This document shows, in pieces, positions 1-64,000 of a DNA stretch of 64,000 bases. Position 1 is the stretch's first letter. The number at the start of each line of letters is the position of its first letter. The stretch is from Collybia mongolica (Eukaryota; Basidiomycota; Agaricomycetes; Agaricales; Clitocybaceae), in contig JAAXNY010000021.1 in the NCBI GenBank assembly GCA_013420905.1, positions 124,001-188,000 of the forward strand. The letters run 5' to 3'. The notes below the pieces were generated by a model, which did no database searches, was not told where the DNA came from, and worked only from the letters and a program-made list of their open reading frames with translations. Both the position numbers and the translations under genes were made by a program.

Positions 1-2129
1 ATAGTCGCCTGTGGAAAACCTGTCGTTGCCAAGGTGGCTGATGTTAGCTCTCGGGGTACTGCGTATGCCGGCGTTCGTGAGTTTTTAATGACATGTGCGC
101 TCACAAATAAACAACTAACTTCTTTCTCAAACTAGTAATCTTTTACGTTGTCGGTGTGTCTAGGCCGTTTCCCCCTCCGTAATATTTTCCACTCATTCTA
201 TGTTTTACGTACAGGATACATCATCATCGCTTCGGCACAGAGTGTTGAGACGATAGCTGGAGGAATTATCCTGTACGCTCTGTAAGTGTTTCTCTATCAA
301 CTCACAGCTACTCGTCCTTATTCATTCACCCACTTAGTGGATATACGTATGCTTGTTTCTGCTCCAACACGGTCCTATCTCACCATAGATATATAGAGGT
401 CTGCAACTCCTCACGCAGATTATCATCGCAGATATCACGACCTTGAAATGGAGGGGTTTCGTTTCAGCAATGATGTCATCGCCGTTTATCATCAACGCAT
501 TTGTTGGAAGCAACATTGCAGCTGCTATCATGAAAAACTCGACCTGGCGATGGGGGTGTACGTGATACTATTGTACGGTTTTGAATCACCCTGATGCTGT
601 TTCATAGATGGGATGTTTGCTATTCTCGTTCCCGCAACTCTCCTGCCCCTAATCATCACGCTCCTTTGGGCTGAGAACAAGGCGAGGAAGCTAGGAATTA
701 TCTTGTCAAAGAAACGTGGGGACGTTGAGGAGAAGAAGCTTCCTCTTCTCCCGAAAATCCGGGACGTTATTGATAGACTTGATATCGTGGGACTCTTGTT
801 AATTGGGACTTCGGTCGCGCTCATTCTCCTCCCATTAACACTATCTCAATCCGCCAAGGGAGGGTGGAATAATGGTTCGTCTAATATCACAGTTCTAATG
901 ATCTAATGCTCACATCACTCTCCTCAGCCTCTATGATCGCCATGTTGGTCGTTGGCGGTGTTTTAATTCCAGTACTCGTCTTCTGGGATTTTAAGATCGC
1001 TAAATACCCCGTCATCGCGCCAAGGTTCTGCATAAATCGCAGTGTTGTCATAGCTTGCCTCATTGGAGCGTTCGACTTCGTAAGTTGTTCCATCCTACTC
1101 CCTCCAACGTAAGGCTAAACGCAATCCAGATCTCCTTCTATCTGACCTTCACGTTTCTGTATTCCTTTGTTGTTGTTGTGAAGCCTTGGTAGCTACCATC
1201 ATCACTAATCTTTTGACAGTGATTAATCGCCACTAACAGGTCTCCCGTCAATGCCAATTACTTCTTCTCGACACAAACCGTCGCCCTAACCATCTTCGGT
1301 ATTCTGGGGGGGCTCGCTATGCGATACTTCGGTCGATACAAAGTATGTCTATCAGGCTGCCGTCGTTCTACCACACCCTAAACATACTTTCCCGCAGTAT
1401 ATCCTCATTACCGGCCTCGGCATTCGTCTTGTGTTCGTTGTTTTGCCTCGGATACCAGGGTCCATGTACTCACGACATCTGATACCACAGCGGCGTCGGA
1501 CTCATGATCCACTCTCGTGGAGCCAACGGATCTGACGCTGAGCTCGTATGGACGCAACTTCTCCAAGGCATAGGTGGAGGCTTCGCGGCAGTGTCTTCGC
1601 AGGTAGGAGCGCAGGCGTCTGTGCCCCACTCCGATGTAGCCATGGTAACTGCGGTCGTCCTGCTCATCACCGAGATCGGTGGCGCCATTGGGAACGCTAT
1701 TGGTCTGTAGCTTTTCTCTTTTCCCCTGGATAATCGATGTTGATCCTTTGCGTCTAGCTGGATCGATCTGGACCAACTTGATGCCCGGAAAGCTTGCCAA
1801 GCATCTGCCTTTCCTTCCCGAGGAGGATCGCCAAGCGCTTTTTGGGTCAATTACTGCTGTCATGGCTTATGAGCGAGGCACTCCAATCCGTGAGGGCGCT
1901 ATTCAAGGTTAGCTTGTTCTCACCGTCGTCTGAATGATTTCTGAACGCTGACATGACCCGAACAGCATACGATGACGTTATGAAGATTATGACCATCGTG
2001 GCTACAGCCACTGCCGTGGTTCCGTTTGCTCTTGCGTTCCTCATGCCTAACTGGCACCTTGGGGACACCCAAAACGCAGTAGAGGACGTCGATCTTAAGG
2101 GAGAGCGCACTGACGGCGATCGTGCTTAG
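1..2129 (+). CDS. Siderophore-iron transporter (MFS, SIT/ARN type), 5'-truncated
   Basis: This is a plasma- or vesicle-membrane carrier that imports ferric siderophores. The 5' end lies outside the window. About a dozen short introns can be placed by GT-AG and frame (for example 77-135, 561-607, 1909-1965). The spliced product reads through hydrophobic segments typical of the family: VVGYIIIASAQSVETIAGG, then IIADITTLKWRGFVSAM, TWRWGYGMFAILVPATLLPL, the HSRGANG loop, QLLQGIGGGFAAVSSQVGAQ, and a tail ending in LMPNWHLGDTQNA before the TAG at 2127-2129. The order matches the second half of fungal SIT transporters. No frameshift or stop was found in the visible part, so the gene looks intact. 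Substrate specificity cannot be read from the sequence. Confidence 0.85.
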
Positions 2130-2254
2130 ATTTTTTTTCGCATCAACCAGCTATCGCATCCACTCATATTATCATCCACATTCTAATTATTCACGTCATC
2201 TACCCGCTCCCATTAACTTAGAATTTTACGAGGTTTACTTATTTCTCGGTTAAG

Positions 2255-4310
2255 GCTGGTATAAAAGCCGTTTACGCTTACTGTAGGGATTCCTTTGATC
2301 ATGATATAATCCATCTAGATGTAAGGGAGAGTTATGAAAACCAATGAAACACTTGCTCAGCTTACAAGTAAACTGTCGAAGTCGGTTTGAATAAACTAAA
2401 TTGTCGTTTTTAGTACCGCCGCCCCTGGAGGCTGTTTTTGTCATAAATCCGTGATATAGATATACACCAATGCTAAGGAGTGAGGTTGCGCTTGAATGGT
2501 CGTTTCGAAAAGTAAAGTTTCTAGTACCGCTCGCTCGTCATAAATCCGTACTATATATATATATATATATACTGATACTAAGTGAAATTGAAGTTACACT
2601 TAGCTGGTGGTTTCAATAAGAAAAGGGACAGCCTACCATGTAGTACTATACGCCTGTAGTTACATTTTAAAATATTGTGATATCCCTTCCCTCTTTAAGA
2701 TATTCCCCTCTCAACTTCTTGATCTTGTCACGCGAAGCACTGACATAATCGAACGCTTGAACGTTAGCCTTCATGATCCCTTTGTATCCTCCATTTCCAC
2801 CAGATCGTCGGCCTTCCACAAGTTCTAAGAATGCGTCGCATGAAACCACCCTGAATGCCACCGTCTCGAGGGCGGACAGTAAACCCTTACGGACCATAGC
2901 ATCGAGGGTTGATGGAGGTATGGAGGTGACGGGAAGGGAAAGATGAACGAGGCTTGGCAGGGCTGCTAACAAAGTGTGAACGTCATCCACTCGGACAAGG
3001 AAAGGCGATGAGAGCGATTTTAATGAACAGTTTGAGCGTTTTATGAAGGACAGAAAGGGCAATTGGGGCCAGCGTAGAACACCGCTTCCCGATTGTATAG
3101 AAAATGTCTCCAAGGATGGTGCCACGAGGGGTGCAAAATACCGACTGAATAGAACGAGTGTAGACACTATAATTAGCGTCAATGAGCGGAGATTTGGAAG
3201 GATTATAAGTGCAGGGTCGAGCGGGATCGCAGATGAGAGGTCGTTATTTCCGAAACTGACTGTACTCGTAAAGTTGACAAGGTTGGTGCATTGGCTGAGG
3301 ACACGGAATATTATCGCGAAAGGAGGTGACGCTTCTCCCGAGAATGTAATATCTGTTAACTGAAACCATGGTAGTTGTAGTGTCATGGATGGATAGAGAT
3401 AGCGCCAGTAGTTGAACTGCACCTCAACCACGCGAAGGCAGGGCGTGGCGTCGAAAACACTGAGTGTGTTATTAGCGAGGATGTCGAAATGTTCATTGGC
3501 AAATGCAACGAAAAGCCTCTCCAATGAGCTGAAAGAACCAGCGGGGAGCTGGTAGAATGACAAACACGCCGCCTTCTGCAAGTTGAGTGACATATTTCGA
3601 ATTCGAGAGGCGCAAGGCATTATGAGATTGGTGATCGTACCTTCACAATGACTCTGGAGAGTAGAGGTTAATGAAAGCGAGATCGTGGTCTCTTTAGTGC
3701 GGTCGATTAATTCGCGTGCAAGCACCGTTGTGTTATTGTAGTTGTTGGGAGTAAGATTTACAGATAGACGATTCCAGATTCGTGGCTCACTGAGGACCAC
3801 CCGCCTCCATGTCAAGCAAACACCAGCCAAGGTCCTTGATGGCGAAGGTCTGTGAAACGGTAAGCCTATAACTACGTTCTCTCCATCGACACTGCTGACG
3901 AAAATTTCCCCTAATAGTTCAAGTGGCAGTTGCTTCCAGGGTGCGGTGGCAATGTGGAGTTCCTCCTGGCATTCAAGTAGTTTAGCATGACGCTGTAAAA
4001 GAGCATCGGTGGGCGAGCGGTTCGATGAGATGTCCGCAATTATCTCCCGTAACTCCGTTTGAGTAGCAACGAGCAACTGTTTCGCTATAGCGAGAAGTGG
4101 GCCTGGGAGAGGTTGGTTTGAATATGCAGCACTGAAATCATCTAGGTGACGCCACGAAGGATCGGCTTTGTCCATATTCTTTCTAACTGTGTGCGCTTTG
4201 ATCAAAGCCAGGGGCAACGGTGCCAAGAACTTTGAAGACCGGCAAATGCCGTCACCTCCCACGATGCATGACTACGAGTGTATAGCCACCACCTTTATTG
4301 TGTTCCTCAA
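2255..4310. repeat. Segmental duplication, copy 1
   Basis: The block matches 11106-13120 almost end to end, including the F-box gene and about 400 bp of its 3' flank. Shared landmarks are GATCATGATATAATCC near 2298 and 11150 and the tract CCGGCAAATGCCGTCAC near 4238 and 13056. The 3' flank contains reiterated units built on TTTGTCATAAATCC, and copy 1 has a (TA)n run near 2552-2571 that copy 2 lacks. Homology fades near 4310 and 13120. Confidence 0.85.
2667..4175 (-). CDS. F-box-like protein, duplicated copy 1
   Basis: This is a predicted substrate adaptor of SCF-type ubiquitin ligases. The start is placed at the ATG at 4175 (MDKADPSWRHLDDF), although the frame is open a little further upstream to 4262. 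After a helical N-terminal part comes the F-box core WKQLPLELLGEIFVSSV and the following VCLTWRRVVLSEPRIWNRL, the standard basidiomycete F-box-like signature. The remaining roughly 350 residues are leucine-rich and irregular, as in LRR-like substrate domains. There is no intron. The second copy at 11478-12983 is nearly identical in length and sequence. The family is large and fast-evolving in mushrooms, and the target is unknown. Confidence 0.75.
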   Translation of the reverse strand: MDKADPSWRHLDDFSAAYSNQPLPGPLLAIAKQLLVATQTELREIIADISSNRSPTDALLQRHAKLLECQEELHIATAPWKQLPLELLGEIFVSSVDGENVVIGLPFHRPSPSRTLAGVCLTWRRVVLSEPRIWNRLSVNLTPNNYNNTTVLARELIDRTKETTISLSLTSTLQSHCEGTITNLIMPCASRIRNMSLNLQKAACLSFYQLPAGSFSSLERLFVAFANEHFDILANNTLSVFDATPCLRVVEVQFNYWRYLYPSMTLQLPWFQLTDITFSGEASPPFAIIFRVLSQCTNLVNFTSTVSFGNNDLSSAIPLDPALIILPNLRSLTLIIVSTLVLFSRYFAPLVAPSLETFSIQSGSGVLRWPQLPFLSFIKRSNCSLKSLSSPFLVRVDDVHTLLAALPSLVHLSLPVTSIPPSTLDAMVRKGLLSALETVAFRVVSCDAFLELVEGRRSGGNGGYKGIMKANVQAFDYVSASRDKIKKLRGEYLKEGRDITIF

Positions 4311-4877
4311 CCTTCTTTAAGAGCCGCCTTCTAATGACCCAGCGATCCAGCGACATGTTCGGGGTTGTAAGAAGCCTTTTCGTTATTTCAAGGCAGGATT
4401 TTTCGTTAAACCCGAACTGAATGCCAGAACACATTAGGGACTCGAATCCACACTAAAGCCATTGCACATTACGCGAAAAGCTTGTGTTAACTTAATTTTT
4501 CACTACAGGTACCGTTTACTTATATTTTAGCTGATCCAATGTCAGCAGATCTTGGGCGCTCCGACTCATTGCGGCGGCCTTTTCCACATTAGAAATTCTG
4601 GTGGTCATTTCATGGTCAAACCGAAGTTTTCAGGCTCACAGATCTGCATTAGTGGACTGTTCTCCAATTCCCGTTAGCCTCAACTTTTTGTTCATATCAT
4701 TATCAGATGGGCTCACGTCTTTACATTAGCAATGGTTTCTTTTCGAGGTTCGATTTGTGTCCAGAAGCGCGTGACGATTTGCAACAAAATACCTGCTAAC
4801 CTCCCCTGATCGCGACGCTTACGGAACTTCCGTTTTCAGTGGCTTTGCATTATCGGGCGTGATAAAGACGTACAGAA
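4311..4877. other. Intergenic stretch, no gene recognised
   Basis: No coding signal or RNA gene was recognised. The right end (4836-4877) may be the displaced 3' end of the small minus-strand ORF interrupted by the hAT-like element. The last eight bases (4870-4877, GTACAGAA) are its left target-site duplication. Confidence 0.4.
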
Positions 4878-5560
4878 CAGGGGGGGCGGTAGAAGAATCC
4901 GAGACCTTGAGTCCCCTGGACCCTTACATCAAGGGTCTCGTAGGGTCCTCCGTGGGACAACGTCTCAAGTAGGAAATTCAGTTCGGCTAATTTCGGCCAA
5001 GTTCAATTGCACCACACTGAATGAGAATCTGTTATCTTCTTCTCCTTATTCCACCCCATCTATGTACTTCACCATATAAATATTTGCAAGTCAAGGTAAA
5101 TGATACTAAGGGTCTTTGGTTTAACCTTACCAATATACGTAGGGGAGCCTGCCCTAGCTGTAGCTATTGTAACCTTCCAAAGCATATCACAGTGAAAAAG
5201 CTTGAGGCTGAGGCCAACATTAACTATTACTTATGTGGGCAAACTACAAAGCTCAAAGACATGAGGAATCATGTGGGAAGGCACTTGCTTTTTGTTCAGA
5301 GGAAAACAAATCAATTTGAGTTCCTACTCGAGATGTCGCCCCACGGAGGACCCTACGAGACCCTTGATGTAAGGGTCCAGGGGACTCAAGGTCTCGGATT
5401 CTTCTACCGCCCCCCCCCTGGTACAGAAGGCTCGCAAACGACTTGGATAGAAATCTCCGGGCTTTGTGTTATGCTTTTTCCCGTCGAGCTCCTTGACCTT
5501 TCTGCGGGATTTCTTCTGGCTGTTGGTGGGGTTGACCATGGTGGCCACGACCGCCGTCAT
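4836..5560 (-). pseudogene. Small basic ORF possibly split by the hAT-like element
   Basis: On the minus strand an ORF starts at 5560 (alternative ATG at 5539, MVNPTNSQKKSRRKVKELDG) and enters the element's right target duplication in frame. Omitting the element and one target copy, the frame continues for a few codons on the other side and stops at 4836-4838. The product would be short and lysine/arginine-rich. I do not recognise it, and it may be the end of a larger gene or not a gene at all. Confidence 0.3.
4878..5420. mobile_element. hAT-like non-autonomous element with ~95-bp inverted repeats
   Basis: The two ends are long near-perfect inverted repeats: about 4878-4975 pairs with about 5325-5420, both holding GGGTCTCGTAGGGTCCTCCG or its complement. 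The ends read CAGGGGGG and CCCCCCTG, and the element is flanked by the identical octamer GTACAGAA at 4870-4877 and 5421-5428. An 8-bp duplication with CAGGG termini is characteristic of the hAT superfamily. It is only 543 bp and has no transposase. The interior reads plus-strand KLKDMRNHVGRHLL preceded by CPSCSYC, a C2H2-like motif that I take to be a captured gene fragment. An open frame (5021-5746) runs out of the element through the right repeat but is probably fortuitous. Confidence 0.8.
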
Positions 5561-5802
5561 CTATGCAAAAACCCTCTAGTCGTAAAGCATAGTGGGTATC
5601 TCGACCTTGTTGCAATATGCTTGGGGGTGTTTGTTTCTGATCTCAGGTTATCCCTAATAACAAACGCAGAAAATCCCCATCATATCAGATCTGTTCAGTA
5701 CCTTCAGCGTATACCCACCATTTTCCGGGGTGAAGACCCGTTTTGACGATTTTCACGCTCTATATATTGATTTAGCCTTGGAAATCCATCTTGTCGTGGG
5801 TC

Positions 5803-6026
5803 TGTTGGAATAGAGTGATCCGGCATTCACATGACATGTAAAATCACATGGACATACTGTATAAAGTTTCGCATTTGTTTTTCTAACAGACTCACATATG
5901 ATTTATTATTTCTATAGGAGTTATATTATTTATGTATTTATACAAACGATTATGTACATTATTTTACTATCTCAATTCACTCTTTTATTTCTCGCTCTTT
6001 CCTTCCCTTGCTGCTAAAGTTCAACA
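5803..6026 (+). repeat. copia 5' LTR (224 bp)
   Basis: It begins TGTTGGAATAGAG and ends AAAGTTCAACA. It matches 10113-10331 except for a 5-bp insertion in the CATACTGTATAAAG tract and about three substitutions. Confidence 0.95.
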
Positions 6027-6041
6027 GGTTATGGGCCCCGG
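6027..6041 (+). promoter_or_regulatory. Primer-binding site, initiator-tRNA half-molecule type
   Basis: The bases directly after the LTR, GGTTATGGGCCC, are complementary to the anticodon stem-loop of eukaryotic initiator tRNA-Met (GGGCCCATAACC), not to a tRNA 3' end. Priming from a cleaved initiator tRNA is known for Drosophila copia. The use here is inferred from complementarity alone. Confidence 0.7.
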
Positions 6042-6101
6042 CCTTAATCATCTTGAACATCATTACCACGTCCATACGTCATCCATCAAACCCTGATCAA
6101 G

Positions 6102-7058
6102 TTGTTATGGACCATGACCGAATCATCCGGAAACATCTATTGGATCGAAGCGCTACGCAGCGCTGAGAACTTCCACACATGGAAAATCAAAATGATCGAC
6201 ATCTTGACCGATCAAGGTCTAATCAGTTACGCGGACGGTTCAAATTCAAGTCCAACTGATGAAGGGAATTTAGAGGAATGGCGTACGAAGGACAGGAAGG
6301 CTCTTTCGACCATACGGCTCCGTGTAGGGGACGGACTGCTAGTTTACATAGCGGGTGCCGGGACGTCAAATCAGGCCTGGACCACGTTGTGCTCCATGTA
6401 TGAGGCACGTGGTCCGATCGGAATTGTAACGGTGTGTCGAAATTTATTTCGAGCACAATGTGCCGAGGGTGCCGATATCGAGGAACACATTCGGACCCTG
6501 CGCGGCTACATCGAAGAATTGGCCGGATTGGGCTCAAAAATCAACGATGAAGATTTCAGCATAACGTTGCTGACGTCCCTACCTGACACGTGGGACCCGT
6601 TTATCTCTTCGGTTGATTCTGCCACTCTCAAGGAGAGTCACAAATTAATTGCGAGAATTTTGGAGGAAGATCGACGGATCAAATCTTGGCACCAGGGGGA
6701 TACGGCCCTGGCAGCAAAATATAATCCAAATGTGACGTGCTACGAATGCAATCAGAAAGGTCACATTGCCTTCCATTGCCCCAAAAGGAAAGGGGGATCA
6801 TCCGATCAAAAATGGAGGCCGAAATGGAAAAAGAAGAATGGCAGTAAGCCAGACAAGGCTAACCAAGCCTCGGACGATTATGCTTTCGTAGCAGCGCCCG
6901 AAAACCAGGTGGATATTGCCTTGCCAGCATTAACCTCAAATTCTATTTTAGCTGATTGTGCGGCAACATCCACATTTTTCGTGACCGATCAATCTTCAGA
7001 AATTACAAAGAAACTCCCGGACACAAAATTATTGGATTCAGATCAACTCCGGGACTAG
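6102..7058 (+). CDS. copia Gag polyprotein with start of protease
   Basis: This is the structural Gag of the copia element. The start MLWTMTESSGNIYWIEALR is followed by the usual copia Gag fold (TWKIKMIDILTDQGLI). A CCHC zinc knuckle, CYECNQKGHIAFHCPKR, sits near residue 212. The frame then enters the protease, with DCAATSTFF in place of the more usual D-S/T-G-A-T. It goes out of phase near 6980, where the downstream frame continues the homology (RDRSIFRNYKETPGHK). A one-base loss in the T-rich tract near 6975-6982 explains this most simply. Translation in this copy would end at 7058. Confidence 0.85.
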   Translation: MLWTMTESSGNIYWIEALRSAENFHTWKIKMIDILTDQGLISYADGSNSSPTDEGNLEEWRTKDRKALSTIRLRVGDGLLVYIAGAGTSNQAWTTLCSMYEARGPIGIVTVCRNLFRAQCAEGADIEEHIRTLRGYIEELAGLGSKINDEDFSITLLTSLPDTWDPFISSVDSATLKESHKLIARILEEDRRIKSWHQGDTALAAKYNPNVTCYECNQKGHIAFHCPKRKGGSSDQKWRPKWKKKNGSKPDKANQASDDYAFVAAPENQVDIALPALTSNSILADCAATSTFFVTDQSSEITKKLPDTKLLDSDQLRD

Positions 7059-10000
7059 GAAGAGGATCGGTAAAGATCTTATGCAAAGTAGGCAATCGCC
7101 ACATACCAATTATGTTGACAAATGTTGTCCACGCTCCAAATGCACCCTATAATCTTATTTCGGTTGGGCGCATCACAGATGCAGGGTTCACCCTGAATCT
7201 AAAAGGAGAATACATCAATATATCACCCCCGAAATCTACCGACATCATCTTACAAGGTCGAAAAATCGGCCGGCTTTACAATTTGATGGCAAAGATCAGT
7301 ATTCCCAATATGGCTTTGATCGCATCAGAAGCTCGCACATGGGACGAATGGCACCGAATTTTTGGACATCTCAACATTGCATCAATTAAAATGTTGAAAT
7401 CAAAGAAAATGATTGATGGGATGGAAGTCGACGAATCCATTGATCCCAATGATTGCACGGCCTGCATCCAAGCAAAACAAACCGTGGCATCATTCCCAAA
7501 GTTTTCAAACACAACTTTTAATGAAATTGGTGAGATGACCCTCACAGATTTATGGGGACCTGCCTGGACAACAGGAATTCGAGGGGAAAGATATTACATC
7601 TCATTTACTGATGGGAAATGCCGCTGGACCATCATCAATTTTCTCAAAACCAAAGAAGCCGAAGAAATCAATACTTCGATCAAAAATTATAATGCTTACA
7701 TAAACACTCAAGTTGGGAAAACATTGAAAGCCATACGATTCGACAACGGAACGGAATATGTAAATGACAAAGTACAAAGATTTCTAGCGGAAAAAGGAAT
7801 CCGCTCCGAGGTCACAGCCCCGTACTCTTCGGCCCAGAACGGAATTGCCGAGCGCGCAAACCGAACAATTGTAGAACATGCGCGCGCAATGCTTATTGCA
7901 AGAAATATGCCGAAATTCTTGTGGCCGGAAGCAGTAGCATATGCCGTGTACCTCAAGAATCGATCTCCAACTTGGATCTTGATCGATAAAACTCCGGAGG
8001 AAATATTTACGGGCAAGAAGCCCGATGCATCAAATCTCCGAGAATTCGGAACGAAGTGCTGGGTATTGCATCAGGGTGAAAACCTTAGCAAACTCGAGCC
8101 GAAATCACGCGAATTCATTTTCACCGGACTTTCGGATCAATCGCGTGCCTACAGATATTTTAATCCGGGTGCGAGACAAGTGCAAGCGTCGCGAAATGTC
8201 AAATTTGTAGACAGCAAAAATCGAGAAACAATTGAATGGTTTTCGCCATTGCAGCTCGAGGGGGAGACAGCAATAAACAAGCAAACAACGGCTCAAATGC
8301 CAGAAACTGCCCCCACAATGACTACAAGGCAGATGATCGAAAAATCAACACAGCCACGATCACAACCGATTCGAGAACCATCAAGCCGAATTGCATCAAC
8401 GACGCAACCAAATTATCGATTATTACATAATCCCGCAGCCCGAGGTCCCAAAGAAGTACATCAAGATTTACCTGACTCTGGCTACATCACCGAAATTATT
8501 GATGAGGAAGAAAATACCCCTACATTCAATATCCCTGATTTTGCCTTCATCAGCACAATTTATGAACCCACTGAAATCCAAGAGGCATTACAAAGCACTT
8601 TATGGAAAAAATCTATGGAGGAAGAAATCCAACAATTGAAAGATCTCGGCACATATGAGTTGACCGAATTGCCTACAGATCGTGATCCCATCAAATCCAA
8701 ATGGGTATGGAAGGCCAAGACCGATGGAGATGGAAAATTCTACAAGGCCAAGTCTAGACTCGTTGCCAAGGGATGCTCACAGAAGCCCGGCATAGATTAT
8801 CTGGAAACCTATGCCCCAGTTGTTCGGATGGACACCCTCCGCTTCATGGTAGCCATTGCCGCCGCCTATAATCTACATTTTCACACCATCGACATCAAAG
8901 GCGCTTATCTAAATGCCATTCTCAAGGAAGATATTTATTTATTGCAGCCTCCAGGCTTTGAAGACGGCACATCACGCGTCTGGAAATTATTAAAAACTAT
9001 TTATGGACTTAAACAATCTGGACGAGAATGGAACAAACTCCTCAACTCCGCATTTTTCAAAATGAAGTTCCAAAAAATGATGGCCGATCAATGCGTCTAT
9101 ATCCGAGGATCTGGAGATAATCTGGTAATTGTTGGAGTACACGTGGATGACATGTCTATTTTGGGTGCAACCCTTGTAACCATCAAAGACTTCAAAGCCG
9201 AACTCAAGACACACTTTGAAATCTCTGACCTAGGAGAAGCTAGCCAAATCGTTGGCATCTCAGTAAAAAGGTTCACCAATGGATCTATTAAATTATCACA
9301 ACAACCATACCTCGAGAAAATTATCAAGAAAATGGGTCTTGAAAACGCGAACCCTGTCGCAACACCGCTCGATCATGGCATCAAATTGATCAAACTCACC
9401 GAAAATGATCGGTGATACCCTGAAATCGAGAAATTCTATCCGACGGCCATCGGAATGCTCATCTGGGGTGCAATCTCAATGCGTCCCGAGACTGCATATG
9501 CTACACAACACCTCAGTCAATTTTCAAGTCACCCAGGTCCCGAACATTGGACCGCAGTCAAACGCGTCTTCCGTTATTTGAAAGGAACAATGGACCATGG
9601 CCTATTCTACCGATCAAATAATAACTCAAATTTGATTATCCGAACCTATGCCGATGCGGACTGGGGAAATAGTCCCGATGATTGAAGATCAATTTCCGGC
9701 TACGTCACCTTACTCGGAGACTCGGTGATCTCATGGAGCTCCAAGAAGCAGCCGACAGTTGCCTTATCAAGTATGGAGGCGGAATACATGGCGCTCTGCC
9801 ATGCGACACAAGAAGTCACCTGGATTAGATCATTGATGGCCGACTTCGGATTTCCATGCGAAAAACCTACCGATCTCATCACAGACAACCAATCGGCGAT
9901 CTTATTTGCAAACAATGCAGTTTTTCACGCCCGCAGCAAACACATTGACGTCAAACACCATTTCGTGCGCGAACGCTTAACTTCTGGAGAAATAAAAATA

Positions 10001-10123
10001 TTCCACTGTGCGTCTGCCGACAACCGAGCGGACATTTTCACTAAACCACTGCCGCGCCCTGAACACGAACGAAAAACCAAATTAATAGGTATGCGCTCGG
10101 ATCAAGGGGGAGTGTTGGAATAG
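6975..10123 (+). pseudogene. copia Pol (integrase, RT, RNase H) with two in-frame TGA stops
   Basis: The frame begins in the late protease (GHKIIGFRSTPGLG) and runs to the TAG at 10121-10123, inside the 3' LTR. Domains in order are: pre-integrase WHRIFGHLNIASIKMLKS with a CTACIQAKQ motif; integrase with D in TDLWGP, D in RFDNGTEY and E in NGIAERANRT; reverse transcriptase with KSRLVAKGCSQKPGIDYLET, DIKGAYLNA and the HVDD catalytic box; and RNase H ending in TVALSSMEAEYMAL and FTKPLPRPEH. TGA codons at 9413-9415 and 9683-9685 fall where relatives have arginine, consistent with CGA-to-TGA changes. No full polyprotein can be made. Confidence 0.85.
10101..10112 (+). promoter_or_regulatory. Polypurine tract of the copia element
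   Basis: The sequence ATCAAGGGGGAG lies immediately upstream of the 3' LTR. This is the expected site of plus-strand DNA priming. Confidence 0.7.
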
Positions 10124-10331
10124 AGTGATCCGGCATTCACATGACATGTAAAATCACATGGACATATAAAGTTTCGCATTTGTTTTTCTAACGGACTCAC
10201 ATATGATTTATTATTTCTATAGGAGTTATATTATTTATGTATTTATACGAACGATTATGTACATTATTTTACTATCTCAATTCACTCTTTTATTTCTCGC
10301 TCTTTCCTTCCCTTGCTACTAAAGTTCAACA
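10113..10331 (+). repeat. copia 3' LTR (219 bp)
   Basis: It begins TGTTGGAATAG and ends TTCAACA, followed by the target duplication GGGTC at 10332-10336. Confidence 0.95.
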
Positions 10332-10336
10332 GGGTC

Positions 10337-11100
10337 CCACACAATATTATTCTGTGTTCACTGAATTTAATGATAGGTTTCCTTCGGCCAATTCCTTCCC
10401 CAGCATTGCCGGTTTGTATCCGTCTACGAGGATGCTTTGCGAAATGAGTGTCATTATAAGGGTGCAAATCCATATGTCCCATATCTAAGCTATCTACAGG
10501 ATAACATGGTAGATTAAATATTAGGACTGGACGAAAGAGGTCGATGCCACAAAGATGGGTACTGAATGTTGGGTGGACTAATATTTCCTCGCACTAGTAT
10601 CAAGCAAATCCCCATATTTGATCCGGTTCGCGGCTTCGGGGTCAATGGTGACAACACCAGGGCATGATTGTCCCACTGGAGGAGCTACGGTTTTCTTAAA
10701 ATCCGGGGGTGGCTGTATCATGGACAGTTTTTTTACGTCATCCTGCCTTTCCGTAGGCCCTGGAACTCAGGTCACTAATCATTGTTCAACACGAGCGACC
10801 AACGACAGATCTTAGTTCGAATTATTCCGCCAAGAGGCAGGTGGTACCAATAAGCTTGTGGAACATCCATGATGGGGGGCATGCGGGTGTGAATAGGGAG
10901 GTGGCGAGCCTCTTATCAAGACCAGGAGGTCAGAAGTCTGGATTTCACCTTTATCATGCAAACCTTGATCGCGTTTGGTGGATTTGGCAGAACATGGGTG
11001 GCCGAATGGCATCTCAGGGCCTACTATGGAGTATCCTCCTTACGCGGAAGTCACACTGGACTTTGGCTACATGTGAGCAATTTAGCTTTGTTTGTAAACA
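10337..11100 (+). pseudogene. Tyrosinase (type-3 copper oxidase) relic
   Basis: Pieces of a tyrosinase appear in the correct order but in changing frames. Near 10390-10480 there is a degraded CuA end, readable as YEDALRNECHYKGANPY. Near 10620 comes FDPVRGFG. Near 10858-10990 is the CuB region WNIHDGGHAGV, then YHANLDRVWWIWQNM. Near 11025-11065 is EYPPYAEVTLDFG. In the family, copper-binding histidines of CuA and CuB oxidise phenols to quinones. Several in-frame stops and shifts show that the gene is dead. The copia element has removed or displaced its 5' end, and the duplicated F-box block abuts its 3' end. Confidence 0.75.
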
Positions 11101-11105
11101 TGAGA

Positions 11106-13120
11106 TGCTGGTGTAAAGGCCGTTTGCGCTTATCTTCGGGAATCGATTGATCATGATATAATCCGCCCAGATGTAAGGGACTTATGAAGAACAACGAAAC
11201 ACTTGTTTAGCTTATAGGTAGACTGCCAACGTCTCTTCGAACGACGTCCCCTGGAGCTGTTTTTGTCATAAATACGTGGTATGAGTACACACCAATGCTT
11301 TCCACTTAAAGGGTGGTTTCTAAAAGTAATATATTTAGTGCCGCTCGATGGAGGCTGCTTTTGTCATAGATCCATGGTATGGATATACACCAATGCGAAG
11401 TGAAATTGAAGTTGTGCTTGGCTGGTGGTTTTGAAAAGCAAAGATACAACCAACCATATGATGTTATTCGGCTGTAATTACCTTCTAATTTTTATATCCC
11501 TTCCCTCTTTGAGGTATTCCGCTCGTATTTTCTTCATTTCGTCACGGGAAGCGCAGGCATAATCGGATGCTTGAACGTTAGCCTTCATGATCCCTTTGTA
11601 TCCTCCATTTCCACCAGATCTTCGGCCTTCCACAAGTTCCAAGAATACCTGGTATGAATCCACCCTGAATACCACAGTCTCAAGGGCAGGTAATAAACCT
11701 TTACGGACCAAAGCATCTAGGGTTGATGGGGGTATGAAGGTGACGGGAAGGGAAAGATTGATGAGGCTTGGTAGGGCTGCTAACAACGTGTGGACGTCAC
11801 CCGCGCGGACAAGAAATGGCGACGAGAGCGATTTTAACGAAGACTTTGAGTGCTTTATGAAGGACAGAAAAGACCATTGGGGCCAGCGGACAGCACCACT
11901 CATTGATCGTATAGAAAATGCCTCCAAGGATGGTGCCACAAGGGGTGCGAAAATGTGATTGAATAGAACGAATGTAGACACTATGATTAATGTCAATGAG
12001 CGGAGATTCAGAAGGGTTATAGGTGCGGGGTCGAGCGGGATCATAGATGAGAGATCGTTATGTCCAAAACTGGCTGTAAAGTTGACAAGGTTCGCACATT
12101 GGCTTAAGGTGCGGAATATCGTCACAAAAGGGAGTGGCGCGCCTCCCGAGAATGTGATATCTGTCAACTGAAACCATGGTAGCTGTAGTGTTGTGGATGG
12201 ATGAAAATGCCCCCAGCTGTTGAACTGCACCTCAACCACGCGAAGGCAGGGTGTGGCGTCAAAAACACTGAGTTTGTTATTAGCGAGGATGTCGAAATGT
12301 TCGTTCGTGAATGCAACGAAAAGCCTCTCTAATGAGCTGAAAGCACCAGCGGGGAGCTGGTAGAATGACAAACACGCCGCCTTCTGCAAGTTGAGTGATA
12401 TATTTCGAATTCGAGAGGCGCAAGGCATTATGAGATTGGTGATCGTATCTTCACAATGGCTCTGGAGAGTAGAGGCCAATGAAAGCGAGATCGTGGTCTC
12501 CTTCGTGCAGCCGATTAATTCGCGTGCAAGCACCGTTGTGTTATTGTAGTTGTCGGGAGTAAGATTTACAGATAGACGATTCCAGATTCGTGGCTCACTG
12601 AGGGCCACCCGCCTCCATGTCAAGCAAACACCGGCCAAGTTCCATGATGGCGAAGGTCTGTGTAACGGTAAGCCTATAACTACGTTCTCTCCATCGACAC
12701 TGCTGACGAAAATTTCTCCTAATAGTTCAAGTGGCAGTTGTTTCCAGGGTGCGGTGGCAATGTGGAGTTTCTCCTGGCATTCAAGTAGTTTAGCATGACG
12801 CTGCAAAAGAGCATCGGTGGGCGAGCGGTCCGATGAGATGTCCGCAATTATCTCCCGTAACTCCGTTTGAGTAGCAACGAGCAACTGTTTCGCAATAGCG
12901 AGAAGTGGGCCTGGGAGAGGTTGGTTTGAATATGCAGCACTGAAATCATCTAGGTGACGCCACAAAGGATCGGCTTTGTCCATATTCTTTCTAACTGTGT
13001 GCGCGTGGACAGTAAGTTTGATCAAAGCCAGGGGCAACGGTGCCAAGAACTTTGAAGACCGGCAAATGCCGTCACCACTGTAACAACGAGTGTACAGCCA
13101 CCAACTATATCGTGTTCCTA
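11106..13120. repeat. Segmental duplication, copy 2
   Basis: This is the second copy of the 2255-4310 block, lying between two tyrosinase remnants. It differs by scattered substitutions and a few indels, including loss of the (TA)n run and a 12-bp insertion near 13005-13016. Confidence 0.85.
11478..12983 (-). CDS. F-box-like protein, duplicated copy 2
   Basis: This paralogue of the 2667-4175 gene starts at MDKADPLWRHLDDF; the frame is open upstream to 13046. The F-box core WKQLPLELLGEIFVSSV is unchanged, and the following segment reads VCLTWRRVALSEPRIWNRL. The LRR-like C-terminal region carries many replacement differences from copy 1, especially around the middle, and ends differently (EGRDIKIRR). 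No disabling mutation is visible, so both copies may be functional. The role is inferred as a ubiquitin-ligase adaptor. Confidence 0.75.
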   Translation of the reverse strand: MDKADPLWRHLDDFSAAYSNQPLPGPLLAIAKQLLVATQTELREIIADISSDRSPTDALLQRHAKLLECQEKLHIATAPWKQLPLELLGEIFVSSVDGENVVIGLPLHRPSPSWNLAGVCLTWRRVALSEPRIWNRLSVNLTPDNYNNTTVLARELIGCTKETTISLSLASTLQSHCEDTITNLIMPCASRIRNISLNLQKAACLSFYQLPAGAFSSLERLFVAFTNEHFDILANNKLSVFDATPCLRVVEVQFNSWGHFHPSTTLQLPWFQLTDITFSGGAPLPFVTIFRTLSQCANLVNFTASFGHNDLSSMIPLDPAPITLLNLRSLTLIIVSTFVLFNHIFAPLVAPSLEAFSIRSMSGAVRWPQWSFLSFIKHSKSSLKSLSSPFLVRAGDVHTLLAALPSLINLSLPVTFIPPSTLDALVRKGLLPALETVVFRVDSYQVFLELVEGRRSGGNGGYKGIMKANVQASDYACASRDEMKKIRAEYLKEGRDIKIRR

Positions 13121-13189
13121 ACCAGAAACCTAGAACATACGGTTTTTGATCTAAATTCCTCTATTAGATCCGATATTCTACCTCCACCA

Positions 13190-13345
13190 TGCAAAATGGA
13201 TCGCGTTTGATGGATTTGGCAGAACATGTGCCTCAAGAGGCGGCTGAAAGATATCTCAGAACCTATCACTCATGATCCCTCCTTGCACCGAAGTCACACT
13301 AGACTTTGGGCTGATGCGGTGGGTACATCAGGGGGCTTGCTTTGC
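13190..13345 (+). pseudogene. Second tyrosinase fragment (CuB end)
   Basis: About 150 bp resembles 10955-11097 of the first relic. It contains GATCGCGTTTGATGGATTTG, and reading MDRV-stop-WIWQNM it continues as LKRRLKDISEPI, a typical tyrosinase stretch after the CuB motif. The copies are clearly diverged, so this is a remnant of a separate tyrosinase gene or an old tandem copy. A TGA replaces a Trp codon. Confidence 0.55.
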
Positions 13346-13743
13346 TATCTATGCGTATTGATTAACGAATTTGATAGGTCTGAGTGATCTTCAAATCTAT
13401 TGTGCACGTTTATTCTGGCATAACGAAGATGGAAATGGAAATCAGATGAGTACGAGGTATGGTCCTGCAGGATATTTTGTAATTCCCCCTCAATGTTACA
13501 AACCAGTGCGCAAATTCTTTGTAATAATCCTATGCAGTTAACGAAAGGAAACAAGGTTCAATTTAAACCCAGGTTTAGACGAAAAAGATCAAAAAGAATA
13601 TTGGTTTTTACCAGCCTACCGGGCTCACCCAAGTGATCCTCGCCGAGCTTATTAACTATAGAGCTGGTGCATGGCGAGGTAAAGGTGGAAGAACGCAAGA
13701 CTCGCGGAGGAGTGGAAGAGGACTCATCTTATATACTGTGGAC

Positions 13744-14775
13744 CTATTCGTTAGTGATCATGACCACCACCGGATACGAATTAAACAGATGGTTCTCCAA
13801 GGCATAATGCGGTTTTCCGGAGGTGTCAACAACAAGTGATATCCGGGGTCCTGTTTCTCTCATTTTCAAGTAGCCGAAATTCAGCTCACAATTGGTAGGG
13901 CAAATACGGGTTAAGAATAAGGCAACTAACGCTACATCAGTAATCGGGGATAGACCAAAGGAGAGTCTATCGAGACTCTTAAATGGGTGGCTGTGTAGAA
14001 CATTGATCTCAGACGCCTTCTGTGTAAGCTCAATGGGCGAGGTGTCCATGTTTAGTCCAAGGTAGCGTATCCTGGGACAGAGTGATGCAAACCAGAATAA
14101 CGCGTCGATGGAGAGCGTAGGTATTTCCTGGATGTATAGGGATGTATGATTCAAAAGGAGGGTTTCGATTTTTGGCCACCCCTTGGCCATCCTCTTAGCG
14201 TCTTCTTGGTACAGCGTCGGGGGGTAATGGTGGACAAGTTCGAGGTGTGACATATTAGAATATGCAAATAGAGAGACGATGTCGTCAATATTGATACATG
14301 CGTCAGGTGATGGGGATGGCGCCTGTAGGCTGCGTAGGGACACTAAGGAAAGCGATACCAGAGCTTTGAGATTATGGGAGATGGTGACGATTAATTGTCG
14401 AGACTCGAGTCTAGGCGAATAGATATGCAGCATCGTCAAATTGACTGGTGCGGCGTGCATTTCGAAGAAACTAACAGTCCCGTTAAAGGAGCCGCTGAAA
14501 GACAGATTGCGTAGGACTGGGAAAGCACCATTATCCAGCGTTGGTGTAAAGTTATCTGTATATTCTGGGTTTCCTTCCCCTTGCTCAAGGCGATATTCGA
14601 AGTCGATCATGCATAAACAGTAATGGTTCGATAAACATTGGACACATTTGAAGTAAGCCAGAACCGCGGAAGAGTGATCCTTGTAGCTTCCTTGTAGGAC
14701 TATGTCCAGTATAGTGACGTTTCTCGGTAAAGGCAATAAGTATTGTGTCTCGGACCGTACCAACCTGTTAGTCAA
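13744..14775 (-). CDS. F-box/LRR-like protein, C-terminal part
   Basis: This single open frame of 343 codons is leucine-rich with irregular repeat spacing (FPVLRNLSFSGSF, NLTMLHIYSPRLES, MSHLELVHHYPPTL, FKSLDRLSFGLSP). That pattern is usual for the C-terminal domain of mushroom F-box proteins. No F-box motif is present and none was found up to about 15060, so the 5' part is missing or in an unrecognised exon. The frame is clean. It may be a truncated gene or the last exon of a longer one. Confidence 0.5.
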   Translation of the reverse strand: MTNRLVRSETQYLLPLPRNVTILDIVLQGSYKDHSSAVLAYFKCVQCLSNHYCLCMIDFEYRLEQGEGNPEYTDNFTPTLDNGAFPVLRNLSFSGSFNGTVSFFEMHAAPVNLTMLHIYSPRLESRQLIVTISHNLKALVSLSLVSLRSLQAPSPSPDACINIDDIVSLFAYSNMSHLELVHHYPPTLYQEDAKRMAKGWPKIETLLLNHTSLYIQEIPTLSIDALFWFASLCPRIRYLGLNMDTSPIELTQKASEINVLHSHPFKSLDRLSFGLSPITDVALVALFLTRICPTNCELNFGYLKMRETGPRISLVVDTSGKPHYALENHLFNSYPVVVMITNE

Positions 14776-15594
14776 GCAGTACTTGCACCAATTAAACCAA
14801 TGATGATGTAGTTCTAGTTACAAGAGGGATATTGGCGCAGTAGAATGAAGTTTAATCTTGTATGGCGTGAGAGGGCGAAACACTTGCCTAGGCTAATACA
14901 AAGAACCACGAAATAGTGTGAAATAGCTCCTTCAAGATTCCTTACCTGCTGCCCTGCCGCCTTGAGCACCATACCCTGCGATACGGTTCGGGATACCAAC
15001 CCCCCCACTGACGGAACATCCGAGTATCTAAAGCATGATGTATGCATTGCTCTATGCCAAACCGATATAGGTACTAAACCTCTTCACCCCTATGGTAAGG
15101 GTTTACAAGGTGTATCGAGACTCTAGCCAGGCATCGGAACTCGTATTAGTTCGGAGGGAGGTGCAATTTTAACGTCCACCCCTCTACTCCACATTCGAAA
15201 GGTGAACGATTTGTTGTTTCTGAAAAAGAGGATGGATTGCCCGGGATGTGGGAAAGAGTACACGGCGAAAGATTTTGTTTAGATGTTATTTAGTGGTCTA
15301 AGTGTCATTGGTAATGCGATACACGACCTCGAAGGGGATCAGGATAGACAGGGCCCATGATGGTTCAGACATGATTATGTTGTTCGTATTCATGGCGCTT
15401 TAATCGATATTCGATGCCGCTGACTTCTGGGAGGAAATACGTGAACTCGCGCAACCACCGAACCCCTTTCGTCAGAGGTTGCAAAATATTCAACACATAG
15501 TCTCTATCCAGCATCACATTTACTATTCTGTCAACTAAGTAAGGTCCTGCGGTTGGCTCAAAAGATATGACAAGGCATGGAAAAAAAAAGAGTA
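14776..15594. other. Intergenic, no gene recognised
   Basis: No convincing coding or repeat structure was seen. The right end holds an A9 run at 15581-15589 that serves as a T9 terminator for the tRNA-like locus on the opposite strand. Confidence 0.4.
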
Positions 15595-15694
15595 TGCCTA
15601 GTCCCTGATTTGAACAGGGCTGTTATTATGCGGCCATAGACCATGGTCGACGGTCTATGCACGCATGAACGCGATATCACTACGCTACTAGGCC
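15595..15694 (-). tRNA. tRNA-like gene with long insertion; anticodon not assignable
   Basis: Read on the minus strand, a 7-bp acceptor stem GCCTAGT pairs with ACTAGGC. An A-box-like TAGCGTAGTGATATCG and a B-box/T-arm CCCTGTTCAAATCAGGG with perfect 5-bp stem are present. A T9 run follows within about 10 bases as a Pol III terminator. The middle is too long for a normal tRNA and contains a strong hairpin, CATAGACC with GGTCTATG, as an intron or insertion might. I could not place an anticodon loop with U33, so it may be an intron-bearing tRNA, a decayed copy or the head of a SINE. Confidence 0.45.
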
Positions 15695-15857
15695 ACAATG
15701 AACTAAGGTGCAATCAACATAAATCGCAACGCAGTTTGGGCAAGCTGACTAGAGAATTCGAAGACCATGCATCTTTGGTCACAACGAGAATGTTATGCGC
15801 GCGAATATTTGATCACGTGAGTCGGCAATGGCGTCTTGCTCTCTACTGTTCATTATT

Positions 15858-16774
15858 TCAGGACAATTTGTAGCGTGGTGGGAAAGAATAAGACGTACCT
15901 CCATCCCGCTTTTCCTGCTCATGTGCCAGAGTCGTATTAATCCTCACATTAGTCGTGTATATGAGGTAAGGGAGTCGAGGCGGGACAATCCTTGCTTTGC
16001 AATTTCTCTGAACAGTTTCCCATATCTGCAGCTGGAAGCGGGGTACGTCTTTGGATACGGCTCGCCCTGTAGGCTCGAAAACCATTGCAATGTTCAACAA
16101 CCCAGAATGAGATTCGGTGTGTCCTCGGAGCCGCCACTCTCGTTTGGCCGGGCTCTCAAAGTATTCGCCCTCCATTCCGAGCCTCTTGGTCTCCTCCTTT
16201 TGTGTCCTCAATTCGACTTTCTCGACGATGAACGGATGAATAGACTTCTCACTCCACCCTCCCTTCGGCTTGATGGGCTTAACGAACCCTTCTGGCAGCT
16301 GGAAAGTCGGCTTCGGAAATTCTCCATCCACAGGCATTGGGGCGAGGAATATCACCGCAACGTGTGTCTCAGCACACGTATCTAAATTGATATCGTTGCC
16401 CATAGCGGCGATGGTCATCTCGACAAGAGCTGTGTCTAGGTGCTTTAGCATGAATATAACTTCGTCGTCCATCGGCTGGCTCCCTCTTTTACGGCGCAAT
16501 CTGTCGTAGCACTCCTGTTTGTGCCATTTCCAGTCCTTTGCCTGACACTCTTTACTACGAGCACGTTACTCAGGAGATTTATGGGTAATGGTCGATTGTA
16601 CACGTACCCACAGTAGAACACTTCGGCACACGGACACGGTAGAATTTTGACGTTGGGGTCGCGGCCCATGTTGTCGCGCAAGCAGGAAGCCACGTGGCAA
16701 CGATGATAGTGCATGTTGATAGACGACGCAGAGGCCGGCGTACGAGAGACCTCAACATTCAACTTGAGAGACAT
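15858..16774 (-). CDS. MYND-type zinc-finger protein
   Basis: Two exons are inferred: 16774-16608 and 16554-15858, separated by a 53-bp GT-AG intron, giving about 287 residues. The splice creates a MYND finger: early Cys in CHVASC, then PCPCAEVFYCGKECQAKDW and WHKQEC. This matches the C-x2-C...YC-x3-C...H-x3-C pattern, although the first pair is spaced differently from consensus. MYND domains bind proline-rich partners and are common in mushroom proteins of unknown function. The rest of the protein is not recognised. No frame damage is visible. Confidence 0.7.
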
Positions 16775-18403
16775 GAAGGCCTAGGGTGAGGTGAACAGTG
16801 TTGGTTGGGAGACGTGGAAAAAGTGTCCGTATTTAAATATCCCTAGCGCCGCCTCATGGCATTGCTTCTTGAGAGTGGAGGCGAGCATGTGCCTGGACCT
16901 GACGAAGAACACTTCCTACGCATATGTGACCCTTCTGAAGTTTATTTACTAAACACGAAATAGTTTGCTGGATATTAAGTACAATGTTGAATGTAAGATA
17001 CGCAAATATTCACCCAGACATACCTACGTGCGGACAACATTCCAGGAGATGTTCACCATTCACCGGAGAGCGGTCGTGTATCATGCCTTCCAACCCAACG
17101 TGACCTCGCTTTTTCATGTACAAGACCTTCCCCCAAGCTTACATGGCTGGCGTCTGAATCAACCTCACATGCAAAACCACATTCAACCCTCGTGAGCCCT
17201 GATTGCGGCGAAAACTGGCACTGATGTGATTGGCCAACGTTAACAATCACAGGAGTGCAGGCGGTGTTTGTGTAGAACAGGCGAGAACTGACGATTTCTC
17301 TGCCATCCTTCATTCCAAAAAAGTGATCTAAATATAAGAGATAATGTAAGAGCGCGGAAGACGTGAAGGTGAGGGAAAGGAAGGCGGGTAGAATATGAAA
17401 CATACTTCGGTATAGAGTTTTTCCAAAGCCCAACCAAAAAATATTACTACCACCACTCAGTCCCGCCATACAAGCCTCACGTAACACCAAGTCGTTCCGC
17501 CGAGAACCAATCTAAGCATACTATGATTCACGGTAAACTGAACTACGTTCTATAACGTCCCCCCCAGTCAATAACGTCTCTTAGGATGAAGTCACGAAAA
17601 CCGGCACCTTGAGAAGTCCCCCCAAGAGCCTAGTCAAATTTCCAGGCAATATCCTATATGCTCTGTACCATGTGAGAATTAGTGGATTTTAAGAGGTACT
17701 GATTTGCACGTTAGCTAGCACAAAAATATTCAGTCATAGAGTTGTGCGTACCTGGAAGTGACTCAGAGAAGCTCAGTATACTTAGGCCACAACGTCGTGT
17801 ACTCGAAGGCGATATTGTCCAGCATTGATGACAGCCTACAGGCCCTGATGGGAAACGCATGGGCAGGTGCGAAGATCTCGGTGGACATAGAAACTCTCCA
17901 ACACGACGAGCACTTTATTTTCTGCACGCACAAAAGGCGCTGGACGCCAGACCATGGTTTGAAAGGGAACTAATAAGTGTCAGTTACGATTTGGAGAATA
18001 GAAAGATCTAAGAAGGAACTTGACTCACTGAAGATGTAGTAACTTGGGCTATAAGTACTATAAGTTGTCATTAAGTACCAGTATGAGGAGGCAAACTGTT
18101 AAAAGCCTTGAAAATTGCAACGTCTGGTCACGTGCATGTTGAACGCAGCCACCGGGTTTCAGGAACACTTCTGCCCCCACTCCCTTTTCCCTCTCGCGTA
18201 TTTTGATAAATAATGTGGCACAAGGGAACCATCCTTCTCGGTACGTGTAACCTAAAACTGCTCCTGAATAACATGATATTCCTCAAAAAAATACTAATCG
18301 CGATGACAAGATATATGTATACCATGACGTATTATCGTTTACTCATCGATTTATTATAGGTAGAATGTCCGAGTAACGATCTATTCTGTGATAATTTTTA
18401 GCT
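16775..18403. other. Long intergenic region, no gene recognised
   Basis: Open frames here (for example minus-strand 17053-17490 and plus-strand 17758-17973) show no family motif, splice structure or promoter that I could recognise. They are treated as chance. Confidence 0.4.
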
Positions 18404-20849
18404 CTAACTCTTGAGCCTCGATTCCTCCAGTAGCTCGCGCCGCCGAGCTTCCTGTGCGATTGCAATTATGTGCTTACTCTGGATACTACCAAACGTAGCA
18501 CTTCGATCAGGCAGAGGTATGTGTCTTTCGACCGCATCGATTTCATCAATAAGTTCGTCCGGATTCGTGTTGGGCTCTGGCTTGCCTGGGCCGCCAACAC
18601 AGAAGCTGCGCTGGGACCACGAGACCACCCAATCGATGGTCTTGATACTTAGCATGAAATAGGAGCTCACATGATACTTTCCGGGTGTATGTTCTTCAAC
18701 AACCATGCCTCGCACATTATTGCAGTCGTACCCAAGCGTCATGGTAGGGGTATATCCGAAAAAGCACCCAAGGAGCACCGCAAAAGCTTGTCCGTGCAAC
18801 TTGGAGGAAGGTGGTGGTGCCTGAGAAGTGAATTCGCTCTCATAGACTACCCATTCAACTCCATTGGTGGCTTTGAATTGCCTATTTCTCGAGTCGCGGA
18901 GCCGAATCTCATCTGAGCTATCCTTCCCTGGAAACATTCTATCTCCTTTTAAGGAGGATACCCGGAGAATACGCACAGACTTGGCGTCGAATGTGAAGTA
19001 TCCGTCTGCGTCCATGGATCCCTGGGGCATCGCTCCAAGCACCTCCGCGTTCGGGTACTCGTTGTCCATCAATTTAGATGTTTCGACATAGTGGCCACTC
19101 TCAACTCGAACGAGTGCCTTTCCGGCCACAGCGGTTCTTGGAAAATTGGGAAACACTGAAAGATATGGGGATGGGGGAGCATGGAAGGATAATCCTAACC
19201 AATTCGCCCGCCCCCCTCGCCGTAATATCTCTGAGGTGAGAGCAATAGTAGCCCCTATACGATCATTCTTGTCAAACCGACCGATGTCGAGGTTCACGTC
19301 AAATAGCCCCATGATACTGAAAACCATATCGACGGGACGAGAGGATGTACGCATGAGTGCACATTTCCAAATCGTGTAGCACTTTCTATCATACTCCTCC
19401 TGCATACTGCGCGATACAGCAAGTGCAAGCGCAGCTACGTGGGGTGGCGCGAATTGAGAGTTTTTGCTGCCGGACTTGTCTAGTGGTGCTGTTCCAAAGA
19501 GAGAGATCGGTTCATTTCTATCGCGCGGGTTTAAGGCATCGGGTTGGTATACCCAGACACTGCCGGCTACACAACCGTCGAGGATCAGCCACAACGGTGC
19601 CATCGCGGATCGCCCATCGACAACCACTGTGATTTCTCCGAAAAACGCACTTTCGTCAGTAGCTGGTATAGCATAAAGCTCGCCAAGGGTCCACGGAAAT
19701 AACACTTGTGCGACAGGCGGTGCTAATGCTTCCTGGAGCGTCCAGCCTCGGTGGATCCATTGTGTTTCTTCCCCTAGAGACACAAGGCGGCGAAGGCCAC
19801 CAGGTATGATGATGCACAATGAACAACAACGATAAATGTTGTGCATCTTGCCGATTTGCCAATTCTTGTCGTCCCGGCTGGTTTGCATTATACACAGGCG
19901 GTCAATCCAAAGGTACTGAGCCCCTTGGCTAACCGAGGCTGCACAGGCATCGTGTAGTACCTCTGTACCGATGGGATCCGCGTCTTCCGCACCTCGTACA
20001 GAAAACTCTGGTGCAGCGAAACCGTCTTTAACATTGTTGCCCCGCCATATATATGAGATCGCAGAATACGAGACGGACGGGAAGTATATCAATTCCCAGA
20101 TACGCAAAACGCCACGTTCTATGAGCGGAGTACATTCCACAAGTCGATAGCGATGAGGTGTGGCGGTCGCGCTGATATCGAGCGGAGTGGTGTTATGAAC
20201 ATGTTCATCCAAGGAGACGTCATATATGAGTTTCGGTTCGAAAATTCGCTGATAATCTTATAGTGTCAATGGGTAGGATCCAAGAGTCTTTTCTGGAGAG
20301 CACATACCTCTAGATTACTGAGTAGCTCTTCCATATCAATACGATGTTTTATGATCTGGCGCTGTATAGTCCATCCTGGGAGCATCTGATTTAAGACACC
20401 AATTTCTCGGCACTCCTGCAATGTCACCCCCACACCACGAACGTTTCTGAGGGGGTTAATCAGTAATGCACCAGCATATCGTTTTACGATTTACCGTAAT
20501 AACTCCAATAAAACTGGGGGAAATGGTTCTGGAAGTTGTGTGTGCTTGGTGCGCTCAAGATTCTCGTAGAAGCTGCGCAAGGCCAGACGTACTGCTTCAA
20601 TAGGGATAGATATGGCTGCCCATTCTGTATGATAGTTGGTACTGGCCTGAGAGAACGGCACTCAGTATGAACTGAACGCTTAATATGCCAAGCAGAATAT
20701 TAAGTACTTACCCCAGCCTCCCGAACTATCCCTGAAAGTACTGTGTCTACATGATGAAGAAACGCGATTGGTTGAGATGGAGGACTACCATCCTGTAGTA
20801 AGCGAAGAGCCGAATCGATATCCTCAATAAGCGCTGAAGGCTGCTGCAT
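18404..20849 (-). CDS. HET-domain protein (heterokaryon-incompatibility family)
   Basis: Four exons join in frame: 20849-20712, 20646-20495, 20446-20308 and 20248-18404, encoding about 757 residues. The ATG is followed by QQPSALIEDIDSALRLLQ. A roughly 155-residue helical N-terminal region precedes the HET domain: YSAISYIWRG, then ASVSQGAQYLWIDRLCIMQ, then the M..IY block, then WIHRGWTLQEAL. In ascomycetes such domains trigger cell death during non-self recognition; in basidiomycetes their role is mostly unproven. The long C-terminal region is not recognised. The frame is intact. The large last exon could use a different start if the small exons are wrong, but every junction keeps phase. Confidence 0.8.
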
Positions 20850-21376
20850 CGAATTCCTCAAGAAGGGGAGAAGATTAACAAAGCTTGCATGGACTTAGTG
20901 TAATGCTGAAGAGGAAATGCCCCAAATATTAGTGTTTGGGAGCAAAGAGAAGGGATAGCTCCTGGACAACTAAAAGTCGTCAACTGGATCTCAGATACAC
21001 GTGTTTGAAACGAGTCGAGATGGATAAGCCCCGTAGTCGTGGCACGTGGAGGATTGATAGACGCTACTGGTTATAAATAGAGTTTCGCTACCTCCAAACC
21101 ATCTCTCCTTTATGCAGGACATTTGCTAAATCAGGCGTGTGCAAGAAAGTCTTACAGACCTTTGGTGATCAGTAGCGTAATGCAGTGCACTGGCACTCGC
21201 GTCGATGCCGAGGTCTAACCTCTGTTGTATGACCTTGATTCATTCCATGCCACCGCCTTATTTTTGACTATGCACGATGCGAGACGATTAGAATTGCCAT
21301 ATGGCACATGCGAATCATACATGGCCAACTTGGTCGTCATGTTTTGTGCAAGCGTATAGCTGAAAATTTCTTTGAA
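20850..21376. other. Upstream region of the HET gene, nothing recognised
   Basis: This is presumably the promoter side of the minus-strand HET gene. I saw no clear TATA box in the right orientation and no other feature. Confidence 0.35.
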
Positions 21377-22620
21377 CTAATGAGTGTTTGATGTAGATCC
21401 AGCCGATGGTGGTGGGGGTTCCATTGTTGCATGTAGTGTCGGTAGCTTGGGTTCTGAGGACACGAACCACCTTCCGGTCAGCTCGCTGCTTGTGAAAGGG
21501 ATGTTTTGTGCGTGAAGGAAAGGCATCAATGCTCCTATGATTGTAGGTATTGCCACCAAGGGGGAAGCTATCACGAGAAGGATCAAACCGGTAACCGAGA
21601 TGACAAAAGGCCCCAGAATCTTACGAATGACTGGGCCTGATGGCGTGGAATATTACGTTGTTGGACGGAAGAATTTGTTGCGTCAGTGGTCCTCCTAACC
21701 GACAGCATCTGGGACAAGGTGTCTTGGGGTGGGTTGTTAGGCGATGGTCTGCCCGTAGACAATATCCTTGAATTGTTTAAAGGAAGGGCAATTCCGTATA
21801 GAGTATTCTAGACGGTCGATAACTTGTTGTGGCTTGAGAAGGAGGCGGAAGTAGAAGTCGGCGGAATTCAATTGAAAGACGTATCACTGAGGATGTTGAT
21901 ACTGGATCAATGTTTGTAAATTCCGTGTACTCACGAATAAGCCCTTGTATCGAGGATAATAATGGATTTCTTCCCACTAATGCTTCTACAGCTGGGGATA
22001 CATCACTCATGAGGGTCCAACGGGTTCGAAGGTACGAGGAAGTCATATTCATGTTCTGTATCTATGGCCTCCCGAGTGAACCTCAGTAGATTAACCATAA
22101 ACGGTAAATGTTATGCTACTGTCACTGAATTCAGATGGACCAGTTGTGACACAAAACGCACACGCCCGGATCCTGGGGGCATTGTCGTTATATTAGACGC
22201 TTTACCAGTGCCAAAAGACATGCGAGTAAAGTGGGTGATTGCAGCTAGAGAAGCTTTGCTGCATTTGGGGAACTGCCAAATATGTACTCGTCAAGTTTAG
22301 CTTTGAACACGCTGAAGCGAAGAGCTTAGGAACGTACAGTCCCTTCATGGCATGCTCCAAATTGACACATTCCACGGCTGGTTGAGCCATGCACTACACA
22401 AATCAGAACCCTCTTTGACCGAATTTCTGTACTCCAGACGCTGTGCGGAGGGTATAGGATCGTGACTCTCAACTGCGGATCCACACCTGAATGGTTGATT
22501 GTGATGTTCGCAAGGATTGCCGCCACATTCAGAACAGGAAGAGCTAAAGGTAAGAAGGTGAGGAAGCAAAGATACATATCTATAGGTATGAAGTGTGAGT
22601 GATGATGGTTCATCTGATAC
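21377..22620 (-). pseudogene. Decayed secreted/single-pass membrane protein
   Basis: Fragments in order on the minus strand suggest a mushroom-specific family with signal peptide, beta-rich ectodomain, membrane helix and short tail. They are: signal-like YLCFLTFLPLALPVLNVA followed by ANITINHSG and LYPPHSVWS (22326-22613 frame); RACAFCVTTGPSEFSDSSIT near 22160; and a hydrophobic helix VISVTGLILLVIASPLVAIP with a proline-rich tail ending at 21377. The pieces lie in different frames with stops between them, so the gene is probably dead, although unrecognised introns could account for part of this. The assignment is tentative. Confidence 0.35.
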
Positions 22621-22713
22621 TCTGGATATGTATATCAATTGGTGTAAATCGCTCGCTGGCTGAGGGACGTCCCACAAAACCCCATCATCAAATCCCGGCG
22701 CCGCGGTAAGCAT

Positions 22714-23319
22714 TGGGAATTCTGTATTGGCGCGTCAAGGCGCGAAGTTTGAGGTTATACGCGCCTCCGACTCAACAATTTTTCCCATGTTGGGAGTTTG
22801 GGACGCTGCGGGAGAGCAGAATTTGAGGGCCAAGTACCATCTCCAGGTAGACAATATATATAAAAACTAAGCCAGCAGAGAGAGAGGAGATCCTTACAGA
22901 TATCAGCTCGTCATGACATATAAGTCCCTTCCTTTGGTAGCTCGTGTACTTGGGATCAGTCAGGATGTTGGCAGAGAATTGAGAAGAATTACTTTCGACC
23001 GGAATTTCTCTAGGCTGATCCGGACACCAGTGCTACATTCCCAAAAGAGATTGACTATATTCCCATGTCCCCCTGCGAGTGTTTTGCGGGATTCGAGGAT
23101 GATGCTATTGAAAAGACTTCGGCCCAACATCGGCTGAACATTAATACTATGCACGTGATTCTTGACTCGTAACATGTAACCCAGACACATCAGTAAACTG
23201 GCAAATTAATTTCCGGGTTTCCGCTGGTTTCTGTCGGTTTTCAGGTTTCCGAGAACTTGGAAACCCAGAAACCAGGAAACCTGCACCACCCTACACAAAG
23301 CACCAAACAACCCATGTCA
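22714..23319. other. Region with TATA-like site and short repeat, no firm gene
   Basis: ATATATATAAAAAC near 22852-22866 lies about 50 bp before an unrecognised 74-codon frame starting at 22913 (MTYKSLPLVARVLG). About 23210-23290 consists of imperfect reiterations of GGTTTC and its complement. I recognise no product. Confidence 0.25.
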
Positions 23320-24825
23320 CTATGAGCTACCAATAAATTCATGGGTGTGATGATCAATGAAATGGTTTACAAAGAAGGAATTAAAGCTGTCCAATGCGTC
23401 ATGATGAGAAAAATCATTGGGTACCCTAGTGCTACCGTAAACAGGCAAAAGGTGAGCTCCACGAGCAATGGTCTCAAGAGCAATGACCTGAACAGTAGGC
23501 TCTCCCCTCCGATCACATTCCAACTGTACAGTCCACATTCCAGTATCGGGATCACGCTCATTATCATGCATGAACCAGTTGATCAATGCGCAAGAATGAG
23601 ACTCGTGGTGGTAATGAAATGAAAAGAAGAGAAGAACTCGCCCAACTTCCATTCCTTCCATACCTGGCTGCAAATTGTCCAGGACAATGAAAGCTGTATC
23701 ACGCCATGGATAACCGTGGAAACATGGAGTCGACTGAATTCACTCACAGCGCATACCCCCCACTCCACACAGGTTGCTGGGTGCATAGAATGTGGCAATG
23801 GCGGAATGGTGGACCATGATCTTGCCGTCAAATTGAGGGCACTCATTGATTGCAGTGGGCGGGAGGTCATCTGGATGATTGAGAGTGTGGAGATACTGGT
23901 GAAAGGCAAGGGGGAACTTTGGTTGTGAGATGAATGCCGCAAGCGTCTTGAGGTCCCGCGGATAGCTATATTCTACATGAATTAGATGTCAGTATTTTCG
24001 GGGAGCAACAGTTAACTTATAATACACACGGAATTTGGCCGCCAGTTTTACATCAAACAATGCAGGTGTTGGATCATCTTGTATTGGTCCACCGTCATCT
24101 TCATCCTCATCATTGTTATTGACAGCATCTAAAATGCATGACTTCTCCTGATCTTTTGGAATCTTGATACCGGCCATATAAGATGATGTTGTTCCAGCCA
24201 ACATTCCGTGATCTAGAAATACCCGACGGAGCGCAGCCATTTTATCCATCCATACAAGGGTCCGAAGCATTTGGATGAGCGCTTGAAAATGACTTGATCG
24301 GCGCCAGGGTTCTTTCACTGCTTTGATGTGTTTCGACTCCGTGATGGAAGAGCAAAGGCCATTGGGTGAACCGAAAAGATGGATGGATTTGTAGAAGTGC
24401 TTGAGAGCATGTTGACGAGGCAAAGATATTGAGTCACGGACACCGGCTTCAATGAAAATATTCCAAAGTTTGTGAAATTTATCAATGCTTTCATGAAAGT
24501 GCTCCAGTGCAGGAGCCGTAATGGCATTACGGCGGGCAATGTAGCAGGCATCCATGAATGTTGCTATGCTCTGAACCATAGCAGAAGGTAAGTATCCAGC
24601 TATAGCGGAGAGGAACACCTGTAAATTCCATGAGTCTATTGTAAGAGCCAGAAAACTTGAGAAATACCTTCATTAATGCCTTCGAATCATCACCTGTCCA
24701 CTGATTGTAGTCTCGACCGTCAGGGAATTGTCGAAGCCCAGGAAATGGAGGGACAGCTGAAATCCTACGTAGTCATATATCAGAAGGAGATGAGAAGTTT
24801 CAATGCAATATATGTACCAATGGTC
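23320..24825 (-). pseudogene. Plavaka-type transposase, 3' half
   Basis: The gene continues beyond the LINE. After the remainder of the interrupted intron, exon 24764-24668 reads ISAVPPFPGLRQFPDGRDYN, and exon 24618 downward reads SAIAGYLPSAMVQSIATFMD, HLFGSPNGLCSSITESKHIK and AVKEPWRR. The last exon has MVHHSAIATFYAPSNLCGVG and ends with FFVNHFIDHHTHEF before the stop at 23320. These blocks are diagnostic of Plavaka C termini. A TGA at about 23740-23742 interrupts the last exon where relatives have arginine. Together with the LINE and the missing N terminus this makes the gene non-functional. Confidence 0.75.
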
Positions 24826-25172
24826 TTTTGTATTTTTTTTTTAGGTTCAACATTTTATATACCAACTGTACATAATACATGTGCTGGTCACTACGAGTAG
24901 TAATTGGGAAAGGGAGGAGAGAGGGGCAGGAGACAAAACGCTGCAGGGCTAGGGTGCTCGCCCGACCGGGGTTGGACTAGTGAATGGAGCCAGAGCTCGT
25001 TGTACACAGGCCGGAAGGGCCAATCTACGCCAGGGGGTGGGCCCCCTGCTGCGGCGCTCCGCAGCAGGTGGTGGCTTCAAGTCCACCGATTATCCAGGTT
25101 CGCATGTTCGGGCAGGGAGCACCCTATAGCCGTCACTTAGAACACTGAGTACCTCCCCTAGCCTGTTTAGGA

Positions 25173-28100
25173 CTAGGGAACATCGAACGCGAAAGCATTT
25201 TCGTTCTCTGAGAGGAATTCAACCAGCCACGCATAGCGCAGCTGGCGGCTGGGCTTGTCTTCCCATCCGTGCCGTGGACAGTCGAATAGGACATGTTGTA
25301 CGGTTTCCAAGGGAGCACCGCACCTACAGGAGACAGATTCTTCCTTGAAGAATCGCGATTGGAATGCCCCAATTGGAGCGTGTCCAGTGATGCATCGCAC
25401 CAAGCGGGCAGTCAGAGCATGGCTGTGACCAGTCTTGCGCATCCACGGCCCATTGTTTACATGGGTCGGAGTGAGCGGGGTGTCCTTTTTCACATAGAGC
25501 GTCAGGAAATTGGAGCCAATGTACTTCTTGGATTGGAAGAGAGACTTCCAGCCGTCAAGCATGCATGTAACTGCTTCGTGTTGTGCAAAGTCAGCAGATA
25601 TAACCGGCGCTCCACCTGCCTCAACACGAGTTGAGATGGCGCTGATGTGTGCCAGTTGGTGGTCTTCAATCTCCACACCACTTGTAATATGGTGGAGGTG
25701 AATCTTGTGGATGGCGCGGAGCTGCAGCCAAGGCAGCAGCACATCGCACGCTTTGAGGGCTGATGCTTGACCTGAGTGGTGTGACGCATTGAGGGAATGC
25801 CTGAGGGCGTTGATGGAGTCGGAGAAGATATGGACATCATGGATGTCCTCTAGTCCAATGTCAGCTGCCTGTTGGGTGCCTTCCGCAATCGCTTGCAGCT
25901 CGGCGTCATCAGACATAGATAGGCCGGTAGCAAACCAGTCCTCATATAAATCTCCATCGTGCCAGACGCAGTACACCGCAACTGACTGCATGGGAGGAGG
26001 GGGGGTGGATGCATCAGTGATAATGCAGATGCTCCATGGGGAATGAGAGGCCTCATCGACAGCGCTCTTCAGCGATGTGGTGCGGTCTTTCATGAATTCC
26101 TCGTGGTGATCACTGCCCTTAGGTGGGGGGGTGACAATGTCGTAGACAATGCGACCAGGGAACAGGTCCTTGGGGCGCATGCCTGGTTGGTTGAGTGGGT
26201 GGACAGGGTCCAGATCCAGGGAAGAGAGGCCAAGGTTAGACCAGGCCTCTACGATGGGCGATACTAGTTTACCGAGCCTACGGCTTGGGTTGCGGGCATT
26301 GAGGGTCTCGACAGAGAATTTATGGTTCCCATCGATGAGGTGTCGAAAGGCATGTGAGGCCTGGAGCACACGGGAGCGGACATGACTCCTTTCCACCAGC
26401 TTTCTGACATGGAGGTGGATAGGGGGTATGCCTGTGAGGGTCTTGCCAGCCCCATTTGGGGATGTCTTGAAGGCGCCAGTGATCCAAAGGCATGCTCGTC
26501 TTTGCATCTTCCAGAGGTTATTGAGAGGGCCTGCCATGTGAGCCCCTTTGTACATCCAAAGCCTGCTCCCATATGTAGCGATGGGAAGAACACAGGCTTG
26601 GTATAGCATTCGTTTGTGCTTGGGCCTAAGTCCGCGCACTGAGTTGCCAAGGGAGAGCATAGCCTTTACAGAGGTGAGGGCTTTGTTCGTGTATCGTTTG
26701 ACATGCTCTCTGAATGTGAGGGGACAGTCAAAGAAGAATCCGAGGTAGTGCCAAATGGTGCCAGGGCGGAGGGGGGTGTCCCCAGTATATGGGGCATAGC
26801 CAAGGTTGATGTCAGGGTTGATATCACCGTGTTTTTGAGAGAAGTGGAATCCCTCTGACTTGCTGTGTTCAAGAACCAAACCCATAGCCTGGGTGAGCTT
26901 GAATACGACTTTGTAGGCCCCTTTGAGCTTAACAAGGTTCTGTTCGAATGTGTCTGACTGCACTATAATGGTGCCATCATCCACATAGGAAATTAGTGAA
27001 GCTATGCGGACCCTCCCTTCGAATTCCTTGAGGAGGGGTGCGAGGCATAGGGCAGAGAGGATGGGGGACATGGCGGAGCCCTGTCCCAGACCCACGCTGG
27101 ATGGGAAGAGCGGGGACACTTTGTCGTCCCACGCGTATCTAGTATGACGATCAACGAGGTATGACCTGAAAAACGCAACCACTTCTGGCGCGAATCCCTG
27201 TCTCTCGAGGATGTGTAAGAGGACCTCATGGTTTATGGATGGGAAGAACTGAGCTAGGTCAAAAGCAACGATGCTCGTCTTGAGTTTGGCATGCCATCCT
27301 GAGCGGACAACGTGTGTGAGAAAGCAGCCAGCATCCTCGGTGGAGTTCTGACGGACTCCTCCGAACTGATTGGGGTGAAGTACACCATGTTGAGCAGCTT
27401 CAAACTGCATCCTGGTGGACAACATTTTCTCTAGAAGTTTGCCCAGTGTGTTCAAAAGAACTATTGGGCAAAACGACTTGGGAGTGTCATACAATGGTTT
27501 ACCCGGCTTGGGTATGACCACTGTAATGGATGCTTTAAACTCGGCAGGCCAATGGCCTGACAAGAGGCAAGCGTTTGCAAGCCACAAGAGTAGTTTGCTG
27601 CACAGGTCATCTTGGATGATCTGTTTAAGGTGACACCATGAGATGTGATCCGGCCCAGGGGCGGATCGGTTCGAGGTGCCTGAAAGGGCATCTGACATCT
27701 CAGCAGCAGAGTAGGGGACCCACACCCGCGTTGTGGGTGAGGTCCAAGCGTTGCCCAGCTTGTCAAGGTCAATTGGCCAATCAATAGCTGAGTTGAAGGT
27801 GGAGTGCAATGTGTTCCATAGTGACTCTGTGGTGCTGCATGGCACGCCTTGGTACGAGATAGCCTTGACCAGGGGTGTCTTGCGTGGGCCTACCCAGTCC
27901 ATGAGATCCCATGGTCTGAGGTTAGTATTAGCAATTTTGTCGATGCGTTCGTTAAAGTGCTTTCGTTTCGCTCTATGCGTGGCGGCCTTGAAGGCCTTCC
28001 AGTCCTCTGGGAGATCAGAGCTCATGGCCTCAGACCTTGTCTGGGCGCAGTCCGAGTCCCACCAAGACTTAGACTGGGCGCAAGCCCAGTTAGTCTTAGC

Positions 28101-29027
28101 GTGATGGGACCACGCCGTTTCAAAGCCCTTAGCTATCGCTTGAGCAACTAGTTGAGTTTGTTCCGCTGATGAGACGTCAGGGATTTGGATGAGCCTGAGA
28201 AGTGAACACACTTCCGCGAGGAAAGTGGTCTCTTCTTCGGAGTTGATTTTGATTGACATCTTCCCTTCGGGGAACTCGACCCTAAGGGGGATGTCTAGGA
28301 GTAGAGGAAAGTGATCAGGTTCACCCTTATCACCTATCATCAGGTTGGCTGTGTAACCCCGGAATGCCGGGACAAACACAAGGTCAAGGACTGAGCCGCA
28401 CAGGGCCAAATTATATGGCCGATGTGTGACCTGCCCTGAGGGGGGGGCAATCTGCTCAAGGCTGAGGGCAGCCGCGCACTCCATGAGCCTGTTGGCCATG
28501 GGGTGCTCATGATTGAGGGTAGCATCCCAATGTGCTGAGGGGCAATTAAAATCACCCCCCATATAGCTAACATTGGGGAACTCATCCAGGTGGTCTTCGA
28601 GGAATCGGACTGCTGATCCATTCTCATCTGAGTAGACATTCATCAAATGCACTGGGCCAAGGTGCCCTCGAACAGTGATGAGCATGACGTCGTGGTGGTT
28701 AACGACGTCCGATCGGAGCTTAGGTTTCACCAAGCAGATCGCTTGGTTGACATAGGCCATGACACGTGGCCGATCTTTGGCAGCGTCGAACCCTTTGGGG
28801 AACATGGGAATCCAGTCCGGGTGGATGGGGGGTCCCCTAATGGGGACCCTGTCTTTTTCGGCCAAGGAGGCTGTATACCGTACAGTGGCCCATGGCAGCT
28901 CCTGCAGGAAGAGAATGTCAGTGACGTCCTTGCGGCGTTCTAACAGGTCAACTGTCCAGTGTCGTTTGCACCCGACATTTTGGCAGTAGGTTCTGAGTGT
29001 ATTTACATTACAAGTTGTACTAGACAT
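25173..29027 (-). CDS. LINE ORF2: endonuclease, reverse transcriptase, RNase H
   Basis: The 1284-residue polyprotein starts at ATG 29027 (MSSTTCNVNTLRTYCQNVGC). The N-terminal 220 residues are an APE-type endonuclease (ILFLQELPWATV, YMGGDFNCPSAHWD). The reverse transcriptase follows: SAPGPDHISWCHLKQI, ITVVIPKPGKP, AFDLAQFFPSINHEVLLHIL, GLGQGSAMSPILSALCLAPL and the YVDD box. RNase H is seen in CIITDASTPPPPMQ, ELQAIAEGTQQA and HIFSDSINALRH. A zinc-knuckle-like CRCGAPLETVQHVLFDCPRH closes the protein. It nicks genomic DNA and copies its RNA at the nick. All key motifs are present. Confidence 0.93.
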   Translation of the reverse strand: MSSTTCNVNTLRTYCQNVGCKRHWTVDLLERRKDVTDILFLQELPWATVRYTASLAEKDRVPIRGPPIHPDWIPMFPKGFDAAKDRPRVMAYVNQAICLVKPKLRSDVVNHHDVMLITVRGHLGPVHLMNVYSDENGSAVRFLEDHLDEFPNVSYMGGDFNCPSAHWDATLNHEHPMANRLMECAAALSLEQIAPPSGQVTHRPYNLALCGSVLDLVFVPAFRGYTANLMIGDKGEPDHFPLLLDIPLRVEFPEGKMSIKINSEEETTFLAEVCSLLRLIQIPDVSSAEQTQLVAQAIAKGFETAWSHHAKTNWACAQSKSWWDSDCAQTRSEAMSSDLPEDWKAFKAATHRAKRKHFNERIDKIANTNLRPWDLMDWVGPRKTPLVKAISYQGVPCSTTESLWNTLHSTFNSAIDWPIDLDKLGNAWTSPTTRVWVPYSAAEMSDALSGTSNRSAPGPDHISWCHLKQIIQDDLCSKLLLWLANACLLSGHWPAEFKASITVVIPKPGKPLYDTPKSFCPIVLLNTLGKLLEKMLSTRMQFEAAQHGVLHPNQFGGVRQNSTEDAGCFLTHVVRSGWHAKLKTSIVAFDLAQFFPSINHEVLLHILERQGFAPEVVAFFRSYLVDRHTRYAWDDKVSPLFPSSVGLGQGSAMSPILSALCLAPLLKEFEGRVRIASLISYVDDGTIIVQSDTFEQNLVKLKGAYKVVFKLTQAMGLVLEHSKSEGFHFSQKHGDINPDINLGYAPYTGDTPLRPGTIWHYLGFFFDCPLTFREHVKRYTNKALTSVKAMLSLGNSVRGLRPKHKRMLYQACVLPIATYGSRLWMYKGAHMAGPLNNLWKMQRRACLWITGAFKTSPNGAGKTLTGIPPIHLHVRKLVERSHVRSRVLQASHAFRHLIDGNHKFSVETLNARNPSRRLGKLVSPIVEAWSNLGLSSLDLDPVHPLNQPGMRPKDLFPGRIVYDIVTPPPKGSDHHEEFMKDRTTSLKSAVDEASHSPWSICIITDASTPPPPMQSVAVYCVWHDGDLYEDWFATGLSMSDDAELQAIAEGTQQAADIGLEDIHDVHIFSDSINALRHSLNASHHSGQASALKACDVLLPWLQLRAIHKIHLHHITSGVEIEDHQLAHISAISTRVEAGGAPVISADFAQHEAVTCMLDGWKSLFQSKKYIGSNFLTLYVKKDTPLTPTHVNNGPWMRKTGHSHALTARLVRCITGHAPIGAFQSRFFKEESVSCRCGAPLETVQHVLFDCPRHGWEDKPSRQLRYAWLVEFLSENENAFAFDVP

Positions 29028-29030
29028 TAA

Positions 29031-29744
29031 TCAAGTAACTTTTTGTCGAAATGCTCGAGTACCCTCCCTGTGTCCTTGGAGCCTGTCTCCTGTAACGGTG
29101 GGGAAGGGGGTATTAGCAGAAGGTGCGAAGCGTAAGAGCTTGTCACCTACCTTCTGGGCAGTGTACTTGGCCACTAGCCACTTGGCGTCATAGCGGTGTT
29201 TCCAAAAGGAACACTTCCTGTTGTCAGACTCATGGGCAAGGCCACAGTTGACGCATCGGGAGGCGTGGGGGCACTTATGACCTGCCGGTGTTGCAAGTCT
29301 TGGTGGGGTGGCCTTGGGGGTGGCCTTGCAGCACGCCGCTAGGTTGCGGTGATTGCGGGTGTTGTGAGGTCCGCTGCAATAGGAGCACAGTTGAGCTCTG
29401 AAGGGGCAGACCTCCTTGCAGTGGCCAAACCTCCAGCACTTCATGCAGATAGGGACCCCTATTCGCTTGTCAGCAGGCAGGATGGTCAAAGACTGGGACC
29501 CAAGCATGAAGCTCTTGTTCCAAAGGCTGCGGAGGTGGGTGCCTCCACGAGAATCATAAATGTCGAAGAACACAGTGCATGAATCTGACATTTTGGAGTT
29601 TCTGACCACGCAGGGGAGTACCCCTTGGTACAGATGGATCGCACCTTTCCATTTGCAGGTTTCAAGGATAGTCTTGACCTCCAATGGAGTGATGGGAATG
29701 GGCTTCCTGGTTTCGTCATATGTGACGGTCGTACCAAAGAAGGG
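29031..29744 (-). CDS. LINE ORF1 (Gag-like, zinc knuckles), 5'-truncated
   Basis: The frame is open from the element's truncated 5' end to a TGA at 29031-29033. It has CCHC-type motifs CMKCWRFGHCKEVCPF, CSYCSGPHNTRNHR and CVNCGLAHESDNRKC, as in Gag-like ORF1 proteins that bind LINE RNA. The N terminus was lost on insertion. The TGA is followed by TTA and then the ORF2 ATG in the same reading frame, which bears on how ORF2 is translated. Confidence 0.85.
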   Translation of the reverse strand, partial: PFFGTTVTYDETRKPIPITPLEVKTILETCKWKGAIHLYQGVLPCVVRNSKMSDSCTVFFDIYDSRGGTHLRSLWNKSFMLGSQSLTILPADKRIGVPICMKCWRFGHCKEVCPFRAQLCSYCSGPHNTRNHRNLAACCKATPKATPPRLATPAGHKCPHASRCVNCGLAHESDNRKCSFWKHRYDAKWLVAKYTAQKVGDKLLRFAPSANTPFPTVTGDRLQGHREGTRAFRQKVT

Positions 29745-30860
29745 ATATGTACCAATGGTCAATGTCCTCTATGATATCCAAGGCCGCCACTTTGCCATGA
29801 GTGATATGTAAGTAGTCTGCCACCCAAGTCACCAAATGATCCTTGAAGACACCTTTGATGAGTTGGTGCAGAAGGTCAGGTGCAAGAAGTTTGTGGATGT
29901 CTGCTTGTGGAAACCCATGTGTGAACAGCTGGCAAGTCAAACAGTGTTAGCAAATGATTTGCAGCCAAGAAAGGGAAATACCAACAACGACATCATGCCG
30001 GATTCCAAACTCATCCCATAGAATTCCTGGATCAAACATCCGGATGAGAAAGTCTGTCTTCTCGTGTGAGCGGCAGTGACTCCCCAGGCCATCAAGATTT
30101 GTTGCCAGAGCATCACACCTAGAAACATGCCAGATAGTACAAAAACAGGAGGTCAACACATACTTAGGACACCAATTAGAGACAACCCCAAATAGCCAGA
30201 CTTGTTCAGGATAATCTGCAATATATGGACCAAGGCTAAAGATTGCGCGATGGAAATGACCATCAGGACACTTGATGACCTTTGGCTTCTCCATGTATGG
30301 CTTGAGAGGAGTGAAAACCACCTCCAAACACTTGTGATACAATTGGTGACAGAACTTCTGGAACTCCAGCTTCTTGCATTGTCGTTTACTTGCTGTAGAA
30401 ACAAATCATTAGCCTGTACAACATTGAAGAATACACATTAATACTCTTAGGGATAGGGAGAAATGCGACTGGCATCACTGCATTTCCGTGCCCGCGACGA
30501 GCTGTATTTGTTATGATGCCGGGTGAGACATAAACAGGGTGGTACTCCTGATAACCCGTGGTGACAGAGACGGTCATCTTGTCACTACCTGATACTACCA
30601 GTACGAGCATGGCACCATGTGTAGATACATCTGTCGCAACCTTGTCCTATGTTTATTAAGTAAGTACAGGCCATCGTATCCAAAAAAAATGCTTACTGCT
30701 TCGTGATTTGCCCAAGCAGCTGACATGAGATTTGACAGAATACGATGTCCAAAATAATTGAACTCCTGATATGGAACATAATCACATTGGCCATCAAACT
30801 CAGTTGTGGCTAACTGTTGTTTGAGGATGACCAGCACATCTTGGGTGTTGAGTTCATACT
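29745..30860 (-). pseudogene. Plavaka-type transposase, 5' half (N terminus missing)
   Basis: This belongs to the Plavaka (KDZ/CACTA-related) transposases of basidiomycetes. Exons in order on the minus strand give LVILKQQLATTEFDGQCDYV, then MLVLVVSGSDKMTVSVTTGY with HPVYVSPGIITNTARRGHGN, then CPDGHFHRAIFSLGPYIADY leading to SNWCPKC, then FTHGFPQADIHKLLAPDLLH and DYLHITHGKVAALDIIEDID. Introns are short and GT-AG. The frame cannot be followed above about 30860, where a plus-strand gene begins, so the N terminus is lost. The last exon ends at the splice donor that also formed the LINE target site. The rest of the gene resumes at 24825. Confidence 0.75.
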
Positions 30861-30893
30861 GTACACCCTACCCAAACACCACATTCCATCCTC

Positions 30894-32640
30894 ATGCCTC
30901 CAAAACATGCTGTGAAGAGCTGTAGCGATGGCCCTGATCAACCAGATTCTCCTAGACAAAGGCAAGGTCAGAAGGAAACCCAAGCAGCCCAGCACAACAC
31001 CAAAATGGCTTCCAACAATCCTCCAAAGCTACGATGGGGTCGGAAAGGGACCCAGCCAGCTGAGCAGGACACTGGCACTGACAAATCAGCCAGTGATCCG
31101 ATGAAACCAGAAGAACAAGAGTGATCAAAGCCCTGGCCGAAAGGCCGTCCACACACAAAAACTTCCATCCCCACTGATACCCCCATCAGGAATGATCAGC
31201 AGTCCTCAAATACCAGTCCTGGCACTCGCAAACGGGCTTGGAAAGATGAAGAAACAACCACAGAGGTACCAGAAGATGACTCGACGACACGGAAGCAAGC
31301 CAAGAAGAATACTGACATGTCTGGAGAGGCAAAGAAGTCTTGCAGCCAGAAGCCAAATGAGGTGGCTGCTGTTGGGGATCCTCTACCAAATCGTCTGGGC
31401 CGGAATGTCCATCCTGCCACACCAAAACGGACTCGTTACACAGCAAAAGAAGTTGCCGCTGAGTGCGAAGCACAGAAGCAAGCTATAGAAGAGAAGATAC
31501 AAGAGGGGGAGAGGGCAAAGGAGCTGTTGGCACAGATGAACGTAAATGAGGAACTTGAAGATGAACAGATGCTTACCGAGAATGGACAACAATTATCTGC
31601 AGCAATACACAAGCGAGGAAGAAAATGCCTTGAGGAGAGTGAAGGTGGAGAGGATTTCGACTTCACCACGGTTGACCAGGAGTCCTACTCTAATGATCTG
31701 AGCGATGAACCTGAAACGGGGAAGGGGGTAGGTGATCAAGTGCATCAATGCTATTTCAAATTTGCTGACCAACCAAAATTATTCCCAGAGGAAAAATAAG
31801 AAACCAGCTAAAGGTGCATTGCGCAAGGAGATCCAGAAGAAGGAGAAGACACTACGTAGCAAGCGCGGTGATGGTGGGACAAACTCGACCAAGAGGGTCA
31901 AAACAGCTGACGCACCGTGAGTTGAATCACATGGCGTTTATCTTATCCTGAATCTTATTCCGATTTCCGATCACCTGTAGATTCACCCCCTTCGACTCAG
32001 CCCCGAGGAAATACCAGAATGCAGGTCTTTGTAGCAATCTGAAGCCGAAGAACTCCAAGAAGGCACCTGAAGTTATTGATCCTTTCCAAAGTGGCGGCCT
32101 TGATGATGAAGACGCAATTTCTGTCAGGCCTTCCTTCCCTCGCACTCAAGCACGCAACACCAGTGTGAATACAGAGCGCAATTGGTTGCGCAAGAATGAG
32201 GTTCGTTCAATGCTTTAATGTTTGCATGAAAGTTCTTATCAGTGGCCTAGCTTGTCGAGATGGTTGAAAGCATTGATGAGACCCCAGTCAAGGTGAGCAA
32301 CAATATGTGTTATTGATCTCCAACTTGAATGATGGAATTTCGTTGAATCCCTCTGGACCCAAACAGCCGGAAAAGAAGAAGTCGAAAGTCAAGAACTTGA
32401 AAAATCCACCGGAGGCCAAGTCCGTGCATGCAGAATTTGCAACCGGCGCAGAATTCCTTCGTGATGCTCGCTGGCCAAATGTCCTCATTCCGACACTCAC
32501 ACATGCCCTCTATAACTCATGGGAACCTTTTGTTCACTTTACCTCTGAATCTTCGACATTCCTTGCAACAGTGCAAAATGCTTTCAATCTCTCTTTCACA
32601 AACATTGATTTTGCATTGACATCTGATGACCCCCTCGTTA
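30894..32640 (+). pseudogene. DUF6532-like basidiomycete repeat-family gene, 3'-truncated
   Basis: Plus-strand exons read MPPKHAVKSCSDG, then a charged linker (SPGTRKRAWKDEETTTEVPE), a coiled-coil-like stretch (KEVAAECEAQKQAIEEKIQE) and acidic and lysine-rich segments. From 32360 the start of the conserved domain appears: FLRDARWPNVLIPTLTHALY, EPFVHFTSESSTFLATVQN and ALTSDDPLV. This resembles the abundant DUF6532 family of Agaricomycetes, whose function is unknown. The domain is cut at about 32640 by a LINE fragment, so most of it is missing. Exon borders in the first half are uncertain. Confidence 0.5.
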
Positions 32641-32898
32641 CCCACCTCCACCATATTACAAGTGGTGTGGAGATTGAAGACCACCAACTGGCACACATCA
32701 GCGCCGTCTCAACTCGTGTTGAGGCAGGTGGAGCGCCGGTTATATCTGCTGACTTTGCACGACACGAAGCAGTTACATGCATGCTTGACAGCTGGAAGTC
32801 TCTCTTCCAATCCAAGAAGTACATTGGCTCCAATTTCCTGACGCTCTATGCGAAAAAGGACACCCAGCTCACTCCGACCCATGTAAACAATGGGCCGT
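32641..32898 (+). mobile_element. Fragment of the LINE ORF2 (258 bp)
   Basis: The sequence is about 96% identical to the RNase H-distal part of the LINE at 25440-25700 (reverse complement) and reads HITSGVEIEDHQLAHISAVS in frame with the DUF6532-like exon. It is truncated on the right by the gypsy 5' LTR at 32899; the LINE itself would continue GGATGCGC at that point. Confidence 0.9.
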
Positions 32899-34116
32899 TG
32901 ATAGGGCCCGAAATTGTTTGCACTTATAAAGTCGACAAGTAAGGCTATTAGTGTCATTTCTAATAACCAAGTAAGCGGTAATAAAGGATTAGAGTCGAGC
33001 TCCAAGACAGCTAATCAGAGTGAACTAGTCTAATGGATAATACACTATCAGTACAGAGGACTATGAGTACGGTCTATTATTAGTCCTATTCACCATGCCC
33101 AGTTACAACCTCGGTGTCTTAGTTCATAAGTAACCGTTGTAGTATGATATTATTAGTCCGGGGATCATCATTAATAGGAGAAGTAATTGTAAATTCGGGA
33201 CTTGCACAACCCGATCCTAGTCAGGGGTACTTGGTGTTAACTACCGGAAGCGACGGGACACCGTGAATAACAACCGGGACAATCAGGGGGAGTAAACGAC
33301 AGTGCCGCGCTGTTTTAAATAACAAAGCGCGCGGTCGGGACTTGATAAGAGTTTAGCCCGCTCTTTCAATATTTGATAAGTAACCAGTAAACGGCATAAT
33401 TGGCACGCATGGCACGCGCGCCAAGTTGTAGAGGACGCATCAGCATTGAATACAGATCCTTGGCGCGCGGGAGCGCGGTTCCGTGTAAAATTTACAATTC
33501 CGTATGATATTTAGTTTGTACACTATAAATAGACTGTAGATGAGTAGCGCTAAGGCAAGGAATCTTGCCCCCACTTCGCGCGACTATAGAGTATACAAAT
33601 CACATTTGTTAAAACACTATTGCGTGTCCGAATTAAGGATCAGATTGCTTCAACGTGTCTTGATTGGAATTGATTGGAGAACCACAGAATTAAAGAAGCT
33701 TAGTTCACTTGGAACTTAGTACCGTATTGTCCATTGGAATTACTAGGCACTTGGCCTAAGTGCACTTGGCACTGTATTGTTTGATAAGTCGCTTGGACTT
33801 ATAGATCCGCTTGGGATCGCTAATAATTGAACGTACACTTGGTACTCAGTCTATTGGATCGAGAGATTTTATAAATATACCTAGCAGGTTTTTGAACCTG
33901 TGTTGAAGCTTTTGTCTAAATCGAACCCGTTGAGAGATCATTGGAAAGGGCTTTGGCTAGTACTATTCAAAGCTTAGTGCTTCTAAGCACTTGAACCCGA
34001 ACTCAAAACAGGCGATTCCTACTGTTCGTGTGTTGATTGTTAGGTTTGGTGTGTGTGTGTGTGAAGGATTACATTACATAGCATCAGCGCACTTATAGCC
34101 CAGGAGCCCCCTTTCA
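32899..34116 (+). repeat. gypsy 5' LTR (1218 bp)
   Basis: It begins TGATAGGGCCCGAAATTG and ends AGGAGCCCCCTTTCA. It contains about 118 bp (32950-33070) absent from the 3' LTR. A TATA-like CACTATAAATAGAC lies near 33521. Confidence 0.93.
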
Positions 34117-34140
34117 TCTGGAGCCCACCGCGAGGGTTCA
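34117..34140 (+). promoter_or_regulatory. Putative primer-binding site of the gypsy element
   Basis: Two bases after the LTR, TGGAGCCCACCGCGAGGGTTC begins with TGG and would pair with a tRNA 3' end whose T-arm contains GAACCCTCGCGG. The isoacceptor was not identified. Confidence 0.5.
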
Positions 34141-34572
34141 GAGTTTTTGAATAGTCTAAAGAGAGCGTCTTTCTTTGAAAAATATTATACCAAGACGAGT
34201 AACGTTGTCTACAAATTGAAGTAGAGCGGAGAAAGTTTAGTCAATCTGTCTCAAGAGCCACGCCCACAAGCCAGCTCGTCAAACAGACTAACTAATCAGC
34301 CACTTGCAAGACAAGTAGCTACAAAAACGCGGCAGACTAAAAATTCGCAAAACGCTGGAGTAACAGAGTCGTTACCACCTCCTAGGCGAGCGCGCACACG
34401 AGGATCTTCACAACCAGCCTTTGGATCTTCAGGACCAAGGCAAGTATTTAGAACTCCAGAGCCCTTAGGAAACATATCGACTACTAGTAAACCAGTAGCG
34501 CGCAGAAGATCGTCCGTAGTAAACCCAGTAGCAAACCCGAACTCGTTAGCTACTCAGAACCGTTCAGTAATC

Positions 34573-36084
34573 ATGACTGAACCCCCTCGTAAATATATGC
34601 CCCAACCAGGCGTCCGTGATGCACCAGTATTCAAAGGAAAAGAGCCCACGGGTTTAATCCGGTTTCTGGAGCGAATGGAGGTCCTATGGAAGGAGTGTAA
34701 CATTACAAATGATGAAGAAAAGAAGTTAATGTTAGGAAAATACGCAGACCTACAATCAGAGAATGAGTGGAGGGCATTAGACCACTATAAGACAGGCACT
34801 TGGACGGATTTCAAGACAGAGTTGATCTCTAGTTATCCGGAAGCACTCGATCAAGTAGAAGGATCAGTAGCCAAGTTAGAAGCAGTGTGTCGCGCCAACC
34901 CACGTATTGGAGTAACCGATGAGGCCGCGCTGAAAAAGCTGAAGCGTGAATTCAAAGCAGAATCTATTAAACTCTTGGGAGTTAGGCCACCTATTATCTC
35001 TAACCGAGAATTAGTTACCAAGTTCTTGGGATGTCTAGACGAAGTCTTCAGATCCCAAGTACAAGGAAGGCTAACCCTGCTAGGGAATAATCAGTCTAAT
35101 GCTACACAGGCAGGACAAGCCGTTGCTACAAACAACCGAGCAGATCCTAATACTATTGCCGAAGCCGCCGCGCTCGCGCGACGAAAAGGGGATCAGTACG
35201 ATCTGGAGGAAGTTATAGCAACTGCAATCAGCATTTCTGAAGGCGTAGCCAACATGAATATTCCAGACACAAATAGATCGTTTATAACGTCCGTAACAGC
35301 AACAGCAGCGCCCAAAATCAAAGTAGAGATGGATGAAATAAAACAACAAATAGTTAATTTGTTAGACCGTCTCCAAGTAAATGAGAAGAATACAAGGAGT
35401 GGATTCGAGGATGTAATGAAAGCGCTTCAACAAGCAACTGTTCAGAACCATGCCGCAAATAGCCCACCCCAGCAGCATCAGTATCAGAATCAGTACGGAA
35501 AGCCTAAAGAAGGACAACCGCAAAGACCGAATGCGTATAAATGTCACTACTGTTTTACACCCGGACACTTCATAATGGCCTGTCCCAAGAAACAGAAACA
35601 TTTTGAGGAAGGGAAAATAAAAACCAACGCAAATGGAGGAGTATGCTTACCAGACGGATCATATATCCCAAGAGAACCAGAAACGGTATCATTGAAAGAT
35701 AAAGTGGAACACTTCCATTCAAAGAAGGTAGCGGCCCTTTATTACGGAGATGTCACGGAAGGACCCGCTCCAGGAGTATTGTCCGTTATGCAGTCACATA
35801 ATGCAGTAGACAATAGTAACGACATTGGAACCTTGAAAGCCATAATGGCACAAATGGCACAATTTCAAGCGCAACAAATGTTAGGACAACAGAGCGCGCA
35901 AACTGCGTTGCCAGTACCGCCTCAGATGCAGAAACAGGAATATATAAATAATAACTATAATCCTACGGCAAAGAGCGCGCCGAATCCTGACATAGTAGCC
36001 TTACAAGCACAAATGAGTACTTTATTAGGGCAGGTAGCAGAACTCAATAACCAAAACAAGGTTAAAGAGTCGGGTTTCAATTAG
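34573..36084 (+). CDS. gypsy Gag
   Basis: This 503-residue Gag starts at ATG 34573 (MTEPPRKYMPQPGVRDAPVF). The capsid-like part has FLERMEVLWKECNITNDEEK and WRALDHYKTGTWTDFKTELI, typical of fungal gypsy Gag. A CCHC knuckle, CHYCFTPGHFIMACP, lies near residue 325, and glutamine-rich segments follow. The same frame is open upstream to about 34220 without an ATG, so a longer N terminus from a non-AUG start is possible. It ends at TAG 36082-36084, just after a GGGTTTC heptamer in -1 frameshift phase. Confidence 0.88.
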   Translation: MTEPPRKYMPQPGVRDAPVFKGKEPTGLIRFLERMEVLWKECNITNDEEKKLMLGKYADLQSENEWRALDHYKTGTWTDFKTELISSYPEALDQVEGSVAKLEAVCRANPRIGVTDEAALKKLKREFKAESIKLLGVRPPIISNRELVTKFLGCLDEVFRSQVQGRLTLLGNNQSNATQAGQAVATNNRADPNTIAEAAALARRKGDQYDLEEVIATAISISEGVANMNIPDTNRSFITSVTATAAPKIKVEMDEIKQQIVNLLDRLQVNEKNTRSGFEDVMKALQQATVQNHAANSPPQQHQYQNQYGKPKEGQPQRPNAYKCHYCFTPGHFIMACPKKQKHFEEGKIKTNANGGVCLPDGSYIPREPETVSLKDKVEHFHSKKVAALYYGDVTEGPAPGVLSVMQSHNAVDNSNDIGTLKAIMAQMAQFQAQQMLGQQSAQTALPVPPQMQKQEYINNNYNPTAKSAPNPDIVALQAQMSTLLGQVAELNNQNKVKESGFN

Positions 36085-37304
36085 GTCCGATGAAGGAGGC
36101 TAAGGAACACGCTAGACCTACGACTAGGTCGCGTTCCAAGAGACAGCCAGAGGACCGAAATAAAAACAGAAATAGTCGTCAAGAAAGTAACGATTCGGAG
36201 AGTAGTCGGGATAGTAGCGAAGAGGAGTTGGTAGCGCCGGTAGCGCCGTCTCCAAGGAAAAAGAAAGTAAATTTTGTTGAACCATCAGTAAAGTCTCCAG
36301 TACGAAAAGAATTACCCTACATCGATGTGCCTGTGGTACCCTACATACCCCGGAGAACGGAACGCAACCCTGAACCAGTTGATCTGCTACCTAATTTTAA
36401 CACTAAGCGCGGTCCGACTTATGAAACTAAGTCCCCGATAGAAGTAAAATTAAAAGGTGGTGATATAATTGCTAAAGTGTTAGACAACCCTATCACATTG
36501 ACCACGGGAGAGTTAATGGGCTCGTCAAAAACCATTAGAGATGGGATAAAGAATATTGTAACTGCCAGACGTAAGTCCCTCACCCAAAGGGACGCTAACT
36601 TGCAAATAAACGGAATAGATGAGGAAGACGTCTTACCCTTTGGAGGGGACTGGGAACTTGATGATAACTACTTACGGCATGACGCACTACCAGTAGAGTC
36701 AATCCCATTCCAGTCTTTCTTCATCTCGGAGTATGACCGCGGCGGAATACCTAAGGGATCTATAATATGCGGAGACCCAGTCCTACAGTATTTAGAATCT
36801 TTACCAGCTGGGGAAGAGCCCAAACAGTTGTATGTAGCAAAAGAATCGGCCTCTTTGCGCGCAGTATATCCAGTAATAAATGGGGTAGGAACGGAGGAAT
36901 CTTTATTAGATGGGGGATCCCAAATAGTATCAATGGCTAAACAAACGGCTTTAGACTTAGATATTTCATGGGATCCGGACGTTGTCATACACATGCAGAG
37001 TGCTAATAAACAAGTTGAGAAAACAGCGGGATTAGCGCGCAATGTTCCTTTCTTGTTTAATGACATGGCCATCTACCTCCAAGTACATATCATAAATTCA
37101 CCCGCATACAAAGTATTGCTCGGGAGACCGTTTGATACACTCACGGAAAGTCAGATCAAAAATGCTCGGGACGGGGGACAAGTAGTCACTATCACGGACC
37201 CTAACATGGGACGAAGGTGTACTATCCCTACCCATGCAAAGGGATCACCGCCTAAGCTGTTGAAAAGACAACCGGAGCAGGATTTTCGGCCTTCGATGAA
37301 TTAA
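36066..37304 (+). CDS. gypsy protease region
   Basis: The frame is -1 relative to gag. An ATG at 36090 exists, but the frame is open from 36066, consistent with entry by frameshift. A serine/charged linker precedes a retropepsin-like segment: VYPVINGVGTEESLLDGGSQ with DGGS in the D-S/T-G position, followed by FNDMAIYLQVHIINSPAYKV and LLGRPF. The protease would cleave the polyprotein. It stops at TAA 37302-37304, where the pol frame (again -1) is already open. Confidence 0.75.
   Translation, partial: RVGFQLGPMKEAKEHARPTTRSRSKRQPEDRNKNRNSRQESNDSESSRDSSEEELVAPVAPSPRKKKVNFVEPSVKSPVRKELPYIDVPVVPYIPRRTERNPEPVDLLPNFNTKRGPTYETKSPIEVKLKGGDIIAKVLDNPITLTTGELMGSSKTIRDGIKNIVTARRKSLTQRDANLQINGIDEEDVLPFGGDWELDDNYLRHDALPVESIPFQSFFISEYDRGGIPKGSIICGDPVLQYLESLPAGEEPKQLYVAKESASLRAVYPVINGVGTEESLLDGGSQIVSMAKQTALDLDISWDPDVVIHMQSANKQVEKTAGLARNVPFLFNDMAIYLQVHIINSPAYKVLLGRPFDTLTESQIKNARDGGQVVTITDPNMGRRCTIPTHAKGSPPKLLKRQPEQDFRPSMN
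36072..36078 (+). promoter_or_regulatory. Candidate -1 frameshift site, gag to pro (GGGTTTC)
   Basis: In the gag frame the codons read TCG GGT TTC AAT TAG, so G GGT TTC fits the X XXY YYZ rule exactly. Slipping back one base enters the protease frame, which is open from 36066. A bulged stem-loop (GGAAC...GTTCC with inner GACCTA/TAGGTC) lies at 36104-36137, farther downstream than the usual 5-9 bases. Confidence 0.5.
37280..37286 (+). promoter_or_regulatory. Candidate -1 frameshift site, pro to pol (GGATTTT)
   Basis: The pro-frame codons read CAG GAT TTT CGG; the heptamer G GAT TTT is in -1 phase and leads into the pol frame (FSAFDELIQSDQ). GGAUUUU is a documented -1 site in red clover necrotic mosaic virus. 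A simple one-base deletion is the alternative. Confidence 0.4.
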
Positions 37305-40300
37305 TCCAAAGTGATCAAGGAGAGCTAGCCGTAGAAATTGCTGAAGATGAGAACGGAAACTTTATTATAACGGGTTATAGACACCCTACTGATAAACGGA
37401 ATTTTGGTCACAAAGAACTTAGAGATGTCTTTTTGTCTAGAAGTGATGTGAACATGAATAGTACAGTACCTGAACGTGAATTACTAGCCACGTACTTGGC
37501 TTCCGTAGATGAGCGCGATGGACCAGTAATAAACTACGAGCAGAACAGCAGCGACCCAGCAAGTACACCCACTAGACCTATGACATACGCTCAAGAACAA
37601 CCCATGATCGATAAAGCTTTAAGTAAATTAAAGCAGTGGCAAATTGGCACCAACGAGCGCGGTCTTGGAACTGCAACAAGTGAAAAGTGTAATATTGAGC
37701 CCATGGATCAGCTAGTAGGAAAGAAGTATAAACCAGTACATTTGAAAACAAAACCAACACTGGCGGACCTGCCTGATAAATTTAGAATTATCAGAGATAT
37801 AAAGGGTGACCCTTTAGCGGCCCTAGTAGTTCTAACGCCTAACCCACCTCTGTTTAAACCAACTGGAAGGTATACTGAGGAAAGGCGCGTGGAATTCCAA
37901 AGAGTACACGAAGAAGAGAGCTTCTTAAAACCTAAAGAGATGGACATAATCCACGACTTTATGTGCAAACATAATGATGGTTTTGCTTGAAATGATAGTG
38001 AGCGTGGTAGCTTTAAGAAGGAATATTTTCCTCCCGTCGAAATACCAGTAGTCCCACATACGCCGTGGACAGAAAGGAACATTAGAATCCCACCAGGGAT
38101 CTATGAAGATGTTTGTAAAATCATCAAAACTAAAATTGATGCAGGAGTCTATGAGAGATCCAATTCATCATATAGGTCTAGATGGTTTACCGTATTAAAG
38201 AAAGGCCCAGGAAAGAAGCTTAGAATTGTACATAGTCTAGAACCGCTGAATGCAGTCACAATAGCGCACTCGGGTTTACCACCCGCTACCGAAGAACTAG
38301 CAGAACACTTCGCAGGGCGCGCTTGTGGAGGAATGATGGATCTATATGTAGGATACAATGAGAGGCCTTTAGCAGAAACCTCGCGCGATCTAACCACGTT
38401 CCAAACACTGTTTGGCACGCTGAGACTAGTAACACTTCCTATGGGATGGACAAATTCAGTTCCAATATTTCATGATGATGTCACATACATCCTACAGGAT
38501 GAGGTACCACATGTCACAATACCCTACATTGATGATGTACCCGTGCGCGGTCCAGCAACGTGCTATGAACTGCCGGACAGAACAGAAGAAGAGCTACCTG
38601 GTGCTCCAGGTGTTAGGCGCTTCTTCTGGGAACATATGCAAAATGTAAACCGCGTTGTACAGAGAATGAAGTATTCCGGAGGAACGTTTTCAGGATATAA
38701 GTCTATGTTATGCGCAAGTGAAATTCTAGTGGTAGGACATAGATGTACCTATGAAGGACAAAAACCTACTACAGATAGAATCGGTGTAGTTGAAAGATGG
38801 GGACCATGCAAAGATGTCAGTGAAGTACGCGCTTACATGGGAACTATTGGTGTATGCAGGAATTTCATTAAAGACTTCGCCCGTATAGGCCAACCAATTC
38901 AAAAGTTAACTAGAAGTAGTGAACCTTGGATATGGGGGCCTGAGCAAGAAGAAGCGCAGCAGCTATTGTTAGACACACTCAAAAATAGCCCTGCGCTCCG
39001 TCCAATTAATTACACCTGGAATACACCAGTGGTATTGTCAGTAGATACATCATGGAAAGCCGTAGGCTACTATATCTATCAGGAAGACCCTGATATACCT
39101 GGAAGAAAGCACTATGCTAGATTTGACTCGATAACTCTGAATGAGCGCGAAGCGCGCTTCTCACAACCCAAACGAGAGCTATTCGGATTAATGAGAGTTC
39201 TAATGGCATGTTATTATTGGTTTATTGGAGTACGAAATTTGGTAGTGGAAACGGATGCAAAGTACATTAAGGGGATGTTATCAAACCCAAGTCTAGGACC
39301 TAATGCAACGGTAAATAGGTGGATTGATAGGATACTTATGTTCCACTTTACTCTGGTTCATAAAGCTGGTAAAGGCTTTGGCCCAGATGGTCTGTCAAGA
39401 CGAGACGCGCGGCTAGGGGATCCTGTCTACCCGGACCCAGACGATGGTTACGACGAACCCTCAGGTCTTTTAAGGTTTATCAACCCAACAGAAGGATTGG
39501 ATGACCCTTTGGAGCTGTCAGATTTTAAAGAGGAGATCAACACGCGCGGCGGATATTTATTCCAACTTGCGAAGGAAATCTCTGATTCTGAAGTTGAAGT
39601 AAACAATGCCTGGGCTGGTGAAGCAGCATTTATTGGAGAAGTAAAACAGCACTTAGGTTTAGGACGGTTCGGTATTCAAAGAGAAGCTTATCTAAAGCAA
39701 CTTGTAAATACTACTGTCATACCTGATGAAAAGTTTAAATATGACCCTAATGTAAGGGAAGTATATGACGAGTCTAAACGAACACCTACGGCGCAGGAAC
39801 AGGATAAAAACCTACCTTTAATAAAAGAGTGGTTAAAAAGACCACAAAAGAGACCAAAAGGAATGACAGATCGCGCCTACCTAAAGTTTGCAAGGCAGGC
39901 GTCTAATTTCTTTTTGGATCCAGAAGGCAGGATGTATAGGAAAAATATCGATAGCGCGCACCAGCTTGTTGTTGATAAAAATCACCGGACATATATGATG
40001 AGGGCGTCTCACGATTCTGTTGGACATAGGGGTTTCTATGCAACAAAATCCTTAATAGATAAAAGATTTTGGTGGCCAGAAATGGAACGCGATGTATCAT
40101 GGTATGTGAAGTCATGTCACATCTGTCAGACAAGGCTCTTAACTTTGTTGAGAATCCCTCCTGTCATAACCCACACGCCATCTATATTCCAAGTATTGCA
40201 TGCGGACACCATGTATATGAGCCCATTGTCTAATGGTTATAAATACATTGTCCAAGGAAGATGTGCGCTGTCTTCCTGGATGGAAGGCGCGCCCCTCAAA

Positions 40301-41299
40301 TCTGAGGATGGCAAGACCTTGGGAAGGTGGCTGTTCGAAGAAGTAATTTGTAGATGGGGTTCCCTAACAGAAATTGTAACAGATAATGGTCCTGCCTTTG
40401 TTGCAGCCAAAGCGTGGCTGGAATCCAAGTATGGTATTACAGGAATAAGTATATCACCATACAATTCCAAAGGAAATGGGATCGCCGAGCGCGCACATTG
40501 GGATGTGTGTCAAGCTGTCTTCAAAGCTACAGGTGGTGATGTAAAGAAGTGGTACTACTTCTTCCACCATGTAATGTGGGCTGACAGAATTACTATACGG
40601 AAAGGGACGGGTTGCTCCCCCTATTTTATGATTACGGGCGCGCACCCAACCTTACTGTTAGATATTATTGAAGCCACTTGGTTAGTAAAGTTACCAGGAA
40701 AAATATTGACTACAGAGGAACTCATTGGGTTTAGAGCGCAGGCTCTAGCTAAGCACGTCCAGCATGTGGCCGATATGAGGAAACGTATCAATATAGAAAA
40801 ACAAAGGAGACTATTACAGTATGAGAAGGATCACAGCGCAACCATCAGAGACTATGATTTCAAACCAGGAAGTTTAGTCCTAGTTAGACATACCGAGGTC
40901 GAAAGTTCGCTCGATAAAAAGCTGAAGCCACGGTACCTGGGACCAATGATAGTCCTGAGACAAAACCGCGGGGGAGCCTATATTGTTTGCGAAATGGATG
41001 GATCGGTGTGGCAACATAAAGTGGGGGCGTTTAGGGTTATTCCCTATTTTGCTAGGAGTACAATTGAACTGCCGGATAATCTGCAAGATCTAATAGACAT
41101 CTCTAGCGAAACACTAAATGCTTTAGTGGAATCAAAAGATCCCGCTAATAGGCAAGTTTACAAGGAGCGTGACTATACTTTTGACAGAGTCCAATTGGAT
41201 CAGTTCGATTCAGAGTCAAGCTCTAGTGAGAACACTGAGGAAGGGATAGCGCCAGCGCTACCACAAACTACTATGTCACACCGGAAGTTGCATAGGTGA
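37287..41299 (+). pseudogene. gypsy Pol: reverse transcriptase, RNase H, integrase (one TGA stop)
   Basis: One frame runs to the TGA at 41297-41299 except for a TGA at 37988-37990, where relatives have Trp (FAW). Domains: RT with SRWFTVLKKGPGKKLRIVHS, FGTLRLVTLPMGWTNSVPIF and the catalytic PYIDDVPV; RNase H with VVLSVDTSWKAVGYYIY, AKRELFGL-like SQPKRELFGLMRVL and VVETDAKYIKGML; integrase zinc motif HDSVGHRG...CHICQ; and a core with D in HADTMYM, D in VTDNGPAF and E in NGIAERAH. A C-terminal basic/acidic tail follows. A single mutation separates it from an open pol. Confidence 0.88.
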
Positions 41300-41445
41300 T
41301 AAATCAGTAGGGACACAGAAGCAGTAAAGACAGTATAAGCAACGAAGCTAAGTAGTAAGGACAGTGTTAAGCCGAGTAAAGACAGTAATACAAAGGAGCG
41401 TGGGGAGGGACACCATAACTAAGGAGGAAGTTAATTGGACTGCCC

Positions 41446-41900
41446 TCAAGCAGATATGAAGTCATCTTCAACCTCGGGCAAGGGCACGTCAGCCGGAGCT
41501 ACCTCCTCTTTATCAGTGCGGACCTTTTCACGGTGACGGTGAATAACGGGAGTAAGAGTCACAATGTTATGGTAAATAGGCTCTTGAAGTAACTCGGGGT
41601 ATACATGTTGTAGTCCCTGGAATGCCTTACGGACGCCAAAGATAACATTCTGCCAGGACCGCTCCGTCAAAACCAATTTGGACTCAGTCAGGAGTAGCTG
41701 TAAATTGTAAAAGTTGGTTACAAAAATGGCGTTTTAAAAAGTTTAATTGGTAAAAAGTGTACCGTGGTTTTGCCCAACTTCCGGACGCTGACCCTTTGTT
41801 CAACAAGGGTGTCCATCGATAAACGAGCTTGAAAGGTGTGCCACTGAGCTTGGACCATCTTGAAGTTCTCGATGTCTTGATAGTTGGGGGGGCTAGTCAT
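41446..41900 (-). CDS. Antisense accessory gene B of the gypsy element (small helical protein)
   Basis: Two exons, 41900-41763 and 41697-41446, join through a 65-bp GT-AG intron to give about 129 residues. The start MTSPPNYQDIENFKMVQAQW follows a TATAAAAA at 42006-41999 by about 100 bp, and an upstream ATG at 41987 would lie too close to the TATA box. The product is mostly helical with an acidic C terminus (PADVPLPEVEDDFISA). I do not recognise the family. It lies wholly between pol and the 3' LTR on the strand opposite to gag-pol. No disabling change is visible. Confidence 0.65.
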
Positions 41901-41998
41901 AATGATGCAGAGGAAATTGGTTTTTTGAACCAGAACGTTGTAAAGAGAGTATGATAGAGTCGGGCGATGTCTTGGGACGAAAAGCACAGCCAGTGCCC

Positions 41999-42006
41999 TT
42001 TTTATA
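41999..42006 (-). promoter_or_regulatory. TATA box of antisense gene B
   Basis: On the minus strand, TATAAAAAGGGCAC precedes the ATG at 41900 by about 100 bp, a normal fungal promoter geometry. The following region is pyrimidine-rich. Confidence 0.6.
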
Positions 42007-42589
42007 CCTCTACGACTAGAGAAGCGCTACCCAGTCTCTCATTCGTTGCGCGCGTTCTATCCCCAGAAAAATCTATACATTTCAACTGAACAGGTCCGAG
42101 ACGCGTGCCTAATTGAAATGCTGGGCCCAATTGAAAAAGGAGCTCCGTAAAAATTCATGTGGAGCGCGGCAGTGTCCGCATGACAACTGGGACAGTTGTT
42201 GTCAGTGTTGAGGGGGAGATGGGTATAAGCAAAATCGATTTGGAAAAACCTACCAAGGTTACAAGGATTGAAATAGATTGTCTATAAAAAGTCAGTGATC
42301 GCGCCACGGTTTCAATGATCGAGAGAATTGCACCAGAATTAAACTGTACTATTTATAACTTAAGTAGCCGGTGCAAGGGCGGAAGCTTTCTTATGAAGAC
42401 AATAGAACAACGGTTAAACCAATTGTATTGTTTATAGTCCAGGGGACTGTATGTAAAAACATGTGTTGGACTTCAATTAATAAAATTGAAGCCCAACGAA
42501 AGGCGGGGGAATAAATTGTATGTAAGGGCACTAGGGCCCGGGAAAACACAGATAGATAAAAAATGTAGATGGGGGGGGGCGCGGCGCGG

Positions 42590-44517
42590 CTACTCCTCCT
42601 CGCTGTCAGGCATGGACGAAGAGGAACTTGACGACGAAGAACCATCATCAACCTCTGCTTCTTCCTCCAAGGGCGGCCAAGGGAGGTTCTGGAAATCCGC
42701 ATAGAAGAGGAGAGCGCTCTCCGTGGCTGGCGTAGTCAGCAAGAGGTTTTGAAGGCCCTCCAGGCCTTCCTCCTCGTACAACCTACCGATGGTGCCAACT
42801 ATGTGCGCCAACAAGGAGTTGCGCATTTCAAGCGCGCGGTTAGCGGCCTGAATGACCTCCGCAGCAAGAGAGTCCGCGTCGCCTAGCTGAGCATAGGCTT
42901 CAGCAACTGCTAGTAGAATAAGTAAAATCATTCGTAAACAAAAAGACAGAAAGAAAATGGCTTACTAGAAATGCCCGCACCAAGCACCGGCCCCAGATCC
43001 TCACGAAGCCTAGCGCACTTCTGGGGAGTGAGACTGAAGCTGCACTTCCCCTTCTTGGCGGTGGCGCATTCAACACATGGTTTACCCCAACCGTTGAAGG
43101 AGCACTCGATGTCGCTGCGGGTGGCGCACATCGTGCAAGGATAGCCCACCTAGTAAGAATGATCAGTAACAAGAAATAAAAGAGTAATAAACATACGGTA
43201 GATAGGGGATTGTAGCGGCGTCAGCTCCCGGTTGGGAACCAGCGCGTGCTTGCGGCGTGTTGCCTGAACCCTATCCCTAGAACGAGTGGTCTTACGTGAC
43301 CAGCAAGGAGAAGGGGCCGCGGGAGGTAACAACTCCGCGAACCCCTCTTGAGCCAACTGGCGCGCGATCTCTTCATTAAAGAGCCAAAGCTCGGGGACCT
43401 CAACCTTTACTGGCGACTGCCCAGAGGACTAAGGAGATAAAAATGAGTAAAAGTAAATGAGTTCAAAAGAGAAAAGAGACATACGGGACCTGCTTCCGAG
43501 GGATGCAGCGCGGCATCACTGCCAGCCCCCTGGGCGCGCGACATGTCGGACTAGAATTTTGAAAGCAAGTCAGGAATAATGTGAAACCCGTGAAGTAAAG
43601 GATGGTATATACCTGGGGAACCGCGCAGCCTTTGCCCTTGGACCCTGCATTACGCTTCCGCTTGAGGGGCTATTGAAATAAGTCAACCACAGAAGAAAAG
43701 TAATAAAAAGCAGTATTAGACAAACCGCTGGTACCAAGACCGGGGAGTGCGCTGGCAAGGGCGCGGCGGACCAAGTGTCCCGGTACTGATGGTAACGGCG
43801 CAGTGCGCCAACCATGCGAGGAGGGACGAGGAAAGTATCCTGAAAGATACTTTCACCATTGTCGTGCTCGAAGCGCGACCCCACCTGGTCCAGGACTTGC
43901 TCCACAGTGGGAGCCTGGCCCTAAAGTAAAAGGTAGTCAGCTTGACAAGGGCAGGCAGAGTAAAGAAGTAAACAAGTCATTTACCAGAAGAATGGAATTG
44001 TTGCCCAGGTCAGTCGATATGACCGTACGCCAGGAAGACCACGAAGCCTCGCGCGCGTCAACTGGGATGCGCATCACTTGAAGGTGAAGCGCGCGCAGGA
44101 GGAGAATAGCCGGATATGGCAGCGAAAAACGCGCGCCACGGACCACGCCAGTGATGGCATCCTGAGACCAGTAAATAAGTAAATTAGTGAAAGGTTTTAA
44201 TAAGTAAAATATGGGCGTACGATGAGCATGGAGCAGTGATCGACGAAGTCAATCAACTCGTCGAGGTCAAGGGGGCCCTGATGGTCCATACGGGGCGCGA
44301 GCTCCTTGGCCATAATAATCCACCCTTGCTCCATGGCGACGAAGACATCACCCTCGGCATCTTCAAGGAGGTCGGAAAATGAAGGGACCGGCTGGTCCAC
44401 ATAGACCATAGTGGGGGAACGGCCCTCAGTCGGTAAAATCACGGCGGAGAGCAAGAGGGACAGCGCAGAAGGCGAGTGCAGGGCACGAGCCATGGCAGAA
44501 CTGGGAGTAGAAGACAT
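42590..44517 (-). CDS. Antisense accessory gene A of the gypsy element (Zn2Cys6-like cluster)
   Basis: Eight exons are inferred: 44517-44221, 44161-43985, 43920-43735, 43669-43613, 43550-43485, 43428-43197, 43149-42966 and 42909-42590, with introns of about 45-65 bp, roughly 500 residues in all. The first five junctions and the last keep phase. The sixth (43197/43149) is one base out, so either another donor is used or there is a one-base lesion. The protein has an all-helical N-terminal half, a basic patch PLKRKRNAGSKGK, then CTMCATRSDIEC...CVECATAKKGKC with spacing C-x2-C-x7-C-x8-C-x2-C-x7-C, close to fungal Zn2Cys6 DNA-binding clusters, and an acidic polyserine tail. It could be a DNA-binding regulator, but the function is unknown. 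Confidence 0.6.
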
Positions 44518-44966
44518 ATTGGTTAGAGAAGTTGGAGTGTTTGAGCGATGCGAATAGCAAAGAAATTTAGAAATGGGCTATAAAGTCCAAATTGTCTAAA
44601 ACTTAGCAAGGGCGCAAGCTTTTTAAAACGCACAACCCTGCATTGCGAAGTTCTAAAGGACAAGCAGGAGTACCAATCTCTTGCTGAAGTGTCAGAAACA
44701 TAACGAGAGAAAGGTTCAGATGACTGAAATATCTGTAAAGCGATGTCCGAATGTCAAGTATTCTCTCAGGAGATGTATATAACTGTCACGATCCTGATGG
44801 GAAGTAAACCTCTGGGCTCGATCCCAACATCGCGCGCCTACCTGTCTAAAAGCGGAACCGTTGTAACCTTGTACTAAAAGATTAGACACGTGCAGACCCA
44901 AAGTATTGGACCAACATGCTGGCAAAGAGAGACTGAGGACAGTCTACATTTGTGGTATGGGGGAGA
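44518..44966. other. Upstream region of antisense gene A and polypurine tract
   Basis: On the minus strand, TTTTAAAAAGC near 44615 and ACTTTATAGCCC near 44580 are TATA-like and lie 60-100 bp before the ATG. At the right edge GTATGGGGGAGA (44955-44966) is the likely polypurine tract for plus-strand synthesis. Confidence 0.45.
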
Positions 44967-46066
44967 TGATAGGGCCCGAAATTGTTTACACTTGTAAAGT
45001 CGACAAGTAAGGCTATGAGTACGGTCTATTATTAGTCCTATTCACCATGCCCGGTTACAACCTCGGTGTCTTAGTTCATAAGTAACTGTTGTAGTATGAT
45101 ATCATTAGTCCGGGGATCATCATTAATAGGAGAAGTAATTGTAAATTCGGGACTTGCACAACCCGATCCTAGTCAGGGGTACTTGGTGTTAACTACCGGA
45201 AGCGACAGGATCCCGTGAATAGCAACCGGGACACTCAGGAGGAGTAAATGACAGCGCCGTGCTGTTTTAAATAACAAAGCGCGCGGTCGTGACTTGATAA
45301 GAGTTTAGCCAGCTCTTTCAATATTTGATAAGTAACCAGTAAACGGCATAATTGGCACGCATGGCACGCGCGCCAAGTTGTAGAGGACGCATCAGCATTG
45401 AATACAGATCCTTGGCGCGCGGGAGCGCGGTTCCGTGTAAAATTTACAATTCCGTATGATATTTAGTTTGTACACTATAAATAGACTGTAGATGAGTAGC
45501 GCTAAGGCAAGGAATCTTGCCCCCACTTCGCGCGACTATAGAGTATACAAATCACATTTGTTAAAACACTATTGCGTGCCCGAATTAAGGATCAGATTGC
45601 TTCAACGTGTCTTGATTGGAATTGATTGAAGAACTACAGAATTAAAGAAACTTAGTTCACTTGGAACTTAGTACCGTATTGTCTGTTGGAATTACTAGGC
45701 ACTTGGCCTTAGTGCACTTGGCACTGTATTGTTTGATAAGTCGCTTGGACTTATAGATCCGCTTGGGATCATTAATAATTGAACGTACACTTGGTACCCA
45801 GTCTATTGGATCGAGAGATATTATAAATATACCTAGCAGGTTTTTAAACCTGTGTTGAAGCTTTTGTCTAAAACAAACCCATTGAGAGATCATTGGAAAG
45901 GGCTTTGGCTAGTACTATTCAAAGCTTAGTGCTTCTAAGCACTTGAACCCGAACTCAAAACAGGCGATTCCTACTGTTTGTGTGTTGATTGTTAGGTTTG
46001 GTGTGTGTGTGTAAGGGATTACATTTCATAGCATCAGTGCACGTATAGCCCAGGAGCCCCCTTTCA
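44967..46066 (+). repeat. gypsy 3' LTR (1100 bp)
   Basis: It matches 32899-34116 apart from scattered substitutions and a 118-bp segment missing after AAGGCTAT. The tetranucleotide CTAT borders both ends of the missing segment in the 5' LTR. Confidence 0.92.
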
Positions 46067-47247
46067 GCGCGGGGCTTCTTGGCTTTTCCAATGATGAATG
46101 GTGGAAGCTTCTCTGATCCATCGGCATTCGATGTGAATGCGTACGTCAATCAAACCTTCTTTCCTTTAACACCTGAGTTTCGTTTGTCAGCCAAACCGCG
46201 ATCTGGGGGTAATCTGTATGAAAAGTTAATTGCTATCAAATGAGGGTATTAGAAAGGGTACGTGCCCATAAAATAATCCAGTCTCATCCATATTAAAAAT
46301 GTCCCTTAGCTTGTAACCATAGATTTTGATGAGCTCTTGGATACGTCGTCTTTCTGCTTCCACATCCCGCACACTTGCAGATCCTGCCTCACCATGGCGC
46401 TTGAACATCTTCAAGTTACACCTGGCTTTGAAGCGAGATAACCAGCCTTCACTCAAATTCAATCACTCATCATCAGGAACACCAGCCAGATCAGCAAATT
46501 TAACCCATTTCTGGCGCAGAACTTCCCCTGTCAGAAGAATCCTGTGATCCATCGCCTGGGCCACCCATAAATCCATCATTTCCGTGACCTCAGGGTGCTG
46601 GGTTTGACGTGCTCGTTTTGCGGTCCGGTCCGTGTTTCTAGTTGTGCGTGACCATTCTTCTCGTCACTTTGCCTCTTCCTTGACCCATGAAGATACAAGC
46701 AGCTGCTTGATTCGTAGGTTTGGATATCTTGAATCAAAATACTTGGCTGTTCGTGATTGATTCTTCCCGTTGGTGTGATACCAGTCCAGAACCTCGATGC
46801 GCTGTTGAAGGGTTGCATTTTCCTTCTTCGTGAAAACAGGTGCCTGACTGTCTTCGTTCTCCTTCCCACTTTTAACAGTGTTCTCCACCCCTGCGAATCC
46901 CTTTTTTAATGCATCAAATATAAGAATTTTTATCCACACATACGTTTCCGCTTCTTTCCAACTGCCTTGGTGATGTCACCTGCTGCTTCTTGCAGAGTTC
47001 TGACCAGACCCTTTTGAGCATCATCAAAATGACTCAGGGCCTGGTCATAATCCGAAGCATTCTCCAGGGCTTTGACAACCTGCTCCACATCCACCAAATT
47101 TGCTTCATTGTCCAGCCATTCCTCGTCTTCCTGAGATATTGATTTCTTCTTAGCTAGCTGTGCCTCTAAGGCTTCCTTCTTGGTTTTGACTTGGTTTTGT
47201 AGAGTTTTCAAGCCTTTTCGAAGGATCTCGAGAGGTTTCAATGCCAT
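46067..47247 (-). pseudogene. Tigger/pogo-type transposase, 3'-truncated, three TGA stops
   Basis: On the minus strand MALKPLEILRKGLKTLQNQV starts at 47247. A GT-AG intron joins KKRKR to VENTVKSGKEN. A CENP-B/pogo helix-turn-helix follows (QQRIEVLDWYHTNGKNQSRT), then SEGWLSRFKARCNLKMFKRH, the first catalytic Asp in DIFNMDETGLF and, after another intron, TYAFTSNADGSEKLPPFIIG. The frame ends abruptly at the gypsy 3' LTR, so the remaining catalytic residues are lost. TGA codons at 46664, 46463 and 46150 replace Trp or Arg codons. This is a dead cut-and-paste transposon. Confidence 0.82.
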
Positions 47248-48075
47248 AATTGGCTCAGACTTGGTTGGGTTAATGGGTTTGGGGAGATTTTTATATTGGG
47301 GTCATGTACACTAGCTTGATTTAGTTATTTTGAGCCATAAATGTACAAGTGTAGTACTGGTATTCTAATAAAAAAGTATGGGTTTTGCCTCAGAAAGGTT
47401 ATGGGTTATGGGGTATGGGGGAGTTATGGGTTATGGGGTCGTTTTCCCTGCAAACCAACTTGGGAAATGCGAAATCCTATGGGGTCCGGGGGAGTATGGG
47501 TTATGTGAGGTATGGAATAGGAGGGAGGCGACTGTACAACATAAAGCGATGCTAGGCTCATCAGCAACTATATGAGAAGAATGCTTAGACCATCTTTGAA
47601 GAGACACAATGTACGGAACGTTTCAAGAGGAATCCGCTAGGCAAATTTACTCACCCTGACACCCTCTTCTTGTGCTGCCCCAGTAAGATTGTAAGTATGT
47701 ATAGTTTCTGGGCGCATCCAACATAACCTAATGGAACCTCGATTACAGTTGACGATCTGTTACTAATTCCAAGTGCGCTCAATGAATGATATTTCTATCA
47801 TACGTCTATTCAGATATCCTCATTATAGTGGCATTATGTCGAGGCCACGCGGGCTGCTTGATGTGACCTCTAGGCAGTTCTGACACAAGGGCCCATAGAG
47901 CGGAATTGGATTGATGATAATGACAATGCATCACCATTCAACTGATCGACCTTAAAAACAGCCATCGATACCGCGATTGTGGCGTCGACTAGAGTGGGTG
48001 AGCATTTTTTAGTTATAAAACAAGTATTTCATTGCTACGATATAACTGGGCCTTTTGTCGTCCTTTTCGCAGGTA
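47248..48075. other. Intergenic with G-rich TTATGGG repeat
   Basis: No gene was recognised. 47403-47438 has five G-runs (GGG, GGGG, GGGGG, GGG, GGGG) separated by TTAT, TAT and similar, fitting the quadruplex pattern. A weaker version recurs near 47480-47505. Confidence 0.5.
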
Positions 48076-49085
48076 ATGTCTTCCACGGACGAGGCTTCTC
48101 TGGACCCTGCTATCCTCGCGAGCCTCGGAGGGGTATTCCTTGATAACCTCATGCAGACTACCACATTTACGCTTATATATGGTACGATCTCTGGTTCACG
48201 TATAGTTGTTTCATGATTGTATTTTAATCCAGGAATTTTCGTCCTTCTGTTCGCTAATCAATTATGGCATTGCTGTTCGTCTCCACCATTTCTCTGTCTA
48301 GGATTACGGTAATGCTCTTTCACAGTAGAAAAAGGCCATTAAGCCGCCCAAACCTATACATGGCCTCTGCGAGCGCCCAGGCATTGCTGTTCGTCTCCAC
48401 CATTTCTCTGTCTAGGATTGCGGTAACACTCTTTCACAGTAGAAAAAGGCCATTAAGCCGCCCTAACCTATACATGGCCTCTGCGAGCGCCCAGGCCTTT
48501 TTGCTCGCTACCCTTCATGAAGGAGCCATACTTGCGAGTTTCGGAATTCTTATCCATTTCGCGCTCGTCGATTACCAAGATGTACCATTAGCAGCGAAAC
48601 CGCCGTTAGTAAACGGCCTGTTGATGAAGTCCGATGCTCTCATTACCTGGTGGGCGTTTACCCTGTACTGTTACGAGGGAGGCAGTGGATGACAATCCTA
48701 CCATTGCTTCTGTTACTCGGTTCCATCAGTAGGCCGATATCTCCTAAACCCTCACTGTGCCACCCCACTAATTTCTTTGTGTCTAGCATCCGCCCTCCTC
48801 AACTCAGTACTACTATCTACAAATGCCAATATTGAGGGAAAGTTGGTGAGTATGTCGCTCACAGTCAGCATCGGCCTATCCCTCGGAACAAATATCTTCG
48901 CAACTTCTTTTTTACGTGTACTGGTAAGTGTCCACCATTATACCCAACCCATTGTTCATCCCTTACAGGCTTCATATAAAAGGTATTTTGTGTATTCCAG
49001 GTATATTCTGACAACTGCACGCACTCTGCCTGGAGCTTTAACCAATTCCTGCCCTGTAGACCATATACTTCGTTCTTGGGTCTTT
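48076..49085 (+). pseudogene. Seven-helix membrane protein family member, damaged
   Basis: The first exon, MSSTDEASLDPAILASLGGV, is followed by an intron and GIFVLLFANQLW, then RKRPLSRPNLYMASASAQAF and HEGAILASFGILIHFAL, then a segment aligning with WRAFVLTQNRRWR of the intact paralogue at 58126-59497. It is a basidiomycete multi-spanning membrane family of unknown function. A 114-bp tandem duplication lies at the exon 2/3 border, and a one-base shift near 48680 separates LYCYEG from RQWMTILPLLLLLGS. SLTVSIGLSLGTNIFATSF matches the paralogue's SLGTNVIA segment. Probably non-functional. Confidence 0.6.
48269..48496 (+). repeat. 114-bp tandem duplication
   Basis: Two units (48269-48382, 48383-48496) start ATTGCTGTTCGTCTCC and end GAGCGCCCAGGC, with only a few differences. 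The length is divisible by three, so it adds 38 codons in an open frame. Confidence 0.88.
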
Positions 49086-49854
49086 CCCTAATCTTAACGC
49101 CTCCGATACAGCAGGTCATTGTGCACAGCAAAAATTTACAATTGCATATTTTGCACTTTCGGTAAGCAATCAGCTACTTTTATTTGAACCGACTTTTAAT
49201 ATCCTTTGTAGGTGCACGCATTACAGTATTCACGCCTGCATTTTCGCCACACACGAATGCATACCCGCCCATTTCGCTTCCCTTCCATTCTTGGTGACGA
49301 CGAGGATCATGACTATAGACCTCAAATATAACGTGTGGACCATTGTACAGCAGATCATGCCACATTACCCCGAGTACTCTCGAATGAGGCGCGTTCCGTC
49401 AATATACCTGTATTTTACATATTGCCCCTTACGATATACTCCACCCAGTAAACCTTTTACTATTTGAGTGTGATATCTTGTTTTTTAACTTCCTCCCTAC
49501 TAGGTCGTCACCATTCCACATTCACTCTATATTCCAAACTCAATTTGAAATATGGCAGATTATTCTCTAATGCTGATCGACCTCGCTTGTAAGTTGTCTT
49601 TTGGGCCTGAAATACCTAAGGAGAGATATCATGACGCATAAACCCCCCGTCTCACAAATGCAGCTTCATTTCCAATCCTTAACGAGTCAAAATCTCCGCG
49701 AACAACATGAGTACAATTCCATATATCCCCTGTAAATGATAAGTGTACAGTGTATGCTGGTCGGTGAGGACGAAATCCGCATGCCAAGTTTGCACCAACT
49801 GTGATCTCCCCAGACACCTAACACGTCGTCGTGTTATGTTACATTGCAACCACC
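49086..49854. other. No gene recognised; possible last exons of the damaged membrane gene
   Basis: CAGCAGATCATGCCACATTA near 49350 could encode the last part of the seven-helix gene (QQIMPHYPEYSRM), but splice continuity could not be shown. Confidence 0.25.
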
Positions 49855-49983
49855 ATGGCCATTTTGATTGAGCTACCCGCAGATCTCATCCAGGCCATCG
49901 TCAATGAGCTTCGAGGCGAGTTTCAAGAACTTCAGAAAGCAGCTGTCATCTCAGGCTCTTTCTTACATCCCTGGGCCATCTAA
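49855..49983 (+). pseudogene. F-box N-terminal fragment
   Basis: MAILIELPADLIQAIVNELR followed by LQKAAVISGSFLHPW aligns with the F-box starts of the genes at 53904 and 55747 (IPEDIVETILSGL, ATSVVSRSFLP). It stops at 49981 after 42 codons, and the following few hundred bases show no LRR continuation. A truncated relative of the local F-box cluster. Confidence 0.5.
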
Positions 49984-51111
49984 GGGATTTGAGAGGCAAC
50001 AAGGGTCTTTGTGATCCAATCGATCTAAGACAGATCTCGATGCCCACGACTGTGGCCCCAAATTTACTACTGATACCCCAGAGGGGAATAACGACGCTGA
50101 CAGAGCTTTATATGTTCAGTTTACTCTGTAGAACATGGAGAAACCTAGACCCTGCTTTCGATGCGCAGTGCCAGACGTCTGGGCACTCCCGACCCTTGAC
50201 GAAATAAAATTACCCAGGCTACAAGGCCCTCCCTCTGACCAACCTCTTTCTCCGCTCCCGCAAATGGAGCATCGACCTCCGAACATTGTGTGGGTTCTTT
50301 TCGGGAGACGAAGGTGAGGCACTCTTTCATTTACAACATCAGCAAATCCTGATCAGTCTGGTGCCTGGTGTGACAGCACTGTGCAGAGACCTACAGTACC
50401 ACAGAGTCCACAGTACACGTCCCTATAGTGGCAGCTCTGTATGGTGACACAGATCTTCTGTGAATCACTGTGTAAGCTATCATTTTCACTGTGTATAACT
50501 GCACAGGACAGGGGGATTCCCTATAGAGCTTTCCAGTCATACCTATCCTCTGTATTGTTTTGGGTAATGCAATGAATTCAGGCAAGGAATGTTCAACATT
50601 AGAGGATCACACAGGTTCACAAAATGAGGTGGCAATAAATATATTCACCAGCATGGGTATAAGCGTAAATATAAGCTGAAAATATATGGCAGATGGGAAG
50701 CATATGGTAGATTAAGGATGGGTTACTAATTAGTTGAGAATGATGTTGAGATTCATGTCATCCGGGGTCAGCTTCCCTTTCTTCAATTGCATCCTGGAAT
50801 AAACATGAGTCGGTTCAAGTACTAAGGATACATGAGCACTTGCCTTCCAACCCTGCCAACGCCCTCCAACATATCACCAAACCTCATACCATGATAACGA
50901 TCCCCCCCAAGACCACCAATAAGACCCATGACCACCCCGTGTATTTCTGCATATCCATCAGGCCATTAGTGCAATGTGGCAATCATACTGGGGTCGTCGA
51001 GGGATAGGGAGGTCCCTTGCTGCATTGTTGTGCCATTGTTGGGGGTAGTTCCAAGTTTGGGGCCATAAGCATAAGTGTGATGTGGCAGGTGTATGAGGGT
51101 GGGTGAACATA

Positions 51112-51322
51112 CAGTGGCTCAAAAAACTGCCCCAATGTTTGTACATTTTTGAAAGATCAATATGGTATGAAGTGCTGACATAAGCAGGGGACCTGGGGTA
51201 ATTATGTAAGATACTATGACATCGTGGCTTTCCAATGGACCCTGGATCATGTGATTTGGATCAAAACCCATTAAGCTATAGGCCAAACAAAATGATTACT
51301 CATTGGGGCAGTTTTTTGACCC
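51112..51322 (+). repeat. Tc1 left terminal inverted repeat
   Basis: This 211-bp repeat pairs with 52509-52719. It is itself bounded by CTCAAAAAACTGCCCCAATG at the outer side and the inverted CATTGGGGCAGTTTTTTGAC at the inner side. Confidence 0.92.
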
Positions 51323-51338
51323 TCTATTAATTTTCTAT

Positions 51339-52358
51339 CTAATACTTTGTATGACCACCTTTTGCCTTTATAACTGCTTGTATCCGCCTGGGCATACTTT
51401 CTATCAGGTTTTGGCATACCTCTGGTGGAATTTCACCCCACTCTTCAGCCAATCTATCCCACAACTCATGTACTCCTTTGGGTGGTGTCGGATATTCTTT
51501 AAGACGGCACTTGAGATGTTCCCAAAGGTGTTCTATTGGATTCATGTCAGGGGATTGGGCAGGCCAGCCAAGGACTTGAATGTTGTTGTCTTCAAACCAC
51601 TGTGTGGCCAGTCCAGATGTGTGTTTGGGGTCGTTATCTTGCTGAAAGTAGCGCTCGCCATCCACCATTTCCAACTTCTCAAAACTTTCCTGAACTCCAC
51701 TCTCCAAAATTTCACAGTATTGAACCTTGTCCATGTTCCCCTGCACCTCTATGAGCTTTCCCACTCCATTCCACCCCATACAACCCCATACCATGAGGTT
51801 TCCTCCTCCTCCATGTTTGACAGTAGGTGATGTTGTTCTATCAGATGGTGGTTCTCCCCTTTGTTTCCAGACATAAACCTTTCCATCTGACCCAATCCTA
51901 TTGATTTTGGTCTCATCTGTCCATAGAACCCTTTTCCAGTCCTCCACAGTCCAGCTTTCATGATATTTTGCAAACTGGAGACGCCGGATGCGATGGGCTC
52001 GTTTGAGAAGAGGAGCTTTCCTCTTTGTAGCAGCATAAAATTGATTTTCCTTGAGTGCATTTCTGACTGTCTGGGGTGTGACAGGATTGGGGATGATGCC
52101 ATTGATGAATTGGGTAGCCTGAACTGCATTATCAAGCTTCCCTGACTTGATTTGACGAATAATTGACTGTTTGTCACGAACAGACAGCTTGGAGGGGCGG
52201 CCACCAAGGTTGTTTTCTTTGTTTCCATCCACATCTTTGCTGATCCTACTGATGGTACCCTTCCCTAGACCAGTTTTCTCCTTGATTTGACGCTGAGAAT
52301 AGCCCTCATTGAGGAGAGAAACAACAGTATTGTGCTGAGCAGTAGAAATGGCTTTCAT
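51339..52358 (-). CDS. Tc1/mariner transposase (DD34E type)
   Basis: This 339-residue cut-and-paste transposase starts at 52358 (MKAISTAQHNTVVSLLNEGY). Two helix-turn-helix units (YSQRQIKEKTGLGKGTISRI; RPSKLSVRDKQSIIRQ) bind the terminal repeats. The catalytic core has D in VLWTDETKINRIG, D in YFQQDNDPKHTS and E in SPDMNPIEHLWEHLK, with the glycine-rich HGGGGNLMVWGCMGW box between them. Length and motif order are those of an intact Tc1 transposase. No intron or stop interrupts it. Confidence 0.95.
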   Translation of the reverse strand: MKAISTAQHNTVVSLLNEGYSQRQIKEKTGLGKGTISRISKDVDGNKENNLGGRPSKLSVRDKQSIIRQIKSGKLDNAVQATQFINGIIPNPVTPQTVRNALKENQFYAATKRKAPLLKRAHRIRRLQFAKYHESWTVEDWKRVLWTDETKINRIGSDGKVYVWKQRGEPPSDRTTSPTVKHGGGGNLMVWGCMGWNGVGKLIEVQGNMDKVQYCEILESGVQESFEKLEMVDGERYFQQDNDPKHTSGLATQWFEDNNIQVLGWPAQSPDMNPIEHLWEHLKCRLKEYPTPPKGVHELWDRLAEEWGEIPPEVCQNLIESMPRRIQAVIKAKGGHTKY

Positions 52359-52508
52359 GATGGTGGTAAGAGGTCAAGAAGATGATTGAACCAATTCCAA
52401 CATGTCAAATTGATACAAATAAAGTCACATGACATTGTTTATTCTTCCCACAGTCCATAATGTTCTTGCATTGGATCATAAATGCCAGAATAATGGAAAA
52501 TAAGATAA

Positions 52509-52719
52509 GGGTCAAAAAACTGCCCCAATGAGTAGCCATTTTGTTTGGCTTATAGCTTAATGGATATTGATCCAAATCACATGATCCAGGGTCCATTGGA
52601 AAGCCACGATGTCATAGTATCTTACATAATTACCCCAGGTCCCCTGCTTATGTCAGCACTTCATACCATATTGATCTTTCAAAAATGTACAAACATTGGG
52701 GCAGTTTTTTGAGCCACTG
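52509..52719 (-). repeat. Tc1 right terminal inverted repeat
   Basis: This 211-bp sequence is complementary to 51112-51322, ending GAGCCACTG next to the TA target. Confidence 0.92.
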
Positions 52720-53405
52720 TACCTGGTGGGTACTTCCTGACATGGGACAGGCAGTTAGCATGATGTGGCACTAGGGATGGCCAGAGATTGAGGGAGGTGG
52801 AGAGGGGGGCTGTTGTCCAGTCATTGTCAATGGTGATGAAGGTGGGTGGTTGTTTGCACGAGCTACCTTCAAACAAAAGCACTAAGTATTTTGAAACTCA
52901 GCCTGAGAAACCCGCACACCACTCAAACGGGTGTGGGTTTTGACCATAATGCATGCACATACCCACCCAAATATGTATTTCTTGGAGCAGGCATGGAGAA
53001 GCAACAACACCATCAAGGGAGATGTGGTAGCATTGGCATGAGTACAAATGCTTGCAGGTTTAATCCCTTGGTTCGGCACAAAGGCCAATCCAAGATTGTT
53101 GAAGGAAACTACATCGGAATACAGTAACATATCCTTCCTGAATAAATACATAGATGAGGAGCTATTTTATGCATCTTATTAGTTCCCATTACAGTTTTTT
53201 TTATCAAGCTACTTGTTCAACAACATGGACTTAGTGGCTAATCTGACATGATCTGTATAGAAATAAGGGCTCCTTTATGATGATGTACAGGCCCGAAACA
53301 TCCAAACAAAGCTGCACAGAGAAGGCCCAATCTGTACAGGCCAAATGTACTCTATCCAACTCTGCACAGAACTGTGAAGTCAAAGTCCAGCTCTGCATAG
53401 CACTG

Positions 53406-53903
53406 TGAAGACACCAATGAATTTGAGAGATGCTGCGGTTCCTGTCGGCTATTTGTGGGAAAAATCAGGGTTTGCTGATGAAGGGCCTGGTTTTACGTTC
53501 AGCGCGCCCAGAGAGCGGCAGGAGATGTTGACTTTTGATTATAGGACAATAGGCGACCTTTTTCCGCTTCGCAGCGTTAGCCATTGCGCCTGCCTTGACT
53601 GCGATCACCGTTTCCGATAGTAATCTCCTTTTATGAGGGAATAGTTCCGGTGAGGGTTTTCCCCACCTCGAATCTCATAAGATAGGAGGAACTGGTTACG
53701 CAACGGCGGCATATACCCAGTCGCCGGTTCCAGACATGCAGTACGGGCATTCATCATGTTAGGTACTCTGCGACGGTCGCGGAGTATGACACTCTTATGA
53801 TCGTGGGACCTGGCTACTTTGTGTATCCCCATAAGAAACGAGCGCCGTCTATAAACCTCTCGAGTCCATTTTTGATCGTATCGCCTATTCCCACCAACGC
53901 TCT
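53406..53903 (+). promoter_or_regulatory. Spacer and promoter of the F-box gene at 53904
   Basis: Nothing coding was recognised. TATAAA at 53851-53856 lies about 50 bp before the ATG, followed by a pyrimidine-rich tract. Confidence 0.45.
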
Positions 53904-55268
53904 ATGAAAATTGCAACTCCAATTCCAGAAGACATTGTTGAGACGATACTCAGCGGACTTCATGACGACCCTGACACTCTGAAGGCAACCTCAGTCGTCT
54001 CCCGCTCCTTCCTGCCACTGAGCCAAAAATACCTTTTCTCAACAATTCATCTCGACCTCTCTGGGGTGGACATCGCTCTGCAACGCTCACAGAACTTGTT
54101 AAACGTCCTCATAGCCCGCCCCAAAGTCGCTCTTTATGTCCGCGAGCTTAGACTCCTTGATTATGCCGAGTTGGCATGGGAATTAGATGCGACCTCCATT
54201 TCCAGGCAACAATCGATCTCTGATGATATCCTACCCACTCTGTTCAAGATGCTTCGGCAGGTCAGGTCATTGTCATTTTCATTCTTGTCTCCAAACCGGA
54301 GGGATGTTCAGAACTGGATGCGTAACTCAAGTACGCTATCTTCCGCAATCATCAATCTGTGCCTATCGCCTAATGTCGCCGACATTACGATTCAAAACAT
54401 TGGAAACTTTCCGTTAAATATCCTTTCGCATTGTCGCAACGTAAAGAGATTAACTTTGCGGAACCTTCAGTATGCCGGACACCAGGCGAGTACCTCTTCT
54501 GCCCTCGAGGCCGATACCATAGTGAAGGATGCCAAAGAAGCCCCGGGTGCACTTGACATCCTCGAAGTGGACAGCTCTTTCCATGTCACACTCCCTCGCA
54601 TCAACTCGGCATTGAAACAACATAGTTCCACACTGCATATATCCCGCCTTCGTGCGCTGAGGGTTACTGGGCCGTTTGTTACATGGAAGTTGAACCTTGG
54701 CTTACAAACGATTGAAGAAATCGCTCAAACACTTGAATGTTTTATGTGGTGTGAAGTTAACGACTGGGAAGGGAATCATAGTGCGTATCTTTTACTGACC
54801 TTTTCTTATTGCGGCCTTATTCATCACCTACATTCTCCAGCAATGTCCTCGCAATTTGATTCTAAGTCGTTGAACCTGGCCTCGATGGTTAACCTGCGCT
54901 TCGTGGCCTTCACGTTCATCTTTGATCTCCAGACTCTGTGCTGGCTCGTAGAATCTCTGGAGAGAATGAAAGGCAATAATCTCTTGGAGGGAATATCGAT
55001 CGTCCTGTTTCCAGATGCTTGGGAGGAGAACGAAGTACGAGATCTGTTGCCCGTGTGGGTATCTCGTTTGGATTCTATTCTGCTACCTCCCGGATTCCCA
55101 TATTTGAAGAAGGTTTCAGTCTTTGTGGGGTGGTTTCTCGACGAAATCCCAAAACAGATGACACATCTTCATATAAAACCTAGAGAAATCTTCTCTGTGG
55201 AACCCCTTTACACTGACCTTGCACGTCTATGGAACGAAGTTTTGATAACAGCGAGAATACTTTTATGA
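53904..55268 (+). CDS. F-box-like/LRR protein, cluster member 1
   Basis: The start MKIATPIPEDIVETILSGLH is followed by ATSVVSRSFLPLSQKYLFST, the short F-box version common in mushrooms. The rest is leucine-rich. By comparison with the paralogue at 55747, a 60-bp intron (54781-54840, donor GTGCGT) probably interrupts it, giving about 434 residues. Because 60 is a multiple of three, the unspliced frame is also open. A TATA box precedes the ATG. It is inferred to recruit targets to an SCF ubiquitin ligase. No defects were seen. Confidence 0.7.
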   Translation: MKIATPIPEDIVETILSGLHDDPDTLKATSVVSRSFLPLSQKYLFSTIHLDLSGVDIALQRSQNLLNVLIARPKVALYVRELRLLDYAELAWELDATSISRQQSISDDILPTLFKMLRQVRSLSFSFLSPNRRDVQNWMRNSSTLSSAIINLCLSPNVADITIQNIGNFPLNILSHCRNVKRLTLRNLQYAGHQASTSSALEADTIVKDAKEAPGALDILEVDSSFHVTLPRINSALKQHSSTLHISRLRALRVTGPFVTWKLNLGLQTIEEIAQTLECFMWCEVNDWEGNHSAYLLLTFSYCGLIHHLHSPAMSSQFDSKSLNLASMVNLRFVAFTFIFDLQTLCWLVESLERMKGNNLLEGISIVLFPDAWEENEVRDLLPVWVSRLDSILLPPGFPYLKKVSVFVGWFLDEIPKQMTHLHIKPREIFSVEPLYTDLARLWNEVLITARILL

Positions 55269-55746
55269 CAGTAGAGATCCCTCACCCATACTACTTGGAT
55301 TGACCTCTGATACCTAGACTAAATATGCATCCAATTTGATGATGTGATCCCCCGCATGGTTTGTGGCTTCTAGTGATTCTAAGACGCGAGAGGCAGGCGG
55401 ACTTGATGTATCGGGAATCGGAAGTGTAAGTTTGTACTTGTTGTTTGATTCTACGATGAACTCTGGTGCTTTATTTTCCCAGTGAAACTTGGCTGTGAAA
55501 AGGGGGTTCAAAGAAAGCGACGTTTCTGATTTCAATCGGTGAGTAGCAGCGTCTGTTGATACTTCAATATAGTTAAAAAGGCCAACAACACATCAGCACG
55601 ATCTCGAAGTTTTGAGGACGGGACAACAAGTCCAAGTTGGCATACTCTTAGTCCGGGACATCTGGCCGCATACCCTGGTCATCCAACTATTTCCATCATT
55701 ATCAACCCCCTTCTCCGCAAGAATCCTTCCCCTGAGGTCATAAAAC
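55269..55746. other. Spacer between the two F-box paralogues
   Basis: No gene was recognised. Short AT-rich promoter-like tracts occur near 55567. Confidence 0.35.
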
Positions 55747-57119
55747 ATGGTCCTCTCAACTAGCATCCCCACCGAGATCATAGAGGTTATTATCGACCAT
55801 CTTCACGACGACCATGAAGCCTTGCAGGCAGCTTCATTTGTCTCAACGTCATTTCTTCCTCGCAGTCAGATGCACCTCTTCTCAGAAATGTGGATCTCTT
55901 TGGCTCCCGACCAACACACTATGGAACGATTGCGACAGTTGTACGTCATTTTTCTGATGAGTCCGCACCTCGCACTCTACGTAAAGAATGCTTACCTCAC
56001 GGGGTATATCAACGAAGGATGGGAAAACCACAAAGATGAACCTCTTTTTGCGGAAGAAATCATCCCCCATATGTTGCAGTTGCTTCAACGTGTACGACAA
56101 GTTGATCTCGTATATCTCTCACGTTCGGGAGCAAGGAGGGGTTTTTCGCAAAAGGGACGCTGGACAGATCATCCACAAGCTCTCCGGACGGCCATCCTGG
56201 ATTTTTGCAAAAATCCGTCAGTTACTGACATAACCATTAGCCAAATACGAGATTTTCCGATTCCATTTTTGGCCATGTGTCCAGGATTGAAGAACTTATC
56301 ACTAAGGGACATGGAATTCAGTGCATATAACGCCCAGAACATTGAACTCGATTTGGGGGGGATGGAGGCCTCTCGAGCACAAATTCATCTGGACACCCTC
56401 GAGATGGGCCAGTCTTTCAGCACATTCTTCCCACTTGTAGCTCAAGTGCTTCGGCACCCCAATTCAATTGTCAGTTTGTCTCAACTCCGTGCGCTCAAGC
56501 TTGTTGGGTCCTTGCCGATTGCGATTCACCCAGTTTGGGAAGACATAAATCACTGCGCACCAAGTTTGGAGTGTCTAATGTGGAATCAAGCCACCGATTG
56601 GGGAGGTCGGACGGGTACGAGCCATCACCTGCGTTTAATTTTCTAATATCATAACATGGCATACCAGTTATTTCTAAATTCTATGCTGAACCCCTCAATC
56701 TCGCACAGATGAAAAATCTGCGATTCCTAGTTCTAGAGTTTCTCGCAGATTTCAATAAGTATGGAATCATCCCTAACCTTGGCTGGTTAACCGAGTCTTT
56801 GGATCGCCTTCGCCAAGGGAACCAGATCGAAGATATTACGATCATACTCATCTACGAATCATGGAATAGAGACAACACGAATGCATTACTAACCGTATGG
56901 ACAAAACGTCTTGACACTGTCATTTACGGTACAGGGTTTCCTGCGCTGAGGCGCGTCCGAATCATCCTCCCAGATTTTGCGGATAGGGTGAGGAGATTCA
57001 CGATCGAGGTTAAGCCACAGCTGGGTCTTCAAGCCGGGGAGTACTTTAAGATAGAACCACTCCGGACTGATGCTACAGCCGTTTGGAAGCAAGCCGTTGC
57101 GAGAGTTAGGGGGAGGTAA
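55747..57119 (+). CDS. F-box-like/LRR protein, cluster member 2
   Basis: Exons 55747-56614 and 56668-57119 join through a 53-bp GT-AG intron to give about 439 residues. The N-terminal MVLSTSIPTEIIEVIIDHLH and AASFVSTSFLPRSQMHLFSE match cluster member 1. After the intron EPLNLAQMKNLRFLVLEF parallels SLNLASMVNLRFVAFTF, so the two are tandem paralogues, strongly diverged. The C terminus ends AVWKQAVARVRGR. The frame is intact. Likely role as for member 1. Confidence 0.72.
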
Positions 57120-58125
57120 GGAAGGTAGTGTTGAGGGGGTACGTTGCATATCTGGTATGCATCAATACACCAGCTGTTTGATTATTGTTCTAAGTGGTTT
57201 AGCGGATCTCCAACGCCACACACGCCCTTACGCGTACCTGCTACAGGAGTCAGCGATTGTCGAATAAAATTATTTTACGTTTTTGCTTGTTCTTTTGTGC
57301 GTCATACCTGACGATGGTCAATCATTTGATGCAGTACACATCACTTATTCAAGCTTCCACGGCCAAAGTGGCACATGGCACAGGATAAAATAGGTCTAGT
57401 TCAGTAAATCTCAACTGTGGATTGGAAACCGCGGAGGTAAGGAAGGTAGGACGTTTGATGTTGACTGTCAAGAAAGGGAAAGGTCAAAGATCAATATGCA
57501 TGTATGGGGAGTTATTAGTCCGGAGGCCAGTAATCGCCGTGTGGCACTTGATTAGTGGGCATCGCTGAAGCAAGTATTGATTGTCAGTTTGCTTGAAGAA
57601 ACTCGAGAAGCTTCTCGCCTAATTATAACCGTGTTCAGAATGATGACTCCGCCTGGAAAAGAAGGGTGCATACGTATGTAGGTGGAGCGCGAATCTCAAA
57701 TACCAAAAATAGACCAAACTTCCAATCAACCTCTAGCTCGCTTGGAAAATGTTTGCGGTACCGAGGGTTCTTCAAAGTTTGGCGTTCAAATCTGGACTTG
57801 CCCTACTTTTTCAGAGGTAGGGTGTATTGTTCTAAAGCTAGTTGTCAAGAACTGTCACTCTGGCTGTTTTCACCAGACTTTCAATTGCGAGTTAGTTCTA
57901 CTAGATCTTTTCACACGCATCGCTGATTTGAACAGGAAGAATAGAACCAACCGAGCAGGGAGAATGCGTCAAACTAGTGGCAAACCCAAAGGGCCTTTCG
58001 GAGATATTGGACACTGAGAGTAAACTGATGACTCGGGCAGGTTGGAATTTGAGGATATATTCGCCTCATACTGCAGTGAATTGACATAATCATAATTCCA
58101 CCTCAACGTCCACTCGTACATACAC
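57120..58125. other. Intergenic, no gene recognised
   Basis: Overlapping open frames at 57666-58017 show no recognisable motif. The last 100 bp is presumably the promoter of the membrane-protein gene. Confidence 0.35.
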
Positions 58126-59497
58126 ATGCCTACTACAGCCCCTCCTGACCCTGTATCTTCGTTGATGGGCAACGCTGCAATCACTTTGACTCGCACCTTG
58201 ATTTATGGTATGTTCTTTCCACGATCTATCTCGACCCTTTATTCCGAGGGAGCTAAGCGAATTATCATAAGGTATATTTGTGCTCCTCTATGCACAGTCC
58301 GCAGTGGCATACAGGTCTGTGGCAGTTTCCTTGAGTGAAAGGTATTAAGGCATTCTCGTAGGCGCAAGAAACAACGAAGCTGGGCTCAATTCTGGATGTT
58401 CCTGATCAGTACTATCACCTTCCTTCTAGCCACAGTTCATGAGGTCGCCCTAGTTGCATTCGATTGCCTTTTGATCTATACAACATTCCACAAACACCAA
58501 GTTCCACCTTTGACCATGGAAGATAGGTTCATGGAGAACCTTCCTGCTGTGTTGTTGTGGATAGATAATATTCATGTGAGAAGTATCAGCTTTTGTCTGG
58601 GTGTATCTTCAGATATTGGGGTACTGATGTGCTATCCCAGATCACTATAAATGATGCCACAGTCGTCTGGAGGGCATTTGTATTAACACAAAATAGGCGG
58701 TGGCGTTTTTTGATCTGCTTTGTTGCTTTTTTGCCCTTGCTGGGTTTCGCCGGTTTGTTAACTTCACTATCATCATTATTTTTCTTATACTACCGGTTCA
58801 AGGTTACTTCCGTGGTATATACGATATTTAAAATCCCGGATTTCAAAGTACATGGCGATCCATCCGACGATGTGCTTTCAGACGAATTTGCTGGTGCCAG
58901 ATACGGGCTATCCCTCGGAACAAATGTTATAGCCACTGCAACTATCGGCTGTGTATACTGGTTCATCCTTCTCGTCTTTAACAATTCAACTGCTCACAGA
59001 ACATTTTTAGGCTTCATCGTAAAGATATGGTAGCCGGGCTAGGGAATCACCGTCCGACGCAAGTAGAACGGGTACTGGTGCTTTTGGTGGAATCCGGATT
59101 CGCATTCTGCATATTTCAGGCAAATGATAGGGTTCTTTGTTTGAATATTGACTAAAATATAATTTGCCAGATTGCTAACTTTATATTGACATTTGTTGCG
59201 TTAGAGATGCCAGAGCAATATCTCGGGTTGATAATATGGTCTGGCTATGTTGGACTTGCAGTAAGGATGGTGCCCTCACTCGTCTCCCTGTCATACACTC
59301 ATACTTGCTAGTCTGCGTATCCCACTATGGTAATTGCTCTGGTGAACAGCCACCGTACGCTGGACCAGATGTACTCGACAGCCACGTCTTTGCGAATTGG
59401 TGAAGGTGCGAACCGTAGTGAGGTAGCCACACTCCATTTCGCCCATGTCGCAAGCTCCACATCGATTCCTCAAGAGGTCAAGGAAAATAAGGAATAG
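58126..59497 (+). CDS. Seven-helix membrane protein, basidiomycete family
   Basis: Seven exons keep phase throughout: 58126-58207, 58272-58314, 58362-58575, 58641-58960, 59011-59119, 59171-59260 and 59312-59497, about 347 residues. Hydrophobic segments include GIFVLLYAQSAVAY, STITFLLATVHEVALVAF, FLICFVAFLPLLGFAG and SLGTNVIATATIGCVYW, with the family block INDATVVWRAFVL and the C-terminal YPTMVIALVNSHRTLDQ. Intron 5 appears to use a GC donor (CAG|GCAAAT). The family is abundant in Agaricomycetes and receptor-like in topology, but its function is unknown. The gene looks intact, unlike the copy at 48076. Confidence 0.72.
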
Positions 59498-60659
59498 AAA
59501 TGATGTATATAAGTGATTGAATAAGGGACTTATCTTGCACAAGACACATTTCTGTCTAGGTCTAGGGTACGCCACCAAGAAGAAAAGACACAAAGCCTCC
59601 CAAAGCGATAAAGTAGAACCAGAGAGCCTAAGCATCACGACCACTAACATATCATGTTGTGGAGGTGACACTTGATAAGGTTATTTTGTTAAAAAGCCGA
59701 ATATGCCATGCAAAAAAACCTGTCTTTTTATCGGTTTGAAAGGCACTGCCCGGACAATCTAGGGTTTTCACAGAGAGTCTGCTTTCATCTGGACACTTTA
59801 ATCGATAGTGAATCTTGACACCCCACGTTATGCAGTGTGGTGCGGCGTTCCTGGTGTCTCAGGTTGGGCTTGAATCCTTCTTGGCTGTGTGTCAAACTTG
59901 CAGATTATTGCTCTTAACTGACCTTTACGCCCAACGACATATGAGCTAAGCGCTCAGACCATTGCAAGCAGGGTGGCCTCATCAATGAGTGAATGTGCAG
60001 GTCTACGCAACTTTATTAATTGCAGTTGTACTAAGCTCAGCGAGAAGGATTGAATTAAGAGGATCTTGAGCTGCGGAAGGCATGGGAGGAGCGTGCTGGA
60101 TCTGGAAGCCATCATCATAAAATATTATGTTTACTGACGGCATCAGTAAGATGACAAATTTCTTGTTCGCTTTTCGGCACTTTCCGGCACTTTTTGGCTT
60201 GACAACAAGTCTGCAAGTTTCCTCTGAAAGTTTTTCCTATGTGTGGCATCACAATACAGCTCCAATACCCAAACTAGGTTTGTAGTTGGTCTTCAGGAAT
60301 GTATTGAGTATGAAGTTCACCTGTAAGTTGATCCTACATATCAAAAGTCAGCCCATAGTTCTGAATTACATTGTCACCATCTGTGATGGTGACGGCAATG
60401 GTATGTAAACACAGTGCATGTTCTGTGCTTGGAAACATGTAGGTGAAGGCTGTGGGGATATCCTGAGACCAGTCAACATGTTGTTAAGCACACTACTGGA
60501 GAAGCAATAAATTTCAAACAAATTTGTGTTGAGAACTTGTCGAAATTCAGACATAGCTTTTCAGCTGTTCATTTGCACACTTTTCAGACTTGTACAAGCT
60601 TGTACAAGCATGTACAAGCATGAAAAGAAATTTGTATAAACATTAATGACTTAGCATTG
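59498..60659. other. Intergenic with a palindrome cluster
   Basis: No gene was recognised. 60590-60627 is a self-complementary tract with three TTGTACAAG/ATGTACAAG units framed by CTTTTCA and TGAAAAG. Confidence 0.4.
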
Positions 60660-61012
60660 CAGGCTGTTAACGTTGCAGTGAATTCTAGCTCCGGATTTTT
60701 CATTCCCGGCCCAACAGCAAATCGCGCCTTTACAATATTTAGTACAGCATATTACGGGTTTTCAGTGAGGTGACGTATAATATCTTTTATTTGCCTTCTG
60801 CTAAAGATGCCATAGGTCATGTATCCAACAGTGGTCATTGCCTTGGTAAACAGCCAGAGAACATTTGATCACATATATTTGATAAATGATTCCCTACCAA
60901 CCGTCAATGATGAAGCATCACCCAGAGGCATGTCTACAATGATCTTTACCCATTCCAATCCCCCTACCGGTGCAGGAATAATTCCACAGCAGGTTGAGAT
61001 TCGAGAATAGTG
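60660..61012 (+). pseudogene. Relic of a seven-helix membrane gene (last exon)
   Basis: From 60820, YPTVVIALVNSQRTFDHIYL aligns with YPTMVIALVNSHRTLDQMYS, the last exon of the 58126-59497 gene, and runs to a TAG at 61008-61010. The upstream exons are absent or decayed, so this is the tail of a lost tandem copy. Confidence 0.6.
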
Positions 61013-61014
61013 TC

Positions 61015-61288
61015 AATTGTGCATAGCAGTAATGGAGAGAAATATGCATCCTTATATGTACCAAATTATTTGATTTCATTCAAAATCTAATCATAAAGTG
61101 AGGAGGAAAAGCGTGAGTTGATGACGTCAACAATTAGGCACAGTGGCTGTGCTAGTGACAACAACGACGCGCGTGTGACTGTGCTTTTCCTCTCACCCTT
61201 CCTCCCGCACACCCAGCATCCATCCCCTTCGTTTCTCTATAAATCCCATTTAACTGGGCCTCAAGGACGATTATACTCAACGTTCAAT
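61015..61288 (+). promoter_or_regulatory. Promoter region of the VTI1 gene
   Basis: A pyrimidine-rich tract (CTTTTCCTCTCACCCTTCCT) and TCTATAAATCCC near 61236-61247 lie about 45 bp upstream of the ATG at 61289. Confidence 0.45.
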
Positions 61289-62560
61289 ATGGATAACACC
61301 CCCACGGCACTATTCACATCGCATGAGCTCGACCTGACGCACCTGCTGCAAGGTGTGCACCAGACACTCGATACAGTGCAGGACCAGGAGCCAGAGGCGC
61401 GAAAGAAGGCGCTCAGGAGGGTGGAGGTTGAGCTAGATGGCGCAGACGATGTGGTATGTTATCTTCGTGCCTTGCTTCTGGCTGTGTTCGGAACAGCTGT
61501 AGTTTGGGCGAAATTGGATCGACGCCTGACAAATAGAACTATAATCGCAGATATCTCAACTCGAACTCGAGATTCAAGGAATCCCGCGCTCTATGGTGGC
61601 TTCGCACACCACCAGGCTTACCCGTGCAAAGGCTGAGCTCGCACGTGCGAAGAAACGGGCAAGGGAGGTACACACGGCTGGTGCGAGGCGAGAACTAGTT
61701 GGAGCCGGCGCTTCGAGAGGTGAGTCACCCCTTTTACTTCATATTTGACGTTTAATTTCATCGGTCGATGATGCTGACTTGCATTGAATAGGACCTAACG
61801 CTTTTTCTTCGGATGACCCCTATGCTTCCGAGGACACACGAACGCGCCTCCTAGCGGGCACTGCTACCCTAGAAGACGGCTCTCGCCGCCTTACAGATAC
61901 CCAACGGATTGCATTGGAGACGGAAGACCTTGGTGCAGGGATACTTAGAAGCTTGCGCGGGCAGAGGGAAGTCATCGAAGGCGCCAGAGGCGAGGTACGT
62001 TACCTTTCAAGTTTTAAGCCCAATATACGGGCATTCGCTGCTGGATTTGAGCATTTTGGTCACTCTAAGTCTGCCCGTCAATTTCTTTGTCAGCTCATGT
62101 ATGATACGCATCTTTCCTGCCATTACTCCGATTGTTTTTTCGAGAAATCCTTCCTCCTTGTTGGTGAAAACGTTGCTGGGGCGTTCCTGTTAGATCCTTA
62201 TACATGATTTATTCTACAATCGGTCCTTGACACGTAGAGCCCAAGATTCCGCACCGTTCTTTCATACCGTCCATCTCCTTCGTTTTACTTTAGGTACAAC
62301 CGATCAAGGACGCTAATGCTCTCTTCTTTGTATAGCTCCAGAATGCGGACACAAATATCGACAGGGCATCAGGGACGATCAAGAAAATGATTCATCAGTG
62401 CGTATCGTCTCCCCTTTCCATTTACTCCCTTCTTTGTTGCTCGTAGAGCCGACACTGATGCGCTTCCAGGATGTACAAGCAACGGGTCATGCTTAGCGCG
62501 ATCGGTGTTTTCTTGGTCCTCTTGGTCATCACGATCCTCTACTTCAAGATCGTGCGATAA
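61289..62560 (+). CDS. VTI1: v-SNARE Vti1
   Basis: Vti1 is the Qb-SNARE that drives fusion among Golgi, endosome and vacuole membranes. Five exons keep phase: 61289-61453, 61551-61719, 61792-61994, 62336-62397 and 62470-62560,  229 residues in total, the normal family length. The N-terminal helical domain contains MDNTPTALFTSHELDL and ELDGADDVISQLELEIQGIP. The SNARE motif spans RIALETEDLGAGILRSLRGQ to NADTNIDRASGTIKKMIH. A C-terminal anchor, AIGVFLVLLVITILYFKI, ends in VR. Conserved, single-copy in nature and undamaged, it anchors this end of the window as ordinary euchromatic sequence. Confidence 0.88.
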
Positions 62561-63548
62561 ACCCTACGCCCCTAGTAGGTATTCATGCGTGTGTTCGTGG
62601 GAGCCGGTGAGATGAGAGGATGCGGCGAGGATGCTTGAGGCGAGAAGTGGCTCTGAGCTTTTTCTTTTTCTTCCCCTGCGATGCAGAAAGAACGAGTGGC
62701 CCCGCGCATGGGCCCTGTTCATTACACTTGGAACATTGGATTCTTGGACCGATCCGGATCATATCACCCATCCGGCAGTCTAAGGTTGACATCGCTGGGA
62801 AATTCGATGAGCGGCTTGCTCCTTCCCTACGCATCTATGTATATCTACATATGATGCTCGTTTTCCCACCAGCAATCTTGGACTCGTACTACATCTTTCT
62901 CGACCTACCCTGCCAATTATTTGTACCCGCGGACGCTTCCTCAGAATTATTTGTATCCTGATCTCGCTATTCCCTTCACTGGCCTCCACCGATCCTTGAC
63001 AACTCCTGTTCTATATTTTTTGAACGCGCATCTATCTATAGATATACTTATCTGTCGATGATACCGTCATCTAGCAATCCACATGTCCTGCTACATAGAC
63101 TTGTGACCATCCCCTCTATTGGGAAAACCCTCTATAGTATGGAGGGGTCGGTCATTGGTCTACGGGCCAGTGCGACATTCGTATTTGAGTGTAGTGCTGG
63201 CATGTTCTGGTTACGCGGATCACTACACCTGCTACGGTGTGTACACTGCTCAATGCGCGATGCGGCGTGGGTCCGCGATAGCTGTCGTGCGCGCGACGCT
63301 CACCTCTTGATCTAATTTGCTTAGACTTGGCGCTAACCGCATCATGTTTCCAACTGCGATGTTTGCGGGACAGTTTCTATCAAAGAGTAAACATGAGGTT
63401 GGTTGGCACGGGGTATTACGGGCTCATTGGTCCCTGGTGTTGATAAACAGTTGATGAGGCCGGCGCTTTTTATACGGGCTTACATCCTGAAATCATAGGT
63501 CTATCTATACACGACTACTCGGCTCATAGGCCATTTCTCCAACCCACC
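62561..63548. other. Intergenic, no gene recognised
   Basis: This holds the 3' flanks of VTI1 and of the minus-strand gene at 63549. Open frames here have no motif or splice logic. Confidence 0.4.
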
Positions 63549-64000
63549 TCATTTGTATAGTCGACCGTCTGCATCGCCAAAAATAACCACTTTCTCCTCT
63601 TCCCATCCGCTAGATACCTCCACTGGCACCGCGGCCATCCCCACCTTTTTCCATCTATCGCCCTGCGGTTCAAGCAGCATGACCAGAGTGTTTTGCGCGA
63701 ATACGAACCTCGGAATAGCGGCCGAAGAGATTAGGGCGACTGTTCCGAGTTTAATGGCGTGTGAACCGGCGCTGCCTGACAAGAACACCTCGTTCCCTCC
63801 CATCTTTCCCGCGAAACTGAACCCTAAAAAATTCTCCGTGACTTCCGAGATCTCGTCAACCTTCACTGCAGAAAGAGGAGCGATGATTGTTAAAGCGCCA
63901 CCATCGTCTAACATACCCGTGGGCGCGTTCGACAGATACCAGATTAGTTTCTCAGTGAGAACGCGGGCCTCGATGATATCCTGTGATGTCTGGATTGACG
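63549..64000 (-). CDS. C-terminal part of an unrecognised protein
   Basis: A minus-strand frame is open from the window edge (reading SQDIIEARVLTEKLIWYLSN just upstream of the methionine at 63914) to the stop at 63549. The visible about 150 residues alternate short hydrophobic strands (FLGFSFAGKMGGNEVFLS, ALISSAAIPRFVFAQNTLVM) and end VVIFGDADGRLYK, suggestive of a beta-rich fold. Codon use is clean, and it converges on VTI1. I do not recognise the family. Confidence 0.5.
   Translation of the reverse strand, partial: SIQTSQDIIEARVLTEKLIWYLSNAPTGMLDDGGALTIIAPLSAVKVDEISEVTENFLGFSFAGKMGGNEVFLSGSAGSHAIKLGTVALISSAAIPRFVFAQNTLVMLLEPQGDRWKKVGMAAVPVEVSSGWEEEKVVIFGDADGRLYK

Follow-up and report, generated by a model that had tools for sequence, protein, structure and literature searches.

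Two multi-intron genes carried antisense to pol in a Ty3/gypsy-type LTR retrotransposon family of Collybia mongolica

LTR elements are copied via RNA, and spliceosomal introns are therefore normally not kept in their own genes. It is probable that a gypsy family in the genome of C. mongolica carries two conserved antisense accessory genes, here called gene A and gene B, which would be transcribed and spliced by the host and whose products would act as nuclear regulators. New here is that two multi-intron antisense genes are kept through retrotransposition. The analysis started from a stretch of 64,000 nucleotides (contig JAAXNY010000021.1, positions 124,001 to 188,000; the window), which contains a decayed copy of the element family carrying A and B.

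Judged from its sequence, the element in the window is a Ty3/gypsy-type LTR retrotransposon, with two direct LTRs (TG...CA), a primer binding site and a polypurine tract beside them, and the order RNase H-integrase in pol. Its parts, apart from the antisense genes, are located as follows:

32899-46066: whole element, LTR to LTR
32899..34116, plus strand: 5′ LTR, 1218 bp, TG...CA, repeat shared with the 3′ LTR
34119..34136, plus strand: probable primer binding site, adjoining the 5′ LTR and beginning with TGG (by inspection)
34225..36084, plus strand: gag open reading frame with a CCHC zinc knuckle (Pfam zf-CCHC_2)
36066..37304, plus strand: pol open reading frame, first part, with a weak DUF4100 match and, judged by position, the protease region
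37256..37990, plus strand: pol open reading frame, second part; stop codon at its end in the window copy
37991..41299, plus strand: pol open reading frame, RT-RNase H-integrase part, 1102 aa
44957..44966, plus strand: polypurine-like tract directly before the 3′ LTR (by inspection)
44967..46066, plus strand: 3′ LTR, 1100 bp, which is 118 bp less than the length of the 5′ LTR

The zf-CCHC_2 match in gag (1.2e-05) reaches 25.4 bits at a curated cut-off of 27. Within 37991..41299 the Pfam matches are RT_RNaseH, followed by Integrase_H2C2 and rve, the last of these below its own curated cut-off; the RT domain, for which the window pol gave no Pfam match at an E-value of 0.01, was placed by position. 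Many relatives have a pol frame of 1347 aa at the region of the second part. Viral contigs searched with pol gave no match. The LTR pair of the window is 96.4% identical over 1060 bp and the flanks of the element (GCCGT and GCGCG) form no target-site duplication, so that the copy is regarded as old and/or recombinant; it is damaged in pol, in gene A and in gene B.

Between the last stop of pol at 41299 and the 3′ LTR, the first-pass annotation had proposed a gene of eight exons on the minus strand. This gene is real and recurs in relatives as gene A, the intact form of which comprises 8 exons encoding 520 aa. The smaller gene of two exons described next to it is the stump of a gene of five exons on the same strand, gene B, which encodes 383 aa in the undeleted form. 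The features of both genes in the window are:

44578..44584, minus strand: TTTATAG, TATA-like element some 60 bp upstream of the gene A ATG
44221..44517, minus strand: gene A exon 1, ATG at 44517
43985..44161, minus strand: gene A exon 2
43726..43920, minus strand: gene A exon 3
43613..43669, minus strand: gene A exon 4, encoding the basic stretch KRKR
43485..43550, minus strand: gene A exon 5
43197..43428, minus strand: gene A exon 6, which in the window copy has lost 35 bases at the 3′ end
42966..43149, minus strand: gene A exon 7, encoding the six-cysteine cluster CX2CX7CX8CX2CX7C
42590..42909, minus strand: gene A exon 8, with the stop, an acidic/serine tail and, by eye, a helix-like stretch
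41999..42006, minus strand: TATAAAAA, the gene B TATA box, some 100 bp upstream of the ATG
41763..41900, minus strand: gene B exon 1, ATG at 41900
41513..41697, minus strand: gene B exon 2, which lacks 19 bases in the window
41512..41513: site of a deletion of about 0.93 kb, by which gene B loses exons 3-4 together with the last bases of exon 2 and the larger part of exon 5
41446..41512, minus strand: remnant of gene B exon 5 (3′ end), 67 bases, reached in frame across the deletion

The annotated exons and GT-AG introns of gene A (47-64 bp in the window) were retained, whereas its intactness was not: the 35-bp deletion in exon 6 shifts the frame, which in the spliced form ends early, at codon 363. 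The sequence of about 0.93 kb that is missing from gene B in the window is present in 20/20 fully fetched group-1 relatives; the group-b fetches cover this region incompletely, and the stretches fetched for L029-L036 contain little or nothing of gene B exon 5. A TATA box had been assigned to one gene, and a TATA-like match is indeed found there, but both genes have one. By sequence match, the element of gene A is kept in 27 of the 28 copies covering the site and that of gene B, as GGTATAAAAAGG or GGTATAAAAAGG plus one A, in 29/29 copies.

Among the 28 fetched copies, the full frame of gene A is present in 25, and the frame together with all 14 splice dinucleotides in 19. The donors of gene A read GT in 189 of 196 cases and the acceptors AG in 196 of 196, a donor dinucleotide being lost in six of the 28 copies. 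Indels in its exons were found in two copies (one in frame), while indels in introns are common. Gene A is damaged in L026, L027 and L029 and frameshifted in L039; gene B is damaged in L015 and L021, and one of its donor sites is lost in 1/20 copies. Over exons 1, 2, 6 and 8, none of the six frames but that of the model is open in all or nearly all copies. Since the relatives show the same exons, the same splice sites and the same frame, gene A is far beyond what chance would give.

Almost all copies of the family in this genome include A and B as a regular part. The segment with the antisense genes occurs in about 100 relatives belonging to several subfamilies, and it has kept its antisense orientation, its frames and its introns up to a dS of about 0.5. 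All 119 genome matches of gene A exon 1 were scored and none has an internal stop, while 4 of the 114 matches of gene B exon 5 have one. For linkage, 99 of 141 pol matches and 99 of 114 gene B matches were counted: gene B lies just downstream on the opposite strand at 90/99 pol tails and on the same strand at 0/99, and gene A exon 1 is on the opposite strand at 81 and on the same strand at 7 of these pol tails. When the 15 remaining gene B matches were added back, 4 of the 9 pol tails without gene B (the window included) gained a partial B, which brings the opposite-strand count to 94/99. The other five have no gene B match within 3 kb, and four of them have open frames of 687-1335 aa. Because donors are lost in 6/28 copies and these five pol tails are without gene B, both genes are possibly dispensable in cis. 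A and B share the following properties with the antisense accessory genes of Gypsy elements (aORF-3R): they are antisense, lie between pol and the 3′ LTR, occur in most copies and are conserved about like pol.

The exons of A and B are under purifying selection of a strength like that on pol. Between the subfamilies group 1 and group b, compared in 126 pairs, pS was 0.153 and pN 0.029 (pN/pS 0.19), and 26 of the 37 fixed differences between the two groups are synonymous, compared with an expectation of 11.4 ± 2.7 and a maximum of 21 in 2000 simulations. The comparison of dN/dS between copies, suggested as a check in the first-pass annotation, gave values below 1, namely 0.25 for gene A and 0.27 for gene B against the diverged L039, and 0.13-0.33 between diverged copies. 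The excess of third-position differences persists after removal of CpG-linked sites. Within group 1 the ratios were 0.37 for the pol tail, 0.42 for gene A and 0.44 for gene B, and the frame test within this group alone is weaker (ratios about 0.4). Selection counts for gene A were made without L026, L027, L029 and the window copy, which was compared separately, and those for gene B within group 1 additionally without L015 and L021.

A and B pass through retrotransposition with all of their introns. The junction of exons 1 and 2 occurs in the genome 112 times in the unspliced and 0 times in the spliced form, and an intron-loss copy, which would be the mark of a reverse-transcribed antisense mRNA, was not found in the genome. 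The L041 element, a sign of recent mobility, has identical LTRs, a short target-site duplication (ACGG on both flanks; one element examined) and whole A and B genes with all 11 introns. These findings bear out the earlier suggestion that antisense introns could be carried along intact. From established retrotransposon biology, the genomic RNA would run from LTR to LTR on the opposite strand. On it the introns would read CT...AC and be unspliceable, so that reverse transcription would copy A and B unspliced. The host would then transcribe each gene from its own predicted TATA promoter and splice it like a host gene. That A and B stay intact through the multiplication of the element suggests that they are of use to it. 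With less certainty, a nuclear action is predicted from the cysteine cluster, basic stretches and acidic tail of A and from the basic stretches of B; by analogy with retroviral antisense proteins and those of plant Gypsy elements, the products may regulate the transcription of the element itself or its choice of insertion site.

Fungal transcription factors of the Zn2Cys6 type have six cysteines arranged as two triplets, with basic stretches close by and a first loop of the form CX2CX6C. Gene A resembles these Zn_clus proteins in its two cysteine triplets and nearby basic stretches; its first loop, in contrast, has seven residues (CX2CX7C) instead of the six of that consensus, and membership in the family (PF00172) was rejected, since no Pfam match was obtained even at an E-value of 10. 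A second Gypsy family in the genome, with a pol tail 43-45% identical to that of the first, has its own antisense gene of three exons with a six-cysteine cluster (gene C), which was found beside pol at 7 loci. The likeness of gene A exon 7 and gene C is claimed for the layout only, as hhalign gave a probability of 1.5%. Pfam searches returned no match for gene A and nothing beyond chance-level matches for genes B and C, and bZIP was absent among the Pfam matches of A and B. A collection of 5.8 billion proteins, perhaps with few fungal ones, contained no relative of gene A or of gene C exon 3, and a PDB sequence search with exon 7 gave chance-level matches only. The AlphaFold model of gene A exon 7, built with 24 near-identical sequences, had a mean pLDDT of 50 and was not usable.

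A more far-reaching proposal, put forward tentatively and with more doubt than confidence, is that a fungal Gypsy lineage possesses a self-contained, host-style antisense regulatory cassette. It would be made up of one or two genes rich in introns, each with a promoter of its own, and the antisense introns would survive reverse transcription. Its cysteine-cluster protein would bind the element or methylated CpG targets and steer transcription or the striking NCGN insertion preference, and the layout would have been kept, or gained twice, across the two families.

The genes might instead be one or two cellular genes that were transduced antisense and hitchhike without use to the element. Introns, their shortness and TATA boxes resemble those of host genes, but the frames are kept in about 100 copies with a pN/pS like that of pol, and the constraint between subfamilies largely refutes such a captured host locus, which we regard as unlikely. 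Moreover, no copy was found outside the family in the genome, where all gene B matches reach at least 72% identity except one of 26% (E 1.4), and the lowest gene A exon 1 match is still 77% identical. The chance capture of a locus in this single copy, which the first-pass annotation kept as its fallback, is set aside, the segment being present elsewhere and its frames conserved. Dispersed, pol-linked copies and the constraint between element subfamilies also speak against domestication, in which host selection would keep A and B, for instance to silence the element or to serve as host regulators. The DNA-binding-like features of A and the many intact copies would agree with it, but genome searches, the matches of which were partly inspected, indicated no stand-alone A or B locus, and we consider domestication highly unlikely.

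It is also quite unlikely that the antisense unit matters as RNA, pairing with the genomic RNA and feeding or restraining silencing, with the frames being secondary. Such a role would fit the conservation of the gene B TATA element in all 29 copies, and double-stranded RNA roles have been proposed for such genes (PMC7264820), but the third-position excess and a dN/dS of 0.13-0.33 between diverged copies show selection at the amino-acid level, and the indels of gene A fall almost entirely into introns, while RNA pairing needs no frames. Stop-free sense frames over exons 3, 4, 5 and 7 in all copies, and over exon 2 in 19/29, could be taken to mean that env-like sense-strand genes are real and the antisense frames their shadow. 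This is barely credible, however: all three sense frames are closed over exon 6 in 28/28 and over exon 8 in 29/29 copies, by which a continuous sense gene is refuted, even the sense frame that is most often open over exon 1 is closed in 22/29, and differences concentrate at third positions of the antisense frame. The reading of A and B as conserved antisense accessory genes of the element is preferred.

Antisense accessory genes have already been described in Ty3/gypsy elements, namely Grande, RIRE2, Retand and Boty (PMC7264820), and the general idea is therefore not new. The product of Grande gene23 is nuclear and the gene is driven by a promoter of its own, and Retand TRP28 is predicted to bind DNA (PMC7264820; PMC11963269). 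The genes of Grande, RIRE2 and Retand are like those described here in their antisense site between pol and the 3′ LTR, their presence in most copies and a conservation like that of other element proteins; in contrast, the present family has two genes with 7 and 4 introns, and a cysteine cluster in place of TRP28. The main text of PMC11963269 makes no use of the word 'intron' (0 occurrences), and PMC7264820 calls for a search for antisense and spliced transcripts. The gene brtn of Boty/BcGypsy1 from Botrytis cinerea (PMC7264820; PMC8365987) is likewise an additional antisense gene of a fungal Gypsy element, compared here by title and name alone (Zhao et al. 2011). HBZ and the APH genes of deltaretroviruses are antisense genes with spliced antisense RNA that encode nuclear regulators (PMC10186651); their promoter, however, is in the 3′ LTR and HBZ is a bZIP protein that represses the sense LTR promoter, whereas internal TATA elements are predicted and up to seven introns found here. 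Penelope-like elements disperse intron-containing genes whose introns persist in the copies, and an antisense template for the copying was proposed as the reason (PMC3846280), but they are another class of retroelement and carry host genes within terminal repeats, not accessory genes of an LTR element. LTR retrotransposons of bdelloid rotifers have family-specific extra open reading frames downstream of pol (PMC5408684); in the passages covered none of these frames is antisense or intron-bearing, 'intron' having 0 occurrences and 'antisense' one, referring to small RNAs. In the part of the open-access PMC literature that was covered, no description of multi-intron antisense accessory genes was found.

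With about 100 copies, several subfamilies and at least one very recent insertion, the elements of C. mongolica offer a clean family for testing the function of Gypsy antisense genes. Two multi-intron genes under selection on the opposite strand point to the antisense position as a general route by which retroelements may come to hold cellular-type genes.

In order to follow up the Ty3/gypsy retrotransposon of the window, the genome (46 Mb, 26 contigs) was searched for further copies. The short GT-AG introns, together with the kinds of transposon nearby, point to a fungus and probably to a basidiomycete. The LTRs of the window copy lie at the following positions:

32899-34116, 5′ LTR
44967-46066, 3′ LTR

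The interior comprises gag, which has a zinc knuckle, then pol, in which RNase H and integrase are recognised, and finally 3.7 kb holding the antisense genes. This copy is in poor condition: its LTRs are 96.4% alike, no target-site duplication was found at the two element ends, and pol is broken by a stop; a single 1347-aa frame lies at the same place in many relatives. Adjoining the 3′ LTR, open frames at 46226-47301 (minus strand) have the look of a DDE/CENP-B-type transposase, as judged from the translation alone, and at 48266-48493 there is a 114-bp tandem duplication with copies 96% alike.

The segment 41446-44517 gave at least 41 genome matches, and the gene models were derived from an alignment of the window with 20 copies (about 8 kb each) and 8 copies of a second group (4.3 kb each). 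Gene A has 8 exons encoding 520 aa, and its frame reaches the stop in 25 of 28 copies, the failures being an early stop (locus L026), a frameshift (L029) and a lost stop codon (L027). Its donors are GT at 189 of 196 sites and its acceptors AG at 196 of 196; each of the seven lost donors has G replaced by A after a C, hence at a CpG, as expected for decay of methylated DNA, and both the frame and every splice dinucleotide are kept in 19 of 28 copies. Gene B has 5 exons encoding 383 aa, with the frame kept in 18 of the 20 copies fetched in full and GT at 79 of their 80 donors. Because deletions in the window copy have removed about 0.93 kb from gene B and 35 bp from exon 6 of gene A, the two-exon gene of the first-pass annotation is a truncated stump of gene B and not a gene of its own, while its eight-exon gene recurs in relatives but is frameshifted in the window.

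Gene A exon 1 (99 aa) has 119 genome matches (all candidates scored), none with an internal stop and with 77-100% identity where coverage is full or nearly so; gene B exon 5 has 114, four of them with a stop. Gene B lies on the opposite strand just downstream of 90 of the 99 pol tails entered (94 if partial gene B rows are counted) and on the same strand at none, and gene A exon 1 lies opposite 81 of the 99, with a same-strand match within 9 kb for 7. In 86 of 99 gene B copies gene A exon 1 is found upstream on the same strand, 80 times at 3.4-4.1 kb. Of the six frames, the model frame alone stays open in every or almost every copy over exons 1, 2, 6 and 8; further frames are open besides it in exons 3, 4, 5 and 7. 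Indels are common in introns, whereas the exons of gene A have just two across 28 copies: the loss of a single base and an in-frame loss of 12 bases. Gene A introns 2, 3, 4, 6 and 7 contain a branch-point-like motif, YTRAY, that hardly varies between copies; in its strict form it is mostly absent from introns 1 and 5 and from three of the four gene B introns. The other copies of the segment, to which the first-pass annotation had pointed as a check, thus share its introns, frames and antisense position. No gene B row lies within 3 kb of five same-family pol tails (C10:1588375, C10:1671201, C9:3182568, C2:304167, C13:622475; contig and position), although four of the five retain open frames, 687-1335 aa long. 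They are possibly variants without antisense genes and would then be useful as a natural comparison.

Substitution ratios between copies, likewise put forward as a check, show constraint on the antisense genes. Between the subfamilies group 1 (18 copies) and group b (7 copies), pS is 0.153 and pN 0.029 for gene A (ratio 0.19), with introns differing by 7.6%, and 26 of 37 fixed exon differences are synonymous, as compared with a mean of 11.4 and a maximum of 21 in 2000 random placements of the differences. Within group 1 the pol tail has a ratio of 0.37, gene A one of 0.42 and gene B one of 0.44, so that constraint on the antisense genes is about equal to that on pol. Comparison with the diverged copy L039 gave dS 0.50 and dN 0.127 for gene A, and 0.30 and 0.083 for gene B; the third-position excess stays when CpG-linked changes are excluded (gene A, L011 against L039: 35, 27, 99). 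L039 has all 11 introns at matching places with GT/AG, its own gene A being frameshifted in exons 5-6.

A reverse-transcribed antisense mRNA serving as template would yield copies without introns. The joined (spliced) exon 1/exon 2 sequence has no genome match with up to three mismatches allowed, against 112 for the unspliced exon 1/intron 1 sequence, and among the matches listed to the exon 7-8 protein, for which 150 of 227 candidates were scored, none spans that junction. The LTRs of the element at L041 are identical over alignments of 1029 and 389 bases, together covering the 5′ LTR; ACGG flanks it on both sides, and genes A and B are whole with every intron present. Therefore, a recent transposition carried 11 introns along, and the proposed passage of introns through retrotransposition intact is borne out. 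By the standard reasoning, the splice signals of antisense genes would not be read on the genomic RNA.

Insertion sites were read at the window junctions (32898 and 46067) and at the readable junctions of L009-L013, L016-L028 and L043, some loci yielding no flank; the internal (PBS-side) junctions of L015, L030 and L042 were left out of the count. Of 22 junctions, 18 have CG as flank bases 2-3 beside the LTR; the remaining four have TG or CA, which may be CG after decay. Across the window, CG accounts for 4.3% of dinucleotides. The element thus seems to integrate at NCGN. A non-LTR (LINE) element akin to that in L040 can be recognised in six of the 22 flanks, and five flanks (L009, L013, one of L018, L021, L027) lie inside other copies of the same retrotransposon. 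Flanks of these two kinds are located as follows:

window 32600-32898
L043
L009, L010, L011, L013, L018, L019, L021, L024, L027

Such flanks may have arisen by chance, the genome being rich in repeats, or may reflect a preference.

In 29 of 29 copies the gene B start is preceded, at about 100 bp, by GGTATAAAAAGG or by that sequence with one extra A; of the 28 copies covering the stretch ahead of gene A, 27 have TTTATAG at a distance of about 60 bp; both are candidate promoter elements, neither proving a promoter. Gene A exon 7 encodes six cysteines (CX2CX7CX8CX2CX7C), five invariant and the sixth nearly so among 24 variants, with basic stretches in the preceding exons and an acidic-serine tail ending the protein. 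The six-cysteine layout resembles the Zn2Cys6 cluster, the consensus of which differs in the first loop. Because Pfam searches did not recognise the gene A cluster as Zn2Cys6 and found no recognisable domain in gene B, we infer only tentatively that the products may regulate in the nucleus.

Gypsy elements of a distant group, 43-45% identical, also came up in the pol search, and several of them have long pol frames. A different three-exon gene, gene C, was found in the one readable copy (L044, pol frame closing at 17-19), with introns of 102 and 54 bp:

L044 1908-2069, minus strand, gene C exon 1
L044 1137-1805, minus strand, gene C exon 2
L044 396-1082, minus strand, gene C exon 3

Beside it, at L044 3500-4701 (minus strand), a frame whose translation resembles a Ty1/copia-like gag is probably a nested insertion. 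Matches to gene C exon 3 at seven loci, two with an internal stop, lie opposite and just behind distant-group pol tails, as judged by place; the distant-group pol tails (about 45% identical) at C5:424547, C6:2042739, C16:23280 and C12:339999 have no gene C match. Gene C also encodes a cysteine cluster (CX2CX7CX8CX2CX6C), and as in gene A the exon opening with the cluster is directly preceded by an intron end. Since no sequence homology between genes A and C is detectable, their common descent is possible but unproven.

For antisense accessory genes of Gypsy elements, nuclear or DNA-binding roles are suspected in earlier reports (PMC7264820, PMC11963269, PMC8365987). Deltaretroviruses have spliced antisense genes (PMC10186651), and antisense copying has been argued to be a route of intron retention in Penelope elements (PMC3846280). 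Searches of open-access papers turned up no account of an LTR retrotransposon whose antisense genes have multiple introns, so that such genes appear to be new, antisense genes themselves being known.
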